From a virus, in IMG/VR virus record IMGVR_UViG_3300033145_000625, positions 1-43,542 of that record: a stretch of 43,542 bases of DNA. One strand, given 5' to 3'. Below, in pieces: positions 1 to 43,542 of this stretch. The translations under genes and the position numbers were made by a program. Position 1 is the first letter of the stretch; each line of letters starts with the position of its first letter. The notes below the pieces were generated by a model. It did not search any database. It saw only the letters and a program-made list of their open reading frames with translations, and was not told where the DNA came from.

Positions 1-74
1 CCTCCTGATGGCCCGTGTAAACGAGCATTTTGAAATTTCAAGTATCAATATTTCTCCCTGAAAGTTCTTTATAC

Positions 75-120
75 TTGACAAAATGCACCCGAAGGGGTCA
101 CTATAAAATAGAAATGCACC
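75..120 (+). promoter_or_regulatory. Possible promoter and short direct repeats upstream of the terminase genes
   Basis: A perfect -35 hexamer TTGACA lies at 75-80, but the only good -10-like stretch (TATAAA, 102-107) is 21 bases away, which is too far for a standard sigma70 promoter. Two perfect copies of AAATGCACC (81-89 and 112-120) flank the TATAAA, 31 bases apart, about three helical turns. The site lies immediately before the small terminase gene, so it could be a promoter with an operator or a terminase-binding site. The rest of positions 1-129 shows nothing I can name. Confidence 0.35.
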
Positions 121-156
121 TTTTAGAAATTGAAAGGGAAATATCCAAAGAATAAA

Positions 157-639
157 ATGGCAGGCAAGAAGGGTATAAAGGGGCGTAAGGAAACTCGAGG
201 GGGTGCCCGACCGGGCGCGGGGCAGCCTAAAAAACCTCCCGGTGTCCCGGTGACTCCACAAAAAAATCCTCGGGCGCTTACTCAGACCCTGCCCACCGAA
301 GAACTCCGGAAACGCTGGCGGTTGGCCGCGAAAAAGTTCAAAAAAGAATACGGGAAAGACGTTGAATATTTTATGTTGATGCAACTTACCGATACAGAGA
401 TTTCCATAAATTCAAAACTCGCTATTTTCAGAGAATACACGGCTGCATTCAAAGATACAGTCAGTCCAGCCGGGGGGGCCACAATTAATCTTTTGAACGC
501 CCCGGGTGCTCAGATTGGCGGTCCTCAATTACTTGAAGAGCATCCGGCCGTGGCTTTACCGGTTCAGAAATCAGACGCGGGGAAGGAACCCGCAGACGTG
601 ATAGAAATTGATTCCAAACAAACAATGGAGGGAGAATAA
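157..639 (+). CDS. Terminase small subunit (probable)
   Basis: This 160-residue protein probably recognises phage DNA for packaging and hands it to the large terminase encoded one gene downstream. The N-terminus is very basic (about 12 Lys/Arg in the first 30 residues) and contains GGARPGAGQPKKPPG, a motif common at the start of small terminases and phage DNA-binding proteins. A helical middle (about 45-110) is followed by an acidic tail. An in-frame TTG at 130 would add nine residues. I prefer the ATG at 157, although neither has a convincing Shine-Dalgarno sequence. The call rests on the motif and on position, not on a detected helix-turn-helix. Confidence 0.65.
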   Translation: MAGKKGIKGRKETRGGARPGAGQPKKPPGVPVTPQKNPRALTQTLPTEELRKRWRLAAKKFKKEYGKDVEYFMLMQLTDTEISINSKLAIFREYTAAFKDTVSPAGGATINLLNAPGAQIGGPQLLEEHPAVALPVQKSDAGKEPADVIEIDSKQTMEGE

Positions 640-642
640 AAA

Positions 643-972
643 ATGTCAATGGTAGCAGGTGAAATCACCGTCCAACCAAACGGCTTAATCAAGGTGACCG
701 GAACAACCGCGGCTCGGGAGAGACTTACCGATCAAAAAGGAGTTCTCAGGCATATTCTATGGAACGGCCCGACCGCGACTGGTCACAAGGCCGAACTTCA
801 GGATAAAGACGGTAATGTCGTCTGGGCCGATGAATTCAAGTTGGTATTTGATACAGACGGGGGTACCAATTCAAGCCACCATGATCTGAACTACAATATG
901 GATTTCAACGAGTTGTATGTGGCTGATCTGGATTCCGGCGAGCTTTTATTGGTAGTGGATTTACGGCCCTGA
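643..972 (+). CDS. Small beta-rich protein between the terminase subunits, function unknown
   Basis: A 109-residue protein with a good GGAGGGA ribosome-binding site nine bases before ATG. It has alternating hydrophobic and polar residues suggesting beta strands, no cysteines and no membrane segment. It lies four bases after the small terminase gene and five before the large one, so it is surely co-expressed with packaging genes. I do not recognise the family. A minor virion or packaging accessory protein is a guess from position. Confidence 0.75.
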   Translation: MSMVAGEITVQPNGLIKVTGTTAARERLTDQKGVLRHILWNGPTATGHKAELQDKDGNVVWADEFKLVFDTDGGTNSSHHDLNYNMDFNELYVADLDSGELLLVVDLRP

Positions 973-977
973 TCTCA

Positions 978-2453
978 ATGGATCAGTGGATACCACATCC
1001 AGGTCCTCAGTGGGAGTTCTGCAGCCGGGGAGAATTTGAAGTTCTTTTCGGGGGGGCCGCGGGACCGGGTAAAACGGATTGTCTGATCATGGAAGCCACG
1101 CGAGATATTCGGCACCCGAATTATCGGGGCGTCCTGTTTCGCCGGACATTTCCCCAGCTCCAGGAGATCATTGATCGATGTCATGACTGGTATCCTAAAA
1201 TTTCGAAAGATAAGGCATATTATCGAGCCGGTGAACATCGTTGGTATTGGCCTTCCGGGGCCACAGTTGCCTTGTCGCACATGCAGCATGAGGATAATAA
1301 ATACGACCATCAGGGAAAACAGTATCATTTCGCAGGTTTTGACGAAGTTACACAATTTACGGAGACTCAGTATTTATATATTCATTCGCGGGTTCGATCA
1401 ATTTATCGAGATTTAAGGCCAAGAATTATGGCAACGACAAATCCGGGCGGTATAGGCCACATCTGGTGTAAAAAGCGCTTTGTCGATATTGGTCCTTCCG
1501 GAACGGTTTATGTTGATCCCCGGACAAAACAATCGCGCGTTTTTATCTCGGCTCGACTTTACGATAATCCCACTTTAGCCGACGCCGATCCGGGCTATAT
1601 TCAGCGCCTGGAAGCGCTTCCCCTGATTGAAAGGCGTCGGCTGATCGATGGAGAATGGGACGCTTTCGAGGGTCAGGTATTTGTGGAGCTTTCCAAGAGT
1701 GTACACGGCGTGGATCCGTTTGAGATTCCACCGGACTGGACGCATTTCATGGTGTTTGACTGGGGATATTCCAGGCCCTGGTGTGCTCTTTGGTATGCGG
1801 TGGACTGGGACGATAATATGTATCTCTACCGGGCTCACCTAGCTCTGAAAGACGGTAGCCTTGATCCGGACGAAGGGCCGCGGCAGTCTAATAACGAGAT
1901 TTGCCGAGCGATTAAAGGCCTAGAGCCCCAGGGTGAAAAAGTTGACTTCAGAATCGCCGATCCCGCCTGCTGGAGCCCCACGAAACTGAAGGGAAGCAAT
2001 AAAGCCCATGGCCCCAGCTTTGTATCGGATGCGCGTCGCCATGAACTGTATTTCCGGAAGGCGGATAATGACCGAATTCGAGGGGTCCAACAGGTTCACG
2101 CCCGTTTTGCCGTGTCTGAGATTATAGACGAGAGTACCGGCGAAATAACGATCGACGGCCCCAAGTATTTTGTTTTTAATAACCTGGCTTCGTGGTGGGA
2201 GGAGTTCGAAAATTTGAGGCAGGATCCCAGGAATCCGGAAGACGTGGATACCGAGCAGCCCGATGAGCATTATGATTGCACCCGGTATGCGGCCATGAGC
2301 AAGCCGATGGTTCCGCGGCATATCGTGATTGAACCCGAGGGAACATTTAAAGCCGAGCGAAACCGGCATCTTCGGGCGACAAAATATGCTTCGCGCCACG
2401 GAATAAGTTATAATGTGGCGTACAATCTCGTTAATCGACGGCCAACAGCTTAG
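978..2453 (+). CDS. terL: Terminase large subunit (ATPase-nuclease)
   Basis: The DNA-packaging motor that pumps the genome into the prohead and cuts it. At 491 residues it has the usual length. The N-terminal ATPase has a Walker A loop GGAAGPGKT at residues 25-33 (Lys32), a Walker B strand ending in Asp122-Glu123 (HFAGFDE) and the coupling motif ATTNPGG. The C-terminal RNase H-like nuclease shows three acidic metal ligands in expected contexts: Asp261 (MVFDWGY), Asp328 (IADPACW) and Asp433 (EHYDCTRYA). All key residues are present, so the enzyme should be active. It starts five bases after the upstream stop without a strong Shine-Dalgarno sequence, which suggests translational coupling. Confidence 0.96.
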   Translation: MDQWIPHPGPQWEFCSRGEFEVLFGGAAGPGKTDCLIMEATRDIRHPNYRGVLFRRTFPQLQEIIDRCHDWYPKISKDKAYYRAGEHRWYWPSGATVALSHMQHEDNKYDHQGKQYHFAGFDEVTQFTETQYLYIHSRVRSIYRDLRPRIMATTNPGGIGHIWCKKRFVDIGPSGTVYVDPRTKQSRVFISARLYDNPTLADADPGYIQRLEALPLIERRRLIDGEWDAFEGQVFVELSKSVHGVDPFEIPPDWTHFMVFDWGYSRPWCALWYAVDWDDNMYLYRAHLALKDGSLDPDEGPRQSNNEICRAIKGLEPQGEKVDFRIADPACWSPTKLKGSNKAHGPSFVSDARRHELYFRKADNDRIRGVQQVHARFAVSEIIDESTGEITIDGPKYFVFNNLASWWEEFENLRQDPRNPEDVDTEQPDEHYDCTRYAAMSKPMVPRHIVIEPEGTFKAERNRHLRATKYASRHGISYNVAYNLVNRRPTA

Positions 2454-2464
2454 GAGGACAGGAA

Positions 2465-2512
2465 ATGGAATATTTTTTAATTCAAGTAACTTTGTGTGTG
2501 TCAAGTATATAA
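2465..2512 (+). CDS. Possible 15-residue mini-ORF with a strong ribosome-binding site
   Basis: Directly after the large terminase stop lies TAGGAGGACAGGAA followed by ATG, the same leader that precedes many small genes further along. It opens only a 15-codon frame (MEYFLIQVTLCVSSI) ending at TAA. The leader quality argues that it is translated or was once the start of a longer gene; the length argues against function. The portal gene begins 52 bases later with its own poly-G ribosome-binding site. Confidence 0.25.
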   Translation: MEYFLIQVTLCVSSI

Positions 2513-2564
2513 TTCCCAATAAAAAGGAAAAAGCGGCAGGAAATAAATAACAGGGGGGGCGATC

Positions 2565-4493
2565 ATGCCTCGAAAGAGCAAAAAAGCAGCCCGAACAGAA
2601 GTCCAGGCAACCTGGAAATCACGTATTGAGCGTGCTAAGAAGGTAAAAGAATTCTGGAAAACGAAATTTCAGGTAGACAAGGGCCTTGATTATTTTGAAG
2701 GAAATCAGAATGATACCAACATGTCTGACGCGGAATGGATCACCATAAACGAAATCTATTCTTCCGTACTGGTCGAGTTGCCCTCTATTTATCCGGCAGA
2801 CCCTTATTTTTACATGAGACTCCGCCGGGCCTTTACGCCCAATCCAACCATGATACTTCTCTGGGAGCAACGGGGCGAGATCCGGGCCGCCATGCTGAAT
2901 TATTACAAGGATAAGCTGAAGCTCAAGGATACCGTGCGCATGGCCGTCCAGGACGCTCAATTCGCGTATGGCGTGGTCAAGATCCGGGCCAACATAGACA
3001 TGGAAGAAAACGAGGGCGCCGGCGAGCCTATCCTAAATGATGAAAACCTTCCGCTACTTGGGGATGATGACGAGATATTGCGGCAGCCCAAAGAGATTCC
3101 CCTGAGTGCAAAATATTCTATAACTAGGGTTCATCACGATGATTTTATATGGGACGCCGAGGCCGGTACTCCCGAAGAAACATGGTGGTGGCTGGGAGAG
3201 CGCGTTCGGGTTACACAGGATGCTCTAAGGAAAGACAAGCGCTTTTCGAAATCCGCGGTCGATCAGTTATTGGCAAAGGTTTCTAAACCGAACGATAAGA
3301 ATGATCCACTGCAGCAGAGCAGGGAACAGCGTAAAAAGGGTGATGTGGCCGGAGGCCATGAAACATCGGGAGAATCATTTGATCAGGACGGTTCAAGTTC
3401 GCCCAGTAAAAAGAATTTGAGGAAGGGCGATCAAATTGTTGCTTATTGGGAGATCACCGATCTCAGGAAAAAAGAAATGCTGGCAATCGCGGAGGGTGGT
3501 GTAATTCCTTTGATGGACGCGACCCCTCTTCCCGATGGTGTTTTTGATTATTCCTATGAAATCTTGGCTTTTACTCCCCGGGACGATTCACCTTATCCGA
3601 TCCCCGCTATTTCTCAGGGAATCGATCTTCAGCGGGCGCAAAATGAAACTTATTCAATGATCCGCACACATCTGAAACGATTTAACCGGAAGTATGCTTC
3701 CTGGAAGGGAGCCATGGAGCCAGAAGAGAAATCAAAACTGGAATCGGGGGCCGATGGTACGATTATAATGGTAGGCGGTCCCGAAGATGTCCCGGTGCCG
3801 ATCAAGGACGCTCCTCTCGACCAGACTAATTTGATTCAGATATCCATGTTTGCCAATGCGATGATCAAGGTACTGGGCGGCCAGTCCAGTGAATCTCAGG
3901 GGATAGCCGGCGCTGATTCCGCTTCCCAGGCCATAATTATTAACCGGCGCCAGTCGGTGCGCGAGAACGCCAAGACCGTGAAAGTCAACGAGTTCGTCCG
4001 GAATATAGCCCGGAAACTGGATATGTTGATCCAGGTACATCTGGATACCCCGGAGGCGATCATGGTCAATGGTCCCCAGGGTCGGTTCTGGGCTCTGGTA
4101 AGACCCCAGGATTTCGAGGAGATTGAAGGGGAATATGCGATTGAGACCAACGTGGGGAGCACGGTTCCCCAGCTACCGGAAATGGAGCGTAATTCCTGGC
4201 TGTCCTTTTTGGGCGTGATAGCCGGCCAACCTCAGTTGATGCTTTCCCGGCGTTTGCTGGAAAAAACGGCTGAAATGCATCATATAGATGATGAGGTGCT
4301 GATTGATGAACTGTACGCTGTTGGCCAGATGGTAATGAAGCAACAGGCCCAGGGGGGCGCCCAGGGTCAGGGCGGCGGCGTGGGTTCGGTGGCCAACGTG
4401 AGCGAGAATAATCCAGAGGCAGTAACCGGCGGCCAGCGCGGGGGATTCGATTCACTTCTGCTGGAAGGCGCCGGAAACCTTGAGGGAGTATAG
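2565..4493 (+). CDS. Portal protein
   Basis: Forms the twelve-subunit ring at one capsid vertex through which DNA enters and leaves and to which the terminase and tail attach. At 642 residues it suits the larger portals of podovirus-like phages. The N-terminus is helical and basic, followed by a segment rich in aromatic and acidic residues (about 40-130). A Gly/Gln-rich stretch lies near residues 590-615, close to the C-terminus. It directly follows the large terminase, the standard order, and comes before scaffold and capsid. A GGGGGG-type ribosome-binding site lies just before ATG. Identification is from order, size and overall pattern, since portals have no short diagnostic motif. Confidence 0.85.
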   Translation: MPRKSKKAARTEVQATWKSRIERAKKVKEFWKTKFQVDKGLDYFEGNQNDTNMSDAEWITINEIYSSVLVELPSIYPADPYFYMRLRRAFTPNPTMILLWEQRGEIRAAMLNYYKDKLKLKDTVRMAVQDAQFAYGVVKIRANIDMEENEGAGEPILNDENLPLLGDDDEILRQPKEIPLSAKYSITRVHHDDFIWDAEAGTPEETWWWLGERVRVTQDALRKDKRFSKSAVDQLLAKVSKPNDKNDPLQQSREQRKKGDVAGGHETSGESFDQDGSSSPSKKNLRKGDQIVAYWEITDLRKKEMLAIAEGGVIPLMDATPLPDGVFDYSYEILAFTPRDDSPYPIPAISQGIDLQRAQNETYSMIRTHLKRFNRKYASWKGAMEPEEKSKLESGADGTIIMVGGPEDVPVPIKDAPLDQTNLIQISMFANAMIKVLGGQSSESQGIAGADSASQAIIINRRQSVRENAKTVKVNEFVRNIARKLDMLIQVHLDTPEAIMVNGPQGRFWALVRPQDFEEIEGEYAIETNVGSTVPQLPEMERNSWLSFLGVIAGQPQLMLSRRLLEKTAEMHHIDDEVLIDELYAVGQMVMKQQAQGGAQGQGGGVGSVANVSENNPEAVTGGQRGGFDSLLLEGAGNLEGV

Positions 4494-4504
4494 GCGAAAG
4501 AACC

Positions 4505-4771
4505 ATGCCAATCTATGAATTTGAATGTGCTTGTGGCCATAATGCCGATTTTATCAAAAAAATGGGTGATTTCGTTCAAATATGCCCTAAATGCGGCCAA
4601 AATATGAACAAATTGATCTCCACGGCTAATATCAACGTGGGGCCGGTTTCGATTACCGGCTACTATGACGATAACCTTCAAACGTATATTCGGAGTAATA
4701 CCCATCGAGAACAGGTCATGCGCGAGCAGGGCGTGACTGAATTCGGGGCCACTCCAAAACTTCAAGACTGA
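4505..4771 (+). CDS. FmdB-like zinc-ribbon protein
   Basis: An 88-residue protein beginning MPIYEFECACGH with CPKCG near residue 28. That is the layout of the FmdB/regulatory zinc-ribbon family (YEF-C..C, then CPxC), which binds one zinc ion through four cysteines. The rest is polar and short. It lies between portal and scaffold with two further tiny cysteine proteins behind it. Members are common in phages, but their role is not established. The start at ATG 4505 follows a GGCGAAAGAACC stretch with only a weak ribosome-binding site. Confidence 0.75.
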   Translation: MPIYEFECACGHNADFIKKMGDFVQICPKCGQNMNKLISTANINVGPVSITGYYDDNLQTYIRSNTHREQVMREQGVTEFGATPKLQD

Positions 4772-4783
4772 AAGGACGGGAAA

Positions 4784-4960
4784 ATGGTTTGCCCAGAATG
4801 TCAAAGCGATAAAATAGAGAAAAGCAACAGGACCGAATCTTCTAAAGTTGGCTGGAAAGATGGTCTAGGTTCACCGGGAACATTAATTTTTAAAATAGAT
4901 GTCTATGTGTGTAAAAATTGTGATTATTATTGGGAATCTGGCAAGAGCCTGAAGGGATAA
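4784..4960 (+). CDS. Tiny zinc-ribbon protein (CPEC/CKNC)
   Basis: A 58-residue protein with CPEC at residues 3-6 and CKNC near residue 46, a classic four-cysteine zinc ribbon with a 40-residue insert. It is preceded by AAAGGACGGGAAA, the leader shared with many small genes here, which supports translation. It probably has a DNA-, RNA- or protein-binding role, but nothing in the sequence tells which. Confidence 0.7.
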   Translation: MVCPECQSDKIEKSNRTESSKVGWKDGLGSPGTLIFKIDVYVCKNCDYYWESGKSLKG

Positions 4961-4963
4961 AGA

Positions 4964-5140
4964 ATGAGAATATGTGATCGACACGAAGCCAAAAAAGTAA
5001 AAGCCACTGACTTCCTTCATCTTAGCTCCACCGATGAACATTTTGATCTCTGTGCAGATTGTGTAGACGAGATCATGGCTTTCATCCAGAAACCCGCAAA
5101 ACGGGCCAAAAAAAAGGAAAAAGACCCCGAAACGTCATAA
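4964..5140 (+). CDS. Tiny Cys/His protein with Lys-rich tail
   Basis: A 58-residue protein with CDRH at residues 4-7 and CADC at 30-33, so a possible zinc site. It ends in a strongly basic tail (KRAKKKEK). It starts three bases after the preceding stop. Its stop codon overlaps the inverted repeat described next. Function unknown. Confidence 0.6.
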   Translation: MRICDRHEAKKVKATDFLHLSSTDEHFDLCADCVDEIMAFIQKPAKRAKKKEKDPETS

Positions 5141-5201
5141 ATTTGACGTAATTTAGATAAATAACTTGACATATCCTTTTTGTGGTGTCAGAATTTTGAC
5201 A
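5133..5201 (+). promoter_or_regulatory. Promoter with two operator-like inverted repeats before the scaffold gene
   Basis: CGTCA (5133-5137), six bases, TGACG (5144-5148) form a perfect inverted repeat. A second, TGTCA-N6-TGACA, lies at 5186-5201. Between them TTGACA (5166-5171), a 17-base spacer and CAGAAT (5189-5194) make a reasonable sigma70 promoter whose -10 overlaps the second repeat. The same CGTCA-N6-TGACG element recurs at 13470-13485 on another promoter. This suggests a regulated start point for the capsid genes. The regulator is not identified. Confidence 0.55.
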
Positions 5202-5219
5202 TTACAAGGAGGATTTTTT

Positions 5220-6107
5220 ATGTCAGACTCGTTATTGGATGCAGGATCTGATTTTGATGCTAGCGGAAAAGGCGCGATGGGATCGGAACCGGGCACGGAA
5301 CCGGCAACCCCTGAAGGCCCCGCTGGATCAGAAGATGGACAACCTGCCCCGGATGATGATGGTGGGACAACCGGTTTAGACGCCGGATCCCCTGATGGAA
5401 AACTCGCCGCAACTCCGGCGGCGACCCCGGAATTTTTTGATCCCCAAATTTTAGTGGATAAGCCTGATTTAAAACCTGCATATAACTCTATGCAGAAGGC
5501 GTTCACCAAAAAAACGATGAAGTTAGCCGCAGATCAAAAGAACATCGACGCTTACAAGTCGTTTGAAACTCAGTTTGCCAACGACCCGGCTGGTACGCTT
5601 GACCGGCTTGCACAATCCCAGGGACTTCAAGTTATACGCCCAGGAGCTTCGTCCGACGATAAACCGAAACCATTTACAGATGGGTGGCAGCCCGGTAATT
5701 GGAAAGAGGTCGCGGAGGGGCTAATGGCCCAAGTTGAGTCCCGGATAAATCAAGCCGTCAATCCTATCAAGGGGGGATTGGCCTCGATCGAGAACAGTAC
5801 CTTCGAGACTACGCTGGATAATCTGGCGCCGGAATGGCGCGAATATGAGCAGGACGTGGCCGATACATTGACCATGGCCCCCGGACTTATGAAAGACCCG
5901 GCTAAATTGCTGAGGGCGAGTTTGCCTCAGAAGGTTATTGAAGGTCGCGCGATGCAAGCTGCTTTGGCGCGTATGAAAAGCCAATCTGCGTCTGGCCATG
6001 TTGGGGGATCCTCAACTACAACTACCCGGCCCGAGAATGAACCTCAAGGCAAATTGACTTTTGCCGAAGCGGCCGTAGCCGCTAAAAAGGACCTCGGGAT
6101 AGAATAA
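5220..6107 (+). CDS. Scaffolding protein (probable)
   Basis: A 295-residue acidic protein located directly before the major capsid gene, the standard place for the scaffold that shapes the prohead and then leaves or is cut. The first 75 residues are disordered and rich in Gly, Ala, Pro and Asp; the rest is predicted helical with charged heptads. The ATG at 5220 has a perfect AAGGAGG at 5206-5212. A longer frame from 5166 would start inside the promoter and is rejected. No protease motif is seen, so capsid maturation, if any, would need another enzyme. Confidence 0.75.
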   Translation: MSDSLLDAGSDFDASGKGAMGSEPGTEPATPEGPAGSEDGQPAPDDDGGTTGLDAGSPDGKLAATPAATPEFFDPQILVDKPDLKPAYNSMQKAFTKKTMKLAADQKNIDAYKSFETQFANDPAGTLDRLAQSQGLQVIRPGASSDDKPKPFTDGWQPGNWKEVAEGLMAQVESRINQAVNPIKGGLASIENSTFETTLDNLAPEWREYEQDVADTLTMAPGLMKDPAKLLRASLPQKVIEGRAMQAALARMKSQSASGHVGGSSTTTTRPENEPQGKLTFAEAAVAAKKDLGIE

Positions 6108-6119
6108 AAGGGAGACATT

Positions 6120-7232
6120 ATGGCTTTAACTATAGGAGATGGCAGCGCACCGTCTCAAGTAACCCGTAATTACGATGCGTTGTTATCGACTACACTTGCC
6201 AAATATCGTCCAACACTGATTGACAATATCTTTAAGGATAGTGCGTTCTTGGCGTTCATCCGGATGTCAGAGGCCTATGTCAGTCAGGATGGTGGGGAAC
6301 GTATCGCCGTTCCGCTGTTGTACGGGAAAAATAAGACCGTCAAAACATACGGCGGCTATGAGATTCTGGATACGACACCCCAGGAAGGAATGACCACGGC
6401 CTTCTATCCCTGGGCTCACATCGGTGGAACCATTTCCATCTCCAGGGATGAACAGCGTAAAAATGCTGATTCAGAGACCAGGATTCTGAATTTACTTGAA
6501 TCCAAGATAAAACAAGCCGAAATGACCATGCGGGAGGAGCTTAACCAGAAACTCCTACAGGGAACTGTCAGTGGCGCGACATTTATTGCGGACGTTTCCT
6601 TGGGCGGATCGGTTGGCGTACTTCCCCTGGGTTATTTCTTACGAAAACTCAAGGCCACCAATCCGACCTCGACCAACGTGGGAAATATTTCCTCGGCGGC
6701 CGAGGGTTGGTGGAGACATCGGGTGGGAGATTTCAGTGGTGGCTCTCCGGCCGGCGCCGATGTAGACCTTGCCATTACCACCTACAAGGGTTTCGAGGCG
6801 GCCGTAAGGCGCATGTATAATTTTTGCGCCAGAGGTTCCGGTGGCGCACCCAATCTCGCCGTGGGCGATCAGATATCCTGGGAAACCTACGTTAACGCTC
6901 TGGACACAAAAACCAGGTTCCAGAATACAAAGATGGCGGATCTCGGATTTGATACCATTAAAATCCGGGGATCTACCTTTATCTGGGACGAGGTTGTCCC
7001 CGATATGCACACTGGAACCACGGCTATTACCGAGGGTTCAATATTCTTCCTAAATACCGAATTCTACAAGGTAGTTTATGATCAGGAAACGAATTTCATA
7101 ACCACACCTTTTGTGGAACCGGAGAACCAGGCAGCCATGACCAGTAAGTTGCTCTGGATGGGGAATGCTACCGTTTCGAACTTGCGTAAACTCGGCGTGG
7201 CTTTGAACATCCCGCAGGATGTTGTGTCTTAA
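6120..7232 (+). CDS. Major capsid protein
   Basis: The 370-residue shell-forming protein, presumably HK97-fold. It contains the typical middle region in which a strand-rich segment (about 75-115) runs into a long amphipathic helix around residues 115-150 (ISRDEQRKN..., then ESKIKQAEMTMREELNQ), and a late beta-rich domain. Its place after the scaffold and before a decoration-type gene fits. GGGAGACATT before ATG gives a ribosome-binding site. I see no long N-terminal extension of the kind that is cut off in HK97. Confidence 0.9.
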   Translation: MALTIGDGSAPSQVTRNYDALLSTTLAKYRPTLIDNIFKDSAFLAFIRMSEAYVSQDGGERIAVPLLYGKNKTVKTYGGYEILDTTPQEGMTTAFYPWAHIGGTISISRDEQRKNADSETRILNLLESKIKQAEMTMREELNQKLLQGTVSGATFIADVSLGGSVGVLPLGYFLRKLKATNPTSTNVGNISSAAEGWWRHRVGDFSGGSPAGADVDLAITTYKGFEAAVRRMYNFCARGSGGAPNLAVGDQISWETYVNALDTKTRFQNTKMADLGFDTIKIRGSTFIWDEVVPDMHTGTTAITEGSIFFLNTEFYKVVYDQETNFITTPFVEPENQAAMTSKLLWMGNATVSNLRKLGVALNIPQDVVS

Positions 7233-7264
7233 CCAGGCCAACCAACGTATTAAGGAGTAATGCA

Positions 7265-7723
7265 ATGATATTACAACGTATTAACCGAACTGACCCCGAG
7301 AAAATTTTTATCGTGGTCATGAACAGCTATGGGACCGCTTCCCTGGCCAACGGCCAGGCGGTTATATGGGACTTTGCCGGAGACGCAGACGGCGTGGGCG
7401 TTACCCGGCCCACGGCGATTGCCACTAACCTGGGGTTGGCCGCGGCCGGAATTGTGGCCGAGGCTATCGCGGCCGGTGATTATGGGCTGGTCCAGGTATA
7501 TGGTTATCATTCAGCCGTTCGCACCCGCGTGATGACCAGCGGCGGAAATATCGAGGCCGGCACCCCGTTGGCCCTGAACGCGGCTGGTTCCCTGTATTGC
7601 CTGGAGAACTTCGCTACGGCTACCACATCGGCGACCCCGGTTAGGTATCCCATGGCATTTGCTCTGGCGGCTCAAACTAAGTGGACCACGGCGGCTATCG
7701 CGGCCTTCATAAAGGCCTTGTAA
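7265..7723 (+). CDS. Capsid decoration/head protein (probable)
   Basis: A 152-residue Ala/Gly-rich, beta-stranded protein directly after the major capsid gene. The passage around residues 80-125 (GDYGLVQVYGYHSAVRT, then AGTPLALNAAG) resembles the small head-decoration or DUF2190-type proteins that bind the capsid surface. It has one cysteine and no membrane segment. A ribosome-binding site AAGGAG precedes the ATG. If the following glycan genes act on the virion, this exposed protein would be an obvious acceptor, but that is inference. Confidence 0.65.
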   Translation: MILQRINRTDPEKIFIVVMNSYGTASLANGQAVIWDFAGDADGVGVTRPTAIATNLGLAAAGIVAEAIAAGDYGLVQVYGYHSAVRTRVMTSGGNIEAGTPLALNAAGSLYCLENFATATTSATPVRYPMAFALAAQTKWTTAAIAAFIKAL

Positions 7724-7757
7724 TTTAAGGGCGCTTGTGTTACGGTGAAATTACTGT

Positions 7758-7798
7758 GAGTCGGGGGGTCCAGGAATCTCCCCGACTCCAATATTTTT
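7758..7798 (+). terminator. Rho-independent terminator after the head genes
   Basis: GAGTCGGGG (7758-7766) and CCCCGACTC (7780-7788) form a perfect nine-base-pair stem, extendable inside by two pairs, followed within six bases by TTTTT (7794-7798). It separates the capsid genes from the glycan cassette, so high late transcription may stop or thin out here before the enzymes. Confidence 0.75.
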
Positions 7799-7817
7799 AC
7801 CCAAAGGACAGGAAATC

Positions 7818-8111
7818 ATGCCTAAATACGATACAGACGGTCCATTTAACGATCCAGTAGTAAGATGCTGCGATTGCCAGCTACTTATTCTGCGCGAAAC
7901 CATCCAAAAAACCTCGGGGTGTCCTGAGTGCGGGTGCCGCCGGGTCCGGAATGTTTTGAATATGAGCCCCAAAGAGGGGGAATGGTTGCGGGGAAAACGT
8001 AATCCACGGGAATTCGTCAAGGATATTTTACGGCTACGTTTTCGAAAGCGCCCCCGGGTGGATCCGGCTTTTATGGCCTTATTTGAAGAGACGGAAGTTG
8101 ATGGACAATAA
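7818..8111 (+). CDS. Small double-CxxC zinc-ribbon protein
   Basis: A 97-residue protein with CCDC near residue 18 and CPECGC near residue 35, enough for one zinc ribbon. A very basic C-terminal half (RLRFRKRPR) suggests nucleic-acid or acidic-partner binding. It uses the recurring leader AAAGGACAGGAAA before ATG and is the first gene of the enzyme cassette. Its 3' end overlaps the sulfotransferase start by 11 bases, so the two are probably translationally coupled. Confidence 0.7.
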   Translation: MPKYDTDGPFNDPVVRCCDCQLLILRETIQKTSGCPECGCRRVRNVLNMSPKEGEWLRGKRNPREFVKDILRLRFRKRPRVDPAFMALFEETEVDGQ

Positions 8112-8835
8112 GGAAAGGCTTCACCGGATGTATGTGGAGGTTTTTCCCCAAGAGATCGAGGACCCCAAGGAAATCGAGGTTATCTGGATTTTATCAACGG
8201 GCAGATGCGCTACCCTTACCATGTCCGTACTACTTCATGCCTGCGAGAACGTTACTTGTTTTCATGAACCGATACCTCGCCTAAAGCATCATTTCACAAA
8301 AGCCCTTAAAAAAGAGGCCGGGGGGATTGATCTCCTGGATCTTGTTTATTCCGCCCGCATTGATCTGACCAGCACGGTCAAGGCCTTTGGATATATTTAC
8401 GCCGAGGCTGGACATCAAACCACGCCGTTTGCTTACGAGATTAAACAGATATATCCCAGGGCAAAATTCATCTGGCTTGAGCGGGACCGAGATTCCTTCA
8501 TCGATTCGGCTATACGGTGGGGTTGGTATAATTCAGACGATAAATATATTAAATACAGACCCTTTTATAAGCTGGTCGGGAGTGTTCCACGTGAAACGAT
8601 TTTGGAAAAACACTGGGAGTTGGTGAGTAATTTTATTAACGATTTCGTGAATGCCCAGGCCAGGGAAGATTGGTGTTATGTAGATTTTCAGCGCGTTAAA
8701 GATAAAGACCTGAAGGATTTGTTCCGGCAGCTTGTCAAGTGGGGCGTCGTTAAGCCTCCAACCGAGGACATGATTCAACAGATACTTGAGGTCAAGTTAA
8801 ACGCCGGACCTCCGGGCCCCAAAAATTATTTTTAA
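8101..8835 (+). CDS. Sulfotransferase-like protein
   Basis: A 244-residue P-loop-fold protein of the sulfotransferase type, which transfers sulfate from PAPS to a hydroxyl or amine, often on a sugar. IWILSTGRCATLTM (residues 29-41) matches the 5'-phosphosulfate-binding loop (usually xxGxxRSGTT). KFIWLERDRDSFIDSAI (122-138) matches the 3'-phosphate motif with Arg128 and Ser136. His55 in CFHEP is a candidate catalytic base. The loop has Cys-Ala where Ser-Gly is common, so activity needs testing. I chose ATG 8101 over TTG 8083; it overlaps the previous gene. The neighbours are sugar and methyl transferases. Confidence 0.7.
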   Translation: MDNKERLHRMYVEVFPQEIEDPKEIEVIWILSTGRCATLTMSVLLHACENVTCFHEPIPRLKHHFTKALKKEAGGIDLLDLVYSARIDLTSTVKAFGYIYAEAGHQTTPFAYEIKQIYPRAKFIWLERDRDSFIDSAIRWGWYNSDDKYIKYRPFYKLVGSVPRETILEKHWELVSNFINDFVNAQAREDWCYVDFQRVKDKDLKDLFRQLVKWGVVKPPTEDMIQQILEVKLNAGPPGPKNYF

Positions 8836-8850
8836 GGACAGGAGAAAGAT

Positions 8851-9639
8851 ATGGCCACAAACGAAGTTCCCATGACGGCCGCCGAGACCAGGAAGAAATT
8901 TTATGGCGGTTATTATGATGAACGCCACGTGGCTATGCCCCTGGGACATCTGATCGGCATTATGCAGCAGGCATCGAGTAATGACATGCACTATCGGGGA
9001 TTTAGGTGCAATAAGCATCCCTGTGATGCTTGGGCAATTCAAGAAATCATATACGAGACTCAACCACAAGTGATTATTGAAATAGGTCGGCAAGATGGCG
9101 GAAGCGCATTGTTTTTGCGGGATTTATTGAAAGCTGCGGTAAAAAACTGGGAAGGCGTATTCAGTATCGATATTTTACCCGCCGTTGATTTTTCTGTTGG
9201 AATAAACATGACCGATGAAGGGATAGTGCAATTCCAGGGAGATTCGGAAAACCTGGATATAATCGCCAAGGTAGCAAGGGGCTGTGTGGAATATCGCACG
9301 ATGGTCATAGATGATTGCTCGCATACTTATGAGAACGTCATGGCCAATCTTAAGAATTATGGCCCTCTTGTTTCCGAGGGTTGTTACTATATCGTGGAAG
9401 ATATGATAATCAATCATGGGTTATTTCACGCACGTCACGCCCAAGAGGGAAATGATCTTATGGCCGCGGTTCAGGACTTTATGGCCGGTGGTGGCTCTAA
9501 GAGGTTTGAAGTCGAGCGATCCCGCGAGAAGTGGTATATCACCAGTAATCCAGGTGGATATTTAAGGAGGCTATCTGTGGAGCGTACCACCTGGGAGCCC
9601 ATTCTCGGGCGTTCTTATCCGTTGCCGAGTGATTATTAA
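8851..9639 (+). CDS. CmcI-family SAM-dependent O-methyltransferase
   Basis: A 262-residue protein resembling the CmcI/rhamnosyl O-methyltransferase family. The first nucleotide-fold motif is VIIEIGRQDGGSALF (about 74-88), the acidic strand VFSIDI (103-108), and the family signature MVIDDCSHTYENV (151-163) precedes ..LVSEGCYYIVEDMI (173-186). Relatives methylate sugar hydroxyls or cephalosporin intermediates and need a metal held by Asp and His. In this cassette a sugar O-methylation is the likely job. It is preceded by AAGGACAGGAGAAAG, the cassette leader. Confidence 0.8.
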   Translation: MATNEVPMTAAETRKKFYGGYYDERHVAMPLGHLIGIMQQASSNDMHYRGFRCNKHPCDAWAIQEIIYETQPQVIIEIGRQDGGSALFLRDLLKAAVKNWEGVFSIDILPAVDFSVGINMTDEGIVQFQGDSENLDIIAKVARGCVEYRTMVIDDCSHTYENVMANLKNYGPLVSEGCYYIVEDMIINHGLFHARHAQEGNDLMAAVQDFMAGGGSKRFEVERSREKWYITSNPGGYLRRLSVERTTWEPILGRSYPLPSDY

Positions 9640-9665
9640 TGATCTTAGTATTTAAGGAGGACAGG

Positions 9666-9884
9666 ATGAGCGATTCAATCGAGTATAAAATATGTCACAG
9701 GGAAGATTGCGGGTTTTTTGCTATCTGGACGATTAGGGCTGATGGAACAATTGCTATTGCAAAAACAAAAGGGCAGGAAGCGGCTGAAGAATTTTGGAGT
9801 AACGAATTTCAGCCTGAATGGGTTTTTAAGCGCTGTCCATTATGTCAAAATTTCAATGGGTTCGATGGATTTAAACCGATATAA
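9666..9884 (+). CDS. Small Cys-containing protein (CPLC)
   Basis: A 72-residue protein starting at ATG 9666, directly after TTTAAGGAGGACAGG. A longer frame from 9639 lacks a ribosome-binding site. Cysteines sit near residues 10 and 15 (C..EDC) and in CPLC near residue 58, a possible zinc site. It is richer in A+T than the enzymes around it. Function unknown. Confidence 0.6.
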   Translation: MSDSIEYKICHREDCGFFAIWTIRADGTIAIAKTKGQEAAEEFWSNEFQPEWVFKRCPLCQNFNGFDGFKPI

Positions 9885-9911
9885 TTTCATTATTTAAGGA
9901 GGACAGGAAAA

Positions 9912-10202
9912 ATGAAATGTTCAGGTTGTATTTTTTTAAAAGAAATGATCACTCATACTTTTGCCGTAAATGATACAACAATAGACAGAGTCGGGCCGCT
10001 TCCCGAGGACAAAGAAGAAGGCTGTATTTATAAAGCAAAAGATGGTAGCTGGGAATTAGAAATACAATTTTCATATGAAACCAAATGGCTTGAATGTCGA
10101 GTGGGGCCACCAAAAGAAAATACTGGGTTTCAGAGACATAAGGGTTGGCCTCAGGTTTTGGCCGATGATGGTTGTGGGTCCTGTAGGGTTAGAGCAATAT
10201 GA
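9912..10202 (+). CDS. Small Cys-rich protein
   Basis: A 96-residue protein with cysteines in CSGC (3-6), EEGC (about 38), LEC (about 62) and CGSC (about 88-91), so a zinc- or disulfide-stabilised fold is likely. It is preceded by TTTAAGGAGGACAGGAAAA, identical in its core to the leader of the previous gene. Its stop overlaps the aminotransferase ATG. More A+T-rich than the enzymes. Unrecognised. Confidence 0.6.
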   Translation: MKCSGCIFLKEMITHTFAVNDTTIDRVGPLPEDKEEGCIYKAKDGSWELEIQFSYETKWLECRVGPPKENTGFQRHKGWPQVLADDGCGSCRVRAI

Positions 10203-11344
10203 TCCCCGTATTTAAACCTTCCTACGGCCAGGAAGAAAAGGACGCTATTTCCCGGGTCCTGGATTCAGGCTGGACCGGACTCGGCCCGGAGACTGAGAAA
10301 TTCGAGCAGGAATTCGCGGATTACCTGGGCGTAAAACATGCCATTGGATTAAGCTCGGGTACTGCCGCTTTGCAACTGGCCGTGGAATATCTGGTTCCCC
10401 GTAAGTCCCTGGTCATCACAACCCCGCTTACTTTTGTGAGCACGGCCCATGCAATCCGATATAATGACTGCCAGGTCTATTTTGCGGACATTGAACCGGA
10501 TACCCTGAACATTGACCTGAGCTCGGTTCCGGTGGACATCCTGAAGGTTGCTGCGGCCGTGGTTATAGTACATTTTGCCGGATATGCCTGCGATATGGCG
10601 AAAATCTATAAATACGCCACTGAATATGATTTGAAGATAATTGAGGACGTGGCCCACGGATGTGGCGGGGTACATGAACTCGGTAAACTCGGGACCCTGG
10701 GGGACGCCGGCTGCTTTTCTTTCCATGCTGTCAAAAATTTGTCATGTGGTGATGGTGGCATGTTGACCACTAATGACGGGGAGTTTGACCAGTGGGCGCG
10801 GCGTATGCGTTGGCTTGGGATAGACAAGTCAACCTGGGATCGTCAAAATATTGACAAGTATGAATGGAATTATGACGTGGTTCATCTCGGGTATAAATGC
10901 CATATGAATGATATTACGGCGGCCATAGGGCGGGTGCAGTTGGAAAAACTGGAAAAGGCCAATGAAAATCGTCGAGTCTTGGCCGGGAGATATACGCAGG
11001 CTTTTCATTCAGGACACGCAGCCATTCAGGACGCGGTGCAGCCTTTGTCTGTCAATCACCCGGAAGTTATTTCTGCACGTCACGCCTATGTGATCAAGTG
11101 CGAGAATCGGGATGGACTTCACGAATATCTGAAAAAGCGAGGCGTAGCTTCATCGGTCCATTACATGCCTCTGTTTTATTTCAGCCAGTATGCGGAGGCT
11201 GATTGCCCGGTAGCCCGGGAAGTCTGGAAGGAAATTTTAACCCTGCCCCTTTATCCGGACATGACGAACGAAGAACAAGACCAAGTTATCGGGGCGGTAA
11301 AGGAATTCTATGGAAAGGACGGGAATGACGGGAATGACGAGTAA
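10199..11344 (+). CDS. DegT/DnrJ/EryC1/StrS-family sugar aminotransferase
   Basis: A full-length (381-residue) PLP enzyme that converts a nucleotide keto-sugar to an amino sugar, feeding glycosyltransferases. Visible landmarks are FKPSYGQEE and GWTGLGPETEKFE at the N-terminus, the PLP-phosphate loop GLSSGTAALQL (50-60), the ring-contacting Asp150 in EDVAHG, the Schiff-base Lys179 in SFHAVKN followed by SCGDGGM, and the C-terminal SSVHYMPL motif. All essential residues are present. It overlaps both neighbours (ATGA upstream, 20 bases downstream), indicating one operon with the glycosyltransferases. No sugar dehydratase or nucleotidylyltransferase is encoded here, so the keto-sugar must come from the host. 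Confidence 0.93.
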   Translation: MIPVFKPSYGQEEKDAISRVLDSGWTGLGPETEKFEQEFADYLGVKHAIGLSSGTAALQLAVEYLVPRKSLVITTPLTFVSTAHAIRYNDCQVYFADIEPDTLNIDLSSVPVDILKVAAAVVIVHFAGYACDMAKIYKYATEYDLKIIEDVAHGCGGVHELGKLGTLGDAGCFSFHAVKNLSCGDGGMLTTNDGEFDQWARRMRWLGIDKSTWDRQNIDKYEWNYDVVHLGYKCHMNDITAAIGRVQLEKLEKANENRRVLAGRYTQAFHSGHAAIQDAVQPLSVNHPEVISARHAYVIKCENRDGLHEYLKKRGVASSVHYMPLFYFSQYAEADCPVAREVWKEILTLPLYPDMTNEEQDQVIGAVKEFYGKDGNDGNDE

Positions 11345-12794
11345 AGCGAAATTTGACGGCGATGACAAGATACTGGAATTTGACCGGGGTGCGACCAAGA
11401 AAACCAAGCGGATTTTTATCGGGATCCCCTGTTATGATTCGGTCGCGGCCCAGACCCTCGAGGATTATATGAGGTTGGCCTTTTACCTGGGCCGAAGATA
11501 TCCGGAATATGAATTTTACATGCAGGTCAAGGATAAGTCAGAGCAGTTCCGCGCGCGGAACGCCTTGGTTCAGAGCGCTTTGAATGTGGGGGCTGATTGG
11601 ATGCTCATGCTCGATGATGACCACATTATTGACGTTGAGGGTGTATCCGGGAAACCGGGAAAGGGCGCTGAGTGTTATGATTTTCTTCATCGCCTGTTGG
11701 CCCATGATGTGGATATAGTTGGACCGATCTATTATCACCGGGGCGGCGAGGCTGGCCCGGTGGTCATGGAAGAGCGCGACGGGGGCTTTCGGAATATGCA
11801 GACCAATCAATTAACCGGGGGCCTACAGGAGGTGGCCGTTCAGGGCGGCGGATGTATGCTCATCAAGATGAAGATTTTCGATAAACTTGAGCAACCCTGG
11901 TTTAAGCCCGAGCATGTTTATGGAACCGATGTTCAGCTTTGCCGAAATGCCAAAAAGGCTGGGTTCAGGGTTTATACCGACAGTTCGGTCCAGATCGGCC
12001 ACGTGATGAGCAAGCGCATAATTATCAGTGAGAAAAACCGGGAGCAGTTCAAAGAGGACACTATCATCCGGGCGGCCAACACGCTGGCCTCCGACTGGCA
12101 CGCCAATTCGGTTTTAAACGAATATAAGATGGATGCCATGACTTATCTCAAAATCGATGAAGAAAGTAAATTGCGGGAACTGTATGATCAATACGCCGAA
12201 GATTCCATGAATTTGAGTGAAAGACATGGGCTGGGGACACCAAAATATTACGCGCACATGGGCGATTCTCAGATTGGGCGGCAGGTGTTGTACCATTTTT
12301 CGCCACACGCTTTATCCTGGTTATCTTTTTGTCTAATGAACATTCATGTCACGCGGCCGTTAACGGGTATTGATTTCGGATGCGGATCTGCTCCCATTGG
12401 ATTTGAATTGCTTCGCCGGGGCCACACTGTATATTTTCATGACATGGATGGAGCGGCGGCCTTTAAGTTCCTGAAATGGCGTATTAAGCGATACGGGGTG
12501 GTCGACCGGGCCATATATAATGAGTGGCCGACCGAGGGCCTAGCCTATGCCCTGTTTTGTGATGTCCTGGAACACCTGGAAGATTGGCATGACCCGATAA
12601 AGAGAACGGTGGACGCCATGATCCCGCAGGGTATTCTCTTTACAAATTATATGGTTATCGACAAAGATGTCCTGAATGTAGAGCATTCGAACTGGGATCG
12701 ACCCGAATTTATGCGATATATGACCGAATTGGGCATGGAACCGTTAGGTAACTGTGTTTTCATGAAAACGGGCGGTTCTGCCACGGGAAAATGA
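11325..12794 (+). CDS. Glycosyltransferase-methyltransferase fusion
   Basis: A two-domain protein of 489 residues. The first half is a GT-A-like glycosyltransferase: RIFIGIPCYDSV begins the fold, and WMLMLDDDHI near residue 100 gives the DxD metal motif. Two more acidic and aromatic segments follow. The second half is a Rossmann SAM methyltransferase with GIDFGCGSAP about residue 348-357 and FHDMD and FCDVLEHLEDW further on, like the UbiG/Methyltransf_11 type. Transfer and methylation of the same glycan is the simplest reading. ATG 11325 follows AAAGGACGGGA, the cassette leader; ATG 11310 and 11334 are alternatives. Confidence 0.82.
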   Translation: MTGMTSKAKFDGDDKILEFDRGATKKTKRIFIGIPCYDSVAAQTLEDYMRLAFYLGRRYPEYEFYMQVKDKSEQFRARNALVQSALNVGADWMLMLDDDHIIDVEGVSGKPGKGAECYDFLHRLLAHDVDIVGPIYYHRGGEAGPVVMEERDGGFRNMQTNQLTGGLQEVAVQGGGCMLIKMKIFDKLEQPWFKPEHVYGTDVQLCRNAKKAGFRVYTDSSVQIGHVMSKRIIISEKNREQFKEDTIIRAANTLASDWHANSVLNEYKMDAMTYLKIDEESKLRELYDQYAEDSMNLSERHGLGTPKYYAHMGDSQIGRQVLYHFSPHALSWLSFCLMNIHVTRPLTGIDFGCGSAPIGFELLRRGHTVYFHDMDGAAAFKFLKWRIKRYGVVDRAIYNEWPTEGLAYALFCDVLEHLEDWHDPIKRTVDAMIPQGILFTNYMVIDKDVLNVEHSNWDRPEFMRYMTELGMEPLGNCVFMKTGGSATGK

Positions 12795-12808
12795 AAGAGG
12801 ACGGGATA

Positions 12809-13468
12809 ATGCAGATATGTGTGTGTGGTTGGTATTTCAGGCCGGATTTTTATGCCCTGATGAGAGAAGTAAACAAGAAATATTCCGTGACGGTGATAAA
12901 TCATCAAGATACGCCGCTGAAGTGGGAATACAAATTATCTTGGCATTTATGCCCCAACATCGGCCTCGAATGGGGCGCCTACGACTTTTTTTTGAAAACC
13001 GCCTGGGACGGCGAATCGGCCGTTCTGTTTCTTCACGACGATATTCGATTCCGGCCCGTGATCAAGAACTACGAGCTAATCGAACCGATAATCATTTTTG
13101 ACACCATCGAGCAATTCGAATTCGATCAGGTTTATTTTTTTGGATCGTTGGAGGAGGCGACTAAAAATTACGGTATTCATGGCCGGGCCTTTAAATGTTC
13201 GGCCGTATTTCTTAAATCTCTCCTGGAACAAAATAATGGTTTCTGGTATGACGAGAACAATGACGGCCATATCCAGGGAACAACCCCGAATTATTGTGAG
13301 CACTACAATAAAGCTGATTATAAATTTGCCGACTTCATTAAGGAGTTGAAGTGCCGGTCCAATGGACTTTTGGATGCCGGCCACTATGTCATTCTACCGG
13401 CCCTGGATTGTGCGGTTCGGGGCAGATTTCGAGAAGAAATTGAAGGGGTTATGGACGACGAAAATTAA
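12809..13468 (+). CDS. Glycosyltransferase-like protein
   Basis: A 219-residue protein with ICVCGWYF at the start, NIGLEWGAYDFFLK near residue 50, and AVLFLHDDIRF near residue 70 in the place of a DxD motif. This layout resembles short GT-A glycosyltransferase-like proteins of the DUF3431/DUF5672 kind. The C-terminal part ends in AGHYVILPALDCAV and an acidic tail. AAAGAGGACGGGATA precedes ATG 12809. An earlier ATG at 12791 overlaps the upstream stop and is possible. It is the last gene of the sugar cassette, with a new promoter behind it. Acceptor and donor are unknown. Confidence 0.6.
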   Translation: MQICVCGWYFRPDFYALMREVNKKYSVTVINHQDTPLKWEYKLSWHLCPNIGLEWGAYDFFLKTAWDGESAVLFLHDDIRFRPVIKNYELIEPIIIFDTIEQFEFDQVYFFGSLEEATKNYGIHGRAFKCSAVFLKSLLEQNNGFWYDENNDGHIQGTTPNYCEHYNKADYKFADFIKELKCRSNGLLDAGHYVILPALDCAVRGRFREEIEGVMDDEN

Positions 13469-13469
13469 T

Positions 13470-13508
13470 CGTCAAAAAGTTGACGAGATGTAAGTTTTAT
13501 GTCATAAT
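13470..13508 (+). promoter_or_regulatory. Sigma70-like promoter with CGTCA-N6-TGACG operator
   Basis: TTGACG (13480-13485), a 17-base spacer and CATAAT (13503-13508) form a strong promoter. The -35 is the right half of a perfect inverted repeat CGTCA (13470-13474)-N6-TGACG (13481-13485), identical in halves and spacing to the one before the scaffold gene at 5133-5148. It restarts transcription for the tail genes after the enzyme cassette. Confidence 0.65.
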
Positions 13509-13535
13509 TCGTGCAGCCATTAGGAGGAAAATATT

Positions 13536-13838
13536 ATGTCAGGCATTTTAAAACGAACGGTTTTACTGGTCCTGGATAATCGCAAGGGATTCCCGCAGCT
13601 CATGCGGCCCACGGGTTTTAATAAGGTGATTACCAGTATTGGGGAATGTGTAGAGATTGGTAATTTCCCCTTCAATCCCTACCAGGTAGGATCGGACGGG
13701 AACTATAATCGGCGCGTCTGGGATGATGATATTTCCCGCGTCGATGAAATTCGGTTTATTGATCCCAACCAGTTACAATTTGAGCTTGCCGATAATCGGG
13801 TGCATAACGCAAATCTCGATACCCACGCCGGCTATTAA
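13536..13838 (+). CDS. Small protein, possibly a virion component
   Basis: A 100-residue protein with a strong TTAGGAGGAAAATATT leader, first gene behind a promoter. Strand-rich with many Asp, Asn and Arg residues, no cysteine except one, no membrane segment. Its place at the head of the connector and tail genes suggests a structural role. I do not recognise the family. Confidence 0.7.
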   Translation: MSGILKRTVLLVLDNRKGFPQLMRPTGFNKVITSIGECVEIGNFPFNPYQVGSDGNYNRRVWDDDISRVDEIRFIDPNQLQFELADNRVHNANLDTHAGY

Positions 13839-13905
13839 TTTTCCGGGGTGGTCTCGGCCTTAAATCCGTCCGCCCTGTCCCGGCGCGGAGCCCCGATATA
13901 CTTTC

Positions 13906-14565
13906 ATGAACTCGCTCGAGACACAGGTCCTGGAATTAATTGGCGAGAATACGTCCGATCCGGATGTTTTTGTCGATACCGATACAGGGCTGGAGCCTAT
14001 CCGGGACTCCCTCAATGACGCCATAGAAGAAATTACTCTCATTACGTCCAGCATGAAACGGAAGTATTTGATTATGCTGGAGGCGAATAAGAACGTCTAC
14101 CGGTTGCTTTTCAACCGGAATCAGTTTGGCTGGATTACCGGGGTCTGGGACAGGATCAATCAGCGCCGGATAGAACAAACCGATTTTATTCGCCTTCGAG
14201 CTTTCAATTCCCGGTGGCTTCAAAACACGGGACCTCCCAGGTCTTATGTCCCGGTTGGCCTCAACGCGGTCATGTTCTGGCCCAGGCCAGCCGGGAGCGG
14301 GATATATGAGCTTGACATAGCCATGATACCCGAGAGATATCAGACCAGCACGGACAGGATCACGCTCAGACGGACGTTCGAACAGGCGGCCGTGCATTAT
14401 GCCGTGTCTGAATTCTGGGCTGGCCGGGGGGATGCCCGGACCGCCATGATTCATTTCGGGGAATATTTGAAACGAGTAGGATTGAGCGATGTGTTAAATC
14501 CGGCTGCTGAACGGGAAGGTGGATTCACCACAGGTAAGGAGCCGTGGCCGAAGAGCACGGATTAG
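13906..14565 (+). CDS. Head-tail adaptor protein (probable)
   Basis: A 219-residue protein beginning with a helical stretch (LETQVLELIGE, then IRDSLNDAIEEI) that resembles phage adaptor proteins which dock under the portal, as in P22 gp4 or T7 gp11-type proteins. A C-terminal helical part follows (TFEQAAVHYAVSEFWAG). It sits first among the large tail genes. The start ATG 13906 has only a distant GGAG. The 68 bases before it hold no gene or clear signal. Confidence 0.6.
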   Translation: MNSLETQVLELIGENTSDPDVFVDTDTGLEPIRDSLNDAIEEITLITSSMKRKYLIMLEANKNVYRLLFNRNQFGWITGVWDRINQRRIEQTDFIRLRAFNSRWLQNTGPPRSYVPVGLNAVMFWPRPAGSGIYELDIAMIPERYQTSTDRITLRRTFEQAAVHYAVSEFWAGRGDARTAMIHFGEYLKRVGLSDVLNPAAEREGGFTTGKEPWPKSTD

Positions 14566-14577
14566 GAGGACAGGAAA

Positions 14578-14823
14578 TTGAAACAATATAGACTTTTTGT
14601 TAAATGGTCTTATTTTAATTCTTGGCATGGTTGGAAGAATTATAAAACTTTTGAATCGGCGCTACAGGCTATAAAAGCATATAAAGAAAATAATTGGCCG
14701 TGGGACTACTGGTTCAAAACTCGTACCCGTAGTGGCTATTGGGAATTTGAACAATATTATGATTGGGAAAAGGCTGAATATAAAATTAAGGGTCCGGAAA
14801 ATTGGATAAGTTATATTGATTAA
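14578..14823 (+). CDS. Small aromatic-rich protein, TTG start
   Basis: An 81-residue protein unusually rich in Trp, Tyr, Phe and Lys. Translation most likely starts at TTG 14578, because TTAGGAGGACAGGAAA lies directly before it and there is no in-frame ATG near. It is much more A+T-rich than the structural genes on both sides and carries the same leader as the small genes of the cassette, so it looks like a late insertion. Function unknown. Confidence 0.6.
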   Translation: MKQYRLFVKWSYFNSWHGWKNYKTFESALQAIKAYKENNWPWDYWFKTRTRSGYWEFEQYYDWEKAEYKIKGPENWISYID

Positions 14824-14828
14824 CGACA

Positions 14829-16130
14829 ATGAACTGGTTTGAAATAAAAACGATCATCAGGCGGTATCTGCGGGATCCCAGCTCTAATATCTGGGACGAT
14901 CCGCTTTTGCTGAATATTTTCAACGATGAGCAGAATAATATCCAGCAGATGATCTCGATCCTGGAGGACGTGAAGGCGCTGCCGATCCCGGCTTATTTCG
15001 GCAGTTCCTACACCTACGACTGGGAATATCCGCACGCTACGGATAAATCTTACCAGGCCCTGATCTATGTCCAGCAGAGCAACGCCGTGATCAGCCAGGA
15101 ATGGGAGGCAGAGCAGCTTTGGGGGCTGTATGATCCCAATGACGCTTCCGGGACTAATTATCGGTTCATGCATCCCTGGGAGGGATTCGTGGACGGCCTG
15201 GGCGGGGCCACGGAAGCGGTGCCGTTCTGGTTTCCCGAGAACTTCAATTTCGTCAGGCACCTGAGTTATGACGATCGAATAGTGCTTGAGAATATCACCA
15301 AGAAAGTATTGCAGTCCACGGACAGGGCCTGGCGGACGCATGGCGGGGACCCATGGGCTTACTGGATCCCGGATTTGCTTGAAAATCAGTTTGTTTTGTT
15401 CCCAAAGCCCTCAACAGTGGACTGGGACGATATCACGAGCCAGGGAGAGGTAAATTTCTCAAATGGCTATTCTTATGACTGGGAAGTCGCGGCGGCCACT
15501 TCCGCTTTCTCGGGGACTGGATATCGATACACTACCAAAGACTCCGATAATGAGCGGGAAGCTTTTTTTTCCTGGGAGCTCGATGTTCTCGATTCTTCAT
15601 TGTTCTCTGCGCGTGGACGGGTCGAAACCAACCCCTCTGTTACGGGAAAGCCGGTTCCGAATCTTATTCAGACGGGTGATACACGCTTTGTCGAAGATGA
15701 TACCGAAGACAAAAGATTCGGGACAATCGGGAACCGCGCCGGGGATTCATTTGATCAGCCGTATGGTCTTACGTCGCAAATAATTCCTACGGCTCGTAAT
15801 CTTTTATTGATTTATTCGGTCTTACCCACGCCCTTGTACTCCGTGGTTGACCAGACGGACTGGCCGGATTTCCTTGACAAATACATAATTTACGGTACTT
15901 TGGAACGAGCGTATACAGCCAATACCGATGGTCGAATTCAATCCTTAAGTGAATATTGGGGATTAAGAAAAATCGCGGGAATAGAAATTTTGAAGCGGTT
16001 TAAGCAAAATCAAACGGTGGACAGGGATTACAGGTTAACTTTCGAGGGTGCCCAGACCAGAAGTTCGCGGCCGGCTCAACCTCGACTACCTTCAAATTAC
16101 CCTGTTGATGTGTCGCGGGGTAGTTATTGA
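14829..16130 (+). CDS. Virion structural protein of the neck/tail region
   Basis: A 433-residue protein. Its N-terminus (IIRRYLRD, then LLLNIFNDEQNNIQQMISI) again resembles adaptor-type proteins, while the rest is rich in Trp, Tyr and Asp and predicted strand-rich (about 60-330), ending in a helical portion. Position between the adaptor and the nozzle-like protein implies a tail-tube or neck component. There is no diagnostic motif, so the exact role is open. Confidence 0.6.
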   Translation: MNWFEIKTIIRRYLRDPSSNIWDDPLLLNIFNDEQNNIQQMISILEDVKALPIPAYFGSSYTYDWEYPHATDKSYQALIYVQQSNAVISQEWEAEQLWGLYDPNDASGTNYRFMHPWEGFVDGLGGATEAVPFWFPENFNFVRHLSYDDRIVLENITKKVLQSTDRAWRTHGGDPWAYWIPDLLENQFVLFPKPSTVDWDDITSQGEVNFSNGYSYDWEVAAATSAFSGTGYRYTTKDSDNEREAFFSWELDVLDSSLFSARGRVETNPSVTGKPVPNLIQTGDTRFVEDDTEDKRFGTIGNRAGDSFDQPYGLTSQIIPTARNLLLIYSVLPTPLYSVVDQTDWPDFLDKYIIYGTLERAYTANTDGRIQSLSEYWGLRKIAGIEILKRFKQNQTVDRDYRLTFEGAQTRSSRPAQPRLPSNYPVDVSRGSY

Positions 16131-16139
16131 GCATGAGCA

Positions 16140-18026
16140 ATGCCCCTGATCTTCAATCCTACCGGCTTCCTGGATATCGCTACTGATCCAAGCGATCTTC
16201 CAAGCGTGAGCAACGGCCCAAGTTCTGAAGCCTCAGACGCTCTCCAACGTCTAAAGAACATGAGGACCGACCGGCAGGGCATGGCCATTGTCCGGGATGG
16301 GTCCAGTATAATCAATTCAACGGCTATGGCCACCCCCATACATTTGATCATGGAACAAAAAGGCGTCCGGTATGCCTTTGCCGGAAGTAATATTTATCAG
16401 GATGAGATCTCGATTGAATCCGGGTTAACGAATGCTGAATGGTCGGCAATTAAATATAATGCCTTCAATTCAACCAATGAGGAGATTTTTGCCCTCAACG
16501 GTACGGACCGGAAAAGAATAGCGGGAACCGAGGTGGAAGAGTGGGGCCTGGATGCGCCCACCGTGGCCCCAGTAGTCTCAGGTGTGACCAGCGCGGTCAC
16601 TCATGACTGGGAACTTGAAGAGGGGACTGGGGCCACATATCAGTTTACCAAAGAAACCGGTAATTACGTCCATACTTTTGGCTGGGAAGCTGAATTTCTT
16701 GGCAATGATGATTCTTACGCCGATTCAACTTTTGTGACCACCTGGCTATTCGAACTATTCAATCAGGCTAATAAATTCAAAGTAAAATATACTTACGCGC
16801 GGCAGGATGGTGACACGGTTATCGCCGAGAGCAATGGTTCGCCTGAGACGGTTGTCGGGGTTGATGTTCTTAATGCCTGGCTTGCATCCTGGACAGCCAG
16901 CCCGGATACTCAGGTAACCCATGTTCGAATATACCGGACCCTGGCCAACGGCAGTCTTTATCTTTTTGAAACGGTGGCCGTAGCCGCCGATGGCGCGGCG
17001 GGCAGTATAATTTTGACCGATAGCGACGGTGAACTTGGCGATGGCATTCCCACCGATCACGACAGACCTCCGGCTGCGGGAACGGTGGTGTTTGGGCCGG
17101 ACTTTGACGGTACAGTTTTCATCCTAGCTGGAAATAAACTTTATCCGTCTAAGCCCAAACAACCCGAATATTATCCGCCTGATGATGCCATAGAAGTTTC
17201 CTCCATTCAGGATCCGTTAATTGCCGGAACCATTTGGAACGGGAACGTCTATGTGGCAACTAAATCAGATATTTATCAAATTCAGGGGACGGGGAGCGCA
17301 ACTCTTTTTCCCTATGGCTTATCCGTTCAGACCGGCACTCAATCTCAACAAGTATTTCTGGGAATAATGGGATTCGGGATATATCATCTTGGACCGGATG
17401 GACTTTATTTGTTTAATGGTGAAATCGATCTAAATATTACCGAGGACAGATTTGAGCCTATATTCCGGGGTATAACCACGAACGGTATCCCGGGCTTGGC
17501 CCTGAATAATCTTGATAGCGCTTGGCTGGTTCATTGGGACAATAAGCTGTATTTGGGGTATGAGGGAGTGGGCGTAAGTACGACTTCAATATTAGTCATA
17601 GCTTTAAAAACGGGTAAGATCAGATATTACGATTATGGCCTGAATTTCACCACGGCCATGAGAGATATAACGAATCGGCGAATATTGGCCGGCGCGTCGA
17701 CCGGCGTGATCTGGCATCTGGAAAAAATAACCGCTGCGAAAGATGATGACGCCGATATAGCCTGGGAAGTTCAATCAAAAGACTTTACTCTTCAAACGCG
17801 CCCTCATTTTCCCAGGTGGGCTAAGTATGACGTGGACTCTTCTAAGGCTTCAGAGGTAACAGCCGAAATATTATTAGATGATGCGATACATCAATCTCAC
17901 GTAATTGCCGCGGCTCAATCTCGAAAAATTAGGCGTCGTTTAATTACGGAAGGAAATGGCGGGAGGGCCTCGATCCGCATAAGCGGATTGGGTCCCGCGA
18001 CAACGTATTTAGCAGAAATGGAGTAA
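16140..18026 (+). CDS. Tail nozzle/stabilisation-type beta-propeller protein
   Basis: A 628-residue, strand-rich protein with repeated blades. Around residues 330-470, segments such as GNKLYPSKP, WNGNVYVATKSDIYQI and GFGIYHLGPDGLYLFNGE recur at roughly propeller-blade spacing. Such proteins form the distal tail tube or nozzle of short-tailed phages (for example P22 gp10-type). An inserted Ig-like or fibronectin-like stretch (about 145-290) contains TYARQDGDTV. It follows adaptor genes and precedes ejection-type proteins, which supports the assignment. Confidence 0.6.
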   Translation: MPLIFNPTGFLDIATDPSDLPSVSNGPSSEASDALQRLKNMRTDRQGMAIVRDGSSIINSTAMATPIHLIMEQKGVRYAFAGSNIYQDEISIESGLTNAEWSAIKYNAFNSTNEEIFALNGTDRKRIAGTEVEEWGLDAPTVAPVVSGVTSAVTHDWELEEGTGATYQFTKETGNYVHTFGWEAEFLGNDDSYADSTFVTTWLFELFNQANKFKVKYTYARQDGDTVIAESNGSPETVVGVDVLNAWLASWTASPDTQVTHVRIYRTLANGSLYLFETVAVAADGAAGSIILTDSDGELGDGIPTDHDRPPAAGTVVFGPDFDGTVFILAGNKLYPSKPKQPEYYPPDDAIEVSSIQDPLIAGTIWNGNVYVATKSDIYQIQGTGSATLFPYGLSVQTGTQSQQVFLGIMGFGIYHLGPDGLYLFNGEIDLNITEDRFEPIFRGITTNGIPGLALNNLDSAWLVHWDNKLYLGYEGVGVSTTSILVIALKTGKIRYYDYGLNFTTAMRDITNRRILAGASTGVIWHLEKITAAKDDDADIAWEVQSKDFTLQTRPHFPRWAKYDVDSSKASEVTAEILLDDAIHQSHVIAAAQSRKIRRRLITEGNGGRASIRISGLGPATTYLAEME

Positions 18027-18029
18027 ATT

Positions 18030-19076
18030 ATGGCAAGATTATCAGGAATGCCAGGAACGGTGTCATCTATACCTTTTGGTCCAGCAGGTCCAATTACGCC
18101 TATAGGGCCTGGGGGATTGCCCTCGTTGGATTTAATTCCGGGCGTACCGGCGGCACAAGCTCCTATTCCTGGAGTAAATGCCCCAGAGTCGGCTGTTAAT
18201 ATTTTGAATCCGAATGTGGCCCAATTGCTTGGGGCCAATATATTGACCAGGGATACTCTTGCGACCGGCCCGGATGCTGGATTTTTTCAGAATCTTATAG
18301 GGGGCAGGATTGATAAACTTGGTAACAGGATCACCGGCTTTGGTGATTTTCTTGCAGAATTTCAGGGGCCTGATCGGGATCCGCTGGGCGGTCTGATCCC
18401 CCAGACTCCCGTTCCCGAAACCACTAATATGTTTGGCAATATTGATCCGCTTAGTCCGGAAGGAATTGAGTTTTCCATGATCGAGGGGCCGGGAGGAGTC
18501 CCTTCCGGCCCCTCGGGTGAACTCGGAGAACCAGGCCCGGGCGGCGGCGGTGCCCCGGGAACAACCGATCTTACTACTCTGGGGGGTGAAGCGTCCCAGG
18601 TGCTTGATGAGGCCGGGCGAGTCCGGCGTTCCTTTGCCGAACAGTTCGAGGACCTGCTTTCTGGCCGCTTTGACCCGGCCACTTCCCCGGCCTTTGTGGC
18701 CCAGCGTGAAGCGATCGAGGATCAATTCAGGGCGGCCGAGGACGAAATTCGGGCTACGCTGCCTGCCGGCGGTCCTTTAAATTCTGCCTTGACTAAACTC
18801 CAACTGGCGAAGGGCCGAGCAATATCCGACACTCTCAGTAATATATTAGGGCAGGAAAGGGAAAAAGCTTTTCAGTTTGCCACCGGCCAAACCGGAGTTG
18901 GATTAGGAGCCCTCGAGGGCGCCGAGAGATTGAGCTTATCCGAGTTGTTAGGCCAGCAGGGCCTTGATCTTCAAAAGTTACAACTTCAAAACCAGATTGA
19001 ACAGGCAATGCAGGAAAGAGAAGATCAAACGTCAAGCGATGTGGTCCAATTTATTTTAAATATATTGGGGATATAG
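18030..19076 (+). CDS. Ejection/internal virion-type protein with Gly/Pro-rich N-terminus
   Basis: A 348-residue protein. Residues 1-180 are disordered and dominated by Pro, Gly and Ile (PAGPITPIGPGGLP and similar). From about 190 on it becomes helical and Ala/Gln/Glu-rich (FAEQFEDLLSGRFDP, then a run of QLQNQIEQAMQERE). Short-tailed phages carry such proteins inside the head for ejection into the cell at infection. Two more such proteins follow at once. Inference from pattern and order. Confidence 0.55.
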   Translation: MARLSGMPGTVSSIPFGPAGPITPIGPGGLPSLDLIPGVPAAQAPIPGVNAPESAVNILNPNVAQLLGANILTRDTLATGPDAGFFQNLIGGRIDKLGNRITGFGDFLAEFQGPDRDPLGGLIPQTPVPETTNMFGNIDPLSPEGIEFSMIEGPGGVPSGPSGELGEPGPGGGGAPGTTDLTTLGGEASQVLDEAGRVRRSFAEQFEDLLSGRFDPATSPAFVAQREAIEDQFRAAEDEIRATLPAGGPLNSALTKLQLAKGRAISDTLSNILGQEREKAFQFATGQTGVGLGALEGAERLSLSELLGQQGLDLQKLQLQNQIEQAMQEREDQTSSDVVQFILNILGI

Positions 19077-19085
19077 GAGGTTTTC

Positions 19086-20549
19086 ATGCCCTCATTTGCA
19101 GGAGCGGTTAGAGGGGCGAACCTTTATTTCGCTAAAAAGGAAAAGGAAGAGCAGCAGGCTCGCGAAGACAAACGCCAGGACCAAAGAGTTAAAATTTTGC
19201 TGGATAAAAGTAAGCGGGAACAGGCGGATTTTGCTTCCAAGGAACAGATCCGGGGTTTGTTTTATACTGAATTACAAGAGGCTTTTGGCGTTCAAGACGC
19301 TGCTGGTATTCCTGGCGAAGTTAAGGGTGGCCTTCCTACGCTCAGGATCGCCGACGGTAAACCTACTCTTCCGGAACCGCCTTCTGATGAAGAGCGCCAA
19401 CAACGTTTTACAGACTTTGTAACAGATCCCCGGAATCAAGCCCTGGCGGCCATGGCCGGCATCACCGGATTTACTCAAATTGGGGCTCAAGCTGGTTTAG
19501 AGAAACGCCGTGGATCTTTAAGGGGTGAGGCTTTTACCCGGGCCGTTATTGGAGTGGGGGGACTTGAAATAGACGAAGCCCGGACGATGATCTCGAATGT
19601 CAGCCTTGAGCGCGCCGTTCAGGAAGACGGTTCTGTAAAAATAGTACCCGTGACTAAAACTGGATTTACTCCGTCTTCCTCCCAGCACGCGTATATAACT
19701 CTCATGCAAAGATTTCCGGAATTTGCGGAAGACTTATTGACTTCCCTTCAAGGCCGTGCGGCCCAGGGGACGCCGGGAGCGGCACCATCATCAGCGGCGC
19801 CGACTCCAGCCTTGCCAGCCCCAGAAATATCTGTATCTCCGGGTGCCCCGGGCTTATTAGAATCCGTACCAACCCGGTTGGCAGAACCGGCGGCCGCCAA
19901 GCCTTCTCAGCTATTTAAGCCGCCTCGAGGGAAACGCACAATTCCCGCAGCAGAAAAAGGATTGTATGTAAATCCTGAAAATCTCTCTCCTTTGTCAGCT
20001 TCTCATACGGGGGTTCCGATCTCTGAAAGAGAGGCGGGAGGCCAGGGTTTTATTCGTGTGACCGCAAAGGCGGCGGAAAAGGTAGAGGCTATCCGTGTGG
20101 CTGCGGTCCCATTAAATACTTTACAGGATTTGATGGAACAGGTGATGCCGCCCGCCGAGAACGCCGCGGCACGACTTACCACTGGACCACTCCGGGGACT
20201 GCAGGCTATCCTTCAAACAGATTCGGATAAAACTTTATTCAGAAGCTTGGGTCAAAGTATTATCTCTGCCGTAGCCCGGGCAGGCGGCGAGGTGGGCGCT
20301 CTTACTAAAACAGATCAGGATTTAGCCAAATCCCTTATACCTCAGATTGCGGATCGAGCGGACGTGGCCTTTAAAAAGATACTTACCCTGCGACAGCTTT
20401 ACGTGAACAAGGCTCAGGCTATTCTGGGGAAACCTTTTGAAAAGCCGGTCCTTACAAAATGGCAGGCCGAAGCCTTTTTTTCAGCAGCTAACGGGGATAA
20501 GAAAAAGGCTGAGTCAATGGCGATAGCCGCTGGATTTACGGTACAGTAA
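19086..20549 (+). CDS. Ejection/internal virion-type protein
   Basis: A 487-residue protein preceded by ATAGGAGGTTTTC. It has a highly charged helical N-terminus (FAKKEKEEQQAREDKRQDQR), an Ala/Pro-rich linker at about 225-280 and a helical C-terminal region. No enzyme motif is seen. Second of three consecutive large helical proteins, the arrangement of ejection proteins. Function inferred. Confidence 0.5.
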   Translation: MPSFAGAVRGANLYFAKKEKEEQQAREDKRQDQRVKILLDKSKREQADFASKEQIRGLFYTELQEAFGVQDAAGIPGEVKGGLPTLRIADGKPTLPEPPSDEERQQRFTDFVTDPRNQALAAMAGITGFTQIGAQAGLEKRRGSLRGEAFTRAVIGVGGLEIDEARTMISNVSLERAVQEDGSVKIVPVTKTGFTPSSSQHAYITLMQRFPEFAEDLLTSLQGRAAQGTPGAAPSSAAPTPALPAPEISVSPGAPGLLESVPTRLAEPAAAKPSQLFKPPRGKRTIPAAEKGLYVNPENLSPLSASHTGVPISEREAGGQGFIRVTAKAAEKVEAIRVAAVPLNTLQDLMEQVMPPAENAAARLTTGPLRGLQAILQTDSDKTLFRSLGQSIISAVARAGGEVGALTKTDQDLAKSLIPQIADRADVAFKKILTLRQLYVNKAQAILGKPFEKPVLTKWQAEAFFSAANGDKKKAESMAIAAGFTVQ

Positions 20550-20555
20550 GGTATT

Positions 20556-22229
20556 ATGCCTAATATATTCGATACCATAGAGGCGGAAGAAAAAAAGACC
20601 ACCGCCGGGAATGTCTTCGATGAAGTCGAGGCTGAGGAAAAACAAAAAAAGCGGGGATTCTTTGAGTTGTTCACGGCCGGTGCCGTTGCCGAACAGGAAA
20701 CCCAGGAAGCTCTCGCGCCCCACATTCAGCGCCAGGGAGCAAAGTTATTACCTTTTATCGGGGATATTGGGCTTACCGCAACGGTTCCCCAGGTTGGGAT
20801 TCCCTTGAAAGCCGGTCGGGGCGCCAAGGCCGGCTTACAGCTCCTTAATCTGTTTCGCCGGAGTACCGCGGCTGGCGCCGGTAGTTTTGCTGGATCGGCG
20901 GCGGAACAGCAGATAAGGGAAGGCGAGGTCGATTTAGGGCGTGCCGCAAAAGAAGGGCTGATCGGTTTTGCTGGAGAACCGGGCCTTAGCCTGGTACTCG
21001 GAACCGGAAAGTTTGCCCTAAGACAGTCTGCGAATATTGCCAAGGATATCACCATCCTGGGAGGTAAGGCGAAAAAAATCATCAGCAGCCAGCTGATTGA
21101 AAATACTACAACCCGGGCCAATAAATTTGTGGAGGAGATCGCCCCGGATATAATCAGAGCCCAGCAGGTACCCGGTGCTAAAATAGGAGACCAGGTAAGC
21201 GCGGCCATGGATGAAAACAAACTCGCTTATGGTCGATTCAAGGATGTTCTTGTGGAGGCGGTTGGTGGTGAGAAGGGAAAGGTTTTGATAGATGATCTAT
21301 CTCAATTTTTAGCAGATTCCATGGAAGCAACGACTATCAAGACCTCAAAAAATCCAATCATTGAAGCCACCCGGCGCGTGGATGGCGTGATAAAAGACCT
21401 GGGCTTTACCACTGATTCCCCCCAAGCCCGTCAACTCCGGAAGATTATGGTGGGAGGCTTGGATTCAATAACGCCGAATGAAGTTGAGTTTATATTCACC
21501 AATGTTTTCCCGAAAAAAACCAAGGCCTGGTTCAAACTTACCCCAGATACTCGGCGGGCGAGAGAGGAACTGAAAGACGCCCTGATCAACGATATGGGGA
21601 AAATTACCTCTGTGGCGGGTGAGACGGCCGCGGATATTAAAAAGGCTAGTGACGATGTTTTCAAGGCTATAAAAGAATTTCAGGTAATAGAAAGCATTTA
21701 TAAAAAAGCCGTTAAGATCGATGATGTCACTGGCGCGGCCACGATAAGACCGCAGCAGTTAGCAGATTCAATTAATCGAAATAAGAAATTTTTCCAACAG
21801 AGTATGTCCAAGGAAGCCTTTGCGGATGTCTGGCCTAAGCTGAAGGCCGAAGCCGATTTCTATGAGGGAATTGCCAAGAGGTTGAAACTCGGGGAAACCG
21901 AGAGCGGCTTTGCGGCCGTGAGTCAGTTTGCTGGACCTGGGACTAGTATTGCCCTGGGGGCTCTCGGCGGAGGACCGGGAACGGCTGCCGGTGTTTTGGT
22001 TGGAGCTGAATTGTTTGGAGCCGCATCCGCCTGGGCCTTGCTGTCTGATTCAGGGCGGGCGGCTATAAAATTTACCCAGAAGGTTCCTACCAAAGAAGCC
22101 TTAAAGATTCCATTCCGTTTGGGAGCGCGGGAAACGTTAAATCAACCGGACAGGGAAGGACAGGTCGGGACGAGAATAAAAGAAGGACTTCGCCTGGGGG
22201 GCAGAGAGCTTTTACTTAGCGGACAATAA
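20556..22229 (+). CDS. Ejection/internal virion-type protein with glycine-zipper membrane segments
   Basis: A 557-residue protein that opens with a near-duplicated motif, NIFDTIEAEEKK (3-14) and NVFDEVEAEEKQ (19-30). Hydrophobic Gly/Ala-rich stretches at about 100-150 and 450-495 (GTSIALGALGGGPGTAAGVLVGAELFGAA region) could insert into a membrane. Long charged helices lie between. This combination is typical of phage proteins that leave the particle and form a channel in the envelope. No lysozyme or peptidase domain is visible. Confidence 0.55.
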   Translation: MPNIFDTIEAEEKKTTAGNVFDEVEAEEKQKKRGFFELFTAGAVAEQETQEALAPHIQRQGAKLLPFIGDIGLTATVPQVGIPLKAGRGAKAGLQLLNLFRRSTAAGAGSFAGSAAEQQIREGEVDLGRAAKEGLIGFAGEPGLSLVLGTGKFALRQSANIAKDITILGGKAKKIISSQLIENTTTRANKFVEEIAPDIIRAQQVPGAKIGDQVSAAMDENKLAYGRFKDVLVEAVGGEKGKVLIDDLSQFLADSMEATTIKTSKNPIIEATRRVDGVIKDLGFTTDSPQARQLRKIMVGGLDSITPNEVEFIFTNVFPKKTKAWFKLTPDTRRAREELKDALINDMGKITSVAGETAADIKKASDDVFKAIKEFQVIESIYKKAVKIDDVTGAATIRPQQLADSINRNKKFFQQSMSKEAFADVWPKLKAEADFYEGIAKRLKLGETESGFAAVSQFAGPGTSIALGALGGGPGTAAGVLVGAELFGAASAWALLSDSGRAAIKFTQKVPTKEALKIPFRLGARETLNQPDREGQVGTRIKEGLRLGGRELLLSGQ

Positions 22230-22234
22230 TAGCC

Positions 22235-23491
22235 ATGGCTGGAATAAAAGAAACATATCGGGTGCCCACGAACAGCGTGGACAGCATTAATAATGCGCTG
22301 AGTTTTATCATGGATCGCCTTGATAAGCTTGAGGGCTTCCGGGGGACTCCTGAATTTCAGGCCGATGTATCTTTGACCGATCATCAAATAACTAAGGTTG
22401 CTGACGGTCAGGCCGCGGATGACGGTGTTTCTTTGACTCAACTTGATGTAGTTCCTCAGCCACTCAATATCGGGGATGAACCTGAATTTGAGAATGTCAC
22501 GATTAACGGTCTGACCGCCTCCAGGTTGATTGCTACAGACGCTCTAAAAACGTTAGAAAGTGTGGCCAATCTTTCTTCGTGGATATCTGGGACTGCGAAC
22601 GAGATAGACATTTCAGATGATGGCGATGGAACCATAACGATTAGAATCGTGAATCCTCTAATCGTAGCCAAAGGCGGGACTGGTCTGGCGACCATTACCA
22701 ATCACGGTCTAATGCTTGGCTCGGGGACTGGGGCCGTGACTCCCCTGGCCGCTGCAACCAACGGGAAACTCCCTATAGGCTCAACCGGGGTCGATCCCGT
22801 TTTGGCTACATTGACAGGCACTACCAATCAAATAGAGATCACGAACGCAGCCGGAAGCATAACTCTCTTGTTTGATAGTCCTACTTATATCGCAACCGCC
22901 GTCAATATAGCAAATGGTAATTATTCTGAATTCCATGAAGATGGCGGCTTACATTTTCGCGGCATGGCTGGGCTACCTTCGGGCGATTTATATATTCATG
23001 AAGGGGCTCAGACCATAGATATCAGTACGCCCGGTCAAGGGGTTTACGTTAAGATAACCGGCATGACCACCGGGATATTGAATCAAGATGTTATCGTGAC
23101 ATCCAACGCTTTTCGTACCGGTCACATCGGCATGTACCTGGTCAGCTGGCAAATCTCTGGCGATTCAGATGGTAACAATAAAGATTATGAGGTTGATATT
23201 TTTGTAAATGGAGTTGAGCAACTTCAAGGATCGTCAAGAAAACAATTCGGAGCCGCCGCCTCCCTGGGATCATTTTCTGGCACGGGTATTATTGAGATAA
23301 CGGATGTTGAGCATGATATTGATATCCGAATGAAGGAAGTAGGCGCAGGGGTTGGAACAGACTTCGACATTTTTAACATGAATTTTAATATTCTTCACAT
23401 TTCCGGGTTTACTGCGGAACGCAAAATGTGGGGTGCGAATATGTGGGGTTCCGATATGTGGGGTTCCGATATGTGGGCTCAGGTGGCTTAA
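22235..23491 (+). CDS. Tail fibre protein
   Basis: A 418-residue protein with an N-terminal helix (SINNALSFIMDRLDKLE), a shaft region rich in Thr, Gly and Asn (about 90-230: TINGLTASRLI, GTGLATI, GSGTGAVTPLAAA) and a C-terminal TNF/C1q-like jelly-roll segment (about 255-395, GMYLVSWQISGDSDG). Such domains bind receptors. The very end is a run of MWGSD units described separately. Position after the ejection genes fits. Confidence 0.75.
   Translation: MAGIKETYRVPTNSVDSINNALSFIMDRLDKLEGFRGTPEFQADVSLTDHQITKVADGQAADDGVSLTQLDVVPQPLNIGDEPEFENVTINGLTASRLIATDALKTLESVANLSSWISGTANEIDISDDGDGTITIRIVNPLIVAKGGTGLATITNHGLMLGSGTGAVTPLAAATNGKLPIGSTGVDPVLATLTGTTNQIEITNAAGSITLLFDSPTYIATAVNIANGNYSEFHEDGGLHFRGMAGLPSGDLYIHEGAQTIDISTPGQGVYVKITGMTTGILNQDVIVTSNAFRTGHIGMYLVSWQISGDSDGNNKDYEVDIFVNGVEQLQGSSRKQFGAAASLGSFSGTGIIEITDVEHDIDIRMKEVGAGVGTDFDIFNMNFNILHISGFTAERKMWGANMWGSDMWGSDMWAQVA
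23426..23470 (+). repeat. Three 15-bp tandem units encoding MWG(S/A)(D/N)
   Basis: Units at 23426-23440, 23441-23455 and 23456-23470. The last two are identical (ATGTGGGGTTCCGAT), the first differs at a few bases, and a partial fourth unit follows. They encode the fibre's C-terminal tail. Exact tandem copies at a receptor-binding tip can expand or contract by slippage. Confidence 0.8.
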
Positions 23492-23576
23492 AAATAATGA
23501 ATGGAAATATTTGATGGCTGACCTGATTTGCATACCGGATAAAGCCCCGGCTCACGTGCTTGAAGTGGGATGAAAG

Positions 23577-24002
23577 ATGGCTAAGTGGACAGTAGCTTTG
23601 CGAGCATACGAAACACCAAATAATCCAGGGAACTGGTCTGTTCCTGGAGATGTCGTGCATTTCAAGCCGCTTGACAGGGCATTTACCTGGACTGCTGATG
23701 AACGCAAACAATATTTGATTGTAACAATCGAGGGACTTACTGAAGAACAAATGGTTGCATTGCGGGAGCCTGTTTATGATTTAACCTTTAGGCAACACCT
23801 TAAAAAACATCGATTTAATTTCCCCTTTAAGTATCTGCGGTCTATTGGTGTCGATGAAAGAAGGATGCTTGATAAAAAAGTTCACTATAGTCCTGAGTTG
23901 TCTGCCCTTCCGGTAACTGCGTGTTTCGACAAATATAAAAACAGGTTTGTACTGATAACGGACAATTTAAATCCCGTCGATACATCGGTGGCATATCAAT
24001 AA
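23577..24002 (+). CDS. Hypothetical protein between tail fibre genes
   Basis: A 141-residue soluble protein with many Lys, Arg and aromatic residues. No motif recognised. A 19-codon frame (23514-23573, beginning MADLICIPDKAP) lies just before it in the 85-base gap and could be translated. Located among fibre genes, so an assembly or attachment role is possible. Confidence 0.6.
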   Translation: MAKWTVALRAYETPNNPGNWSVPGDVVHFKPLDRAFTWTADERKQYLIVTIEGLTEEQMVALREPVYDLTFRQHLKKHRFNFPFKYLRSIGVDERRMLDKKVHYSPELSALPVTACFDKYKNRFVLITDNLNPVDTSVAYQ

Positions 24003-25123
24003 TGGGCAGTATCACTACATATCACTCTGACGGCAATGGAGCATTGCCAGGAGGAGGCAACCCTACTTATAGCTCTCTTGTTACCTGGGAAGATGCCACG
24101 ACCGGCGATCAGTCGGGTCAAGGATTGGTCGAACTCACCTGTTATTATAAAAATGGAGGACACAATGACGGTGATGTTGATGTGGCGGATTCTACCAACA
24201 CCGACTCAACTAACCGTCGTATTATTAGGTCTGCCACTACAGATGATACCCCTTCCATAGGTGGAGATGCTTTTGCGGGCAAGGCAAATACGGGAGCGGA
24301 TTTTGTTTATACGTTGGATGCCGGACGGTGGGTCATAAGATTATCCGAAGAATATTCCCGCATTGAAAATCTCGGGATGAAGGCAACGCAAAATAATATT
24401 TTTAATGATTCTATATTGCATTTAGAAGGTGATCATACACAAGCTATAAATTTTGTAATTCGCGATTCAGCCAATGCTGGTGACGGATCTTGTAAAGGGG
24501 CTCGTATTAATGCGGTTACAGCACTTTGTTATCAGGGCATTGTGTATAATGTAGATTCTGAAGGATTTTTAGAAAGTGCGGGGACCACCTCGGGATTTAT
24601 TTGTTGTACGGCTGTTGGAAATGGTGGAATGGGTTTTTATGCGGATCGAGATATTTATTGTTGGAGTTGTTACGGAGCAAATAACATAACAGCAGATTTT
24701 AGGGATGATTCTGCAAGATGGCTTACGGGTTCTGGATGGAACGCTTCTAAGGATACAACTTCGGACTTAGGTGGCAAAACAACAAATAATAAAAATAGCA
24801 ATGACCTGATTACGGGCGGGGAATTAGATGGAGATTATTTAGCCACACAGTCTATTAATTGGGCCGGCGGAGCGGGCGATAATGCCGGGAAAAGCCCGTT
24901 CGGAACATTCGAGGCTATTAACGATTTCGATGGCTTCTTTAACGGTGATTCTCCTGATCCATTGGCTTTATTTGATATCGCAGGTAATGCTCGACCAGCG
25001 GGTGATGATGTGGCCTGGGATGTAGGGGCCAGTCAGTATGTAGCGGCTGGCGGCCTATCAATTCCGTTGGTCAATGCTGGACTAATAAACAGGGGACTTG
25101 TAAATGGAGGCTTGGTGAACTAA
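24002..25123 (+). CDS. Beta-helix-like tail protein
   Basis: A 373-residue protein starting in TAATG overlap with the upstream stop. Repetitive strand-rich segments (RIENLGMKATQ, SILHLEGDHTQAINFVI, TALCYQGIVYNV, SGFICCTAVGNGG) have the rhythm of a right-handed beta helix. Near the end DIAGNARPAGDDVAWDVGASQYV is a motif common in large phage and surface beta-helix proteins. The last residues repeat as LVNAGLINRGLVNGGLVN. Probably a tail fibre or accessory spike. Enzymatic activity is not evident. Confidence 0.6.
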   Translation: MGSITTYHSDGNGALPGGGNPTYSSLVTWEDATTGDQSGQGLVELTCYYKNGGHNDGDVDVADSTNTDSTNRRIIRSATTDDTPSIGGDAFAGKANTGADFVYTLDAGRWVIRLSEEYSRIENLGMKATQNNIFNDSILHLEGDHTQAINFVIRDSANAGDGSCKGARINAVTALCYQGIVYNVDSEGFLESAGTTSGFICCTAVGNGGMGFYADRDIYCWSCYGANNITADFRDDSARWLTGSGWNASKDTTSDLGGKTTNNKNSNDLITGGELDGDYLATQSINWAGGAGDNAGKSPFGTFEAINDFDGFFNGDSPDPLALFDIAGNARPAGDDVAWDVGASQYVAAGGLSIPLVNAGLINRGLVNGGLVN

Positions 25124-26052
25124 TGTATTTAGGTGATTTTTTAGAAGATGCAACGGTAACCTTTGGATTTACCACCAGTGATAAAAGCGGCGGTGCGGTG
25201 GCACCTTCCAACGCATTTGAAGCCGCTGATTTGGATTGGTATAAGGACAATGTTGCATTTGCTCCTGCCGGCGTGGTCATGACAAGCCCGCTTGTTTCTA
25301 CAGGTCTTCATGGGGTTGTCGTAGACACTTCTGATGACGGGGGGGATAATTGGGTAACGGGATCAGACTATATGGCCGTATTGACCCCGGACGAAACCGT
25401 GGACGGTGAGACGGTAATTCGAGTTGTGGCACAATTCGGTATTGAAAATCGCAGCCCCGGTGACGGAACAAATCTTACAGAGGCTGGCGGGGACGGAGGC
25501 CACCTTACAGAATCGGGGGGCACGGGCGATCAATTTACGGCGATTACAGGCGATACCGGTCAAATCGGTGCATTAGGTGTTGGCCTAACGGCAATCACAG
25601 ACGATACCGGTCAGATTGGCGCACTTGGAATTGGCTTGACCGAAGCCGGCGGAGACGGAGATCACCTTGTTGAGGCCGGTGGAGATGGTGATCAGCTAAC
25701 GGCGATCAATCTTCCAAATCAGACCATGGATATTATTGGGACTATCACTGGAAATCTCGCCGGGGATGTGACTGGAAATGTAGACGGAACCGTGACAGGA
25801 AAAACGCCAGCAGAGGCCGGTGATTCAATGGCTCTAACCGGTGCTGCGGTTGACGCCATTCTGGATGAGGTTATTGAAGGCGCCGTAACTTTACGTCAAG
25901 TTATTTCGGTTGCCCTTTCAATATTGTCCGGGAAATCAAGCGGCGGCGGCCTGGTGTTCAGGAATGAGGCCGACGATACCGATCGAGTAACGATTGTTGC
26001 CGATGGAAGCGGAAACCGTACCGGATCGACTTTAGTTTTTAGTGATTTATAA
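25123..26052 (+). CDS. Repeat-containing tail fibre segment protein
   Basis: A 309-residue protein with two alternating repeat families in its middle: GGDG(D/G)(H/Q)L-type (about 118-200) and DTGQIGALG(V/I)GLT (two copies around 142-170). A following GTITGNLAGDVTGNVDGTVTG stretch resembles fibre collars of many phages. The start shares a base with the preceding stop (TAATG). Probably part of the fibre or baseplate collar. Confidence 0.65.
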   Translation: MYLGDFLEDATVTFGFTTSDKSGGAVAPSNAFEAADLDWYKDNVAFAPAGVVMTSPLVSTGLHGVVVDTSDDGGDNWVTGSDYMAVLTPDETVDGETVIRVVAQFGIENRSPGDGTNLTEAGGDGGHLTESGGTGDQFTAITGDTGQIGALGVGLTAITDDTGQIGALGIGLTEAGGDGDHLVEAGGDGDQLTAINLPNQTMDIIGTITGNLAGDVTGNVDGTVTGKTPAEAGDSMALTGAAVDAILDEVIEGAVTLRQVISVALSILSGKSSGGGLVFRNEADDTDRVTIVADGSGNRTGSTLVFSDL

Positions 26053-26064
26053 GGAGAATTAATC

Positions 26065-28218
26065 ATGGCCCTTAATACTCGCGTTCCCATAGGCCGCCAG
26101 GATCTGGCCCTTTATGATGGCCTGAACTCTACTTTCCGGCGTCCGAGCAATACCGGGGGGATCGATACCCTGCTCACAATCGGGGGTGAGGTGGATATTC
26201 TCACGGTATATGGAGGAGGAGTAGACCGTTCGTCCCGGACTATTCAGGAGGCGATCAACGCCGTAGGAAGCTCAACCGTCGCCTTCTCTTTTGCGCCTGG
26301 TACGTGGAGCATCGGCGCTGATATTTCGTTCCCGAAGAATATATATTTAAAACCTTCTGTAAGTGCGTTGTTTCATATTTCTGTTGGCAAGACCCTGCTT
26401 GTTTATTCCCCGGCTCATCTTATAGCCGAGTCCAATCAACAAGTACATGGGAATGTTTTAACGGGTGGAACGCTTTCTTTTCTCAAGGGCGGCACGGTTC
26501 ACCCTGACTGGTTTATGGAAAACACCACTCCCGGCACAACCGATATGACCGTGGCAAGCCAAAGCGCGGTTGATTCACTGTCTAAAGGGACTGTTCGCTT
26601 CTTGCCGGAAACCTACGTATTCTCTGCCGATGTTACGGGCGCATCTAACGTTAACTTGACTGGCAACGGAGCCACGCTTACATTTACCACGACCTGGGCT
26701 ATTCGGGGCACTTTTTTTCTTCTCGACGATGTGGATGATATTACCATTAAAGATTTTACATTCGATGGTCAAGGCGAATGGACTGACACTCCGTTCGCTA
26801 ATCCTTATGGTGCTGGAAATAAAGTTGGATTTACCAATGATCAAATTGGCATATCAAATATTGGCGGTGCATCGGATAACATAGTCATTAAAAATAATAC
26901 CTTTAAGGGACTTGGTCGTGCCGGAATACGCCTCACGGGCGGCGGCGAAACGTTAAAAATCCTGAATAATGATTTTGAAAACTTGGGTCAAGCCGGAATA
27001 TTTTTCTACGAATATAATGATTTTACTGTAACTGGCAACACGATTTCTGGTGTGTATGGTCAAATGGCCGCCACTGAGGCAGAGTCAAGTTCGGGAGATG
27101 GCATATATATATATGACTCACAAAAAGGAACGATCTCTATTAATACTATAACCGATTTAATAAGAATAGGTATTGTGCTTGAAGGCGTCAGCGATGCGGT
27201 ATACAACACTGCCGTTACGATTTCAGGAAATACCATCTCCAATCTGCATACAAGTCGAAACGGCGAGTATAACGCCGCGATTTGGTGTGAACGCGAAGAA
27301 ATGGATTATACCGTTATAATTACCGGGAATACCCTTGACAATGTGGGGGCTGCTGCTGCTGCAAATGGCAAGGCTTCCAGGGGCATTGAAGCTAACAGGG
27401 CAACGATTGTCGCCAATGTAATTCGAGGCTTTGGAATTGGTATCAGTGGGCGCGGGTTCACCGCTACGGGTAATACGATATTTCTTAATATTGTTGGTAT
27501 AAGAATTTCGCAGGATGGTGAAGCGGATGATAAATGTACTGAATTGCTTGGCAATAATATTCACAGCAATACAGATTCCGGGATAGTGATAGCAGAGGGT
27601 GATTATTCTGATGGTCACATTATAATACAGGGTGGTATCATAAGAGATAACGGAACCAGTTCATCCGAGGACTATTATAAATCCGGTATTTTGATAAATG
27701 GTTTTTGGGTTGCTCAGCGAGTTTGGATTACAGGAGTCACGTTTATATCAACCGCAGATGAGAGCGACACAGATGGCCAGCTTTACGGTATCATGTTACG
27801 AGACGATACAGACGATGATACCACCTGGACCTCTAAATACATTATGGAAAATACTTTTTCTTTTACCGGGACATTCACTACCGCTTACCCGGCCAACCTT
27901 GGGAGCGCCATAACCCCAACGTCAATGGGATATGATAATTTATCGGCTATTGCAAGTTATGAATTAATGCCCGGTGATCCTCAAAACAACCAAAATAGTA
28001 AGGCTATGGGCAATTATGCCACGGCACAAGGCGTTAATTTTCACACCGGGAAACCTTTCCCGTTTGGCTTTGGATCGGCCGCACCGGGTGCAGGCACGCA
28101 CCGTCAAGGAGATTATATTTATAACAACGATGTAGATGCGGGAGAATACATGGGTTGGATTTGCGTAACGGCCGGCACTCCTGGAACTTGGAAGGGTTTT
28201 GGGATTATAGAGGCTTAA
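26065..28218 (+). CDS. Tailspike with right-handed beta helix (possible depolymerase)
   Basis: A 717-residue protein preceded by AAGGAGAATTAATC. Its body (about 190-600) is a series of PbH1-type rungs: NIVIKNNTFKGLG, TLKILNNDFENLG, DFTVTGNTISGV, TVIITGNTLDNV, and others. This is the fold of tailspikes that bind and often cut capsule or O-antigen polysaccharide. The N-terminal 100 residues (VDRSSRTIQEAINAV) match the entry of such helices. The C-terminus is a small cap domain. Likely receptor-binding; catalytic residues cannot be named by eye. Confidence 0.75.
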   Translation: MALNTRVPIGRQDLALYDGLNSTFRRPSNTGGIDTLLTIGGEVDILTVYGGGVDRSSRTIQEAINAVGSSTVAFSFAPGTWSIGADISFPKNIYLKPSVSALFHISVGKTLLVYSPAHLIAESNQQVHGNVLTGGTLSFLKGGTVHPDWFMENTTPGTTDMTVASQSAVDSLSKGTVRFLPETYVFSADVTGASNVNLTGNGATLTFTTTWAIRGTFFLLDDVDDITIKDFTFDGQGEWTDTPFANPYGAGNKVGFTNDQIGISNIGGASDNIVIKNNTFKGLGRAGIRLTGGGETLKILNNDFENLGQAGIFFYEYNDFTVTGNTISGVYGQMAATEAESSSGDGIYIYDSQKGTISINTITDLIRIGIVLEGVSDAVYNTAVTISGNTISNLHTSRNGEYNAAIWCEREEMDYTVIITGNTLDNVGAAAAANGKASRGIEANRATIVANVIRGFGIGISGRGFTATGNTIFLNIVGIRISQDGEADDKCTELLGNNIHSNTDSGIVIAEGDYSDGHIIIQGGIIRDNGTSSSEDYYKSGILINGFWVAQRVWITGVTFISTADESDTDGQLYGIMLRDDTDDDTTWTSKYIMENTFSFTGTFTTAYPANLGSAITPTSMGYDNLSAIASYELMPGDPQNNQNSKAMGNYATAQGVNFHTGKPFPFGFGSAAPGAGTHRQGDYIYNNDVDAGEYMGWICVTAGTPGTWKGFGIIEA

Positions 28219-28247
28219 ACGATTAGCTTAACAGGGGCAAATTTCTA

Positions 28248-28460
28248 ATGAACGGACTAACCAAAGAAACTTTCAGGGATGCTGACCAGAGTACCCGAGA
28301 TGACTTAATGTTTGATTGCATGAGGAGCATTGACAAGCGTCTCGCAAGACTTGAGAATCGTAAATGGCTATTCACTGCCGGTTCTTTTGCCGGGGGTATC
28401 GTGGGCGGCATAGGCACTGTGGCAACCTGGGCCTGGTTAAAGATGTCAAGCGGGGGGTAG
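28248..28460 (+). CDS. One-TM holin-like/XhlA-type protein
   Basis: A 70-residue protein with a charged helical first half (DKRLARLENRKW) and one membrane segment (about 41-66, with GGIVGGIG glycines), ending in a short polar tail. The layout resembles XhlA or small class III holin-like proteins. It directly precedes the endolysin, so a lysis role is likely. Three bases separate the two genes. Confidence 0.6.
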   Translation: MNGLTKETFRDADQSTRDDLMFDCMRSIDKRLARLENRKWLFTAGSFAGGIVGGIGTVATWAWLKMSSGG

Positions 28461-28462
28461 TT

Positions 28463-28885
28463 ATGAATGACGATCAAATTAAAAAGATGATCCAGGAGCA
28501 TGAGGGGGTTGTAGACGAGGTGTACCTTGATTCCCTGGACAATCCGACGTGCGGTGTAGGCCATTTGCTTGCCGTGGGCTCGAAAGTCCCGGAGAAGGCC
28601 GTACAGGCGTTCTTTGACCAGGATTATCGGGTTGCCGTGGCCGATTATACGGCCCTGGTCCATCAATACAGTCTGGACTTGGGGTCGATACGCCGGGCCG
28701 TGCTCATAAACATGTTGTTCAATATGGGGATCAACCGGGTGCGGACGTTTAAAAAAATGTTTGCCGCACTCGTACTGGACAATTACGAGTGGGCCGCCGA
28801 TGAAATGCTGGACTCGCGATGGGCGGTTCAGGTAGGAAAACGGGCTGTTGAACTTTCAAGGATGATGAGAGGAGGAGGGGTTTAA
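28463..28885 (+). CDS. Endolysin, T4-like lysozyme (GH24)
   Basis: A 140-residue muramidase that cuts peptidoglycan at the end of infection. EHEGVVDEVYLDSLDNPTCGVGHLL (given in pieces: Glu14, Asp23, Thr29) reproduces the T4 lysozyme triad Glu11/Asp20/Thr26 with identical spacing. The true start is ATG 28463 behind GGGGGGTAG. An upstream in-frame extension to 28364 overlaps the holin-like gene and makes no protein-like sequence. No signal peptide or SAR segment, so it needs a holin to reach the wall. Confidence 0.93.
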   Translation: MNDDQIKKMIQEHEGVVDEVYLDSLDNPTCGVGHLLAVGSKVPEKAVQAFFDQDYRVAVADYTALVHQYSLDLGSIRRAVLINMLFNMGINRVRTFKKMFAALVLDNYEWAADEMLDSRWAVQVGKRAVELSRMMRGGGV

Positions 28886-28886
28886 A

Positions 28887-28979
28887 ATGGACCCATATAC
28901 TTGGAGCATGCTTCAAACAGCGGCAAACATACTAGGCGTGATAGCCTTTTTCGCAATAATTCTCAGAAAGGATAAATAA
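28887..28979 (+). CDS. Tiny membrane peptide (30 residues)
   Basis: A 30-residue peptide with one membrane segment (about 12-26) and a basic end (RKDK). Preceded by GAGGAGGGG. Its stop overlaps the next start (TAATG). Located in the lysis region, so it may modulate holin or act as an antiholin or spanin-like piece. No lipoprotein signal is seen. Function unproven. Confidence 0.6.
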   Translation: MDPYTWSMLQTAANILGVIAFFAIILRKDK

Positions 28980-29083
28980 TGGGAAAGAAAAAATGGCCGG
29001 ACGTGTTAAATCCGTTTTGGTATTTGAAAATGGCTATCTGGATGATTGTTTTTTGGCCGGTTAAGAAGATATTCAGGAGGTAA
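28979..29083 (+). CDS. Tiny basic membrane peptide (34 residues)
   Basis: A 34-residue peptide, Lys-rich at both ends (MGKKKW and KKIFRR) with a Trp/Phe-rich membrane stretch (about 13-28). It is translationally coupled to the peptide before it. The distal GGAGG of its last codons serves as ribosome-binding site for the next gene. Probable lysis accessory, inferred from place. Confidence 0.55.
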   Translation: MGKKKWPDVLNPFWYLKMAIWMIVFWPVKKIFRR

Positions 29084-29086
29084 GTT

Positions 29087-29557
29087 ATGCTTAGTTTACT
29101 GGGGGGGTTATTGACCGCCGGTTCCGGTGGTCTGTTCGGAATTCTTGGCAGTATAGCGACTACCTTCCTGAAACAGCGGGGGGAACAAAAAGAATTTGAG
29201 CGGGACATGAAACGCCAGGAGATGCAGATAAAGGTTGCCGCCGAAAAGGGCTCCTGGGATGGGTTACAGTCCTCTCAGCAAATGGCCGCCGAGGTCTCCA
29301 AGAATTCTAATCGGTGGTCGAACGATGTTAAAAATCTGTTTCGACCCTTCATTACGACCCTTGTTATTGGTTTGAATTTCTATGTATTTCTGAAGCTGTT
29401 AGATATGGACTCAACCATAGCCAAGCTTTTTGGCCCCGCTGAAATTGTGTCCATGCTGAAATATTATGTGAATTCAATGATTTTTGCGGGTTCCGCCGCC
29501 TTAATGTGGTGGTTTGGAGACCGGGCGCAGAAACCGCCAGGACTGAGGAATTTATAG
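29087..29557 (+). CDS. 3TM holin (gene-transfer-agent holin type)
   Basis: A 156-residue protein with a hydrophobic Gly-rich N-terminus, a charged coiled middle (about 30-75) and two hydrophobic segments toward the end. A Arg-Pro-Phe-Ile before the second segment and WWFGDR near the C-terminus match the 'holin of 3TMs' family (PF11351). It would permeabilise the inner membrane to release the endolysin. It is the last rightward gene; the next gene is convergent. Confidence 0.75.
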   Translation: MLSLLGGLLTAGSGGLFGILGSIATTFLKQRGEQKEFERDMKRQEMQIKVAAEKGSWDGLQSSQQMAAEVSKNSNRWSNDVKNLFRPFITTLVIGLNFYVFLKLLDMDSTIAKLFGPAEIVSMLKYYVNSMIFAGSAALMWWFGDRAQKPPGLRNL

Positions 29558-29599
29558 GCGACTATCTGCCTGGGGCAATCGCCGGGATACGGTCGGCAT

Positions 29600-29995
29600 T
29601 TAAGGGTTAATAAAAGTATTACCTTCAATCTTTATACTGTTAGGAGTTGTAACGAAGATTCCAAAGATTGCAGAATCATATAAACCAATTAAAGCCTCAG
29701 TATAAGCATCAGCCGCCTTCGTCCACCACTCACTATATAGTCTTTTAATTTTTAAACTATCAGTTTGTGGAATCATATAAAAGTCATCCATTATAAAACA
29801 GCTAGACAGGGCGGCCATGTTTTCTATTTCTAACTGACAATCCAGAAATCGACAATAATTAAAAATGGATCGCTCGAATTCTCCTTTTATATATATGGTA
29901 CATTTTCTAAAATTACATCCATTGAACATATGGTGGCCTTCATTCCAAACGGTTATATGGCCTTTTTTTATAATTATATTTTGAATGGTTAACAC
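29600..29995 (-). CDS. Hypothetical protein with pentapeptide-like N-terminus, GTG start
   Basis: A 131-residue protein read leftward from GTG 29995, with GGAAAGGAGAGGAA directly before it. The first half (FNGCNFRKCTIYI, then RSIFNYCRFLDCQLEI) has the period-five rhythm of pentapeptide repeats. The second half has two Trp and a helical stretch. It is the last gene of the leftward block and is more A+T-rich than the genes to its right. The 42-base gap to the convergent holin has a weak GGCGA/TCGCC hairpin (29557-29583) without a T-run. Function unknown. Confidence 0.6.
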   Translation of the reverse strand: MLTIQNIIIKKGHITVWNEGHHMFNGCNFRKCTIYIKGEFERSIFNYCRFLDCQLEIENMAALSSCFIMDDFYMIPQTDSLKIKRLYSEWWTKAADAYTEALIGLYDSAIFGIFVTTPNSIKIEGNTFINP

Positions 29996-30009
29996 TTCCT
30001 CTCCTTTCC

Positions 30010-30051
30010 GGGGAGCCGAAGCCCCCCGGCCTCCTTTGGTTGGGGTTTACG
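30010..30051. repeat. 42-bp direct repeat, copy 1
   Basis: Perfect copy of the 42 bases at 30801-30842. The two lie just outside the two ends of the PP-loop gene. Read leftward, each contains AAAGGAGG and then GGGGGGC-TTCG-GCTCCCC, a stem with the extra-stable C(UUCG)G tetraloop. Here the hairpin is followed by GGAAAGG, not a T-run. Confidence 0.9.
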
Positions 30052-30057
30052 AAGGCA

Positions 30058-30795
30058 TTAATTTCCCATGTACCAGTTATGGATTAATTCCTCTGCGCTA
30101 TTTTCCCTTAACTGATTCTTTTTGAGTTCAAAATACTTTGTCATGGTTTTCTCGAACATTAGATATATCTTGGGCCAACGGGCTTTATAAATATTGATCT
30201 TTTTCATGTTGTATCCCCGGCACAAATAAGGGCAGACTACACAGCCAATCCGGTCAAAACCCTCGTCGTAAAGGGAACAATACGGAATTTTATTACTATC
30301 GATATAGTCCCAGATCTCCCACTCCAGCCAGTAAAAAATAGGCTTATATATCCATTGCTTCCACCTTTTAAAGTAATCAACCTGTGGCTTGGCTGCCCTT
30401 TTAGGCGACTCTTCGGCCCGAAGTCCCATGAGTCGATGAGGCAGGGGAATATCTCTTGTAGGCTTCTTCTTCAGTTCATCACAGCACCAACGACGGAATA
30501 TTGTAGGGAACTGCTTCTTGAGAATTAAAGCCCAAAAGTTCTCTTTAGGATATTTAAAGATCACGGTTGGATAATTTTTTTTTATAAATCTGACCAACTC
30601 GGGCGGATCAATTCCCGGACAGGAATAATAAGCCTGGAACTTGACTTCGGCCCTCTCGGCCAGAGCATAAAGCACAGCGCTGTCCTTTCCCCCGCTGAAA
30701 CCAAGAAAATATCCCTCTGGAGGTTCATGCTGTTTAATGAATTCAATGGCCGTATCCACCTTAGTTTTACCCCATAAATCTATTTGTTGCGGCAT
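30058..30795 (-). CDS. PP-loop ATP pyrophosphatase, PAPS reductase-like
   Basis: A 245-residue protein of the PAPS-reductase/DndC-like family. SGGKDS at 34-39 is the PP-loop that binds ATP and activates a substrate by adenylation. Cys104-Cys105 and Cys185, Cys188 (GCVVCP) and Cys192 could hold an iron-sulfur cluster, as in many phage members. True CysH reductases end in a catalytic Cys near the C-terminus that I do not see, so a nucleotide- or DNA-modifying role is as likely as sulfate reduction. It sits between two 42-bp repeats. The ATG has no ribosome-binding site unless the hairpin folds (see findings). Confidence 0.8.
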   Translation of the reverse strand: MPQQIDLWGKTKVDTAIEFIKQHEPPEGYFLGFSGGKDSAVLYALAERAEVKFQAYYSCPGIDPPELVRFIKKNYPTVIFKYPKENFWALILKKQFPTIFRRWCCDELKKKPTRDIPLPHRLMGLRAEESPKRAAKPQVDYFKRWKQWIYKPIFYWLEWEIWDYIDSNKIPYCSLYDEGFDRIGCVVCPYLCRGYNMKKINIYKARWPKIYLMFEKTMTKYFELKKNQLRENSAEELIHNWYMGN

Positions 30796-30893
30796 AAAAA
30801 GGGGAGCCGAAGCCCCCCGGCCTCCTTTGGTTGGGGTTTACGTTTCAGCCCGGTCGGTCGGTAGTGTTTCCTGATCCAGTCTTTAATGTTCAT
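30780..30893 (-). CDS. Small basic protein reading through the repeat
   Basis: A 37-residue basic frame beginning MNIKDWIRKHYRPTG. Its ATG overlaps the stop of the Gp37/Gp68-type gene (ATGA) and has GAGGTG in good position. The last 20 residues are encoded by repeat copy 2 (RKPQPKEAGGLRLP), and it overlaps the PP-loop gene by 16 bases. In copy 1 the same frame is open but follows a stop codon. Perhaps the gene from which the repeat derived. Confidence 0.4.
   Translation of the reverse strand: MNIKDWIRKHYRPTGLKRKPQPKEAGGLRLPFLCRNK
30801..30842. repeat. 42-bp direct repeat, copy 2, with terminator-like hairpin
   Basis: Identical to 30010-30051. On the leftward strand the stem GGGGGGC-TTCG-GCTCCCC (30818-30801) is followed by TTTTT (30800-30796) and then at once by the ATG of the PP-loop gene. 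It can therefore act as an intrinsic terminator or as a translational element. Confidence 0.9.
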
Positions 30894-31789
30894 CTCGGCA
30901 CCTCGTCCCACGCCCGACCGTCGAGCATCCGGCCAGCGGCTTTCTTGCCGACCTTGGCCATGGCCCAACAATCTTGATTCAACGGGGCGGTTGTATTAAA
31001 GGTTTTTCCGTTTTTGTCTATCCAGGTATATTTTTTTCCCGTTTTATGGGAAGTTATTTCCCACGCTCCCCATTGCTTAAAGAAAAAAGGCACACCAGCC
31101 GCCTGGCATTGATCCCGGACGCTTCGGAACCAATCCGGGTGACTTGGCCGGGCACCAGGGCCGGATTCACCGCCGACGATGATCCAGTCGATTCCCTCAT
31201 CTTTTTCTCGGTGAATTCTTCGTCCTACTCTATAACTCCATTTTCTGGGTAAGTAAGGAAAAAAATCCACCGGCCCGAGTGCCGGTTCATAGCTCATGAT
31301 CAATTTAGCGGCCCATGGCCTCATTTGCATCAGCACCGGTCCCCAGCGATCAAGATCGTCTTGGTTCGAGACGGAAATGCCAAGCCAGAGGTTTTTAAAA
31401 TTAAAACGAGAGGTTATGCTCAACTCATAAAAAACTCTGTGCATACGCTCGGGTCGTTTTGTCAAAAATAAATATGTATGACGATTAGCCTCTTGGATTA
31501 CCCATAAAATTTTAACTATTTCCTGAATAGAAACCTCATCATGAAACAGATCCCCCATGCTGACCACAAAGATCAGGCGGGGTTTCTTCCAACGCAGGGG
31601 CTCATCGAGTTTGCCCGGGTGAAAAGTACCTGGCGTGAACGGGTCATCCAAGGGATACCCGAATCGGCCCCTAAACCGTTTGGCGAACCGAGCCGCATAA
31701 CAGTTCGCGCAACCGGGCGATTCAGTTGGAGTACATCCGGTGATTGGGTTCCAAACCATGTCGGCCCATTGAATTTTAGTGTCGGCCAT
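30890..31789 (-). CDS. Phage Gp37/Gp68-family protein (DUF5131, radical-SAM-like)
   Basis: A 299-residue protein that matches the phage Gp37/Gp68 family (PF07505) in its opening (IQWADMVWNPITGC), three cysteines Cys19, Cys27 and Cys30 (GCTPTESPGCANCYA), and later GDLFHDEV, FLTKRPERM and IIVGGESGPGARP. The cysteine cluster suggests an iron-sulfur, radical-SAM-like centre, but the biochemical function of the family is not settled. It is coupled to the small frame and PP-loop gene downstream. Confidence 0.88.
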   Translation of the reverse strand: MADTKIQWADMVWNPITGCTPTESPGCANCYAARFAKRFRGRFGYPLDDPFTPGTFHPGKLDEPLRWKKPRLIFVVSMGDLFHDEVSIQEIVKILWVIQEANRHTYLFLTKRPERMHRVFYELSITSRFNFKNLWLGISVSNQDDLDRWGPVLMQMRPWAAKLIMSYEPALGPVDFFPYLPRKWSYRVGRRIHREKDEGIDWIIVGGESGPGARPSHPDWFRSVRDQCQAAGVPFFFKQWGAWEITSHKTGKKYTWIDKNGKTFNTTAPLNQDCWAMAKVGKKAAGRMLDGRAWDEVPR

Positions 31790-31800
31790 TATTCCCTCCC

Positions 31801-32190
31801 CTATTTCTCAACTGCGTGTAATTTTGCCTGGAGAATAATTTGACGCCTCGTGCTTTCCAAAGCAGCGTCCAGCTTTTCGTTTTGCTTCTCCAGCGTCTCG
31901 ACATTACGAGACAGGCGCTCATAGCTCTCTGTGTGGGCCTGCTTGCTGTTTTCAAGGACCTGGGCCAACTCCCGGTTTTCCTTCTTTTTCTCTTCCAGGG
32001 CTGTAGCCAGGTCAGCAACCCGCGCCTCCAGGAAGTCGATCTTTTCCAGTGCCGCCTCAAGGTCCATGTCCGGATCATACAGCCAGGGGCCGTCCGGACT
32101 CTCGGCGCAATCAAACAAATCAAAGGTTTCTTCCTCATGATAAAGGATCGTGTATCGCTTGTCTTTTTTCAGGGCTTCCTCTTTCATCAT
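31801..32190 (-). CDS. Coiled-coil protein
   Basis: A protein of about 129 residues dominated from residue 40 on by heptads rich in Leu, Glu, Lys and Ala (LEAALEKIDFLEARVADLATALEEK and onward, given in part), so a long coiled coil and probably a dimer. I chose the ATG pair at 32190; a TTG at 32232 would extend it but lacks a ribosome-binding site. Its start overlaps another small frame. Function unknown. Confidence 0.6.
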   Translation of the reverse strand: MMKEEALKKDKRYTILYHEEETFDLFDCAESPDGPWLYDPDMDLEAALEKIDFLEARVADLATALEEKKKENRELAQVLENSKQAHTESYERLSRNVETLEKQNEKLDAALESTRRQIILQAKLHAVEK

Positions 32191-32263
32191 TATTTGAAAA
32201 TGTCTCTCGGCCTTCAAGGTACCAGCGTTCAATAAATTGAATCAATTCAACTTTTTTGGCCAT
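32135..32263 (-). CDS. Small protein overlapping the coiled-coil gene
   Basis: A 42-residue frame beginning MAKKVELIQFIERWYLEG. Its ATG overlaps the stop of the ATP-grasp gene (TGATG) and follows AAGGAG, a better start than that of the coiled-coil gene, which it overlaps by 56 bases in another frame. The sequence looks protein-like. Unrecognised. Confidence 0.5.
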   Translation of the reverse strand: MAKKVELIQFIERWYLEGRETFSNNDERGSPEKRQAIHDPLS

Positions 32264-33030
32264 CAATCTCCTTCGACTTGACAGAGCGCACCTATCATGT
32301 TTTTGGAACCGAATTGGTCAGGACAATCTTCCCAATGCCATGATTTATGGGCCTCGGCCATGTCGGTTAAATACCAGCCACGCTCTGTTTCTAAAAGATC
32401 AACCGACCACGACCCGCCTACTGCCTTTCCAGCGGCAGAGGCGATTTCGTCTAGTTCCTCTTGATTTTCCATGCGACACAACTCTTGATATGTTTCATCA
32501 CTCATATCCGCCCCGCCCTGTTCGATAGCATGTTTAGGCCAGTAGGGATGACGGCATATAATTTTTTCATCTTCTACGAAAAAGCGAAATTCTCGACAGA
32601 CCGGCATATCGGAATATCGAGGACATACAGCAAATGGTTTAATCGGCAAATATTTTCGAAGAACCCAAACACTAAAGTCTATCCCCATCAGGTCCGCAAG
32701 TAATGAGAATTCCACGATAGAAATAACATGTCTTCGTATATCTTCTGGACGTTCAAGGTAGCAAGTGTTCTTCCAGCTATGTTTTGCTGAGGTCTGCCCC
32801 GTCCGCAGAAAACAAGGATAACCCATGGCATCCGCAAGATTCTTTATCAGGTTAAAAAATGGTTGGGTCGAATCCGGTAGGGCGATTCCGTCAAACACTC
32901 TATAAAAATCCCTTTTCATGTACTCTGGCATTTCCAAAATAGCCGTCAAAGGCACTGGCAGTCCAGCCTCTTTAATTTTCGGAAACCAATACGATAGACA
33001 AGTTTTATCTTCGATTTTACGATGGGTCAT
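32263..33030 (-). CDS. ATP-grasp-like protein (D123/R2K type)
   Basis: A 255-residue protein with features of ATP-grasp ligases of the D123 or phage R2K type: FLRTGQTSAKHSW (a Lys-bearing nucleotide strand), CREFRFFVEDEKI, and the metal-binding end WSVDLLETERGWYLTDMAEA. Such enzymes join a carboxylate to an amine using ATP, sometimes adding residues to proteins. Start ATG 33030 has a perfect AAGGAGGAAGAT; a longer frame to 33111 has none. Substrate unknown. Confidence 0.65.
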   Translation of the reverse strand: MTHRKIEDKTCLSYWFPKIKEAGLPVPLTAILEMPEYMKRDFYRVFDGIALPDSTQPFFNLIKNLADAMGYPCFLRTGQTSAKHSWKNTCYLERPEDIRRHVISIVEFSLLADLMGIDFSVWVLRKYLPIKPFAVCPRYSDMPVCREFRFFVEDEKIICRHPYWPKHAIEQGGADMSDETYQELCRMENQEELDEIASAAGKAVGGSWSVDLLETERGWYLTDMAEAHKSWHWEDCPDQFGSKNMIGALCQVEGD

Positions 33031-33091
33031 ATCTTCCTCCTTACTCAAACACCGCCCTCGAGTAATCTGGCTTCCATGATATCGGTCAAGG

Positions 33092-33316
33092 TTAATCCTC
33101 CTGCTTCCCACACCGCTTTAACTCGTCGGGTGGTTTTCTTAAGTTTCCACATGGAACTACGATGGTTTTCCCGTCAATTTCGATACCGTGATTCCGGGGC
33201 CGTCCTTTGCCGACAATCGTTATCTTGCCAATTTTCCCGTGGTAGGGCATCCACTCTCGCATTCCCTTGCGATACCAGACTTGCGCAGTATGCCCTATGG
33301 GTGGATTAGTGAGCAT
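33092..33316 (-). CDS. Small basic phage protein
   Basis: A 74-residue protein, strand-rich, with IGKITIVGKGRPRNHGIEIDG followed by TIVVPCGNLR, a pattern I associate with short hypothetical phage proteins. No ribosome-binding site precedes ATG 33316. A nine-codon frame starting at about 33342 overlaps its start and may couple translation. The 110 bases upstream (33317-33426) hold no other gene. Confidence 0.55.
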   Translation of the reverse strand: MLTNPPIGHTAQVWYRKGMREWMPYHGKIGKITIVGKGRPRNHGIEIDGKTIVVPCGNLRKPPDELKRCGKQED

Positions 33317-33426
33317 TAGTCAGGAGGAGGACCATCTCGGCGGTGAAAACCATGGGCTTAGGCTGGTGATGTTTTTATGAAATTCCGAAACTTCTTTTTC
33401 CGTATTACACGTTGAACATATTTTTT

Positions 33427-33963
33427 TTATTTTGGAGCCTTTATCGGGCCGAACCATTGGCCGTCACCAATATTGTCAATATGCACCTTTAAGCGACCTC
33501 CGGGAAAACAAACCCATAGGCCCTGTTGATGGATATCTGACTTAGAGTTGTCGTAAACATCAACTTTAATGGCTAAACGATACGACCCCGGCTCGGTTGG
33601 CGGGGCGGGGGATTCTTGATTACCCTTGAATAAATCGTCTATTGCAAACTCTACGATTATCCTTGGAATTAATAATCCCTTTCCATCTATAATATACTTA
33701 AATCGTTCTCGAATCTCTTGCTCGGTCGGCAGGGCAGGGGATTGAATTTCTAGCAATTTCTTTAATGATTCAACCTCTTTTCGTAATTCAATTATTTGGC
33801 CACATTTGGCACACAGGGTACTACCCTTTCGGGTTGTAGTTCCACATTCATGACAATAATCTTCAACAGAATCCGCATTAAGAGGACAGGTTTCGTAATA
33901 TTCAGCATTACATTGATCCTCGTAGAATTTACAGGTTTCATGATATGAACATTCATCCATCAT
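33427..33963 (-). CDS. Cys-rich zinc-ribbon protein
   Basis: A 178-residue protein with a Cys/His-rich N-terminus: CSYHETC, CNAEYYETC, CHECG and CAKCG within the first 55 residues, so one or two zinc sites. A Leu-zipper-like helix follows (about 60-75), then a strand-rich C-terminus. Strong AAAGGAGGACAA before ATG 33963. Function unknown; typical of early phage proteins that bind host factors. Confidence 0.65.
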   Translation of the reverse strand: MMDECSYHETCKFYEDQCNAEYYETCPLNADSVEDYCHECGTTTRKGSTLCAKCGQIIELRKEVESLKKLLEIQSPALPTEQEIRERFKYIIDGKGLLIPRIIVEFAIDDLFKGNQESPAPPTEPGSYRLAIKVDVYDNSKSDIHQQGLWVCFPGGRLKVHIDNIGDGQWFGPIKAPK

Positions 33964-34002
33964 TTGTCCTCCTTTGATCCGCCGCCCTCATCCGATAAAT
34001 AT

Positions 34003-34206
34003 GGCGGCGGGCAGGATTTAAACCTGCATGTCTGTTGCTTATTACAAACCACACGGCTATCCTCTTAGGCGCGCCAGCATCTGCCCACCCGTTTCCAAAT
34101 ACACCGCATTGCGTCTATTGAACTCCAATGGTAAGCTACTAATTATCACAACCCATATCCACCCCATGTAACCTCACCCTCGCTTACCAATTCCGCCACT
34201 ACGCCG
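34003..34206 (-). other. Structured non-coding stretch with tRNA-like pieces
   Basis: The 246 bases between genes hold no reading frame. Read leftward, the 5' side has GGCGTAGTGGCGGAATTGG, very like the acceptor and D-arm of a leucine tRNA. The 3' side has a perfect T-arm-like hairpin GCAGG-TTTAAAT-CCTGC followed by CCGCCGCCA, a CCA end. CGGCG near 34205 can pair with CGCCG near 34005. An eight-base inverted repeat TGGTAAGC/GCTTACCA (34129-34136, 34182-34189) adds structure. I cannot fold a proper anticodon arm, so this is a degenerate or interrupted tRNA, or another structured RNA. Confidence 0.3.
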
Positions 34207-34209
34207 TCA

Positions 34210-35148
34210 TTAACTGTTCACGTCCTGGGCAAATATCGCCAGGGTTCCATCATCCATCGCGTTTATATGGCCGTCGATCTCAGCGTGGCCTTCATATCCA
34301 TAGCTTGAACCCAAATAATCAATGACCGCCTGCGGGGTCAAACCCACCTTTTCCAGCCGGGCAATCATCGCACCGTCTGGTATCCAGTTGCCTTCGTCGA
34401 CGTTCACGGTTTCAGGCTCTGTCTTCGCCTTCTCTTTCGGGTTATCGTTAAAATATTTCATGGCCCTGTTAATCTCGCTTGAGGTCAGGGTTGTGCACGT
34501 AGAAATGTCGAACTTGTTATATATCCAGGCTTTTGCATCTTCTTCGGTCCAGCCTTTTTTACCGATATGAGCCCACATGGATTGCAGGTGTCCGGATTCA
34601 GCGGCGTTGGAATTACCGTCGCTTTGATCCGGAGACCCGGCAGGTCTCTGGTCATCGTTTGGGGAATTCATATCTTCGGAATTCTTGTTTCCGCTGCCGC
34701 TACTGTTATCATCCCGATATTTCGATCCATCCCAACTTCCAAGATAAATATCGGCGGCCACGCCAAGCATTTTCAGGGCAACACCGAGAGCGTCGGTCAC
34801 AGCCATTTTAAAGCCTTCATCGTTAGCATGAAGACCGCCCTTCTCCAATTCGACCAGCATTGAGCCGCCGATACCGGGGATAGGATCACTCCATGTTTCG
34901 CCGTCCTTAACGTACACATTCACTTGGGCAAAAGCGAATATCTGATCTTTGGGGCCCGGCTCGGTCCAAAGCCTTACGATGTCATATTTCCAACCGACAC
35001 CACAGGGACCGTACTGCTCGGTCATAATCTGGTAGCGCCATTGGGGTGATATGTCTGTTTTGTTTTTTAATCGCCCACCCTCAATCTTCTTTAAGACCTC
35101 GGGAGGGGGCCGTTTCATGGCATCCCAACGAATAAGGTTGTCAGTCAT
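34210..35148 (-). CDS. Single-strand annealing recombinase, Rad52-like
   Basis: A 312-residue protein whose first 145 residues look like phage annealing proteins of the Rad52/Sak type: ISPQWRYQIMTEQYGPCGVGWKY, AFAQVNVYV, and a helical end AVTDALGVALKMLGVAADIYLG. A long disordered Ser/Asn/Asp linker (about 150-185) joins a C-terminal helical part. Annealing proteins work with SSB, which is the next gene upstream, and support recombination-dependent replication. Start ATG 35148 has a weak GAGATA. Confidence 0.75.
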   Translation of the reverse strand: MTDNLIRWDAMKRPPPEVLKKIEGGRLKNKTDISPQWRYQIMTEQYGPCGVGWKYDIVRLWTEPGPKDQIFAFAQVNVYVKDGETWSDPIPGIGGSMLVELEKGGLHANDEGFKMAVTDALGVALKMLGVAADIYLGSWDGSKYRDDNSSGSGNKNSEDMNSPNDDQRPAGSPDQSDGNSNAAESGHLQSMWAHIGKKGWTEEDAKAWIYNKFDISTCTTLTSSEINRAMKYFNDNPKEKAKTEPETVNVDEGNWIPDGAMIARLEKVGLTPQAVIDYLGSSYGYEGHAEIDGHINAMDDGTLAIFAQDVNS

Positions 35149-35170
35149 TTTTTATCTCGCTTTCCTGCCG

Positions 35171-35566
35171 CTAAAAAGGTACTTTTTCTTTATATTGCCG
35201 ATTCTGCCCATCGTCTCCGTCTCGGCTTCCGTCGTCTGGTCCGCCGCCAGGTCCGCCACCAATCATCTGCATTTGAAGGGCTACTATCTCGGTAGTCTGC
35301 CGTTTGTTGCCGTCGCGGTCCTCCCATTCGCGGGTTTGCAGCCGGCCTTCGATATAAACCTGCCTTCCTTTTGAGAGATATTCCCCGCAAATTTCGGCAA
35401 GCTTTTCCCAGGCGACCACATTAAACCACTCGGTATTTTCGTTTCCTCCGCGTTTTTCGGTGACGGCCACGCTAAAATTACAGACAGCCTTGCCGTTCTG
35501 CGTATATCTTATTTCTGGGTCGCGACCGAGATTACCGATTATGATTACCTTATTTACTCCCGCCAT
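35171..35566 (-). CDS. ssb: Single-stranded DNA-binding protein
   Basis: A 131-residue OB-fold protein that coats single-stranded DNA. It opens with [18 protein letters not shown], has [12 protein letters not shown] at about 47-58 and [15 protein letters not shown] near 67-81, all standard. The Gly/Asp-rich tail ends in Lys-Val-Pro-Phe, a version of the acidic DIPF tip that recruits replication proteins. Strong TAGGAGGAATTC before ATG. Upstream of the annealing protein, as usual in phages. Confidence 0.95.
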
Positions 35567-35575
35567 GAATTCCTC

Positions 35576-35986
35576 CTATAAATTTTCGATGTCGAATTTA
35601 AATTCATTTAATACGCCATGAAAATATTGTTGAAAATTTTCCATAGCCGCGATGGCCTCTGGTGATTTTAATCCTGGCTCCCATGTAGAAACTAGGCGAT
35701 CCATGTAATCTACCAGCTTCTCCTTGTCCGGCTTGAGGGCTTCCTGCCGGGCAGACTCGGCGGCTTCGGCAACTCTTTGCAGTCGTTCGCGTTCTGCTTG
35801 TTTCCTGGCCTCCATTTGTTGTTTGTGGTCCTCGGCTACCCGATCAGTTTCGGCCTGGATTCTGGCCTCAAGCTTGGCCAACCGCCCTGTTTCCTTCTTG
35901 GCCGCCGTGGCCCCCCCGACCGTCTCGAACTCAACCCGCTCTGTATGGGCTTCCTCTGAAGTACATACGAAGCCTTCACGATGCAC
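35576..35986 (-). CDS. Coiled-coil protein upstream of SSB, GTG start
   Basis: A 136-residue protein starting at GTG. The middle (about 25-85) is a long charged coiled coil rich in Ala, Glu, Arg and Gln; the end is a small helical domain. It resembles phage accessory proteins found with recombination genes. Position beside ssb and the annealing gene supports a DNA-metabolism role, but no motif proves it. Confidence 0.6.
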   Translation of the reverse strand: MHREGFVCTSEEAHTERVEFETVGGATAAKKETGRLAKLEARIQAETDRVAEDHKQQMEARKQAERERLQRVAEAAESARQEALKPDKEKLVDYMDRLVSTWEPGLKSPEAIAAMENFQQYFHGVLNEFKFDIENL

Positions 35987-36001
35987 ACATTTATCCGGGT
36001 G

Positions 36002-36733
36002 TTACTCCTGTGGTTGCTCAGTTATGATCGGGGGCGGGATGGGGGTCATTACCAGAACTTTGTCACTCCAATGATGATGATAACCGTTGGAAATATTAAC
36101 AAGATTTAGCCTAATATCACTGTAATATAATGCTCCCGTACTGTTTCCCTTATACCACTGATTCGGAAATTGCTTGACTTCCTCCGCCACCTCGACCAGA
36201 TACCCCTTGTCGACCAGCCAGGGGATGACTTCAACGGTCGCTAAGGCGAATTCAATCATCTCCGGATCAACAGATATGTTGGTCTGTGTATACGTTATCG
36301 CCTCTTCGATTAGATCGAACTCAGAAGCGAATCTTGCGATGATAGTTGTCGAGTGGGGATCGCTATCAGCGTCTTTTTTTAGACGTTTAAAATCTAACCG
36401 CTTACCCGTCCACTTATACTTTTTGTCCCGAAATTCGATTATGCCTGACGCTGGTTCCTCCTTTTCAAAGAATACACACTTTTTACCACTAAGAATTGGG
36501 TTCAAGCCCACAATGGCATCGCCCCGCTGACAAACTGCATCCATAAATTCACATCCGTCTATCTCACATTGGTTGAGGCGGGGCTCGTAATTCCAACATG
36601 GATTCTTTCCCTTATGATAATAAGGTTCCCCATCATCGAATTCTTCGTCTTCAGGGTCAAAACACCAATACCCTTCCGGCTGTTTCTCGGGCTTCCCGAA
36701 TTTACACGTCAGACATGATTTTTCTGACTTCAT
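36002..36733 (-). CDS. Cys-rich early protein
   Basis: A 243-residue protein with CLTCKFG near the start, then a Trp-Cys, NPCW and CEIDGC in the first 65 residues. The cysteine-rich N-terminal module is followed by a soluble acidic/strand-rich domain. It could bind metal. The ATG overlaps the upstream gene (ATGA). Unrecognised. Confidence 0.6.
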   Translation of the reverse strand: MKSEKSCLTCKFGKPEKQPEGYWCFDPEDEEFDDGEPYYHKGKNPCWNYEPRLNQCEIDGCEFMDAVCQRGDAIVGLNPILSGKKCVFFEKEEPASGIIEFRDKKYKWTGKRLDFKRLKKDADSDPHSTTIIARFASEFDLIEEAITYTQTNISVDPEMIEFALATVEVIPWLVDKGYLVEVAEEVKQFPNQWYKGNSTGALYYSDIRLNLVNISNGYHHHWSDKVLVMTPIPPPIITEQPQE

Positions 36734-36978
36734 AATATCATCATCCCTCCTCCCCCGCCCTTCGGCGGGTCAGACCTAAACGACCGCATCCTTGACATTT
36801 CATCCTCGATCCAGGCTTCGCCAGGCTTCTTGTTTTCGCCAGCCCTGCACCTGTCGATTATCCGCACAACACTGGTGAGCAAGGCCCGTTTTTCATCATC
36901 CCGGCCGAAACTCTCGCCCGGCTCGGTAGGAAAATCGGGCTCGGTGAAGGCCCGGATAAAACGATTATTGGTGGTCAT
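36730..36978 (-). CDS. Small hypothetical protein
   Basis: An 82-residue protein with an Arg-rich middle and a Pro/Gly-rich end (DPPKGGGGG). GGAGGTCACGGC precedes ATG 36978. Starts inside the stop region of the interrupted zinc gene upstream (ATGA) and ends overlapping the next gene. Unrecognised. Confidence 0.6.
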   Translation of the reverse strand: MTTNNRFIRAFTEPDFPTEPGESFGRDDEKRALLTSVVRIIDRCRAGENKKPGEAWIEDEMSRMRSFRSDPPKGGGGGMMIL

Positions 36979-37220
36979 GCCGTGACCTCCTTGAATAAAT
37001 TACCCTGCCTTTCGTCCAGTTTTTGTTTATGACAATTACAAGCCTTTAAGGAACTTCTAACCTCGTCGCTGGTTATTCTCTCGATGATTAGTCATGATTT
37101 CATGAAATCCTGAACGTCCTTGATCACATCTTTTTTATGTTCGGGATTGTCAATGGTGACCGCACAGAGATTACCGCATTCCGGACAGCGGCCGCCATAG
37201 CACATATGGTCGTCGGTCAT
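36975..37220 (-). pseudogene. Zinc-ribbon gene interrupted by an in-frame TGA
   Basis: From ATG 37220 (behind GAGGAGGGTGAC) the frame gives 42 residues with CPECGNLC, a zinc ribbon, and stops at TGA 37092-37094. The same frame stays open for another 38 protein-like codons (IIERITSDEVRSSLKAC, then NCHKQK) to a TGA that overlaps the next gene's ATG exactly as its neighbours do. A single change from GGA (Gly) to TGA would explain it. Either the shorter product works alone, or the gene is inactivated or read through. Confidence 0.55.
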
Positions 37221-37438
37221 GTCACCCTCCTCATCCTGGCCTCAAGATCGTCCCACCAGCCCGGAATCAGCTTATAAGACATATATCCCTCCACTTCCTC
37301 GGGGAAAGCCGGTCTCAGCCGCTCCAGGTTATGGACGTCGGCTTGCTGGATCAGGTGGAGCAGGGCCAACCCGAACCCGCTCAACTGACGGTTCCGCCAT
37401 TTCCAGATAAATTCTTTCGCTGGTGTCAGGTCGGACAT
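37217..37438 (-). CDS. Small hypothetical protein
   Basis: A 73-residue helical protein with many Trp, Leu and Arg residues (KEFIWKWRNRQLSG). It overlaps the zinc-ribbon gene by four bases (ATGA) and is preceded by GGAGAAAACATC. Unrecognised. Confidence 0.6.
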   Translation of the reverse strand: MSDLTPAKEFIWKWRNRQLSGFGLALLHLIQQADVHNLERLRPAFPEEVEGYMSYKLIPGWWDDLEARMRRVT

Positions 37439-37539
37439 GATGTTTTCTCCATTTCACTTATTGCTTCACATCCAGCCTTGAACACTTCGGGCCAGATGAC
37501 CTCTTGGCTGGTTATCGTCTTGTCATATCCCGTTTTGAT
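37426..37539 (-). other. Protein-like frame without a normal start codon
   Basis: Between the stop at 37549 and the gene at 37438 the leftward strand keeps a 37-codon frame that looks coded (KTITSQEVIWPEVFKAG and so on). It has no ATG, GTG or TTG in a useful place. An ATC at 37539 follows AGAGGA with normal spacing, so it may be a rare start or a damaged ATG. Confidence 0.3.
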
Positions 37540-37548
37540 ATCGTCCTC

Positions 37549-37686
37549 TTATCTCGGCCAAACGATAAACAGCAGCAGGCCAATGATGCAGGTTGCGATG
37601 ACGAACGCGCCTACAATTCGGTCTCTTTTGGGATTGTTTAATTCGGGTTGAAATTCGGCCCACTGTAAAAGTTGTGCTAGTTTCAT
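37549..37686 (-). CDS. Tiny membrane protein (45 residues)
   Basis: A 45-residue protein with one membrane segment (about 25-43, GAFVIATCIIGLLLFIVW) after a polar N-terminus. Its ATG overlaps the previous stop (ATGA). Early phage membrane peptides often affect the host envelope or superinfection, but nothing here is specific. Confidence 0.6.
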   Translation of the reverse strand: MKLAQLLQWAEFQPELNNPKRDRIVGAFVIATCIIGLLLFIVWPR

Positions 37687-37871
37687 GACACCCCCTGTCC
37701 CCTTCTTTTTTCTCGGGCTTGCTTCATTTGTCTGATTATTAGGGACCGCTCGTCAAATTCAGGGTCGATCTGTTCGCGTTCAACCTTCATTTTTCCCTTT
37801 TCGAGTATGGTCAGGATCTGCTTGACGGCCCAGTCGATTACTTCCGGTTCGAGCGGTTCGAGTTCGGTCAT
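37683..37871 (-). CDS. Small charged helical protein
   Basis: A 62-residue protein, acidic at the start and basic at the end (KQAREKRRG), helical throughout. Linked to the next gene on both sides by four-base overlaps. Unrecognised. Confidence 0.55.
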   Translation of the reverse strand: MTELEPLEPEVIDWAVKQILTILEKGKMKVEREQIDPEFDERSLIIRQMKQAREKRRGQGVS

Positions 37872-38233
37872 AATCCCTCCTTGGCGCGGGCGAGGACTTC
37901 AGTGGCGTTTCCGATAGCCATAATCATTTCCTCGGTTTTTTCGCTCCACCGTAAATCACGGGATTCTTCCGTGATAGATTCCAGCGCTTCCACTAGCGCG
38001 TGGTGATTATTTGCGGCCCGAATGATGAACTCGGCGTTGGCTTTTACCATTTCTATGTTCTTTGGCGTTTTATCTTCATCTGGCAACATGCAAACCGCTA
38101 CGCCAGTCCCAGACCATTCGTTGTCAGCCCCATAAGCACTGGTAATTTGAAATAGTGTGTGTTTGTGTAAATTTATTATCTGCTGGCTTTCTTCTATTTC
38201 CCATGGCAACGGCGTATGTTTCGGCTCGCTCAT
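37868..38233 (-). CDS. Conserved phage protein with HTPLPW start
   Basis: A 121-residue protein starting MSEPKHTPLPWEI and containing NAEFIIRAANNHHALVEALE. This combination is common in small phage and prophage proteins of unknown function. Good AAAGGAGATGAATC leader before ATG. It heads a chain of overlapping small genes. Confidence 0.75.
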   Translation of the reverse strand: MSEPKHTPLPWEIEESQQIINLHKHTLFQITSAYGADNEWSGTGVAVCMLPDEDKTPKNIEMVKANAEFIIRAANNHHALVEALESITEESRDLRWSEKTEEMIMAIGNATEVLARAKEGL

Positions 38234-38236
38234 GAT

Positions 38237-38326
38237 TCATCTCCTTTTAGGTTGGCCGCGTTTTATCGGGCGTACCGGCCTGGGGTTAGACATGACGAGG
38301 TCTCCCGCCCCCGGCCCGATCCCCAT
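38237..38326 (-). CDS. Possible 29-residue basic peptide
   Basis: In the 115-base gap a leftward frame from 38326 (MGIGPGAGDLVMSNPRP and so on) ends inside the ribosome-binding site of the next gene. It is rich in Arg, Pro and Gly. No ribosome-binding site precedes it, so support is weak; a shorter version would start at an inner ATG. Otherwise the gap shows nothing. Confidence 0.25.
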   Translation of the reverse strand: MGIGPGAGDLVMSNPRPVRPIKRGQPKRR

Positions 38327-38347
38327 GATTGGTCCATGGTAAAGTAA

Positions 38348-38551
38348 TTATGATTCTAGGCCGTCCTTTAGGCCCAAATCGTAGGCTTGCTGAATAGCCC
38401 CTGGAACCCAATTCCAATCGCGCCCAAATGAATTATCTTCCGGTTCCCCTCCATCACTTTCGCTTATTACAAGTGTTCCATTGTGATAGATTCTCATTGT
38501 TGTAACGGATCTATATCCATTATCGTCTGCCTCTAATTTAACTTCTAACAT
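38348..38551 (-). CDS. Small hypothetical protein
   Basis: A 67-residue protein starting at ATG 38551 behind AAGGAGGATGGGAAA, the best start available. An upstream in-frame ATG at 38656 overlaps the previous gene and would add 35 residues that look less protein-like. Strand-rich first half, acidic loop, helical end. Unrecognised. Confidence 0.6.
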   Translation of the reverse strand: MLEVKLEADDNGYRSVTTMRIYHNGTLVISESDGGEPEDNSFGRDWNWVPGAIQQAYDLGLKDGLES

Positions 38552-38652
38552 TTTCCCATCCTCCTTAAATTTGTAAGTGGGCCTGGGGCGTTTGCTCGAC
38601 AAGAAGGTTTGCGCAATCCCTAAATTCCATAATTTAGCCTGACTCGCCAAAT

Positions 38653-39501
38653 TCATTTCGGTATGTCCTTGGTTGCCTTATCTGCTAATTTACAAAAATT
38701 TATTTCGGCGGACTCGGCGGACTCGGCGGCGGACCAGGCGGCGGACTCGGCGGACCTGGCGGCGGACCTGGCGGCGGACTCGGTGGCGGACCAGGCGGCG
38801 GACCTGGTGGCGGACCAGGCGGCGGACCAGGCGGCGGACTTGGCGGCGGACCTGGTGGCGGACTCGGCGGCGGACTCGGCGGCGGACCAGGCGGCGGACT
38901 TGGCGGCGGACCTGGTGGCGGACCTGGCGGCGGACTTGGCGGCGGACCAGGCGGCGGACCTGGTGGCGGACCTGGTGGCGGACTCGGCGGCGGACCTGGC
39001 GGCGGACCAGGCGGCGAACCAGGCGGCGGACCAGGCGGCGAACCAGGCGACGGACCAGGCGGGATTTTTTAAGTATTCTCTTGCCGCCTCAATTGTTTCT
39101 CTGGGACGTTTATCGTCCGGGAATTCATTTTCAAATATTGACAGTACGCTTTCGGCGCATAAAATCGAAAATTGAATAAATATTTTTTTACGGATTTCTT
39201 CATCCGTGTACCAGTTCGGTAAATCCAGCTTCTCAATGGTAGTTAATTCGTGACATCCGACCTTTCCCCAGTCCTCAACCTCAACTTCCCCGCTTGCCTC
39301 CCATAATTCAGGATTATCAATATTGGCGTGAATGGGGTTTAAAAGGAGAGCAAGATTTTGATTTTTATAGGCATGGATTACGCCAAAAGAACAGAGTTCG
39401 ATATTTCGCAGACCCTTATCCACCGAATGCGTAATACTCTCACCCCACTGGCATTTGTTGTGTGTCTGGTGTTTTTCGTCGGTTAATTTATAAAGCTTCA
39501 T
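38653..39501 (-). CDS. Protein with about 30 alanine-rich four-residue repeats
   Basis: A 282-residue protein. The first 145 residues are ordinary (LYKLTDEKHQTHNKCQWGE, then a helical part ending EAAREYLKNPAW). The rest, to about residue 265, repeats A-x-S-A with x being Trp, Arg, Glu or Lys, and Thr sometimes replacing the first Ala. A short ordinary end follows (INFCKLADKATKD). N-terminal modules of this sort with Ala/Ser/Trp repeats occur in other phage proteins of unknown function. ATG 39501 has AAAGGAGGAACT. Confidence 0.75.
   Translation of the reverse strand: MKLYKLTDEKHQTHNKCQWGESITHSVDKGLRNIELCSFGVIHAYKNQNLALLLNPIHANIDNPELWEASGEVEVEDWGKVGCHELTTIEKLDLPNWYTDEEIRKKIFIQFSILCAESVLSIFENEFPDDKRPRETIEAAREYLKNPAWSVAWFAAWSAAWFAAWSAARSAAESATRSATRSAAWSAAKSAARSATRSAAKSAAWSAAESAAESATRSAAKSAAWSAAWSATRSAAWSATESAARSAARSAESAAWSAAESAESAEINFCKLADKATKDIPK
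38706..39062. repeat. About 30 copies of a degenerate 12-bp tandem repeat
   Basis: The rightward strand shows GGCGGACCAGGC-type units, varying mainly in the two bases that set the variable residue (CCA, CCT, CTC or CTT). The tract is GC-rich and lacks stops in several frames, which creates long meaningless frames on the opposite strand. The copy number is likely to change by slippage. Confidence 0.9.
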
Positions 39502-39652
39502 AGTTCCTCCTTTCGGTTAAATTTAACGCCTCGCGGCCTTCGGGTGAGCGGGATATCCTGCAGAATGCTGAAATCCTTGCCCGGTGATGCCGTTGGTCGC
39601 GAGACGCTAATCCCTTAATTTCGTTATTGGTTTGAGGTTTTGAGTTTGTCAT
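39488..39652 (-). CDS. Small Arg-rich first gene of the early operon
   Basis: A 54-residue basic protein (MTNSKPQTNNEIKG, then SRDQRHHRARI). ATG 39652 has AAGGA upstream; the predicted transcript would start only about 14 bases before it. Its last codons contain the ribosome-binding site of the repeat gene, with which it overlaps. An extension to 39673 would start inside the promoter. Confidence 0.5.
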   Translation of the reverse strand: MTNSKPQTNNEIKGLASRDQRHHRARISAFCRISRSPEGREALNLTERRNYEAL

Positions 39653-39672
39653 TTTCAGCATCCTTAAGTGCA

Positions 39673-39701
39673 AGTATAAATCGCTGTAATGTGGATGTCA
39701 A
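39673..39701 (-). promoter_or_regulatory. Strong leftward early promoter
   Basis: On the leftward strand TTGACA (39701-39696), a 17-base spacer and TATACT (39678-39673) make a near-consensus sigma70 promoter for the early operon. It lies about 80 bases from the start of the divergent HTH gene, a typical place for regulation by that protein. TGTCA at its -35 and TGACG at 39759-39763 match the half-sites seen in the operators at 5.1 and 13.5 kb. I find no convincing rightward promoter in the same gap. Confidence 0.8.
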
Positions 39702-39776
39702 GTAAAATCGTATAAGAAAATAGTCTTTATGGAGAATAAAATAAATTACGAATTTAATTGACGGGGCTTGTTTTTT

Positions 39777-39992
39777 ATGAATAATAAAAGTATGAAATTA
39801 AAAAAATATTTAGAAATTTATGAAATCAGTCAAGGTGAAGCCGCAAAAGCCTTAAAAGTTTCAAGGACTTATCTTAATGCGATTATTAACGAAAAGGTTG
39901 AACCTGGCCGAATTTTAATCCGGGCTATTATAATCTGGACAGATAGTGAAGTCCGCACTGATGATTTTCCGGGGTGGGAAAAATTTAGATAA
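39777..39992 (+). CDS. HTH transcriptional regulator (Cro/XRE-like)
   Basis: A 71-residue DNA-binding protein. A helix-turn-helix of the Cro/XRE type covers about residues 18-38 (SQGEAAKALKVSRTYLNAII). ATG 39777 is preferred to TTG 39768, although the ribosome-binding site is poor (GACGGGG). It diverges from the early leftward operon and likely controls the promoter between them. No second repressor or integrase gene was found, so a lysogeny switch is not implied. Confidence 0.8.
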   Translation: MNNKSMKLKKYLEIYEISQGEAAKALKVSRTYLNAIINEKVEPGRILIRAIIIWTDSEVRTDDFPGWEKFR

Positions 39993-40207
39993 TGAAAGAA
40001 TACACCAAGACAATCAAGTTCGATGTGGGAATGACTGATGGCCGGGCGCTGTGGTTGGTTCGGGAAGCCCTGGAACGCTGGCGCCTGGAGATCGGATTCA
40101 CGTTCAAGGATTGGAAGCTGGAGCTTCGGGATAGTCTGATTTTCAAGGGTCAGCGCGTGCTCAAATATGTGGCCATTCATAGCCGGGAATGGCGCACCCA
40201 AGGCTAA
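39992..40207 (+). CDS. Small hypothetical protein
   Basis: A 71-residue mixed helix/strand protein with several Trp and Arg residues. It overlaps the regulator's stop (TAATG), so the two are translated together. Unrecognised. Confidence 0.6.
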   Translation: MKEYTKTIKFDVGMTDGRALWLVREALERWRLEIGFTFKDWKLELRDSLIFKGQRVLKYVAIHSREWRTQG

Positions 40208-40235
40208 AGGTTGCCTGGTCTACAAGAAGGGTTAG

Positions 40236-41063
40236 ATGGCAAAAATTACGGCCAAAAATTTACTCGAGCTATTGTTGGCCAGACATAGCGCAGATGTTGC
40301 GGTCCCTGAATGTAAGAACGGACCGACCTGGACGGCGGTCCGCCAGCAGCATAGGCGTATGGACCTCTGGGTAATGAAGCGAAGCTGGGCTAACCCGCTT
40401 TCGATCTGCTATGAAATCAAGGTAACCCGCTCTGATTTTCTTGGTGATCAGAAATGGCAGGCATATCTACCTTTCTGTAACGAGCTTATGTTCGTCTGTC
40501 CGCCTGGGGTGATTGATAAACAGGAGGTTCCAGAGCAAGCCGGACTTATCGTTTGCTCGAAAAACGGAGCGCGGCTTTTTAATCGAAAAAAGGCTCCTTA
40601 CCGAGACATAGAGCTCCCTGAAAGCCTTTACCGATATATTTTAATGTCCAGGTCTAGGGTCGACAGCGAATTAAATATTGATTCAGGATCAGGGGACAAA
40701 ACCGAGCGGTGGCGAGTCTGGATGAGGTTAAAGGATGAAAAAAAAGAGCTTGGCTGGAACGTCTCGAAGAAAATCCGTCAAATACTCGAACAACAAGTAT
40801 ACCAGGTTGAGGTAAAGCAAAATATTTTAGAAAAAGAGATTGAAAATCTCAAAGAATTGCGAACGCTGGCCCTTGCGCTTGGCTTCACCGAAGATCAGCT
40901 GTGTACTCGTTCCTGGGACTTCAAGCGTACAGCCGAAGAATTGTTGACCGGCGACCGGGACGTGAAGGTGCTTTTGGGTTCCATGAACAGCCTGGAGAAT
41001 AACTTGATTGCCGTAAAACAAAAACTTGGAGAATATTTGGATGGCGCGCCTAAATTTGAGTAA
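40236..41063 (+). CDS. MmcB-like PD-(D/E)xK nuclease family protein
   Basis: A 275-residue protein whose first half matches the MmcB/DNA-repair nuclease type: Asp43 in MDLWVMKRS, then Glu60 and Lys62 in ICYEIKVTRSDFLGDQKW, followed by LPFCNELMFVCPPGV. These are the acidic and lysine residues of the PD-(D/E)xK fold. The second half (about 165-270) is an added helical, coiled-coil-rich domain not seen in plain MmcB. It precedes the replication initiator, so a role in replication or recombination is likely. AAGAAGGGTTAG before ATG. Confidence 0.8.
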   Translation: MAKITAKNLLELLLARHSADVAVPECKNGPTWTAVRQQHRRMDLWVMKRSWANPLSICYEIKVTRSDFLGDQKWQAYLPFCNELMFVCPPGVIDKQEVPEQAGLIVCSKNGARLFNRKKAPYRDIELPESLYRYILMSRSRVDSELNIDSGSGDKTERWRVWMRLKDEKKELGWNVSKKIRQILEQQVYQVEVKQNILEKEIENLKELRTLALALGFTEDQLCTRSWDFKRTAEELLTGDRDVKVLLGSMNSLENNLIAVKQKLGEYLDGAPKFE

Positions 41064-41074
41064 AGGGTTATAAT

Positions 41075-41860
41075 GTGGATGGTTGGATCAAACTTCACCG
41101 CAAAGTCATTGATTCTCAGGTGTTCGCTAATTCTGGCCTTTTTAAGCTTTGGAGTTTATGCCTTATAAAAGCAAATCACGTCGAGAATTGGACGAACGTG
41201 GAGGGTTTAACGGAACCGGTCAAGGTGATGCCGGGTCAATTCATAACCGGACGGTTCGCTTTACATGAAAGCTATTACCCAAGAAAGAAAAAAAATAACA
41301 AATCGCCCTCAACTTTGTGGAATTGGATGCAAAAATTAGAAAACATGGAAAATCTTAACATCAATTCCCATACTAAATATTCAATAATTACAATAATTAA
41401 CTGGGATGAATATCAATCTTTAAAACAACAACCTCACAACAACCTAACAACAACCTCACAACAACCTAACAACAACCTAACACAGACAAGAATGATTAAG
41501 AATGATAAGAATGATAAGAATGATAAGAAGAAAGAATTATATGTCGAGACTTCTGATGAAGTCCGACTGTCAAACCTACTGCTTTCTAAAATTTTAGAAC
41601 ACCTGCCAAACTTCAAAAAACCCAATATTCAGAAATGGGCCAAAGTCATGGATTATCTTCTCCGGATCGACGGCCGGGCCTTGGAAGATATTGAATCGGT
41701 GATAACCTGGCTTTACGGCCCCAACCTGCAAAACGATGATTTTTCTTTCGTAGTACAGTCTCCGGAAAGTTTGAGACGAAAATTCGATCAGATCCAGGCT
41801 GTACGAGAACAGAGTTTGTCCCCGGGTGAAAAATACAAGAGGAAACATGGATTCGACTGA
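41075..41860 (+). CDS. Replication initiator (phage O/DnaD-like), GTG start
   Basis: A 261-residue protein starting GWIKLHRKVIDSQVF...LFKLWSLCLIKA, the typical N-terminal winged-helix start of phage replication initiators. A linker of Gln, Asn, Thr and Lys (about 115-155) is encoded by iteron-like DNA repeats, and a C-terminal DnaD/helicase-contact-type domain follows. Start GTG 41075 has AAAGGG upstream; an overlapping ATG lies in another frame. The next gene is the likely helicase loader, giving the lambda O-P order. Confidence 0.8.
   Translation: MDGWIKLHRKVIDSQVFANSGLFKLWSLCLIKANHVENWTNVEGLTEPVKVMPGQFITGRFALHESYYPRKKKNNKSPSTLWNWMQKLENMENLNINSHTKYSIITIINWDEYQSLKQQPHNNLTTTSQQPNNNLTQTRMIKNDKNDKNDKKKELYVETSDEVRLSNLLLSKILEHLPNFKKPNIQKWAKVMDYLLRIDGRALEDIESVITWLYGPNLQNDDFSFVVQSPESLRRKFDQIQAVREQSLSPGEKYKRKHGFD
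41425..41524 (+). repeat. Candidate replication origin: five 11-bp iterons and four 9-bp A/T-rich repeats
   Basis: ACAACAACCT(C/A) is repeated five times without a gap at 41425-41479, one unit per helical turn. Nine bases later AAGAATGAT occurs four times at 41488-41496, 41498-41506, 41507-41515 and 41516-41524, A/T-rich and easily melted. Both lie inside the initiator gene, exactly as the iterons and A/T-rich region of the lambda origin lie in gene O. Confidence 0.75.
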
Positions 41861-42398
41861 AAAAGAATTCTACGAATACGAATACGATATTCCGGAATGG
41901 TTTCAAAAGGCCTGGGCCTGGCTATTGAATCGTTATCCCCGGGTGAAACCGATGCCCTCCGATCAGACATATTGGAGTAGTTTTCATAATCTTGACCATG
42001 ATCTTATCCGAAAGGCCATTCACGGGGCTGCCACGGACTCACCAGACTGGTTTCCAAAGGTCGAGGCTATACTTGGCGTGTATTCTATTCTAAAACGTAA
42101 CAGTGAGACGTCTGTTCGTTCTTTGGAAGGGCCGCCGATCGATGTTCAGGATTTTTTGAGGAAGTTTAAGGCGTTGCGCGAGAGCATTACCATGAAGGGC
42201 ATGGAGGTCGAGGCCAGGGGTAAGAATTTGCCCCAAGAAACAATTCAGCGTTGCGATCTGTGCGCCGAATGGAAAGGAGTGGCGGGCCAAGCGTTCGGGC
42301 CGTGTAGGTGGGCCTGGAACGACCAGGGAACAATGTTGGCCTCAAGTGGTGGGGACTGTGAGAACTTTGAGCCCAAGAAAGACGAAGTACCGTTTTAA
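41847..42398 (+). CDS. Helicase loader-like protein (probable)
   Basis: A 183-residue protein starting at ATG 41847 (AAGAGGAAAC), inside the end of the initiator gene. The first half (WFQKAWAWLLNRYPRV, then RKAIHGAATDSPDWFPKVEAIL) has the pattern of lambda P-type loaders that bring the host DnaB helicase to the origin. A CDLC zinc pair and a Cys-containing end follow. The last residues, DEVPF, resemble an SSB tip. Assigned by order and pattern. Confidence 0.5.
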   Translation: MDSTEKEFYEYEYDIPEWFQKAWAWLLNRYPRVKPMPSDQTYWSSFHNLDHDLIRKAIHGAATDSPDWFPKVEAILGVYSILKRNSETSVRSLEGPPIDVQDFLRKFKALRESITMKGMEVEARGKNLPQETIQRCDLCAEWKGVAGQAFGPCRWAWNDQGTMLASSGGDCENFEPKKDEVPF

Positions 42399-42426
42399 TC
42401 ACTAACCCAAACCGTGGGAGTGCCAG

Positions 42427-42633
42427 ATGTCGCACATGAGGCTTGAGGCGCGTTGTTGTTGTGGTCAGGAATTAAACTGGAAGCGGACCCCAGAAGAATT
42501 CATAACCTGGTGTTCCGAGTGCGGCCGGCGTGAGGTAGTACAGTCAACCATTCAACTGCCTGATTATGAATTGGTTTGGTTTCTGGAAAAACAGGCCTTG
42601 AGGCGGAGACGGCCGGTGATACTTTGCGAATGA
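42427..42633 (+). CDS. Small zinc-ribbon protein
   Basis: A 68-residue protein with CCCG and CSECG motifs in the first 35 residues, a probable zinc ribbon, and a basic end (LRRRRPV). GGGAGTGCCAG before ATG. Unrecognised. Confidence 0.65.
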   Translation: MSHMRLEARCCCGQELNWKRTPEEFITWCSECGRREVVQSTIQLPDYELVWFLEKQALRRRRPVILCE

Positions 42634-42652
42634 CGGGATTTATTTAACTAAA

Positions 42653-42922
42653 ATGGCTGAAAAGCAAGTCCATTGTCTCCTGCTCGGGTGGGAGATCCCG
42701 GAAAGCCGATGCGATGTGAAGAGATACAAAAAGACGATTCCGCTCACATGTAAGGAATGTTGGATTCAGCAAAAAGAGAAGCGGATCGAGGGGTTGGAGG
42801 AGTCGGTTAAAAGCCTGCGGAGAAAGACCGTGGCCCTGGCCGTGGCGAGTGGTAGACGAGAGGTTTTGATTGAGGATGAGATTGCACAGCGTAAGGCGCT
42901 TAAGGAGAGGATGGGGAAATGA
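42653..42922 (+). CDS. Small Cys-containing helical protein
   Basis: An 89-residue protein with cysteines at about 8, 20, 33 and 36 in its first half (CDVKRYKK, CKECW) and a long basic-acidic helix in the second. Ends overlapping the nuclease start (ATGA). Weak ribosome-binding site. Unrecognised. Confidence 0.6.
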   Translation: MAEKQVHCLLLGWEIPESRCDVKRYKKTIPLTCKECWIQQKEKRIEGLEESVKSLRRKTVALAVASGRREVLIEDEIAQRKALKERMGK

Positions 42923-43329
42923 TTGAAGATCAGCACCAAATAGCTCTATTTGAAATGATTGCCCTGCATGAGGGCCGGTATCCCGACCTATCTTGGGTAT
43001 TCCATGTGCATAACGGCGGCTATTCGGGGCCGCGCGGCGTGGCTAAGCGAAAAAAACTGGTGGCCATGGGCCAGAAGGCCGGGGTGCCGGATATCTTCCT
43101 GGATGTGCCGATGGGAGTATGTTCCAGCCATGGGCACTATGAGGATTGTCACGGTCTCCGGATCGAGCTCAAGACCGAGAAGGGCCGGGTCCGGCCAGAG
43201 CAGAAAGTCTGGCTTGAGCATTACCGGGAGCTTGGATATCGGGCTGAGGTCTGCCGGGGATGGGTCGAGGCCTGGGATGTGATTTGCGATTATTTGGGGA
43301 TAAAGGAAACGCTGAATGAAAAAGTATAA
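42919..43329 (+). CDS. VRR-NUC domain nuclease
   Basis: A 136-residue small nuclease of the PD-(D/E)xK superfamily. HVHNGGYSGPRG leads the fold, Asp58 lies in GVPDIFL, and Glu83-x-Lys85 in RIELKTEKGR, followed by PEQKVWLEHYRELGY. These are the metal and catalytic residues of the VRR-NUC group (PF08774), which in phages probably cut branched DNA before packaging. It is the last clear gene of the replication block. Confidence 0.85.
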   Translation: MIEDQHQIALFEMIALHEGRYPDLSWVFHVHNGGYSGPRGVAKRKKLVAMGQKAGVPDIFLDVPMGVCSSHGHYEDCHGLRIELKTEKGRVRPEQKVWLEHYRELGYRAEVCRGWVEAWDVICDYLGIKETLNEKV

Positions 43330-43480
43330 ATTTGGAGCGATCGAGATCATGGAGACCGGTTTCAATCGTGTAGGGAAAAATACGGGACCCCGTACTTTCG
43401 GTTCGAACTCTGGCATCATCTCGCATAACTATGCTTACTTGTGCATAATTATGGGTCGGTTCTGCCGGGGGTGTGCATAG
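43316..43480 (+). CDS. Possible 54-residue protein at the right end
   Basis: A frame from ATG 43316, overlapping the nuclease stop by 14 bases, gives MKKYKFGAIEIMETG and on, ending TAG. It is basic, has three cysteines, and no clear ribosome-binding site. It contains the two palindromes described next, so the stretch may be regulatory instead of coding. Confidence 0.35.
   Translation: MKKYKFGAIEIMETGFNRVGKNTGPRTFGSNSGIISHNYAYLCIIMGRFCRGCA
43423..43453. repeat. Two near-palindromic CATAAYTATG sites 20 bp apart
   Basis: GCATAACTATG (43423-43433) and GCATAATTATG (43443-43453) are spaced two helical turns apart; the second has a perfect ten-base palindrome. They suit a dimeric DNA-binding protein. 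If the molecule is circular they lie about 230 bases before the small terminase gene, a possible packaging or operator site. The last 60 bases (43483-43542) are A-rich and hold no gene. Confidence 0.4.
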
Positions 43481-43542
43481 ATTCGGTGAAATTATCGATA
43501 AAAAACGAAAAAACGAACAAATACAGGTACTTACCAAGGGGT

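Follow-up and report, generated by a model that had tools for sequence, protein, structure and literature searches.

A glycan-enzyme cassette between the decoration-protein and adaptor genes of an uncultivated phage, a probable virion-glycosylation island

Virion glycosylation is known from only a few cultivated phage systems. In mycobacteriophages, glycans have been reported on capsid and tail proteins in the passages of PMC11256854 and PMC12619734 cited here, and the former includes the capsid protein of phage Che8 among the glycan-bearing proteins. The essential viral glycosyltransferase (GT) A197 of STIV presumably glycosylates the coat protein, using a donor supplied by the host (PMC10551542). 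In Enterobacteriaceae, flagellin glycosylation islands consist of GT, aminotransferase and methyltransferase genes in varying combinations, inserted immediately next to the gene for an abundant surface protein (PMC4875605). According to the same mycobacteriophage passages, Che8 and Rita are tailed phages with GTs of their own and a head protein as the reported acceptor (PMC11256854, PMC12619734); at the locus described here, we infer the acceptor. Phage virion glycosylation is thus already known, and our locus belongs there if this inference holds.

The virus record analyzed here, hereafter the window, is a single sequence of 43,542 bases. Five enzyme ORFs, all on the plus strand, intact and mostly overlapping or tightly packed, are flanked upstream by a capsid gene and a small head gene and downstream by an SU10-type adaptor (Table 1). 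A preliminary description of this DNA had spoken of five enzymes in a row. All five ORFs were found at the expected place, but two small ORFs intervene in the gap between the CmcI-type and DegT genes, and neither had a family match in Pfam, PHROG and further profile searches. Half of the window gave zero matches to phages by megablast. Zero matches were also obtained for the CmcI-type enzyme, the sulfotransferase and GT225 by tblastn against 50,697 phage records. Single-protein scans of IMG/VR (DegT, GT225) and of genomes (DegT) retrieved no relatives. Only a scan with a DegT alignment did so, and it independently retrieved IMGVR_UViG_3300009506_000115 (L216). A related major capsid protein (MCP) was found in two MAG contigs only, from Ca. 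Gottesmanbacteria (66%) and Actinomycetota (30%), both too short to prove a host.

Table 1. Features in and around the slot between the capsid and adaptor genes of the window
Feature	Position	Strand	Evidence or remark
Major capsid protein (MCP), upstream anchor of slot	6120..7232	+	phrog_9953 major head protein, 2.3e-43, 150 bits
Small head protein (152 aa), presumed to be decoration protein and acceptor	7265..7723	+	Position; kept in relatives, 81% in L216; trees
Hairpin and T-run 3' of decoration gene	7758..7798	+	Stem ~9 bp
Small zinc-ribbon protein (Zn2)	7818..8111	+	Overlaps sulfotransferase gene; occurs in GT-free relatives too
PAPS-type sulfotransferase	8101..8835 (ATG at 8101)	+	PF17784 1.3e-6; L216 slot homolog 30%
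CmcI/rhamnosyl O-methyltransferase family enzyme	8851..9639	+	PF04989 2.1e-33, 116 bits; PDB CmcI 2br3 8e-8
Small Cys-containing ORF	9639..9884 (72 aa from ATG 9666)	+	Leader repeated in next ORF (9912..10202)
Small Cys-rich ORF	9912..10202	+	
DegT/DnrJ/EryC1/StrS nucleotide-sugar aminotransferase, PseC-like	10199..11344	+	PF01041 3.2e-97; L216 homolog 47%
Core enzyme, fusion of a GT-A glycosyltransferase and a class I methyltransferase	11310..12794 (start possibly at 11325 or 11334)	+	
GT225, conserved partner of fusion; glycosyltransferase-like by HDD motif only	12791..13468	+	Homologs in same place: L216 50%, L012 34%
Promoter-like match, 10/12 with TG	13480..13508	+	Not above chance
100-aa small protein	13536..13838	+	34% match to the small slot protein that follows GT225 in L216
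SU10-type head-tail adaptor, downstream anchor of slot	13906..14565	+	PF24175, 6.9e-8

The 152-aa protein is presumed from its position to be the decoration protein. Family searches with it gave no match, and no homology to Mx8 p49 was detected. Its Ser/Thr and sequon content was not clearly different from that in GT-free relatives. The zinc ribbon was ruled out as an obligate GT partner, because GT-free relatives also carry one.

Pfam, PHROG, PDB and fold searches bore out the identities first given to the sulfotransferase, the CmcI-type methyltransferase, the DegT/StrS aminotransferase and the GT-methyltransferase fusion, but gave no GT support for the fifth protein, GT225. The sulfotransferase scored 28.9 bits against PF17784 in the Pfam search (cut-off 22.8), and its alignment retains R127, S135 and the G-R/K-x-x-T phosphate loop; the L216 homolog fell just short of the cut-off (26 vs 27). 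In the CmcI-type enzyme, D155, E183 and D184, which we take to be acidic metal ligands, are invariant with CmcI 2br3. This enzyme scored far below the cut-off of the rhamnosyl O-methyltransferase equivalog NF045824 (77.7 vs 400 bits), so its sugar substrate is not assignable. The DegT enzyme matched PF01041 over its full length (residues 10-367, 326 bits, above the Pfam cut-off). Its K179 and D150, presumably the PLP-binding lysine and a cofactor-binding Asp, are invariant across four relatives and align with ArnB. It is PseC-like and not PseC proper, as its TIGR03588 score was 278.9 against an equivalog cut-off of 423.5 bits. Loss of catalytic residues, which had been named as a finding that would refute the proposed cassette, was not seen in the alignments: catalytic-type residues are kept, and their functional roles are those generally known for the enzyme families. 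GT225 had no family, profile or structure match, and its single-sequence model was unusable (pLDDT 33, no assignable fold). The H82-D83-D84 motif and NxGLExGAY are common to three phages, and the earlier label of a GT-like protein now stands on the HDD motif.

The fusion was weak by Pfam, with weak methyltransferase matches, and reached 46 bits against phrog_1574 in the PHROG search. An AlphaFold model was built from 21 sequences (pLDDT 85). In a fold search, one half of the model matched GT-A enzymes and the other half SAM methyltransferases. The closest solved folds included COLGALT1 (4.5e-10), LH3, ppGalNAc-transferases and STIV A197 (TM 0.71 on the target), the first three of which are protein glycosyltransferases. 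A profile search with the fusion also gave matches to Mnn9 and A197 (the latter at 1.3e-4), and its structural matches in BFVD include a GT of Che8. Across the GT domains of 21 sequences from different phages, D104, R144, P150, G179 and D207 are invariant, D102 (>=90%), G181 and H231 are nearly so, and the DXD motif is retained. The predicted structure thus combines a GT-A fold with a DXD motif, as expected of a GT-A enzyme; the fold likeness seen in the model would be compatible with various acceptors.

We surveyed related phages by a capsid-profile scan, which gave 80 loci with 44 complete slots. A phrog_1574-type GT was present in all 13 genomes that had a complete slot and an MCP at least 42% identical to that of the window (ten scan loci plus the window, L216 and L012), each time between the decoration protein and the adaptor. 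Among all 44 complete slots it was found in 19, and those without it belong to distant relatives. The GT(-methyltransferase) gene is therefore the resident core of this phage group, which further enzymes have joined on both sides in some lineages. L002, whose MCP is 63% identical, has the same gene order from terminase to adaptor, and in its slot between decoration protein and adaptor there are, besides small ORFs, only a zinc ribbon and the GT-methyltransferase fusion. In L012, the fusion is followed by a GT225 homolog. Companion genes elsewhere were a GT4, a methyltransferase and a Sulfotransfer_2 gene (L093), GT2-methyltransferase fusions (L129) and a Glyco_trans_1_2 gene (L140). The phrog_1574 scores were 46-52 bits in the window and L002 and reached 71-87 bits in phages where capsid and adaptor flank the gene. 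When the same GT type was followed elsewhere in IMG/VR, 33 of the 61 nearest upstream ORFs belonged to phrog_1328 and 11 to phrog_10, both major head proteins, which implied that the arrangement beside the capsid gene is widespread.

It had been proposed that the enzymes act as a set and that relatives should show the same order. All five enzymes recur in the slot of L216 with the same neighbors, in a reshuffled order: decoration protein, zinc ribbon, CmcI, DegT, GNAT acetyltransferase, fusion, GT225, small protein, sulfotransferase and adaptor. The sulfotransferase thus lies on the opposite side of the core from its position in the window. Identities were 81% for the decoration protein, 47% for CmcI, 47% for DegT, 64% for the fusion, 50% for GT225 and 30% for the sulfotransferase. 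No other result argues as strongly as this recurrence for the five enzymes belonging together. The GNAT acetyltransferase adjoining DegT in L216 would fit an amino sugar. The window and L216 may both have inherited the set from a common ancestor, with weak sister support (72/85). Parallels were seen in two less closely related phages. In L175, the capsid gene is followed by a GT, a methyltransferase and DegT (49%). In L213, capsid gene and tail gene enclose a GT, a sulfotransferase, DegT and a phrog_1574-type GT. The high variability of slot content among relatives, together with homing-endonuclease-like ORFs in the same slot (GIY-YIG in L099), could also mean that a recombination hot-spot 3' of the decoration gene gathers unrelated glycan genes that do not cooperate and may in part be inactive. 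We consider this quite improbable, as the catalytic residues are kept, the ORFs overlap and are unbroken, and L216 has the five enzymes together, in reshuffled order.

The borders of the block require a different interpretation from the one first offered, in which a terminator (7758-7798) and a promoter (13480-13508) delimited an inserted unit. A comparable hairpin also lies after the decoration gene in L002, L092, L094, L103, L093 and L101. As the hairpin is kept in relatives without extra genes, it is an ordinary operon feature and not an insertion border. Promoter-like matches of the downstream kind occurred at chance frequency (12 found vs 13.2 expected). No repeats beyond chance-like matches flank the block. 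Codon usage and G+C content of the enzymes match those of the structural genes, with nothing to indicate recent import; only the two small ORFs, which are A+T-rich, stand out. Insertion as a unit was thus not supported: the fusion is a core gene of the group, around which the other enzymes were added.

We then compared the cassettes with the trees of their neighbors. Cassette types were set by hand as A (fusion), B (GT4 type, as in L093 and L097), C (GT plus GT2-methyltransferase), D (other) and N (none). Among 32 genomes, the MCP tree required 10 changes of cassette type, whereas the decoration-protein tree required 4, the fewest possible. In a 22-genome subset with the adaptor as control, the numbers were 7 for the capsid, 7 for the adaptor and 5 for the decoration protein. 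In a set of 12 genomes, L093 combines an A-type backbone with a B-type decoration protein and cassette, and L095 shows the reverse. For splits that were named after the first trees had been seen, the split found for decoration protein and cassette was rejected by the backbone data upstream (AU P = 0.00023) and downstream (AU P = 0.0037), and the decoration and GT data rejected the backbone split (AU P = 6.7e-5 and below). These opposed rejections place the start of the exchanged unit between the capsid and decoration genes and its end before the adaptor. The trees indicate that decoration protein and cassette are exchanged together between phage backbones. As the decoration gene adjoins the cassette, one recombination tract could carry both without a functional tie. 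Tentatively, and with somewhat less than even confidence, we suggest that the decoration protein and the glycan cassette form one exchangeable module in which each decoration type would have its own glycan, here a head coat of sulfated, methylated amino sugar.

The same trees bear on the target of the enzymes. The preliminary description had weighed the virion decoration protein against the host surface, and the former gained ground here, as cassette type tracks the decoration protein and not the MCP or the adaptor, which suggests it as the acceptor. A late-infection remodeling of the host surface (glycans of O-antigen, capsule or S-layer), which would block superinfection or re-adsorption to debris, has precedents in phage GTs that alter host surface glycans (PMC10955285, PMC12619734). 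The set of DegT, GT and methyltransferase resembles O-antigen genes, and soluble enzymes working on cytoplasmic precursors would need no membrane-embedded step. However, the cassette lies in the head operon and follows the decoration protein in type, and we noticed neither a flippase nor any other membrane protein within it, which makes the host surface an unlikely target in our view.

Genes for nucleotide-sugar precursors (PF01370, PF00483) were absent from the window, L216, L012 and L002 in searches whose controls worked. With neither a dehydratase/epimerase nor a sugar nucleotidyltransferase in these four phages, the donor should come from the host, as had been anticipated. Overall, we regard the block as fairly likely to be a modular virion-glycosylation island, whose enzymes would act jointly and probably furnish the decoration protein with a host-derived sugar that has been aminated, methylated and sulfated. 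The GT-A/methyltransferase fusion would be translated alongside the late head genes and would take the sugar from a host nucleotide-sugar and attach it to a head protein of the phage, most likely the 152-aa decoration protein, and its methyltransferase half would methylate the product. DegT would aminate a host 4-keto-6-deoxy nucleotide-sugar as donor, GT225 would probably extend or start the chain, and the CmcI-type enzyme would then O-methylate the glycan and the sulfotransferase sulfate it. The glycan chemistry, the order of steps, the acceptor and the purpose (host-receptor interaction, shielding or particle stability) all go beyond the gene-level evidence.

Phage GTs that hypermodify DNA are also known (Pyle 2024, via the passages of PMC12619734 cited here), and the L002 homolog has a weak TAGT match (E = 0.011), so the transferases might decorate bases of the phage genome. 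Such a role is highly improbable: a thymidylate-synthase-type gene (PF00303) is absent from the window, L216, L012 and L002 in searches whose controls worked, Tet/JBP (PF12851) had no match in a search run without a positive control, and the head-gene position and the link with the decoration protein would be left unexplained.

Taken as virion glycosylation, the findings suggest that a glycan island of variable content is widespread next to capsid genes in uncultivated phages, and they propose a likely function for PHROG family 1574. The co-exchanged decoration protein is a concrete candidate acceptor, open to testing by recombinant expression even though the phage is uncultivated. If the head indeed bears a sulfated amino sugar, this would have consequences for adsorption, particle stability and clearance. 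In the open-access papers that we searched, we did not find descriptions of an aminotransferase, a CmcI-type methyltransferase and a sulfotransferase beside a capsid gene, or of the joint exchange of a glycan cassette with a decoration gene.

The family phrog_1574 has the same core GT domain and is of unknown function in PHROGs; in the window, this domain is fused to a methyltransferase. STIV A197 resembles the fusion as a small viral GT-A enzyme and is its best compact fold match in the PDB (TM 0.71), whereas it is a stand-alone GT of an archaeal virus, without a methyltransferase domain or tailoring genes. The flagellin islands are similar in that variable glycan genes adjoin the gene of an abundant surface protein, which is an analogy and not membership. 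Unlike the window, they are bacterial, target flagellin, and often have sugar-biosynthesis genes of their own and G+C signs of transfer. In the related phage Maravista, the GTs are located near the 3' end of the genome (PMC11256854), whereas here they lie between the decoration protein and the adaptor. The passages on Che8 and Rita cited here (PMC11256854, PMC12619734) mention no aminotransferase, sulfotransferase, CmcI-type enzyme or co-exchange with a decoration gene.

We found that the two small ORFs lying between the CmcI-type and DegT genes of the cassette are each preceded by a copy of a 28-nt repeat (window 9639-9666 and 9881-9908), which contains AAGGAGGACAGGA. The copies are 86% alike and, judged from the sequence, the repeat would be a duplicated leader that includes the ribosome-binding site.

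The sister phage L002 has a GT29 (sialyltransferase)-like gene at 4761-5339 (PF00777, 29 bits), with the first zinc ribbon on one side of it and the scaffold gene on the other; it is a second glycan gene, located elsewhere in the head module. The small zinc-ribbon protein (window 7818-8111, also in relatives) was found both with and without a GT downstream among the window and its relatives, and its gene overlaps the next one.

The PAPS-reductase-domain protein of the window had no counterpart in L216, the relative with all five cassette enzymes, or in the related L012 and L002. It is listed below with other minus-strand genes, of which the repeat-bearing one gives rise to spurious ORFs on the opposite strand.

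Minus-strand genes of the window
Feature	Position	Strand	Match
PAPS-reductase-domain (PP-loop) protein	30058-30795	-	92 bits
DUF5131 protein	30890-31789	-	270 bits
R2K-clade ATP-grasp domain protein	32263-33111	-	domain match
Protein with long Ala/Ser/Trp/Arg repeat (AAWSAARSA type)	38653-39501	-	

The MCP of L171 (JAHFKK010000012.1) is 66% identical to that of the window, and its contig was binned to a Ca. Gottesmanbacteria MAG, a possible host hint or possible contamination.

L012 has two decoration genes in tandem (8209-9127), and a radical SAM/SPASM gene occupies its portal-scaffold region (4703-5455). In another relative, L094, the decoration gene is apparently split (6829-8048), with a 206-aa ORF separating the capsid gene from a 77-aa decoration remnant; this split is possibly due to an intron or a homing insertion.
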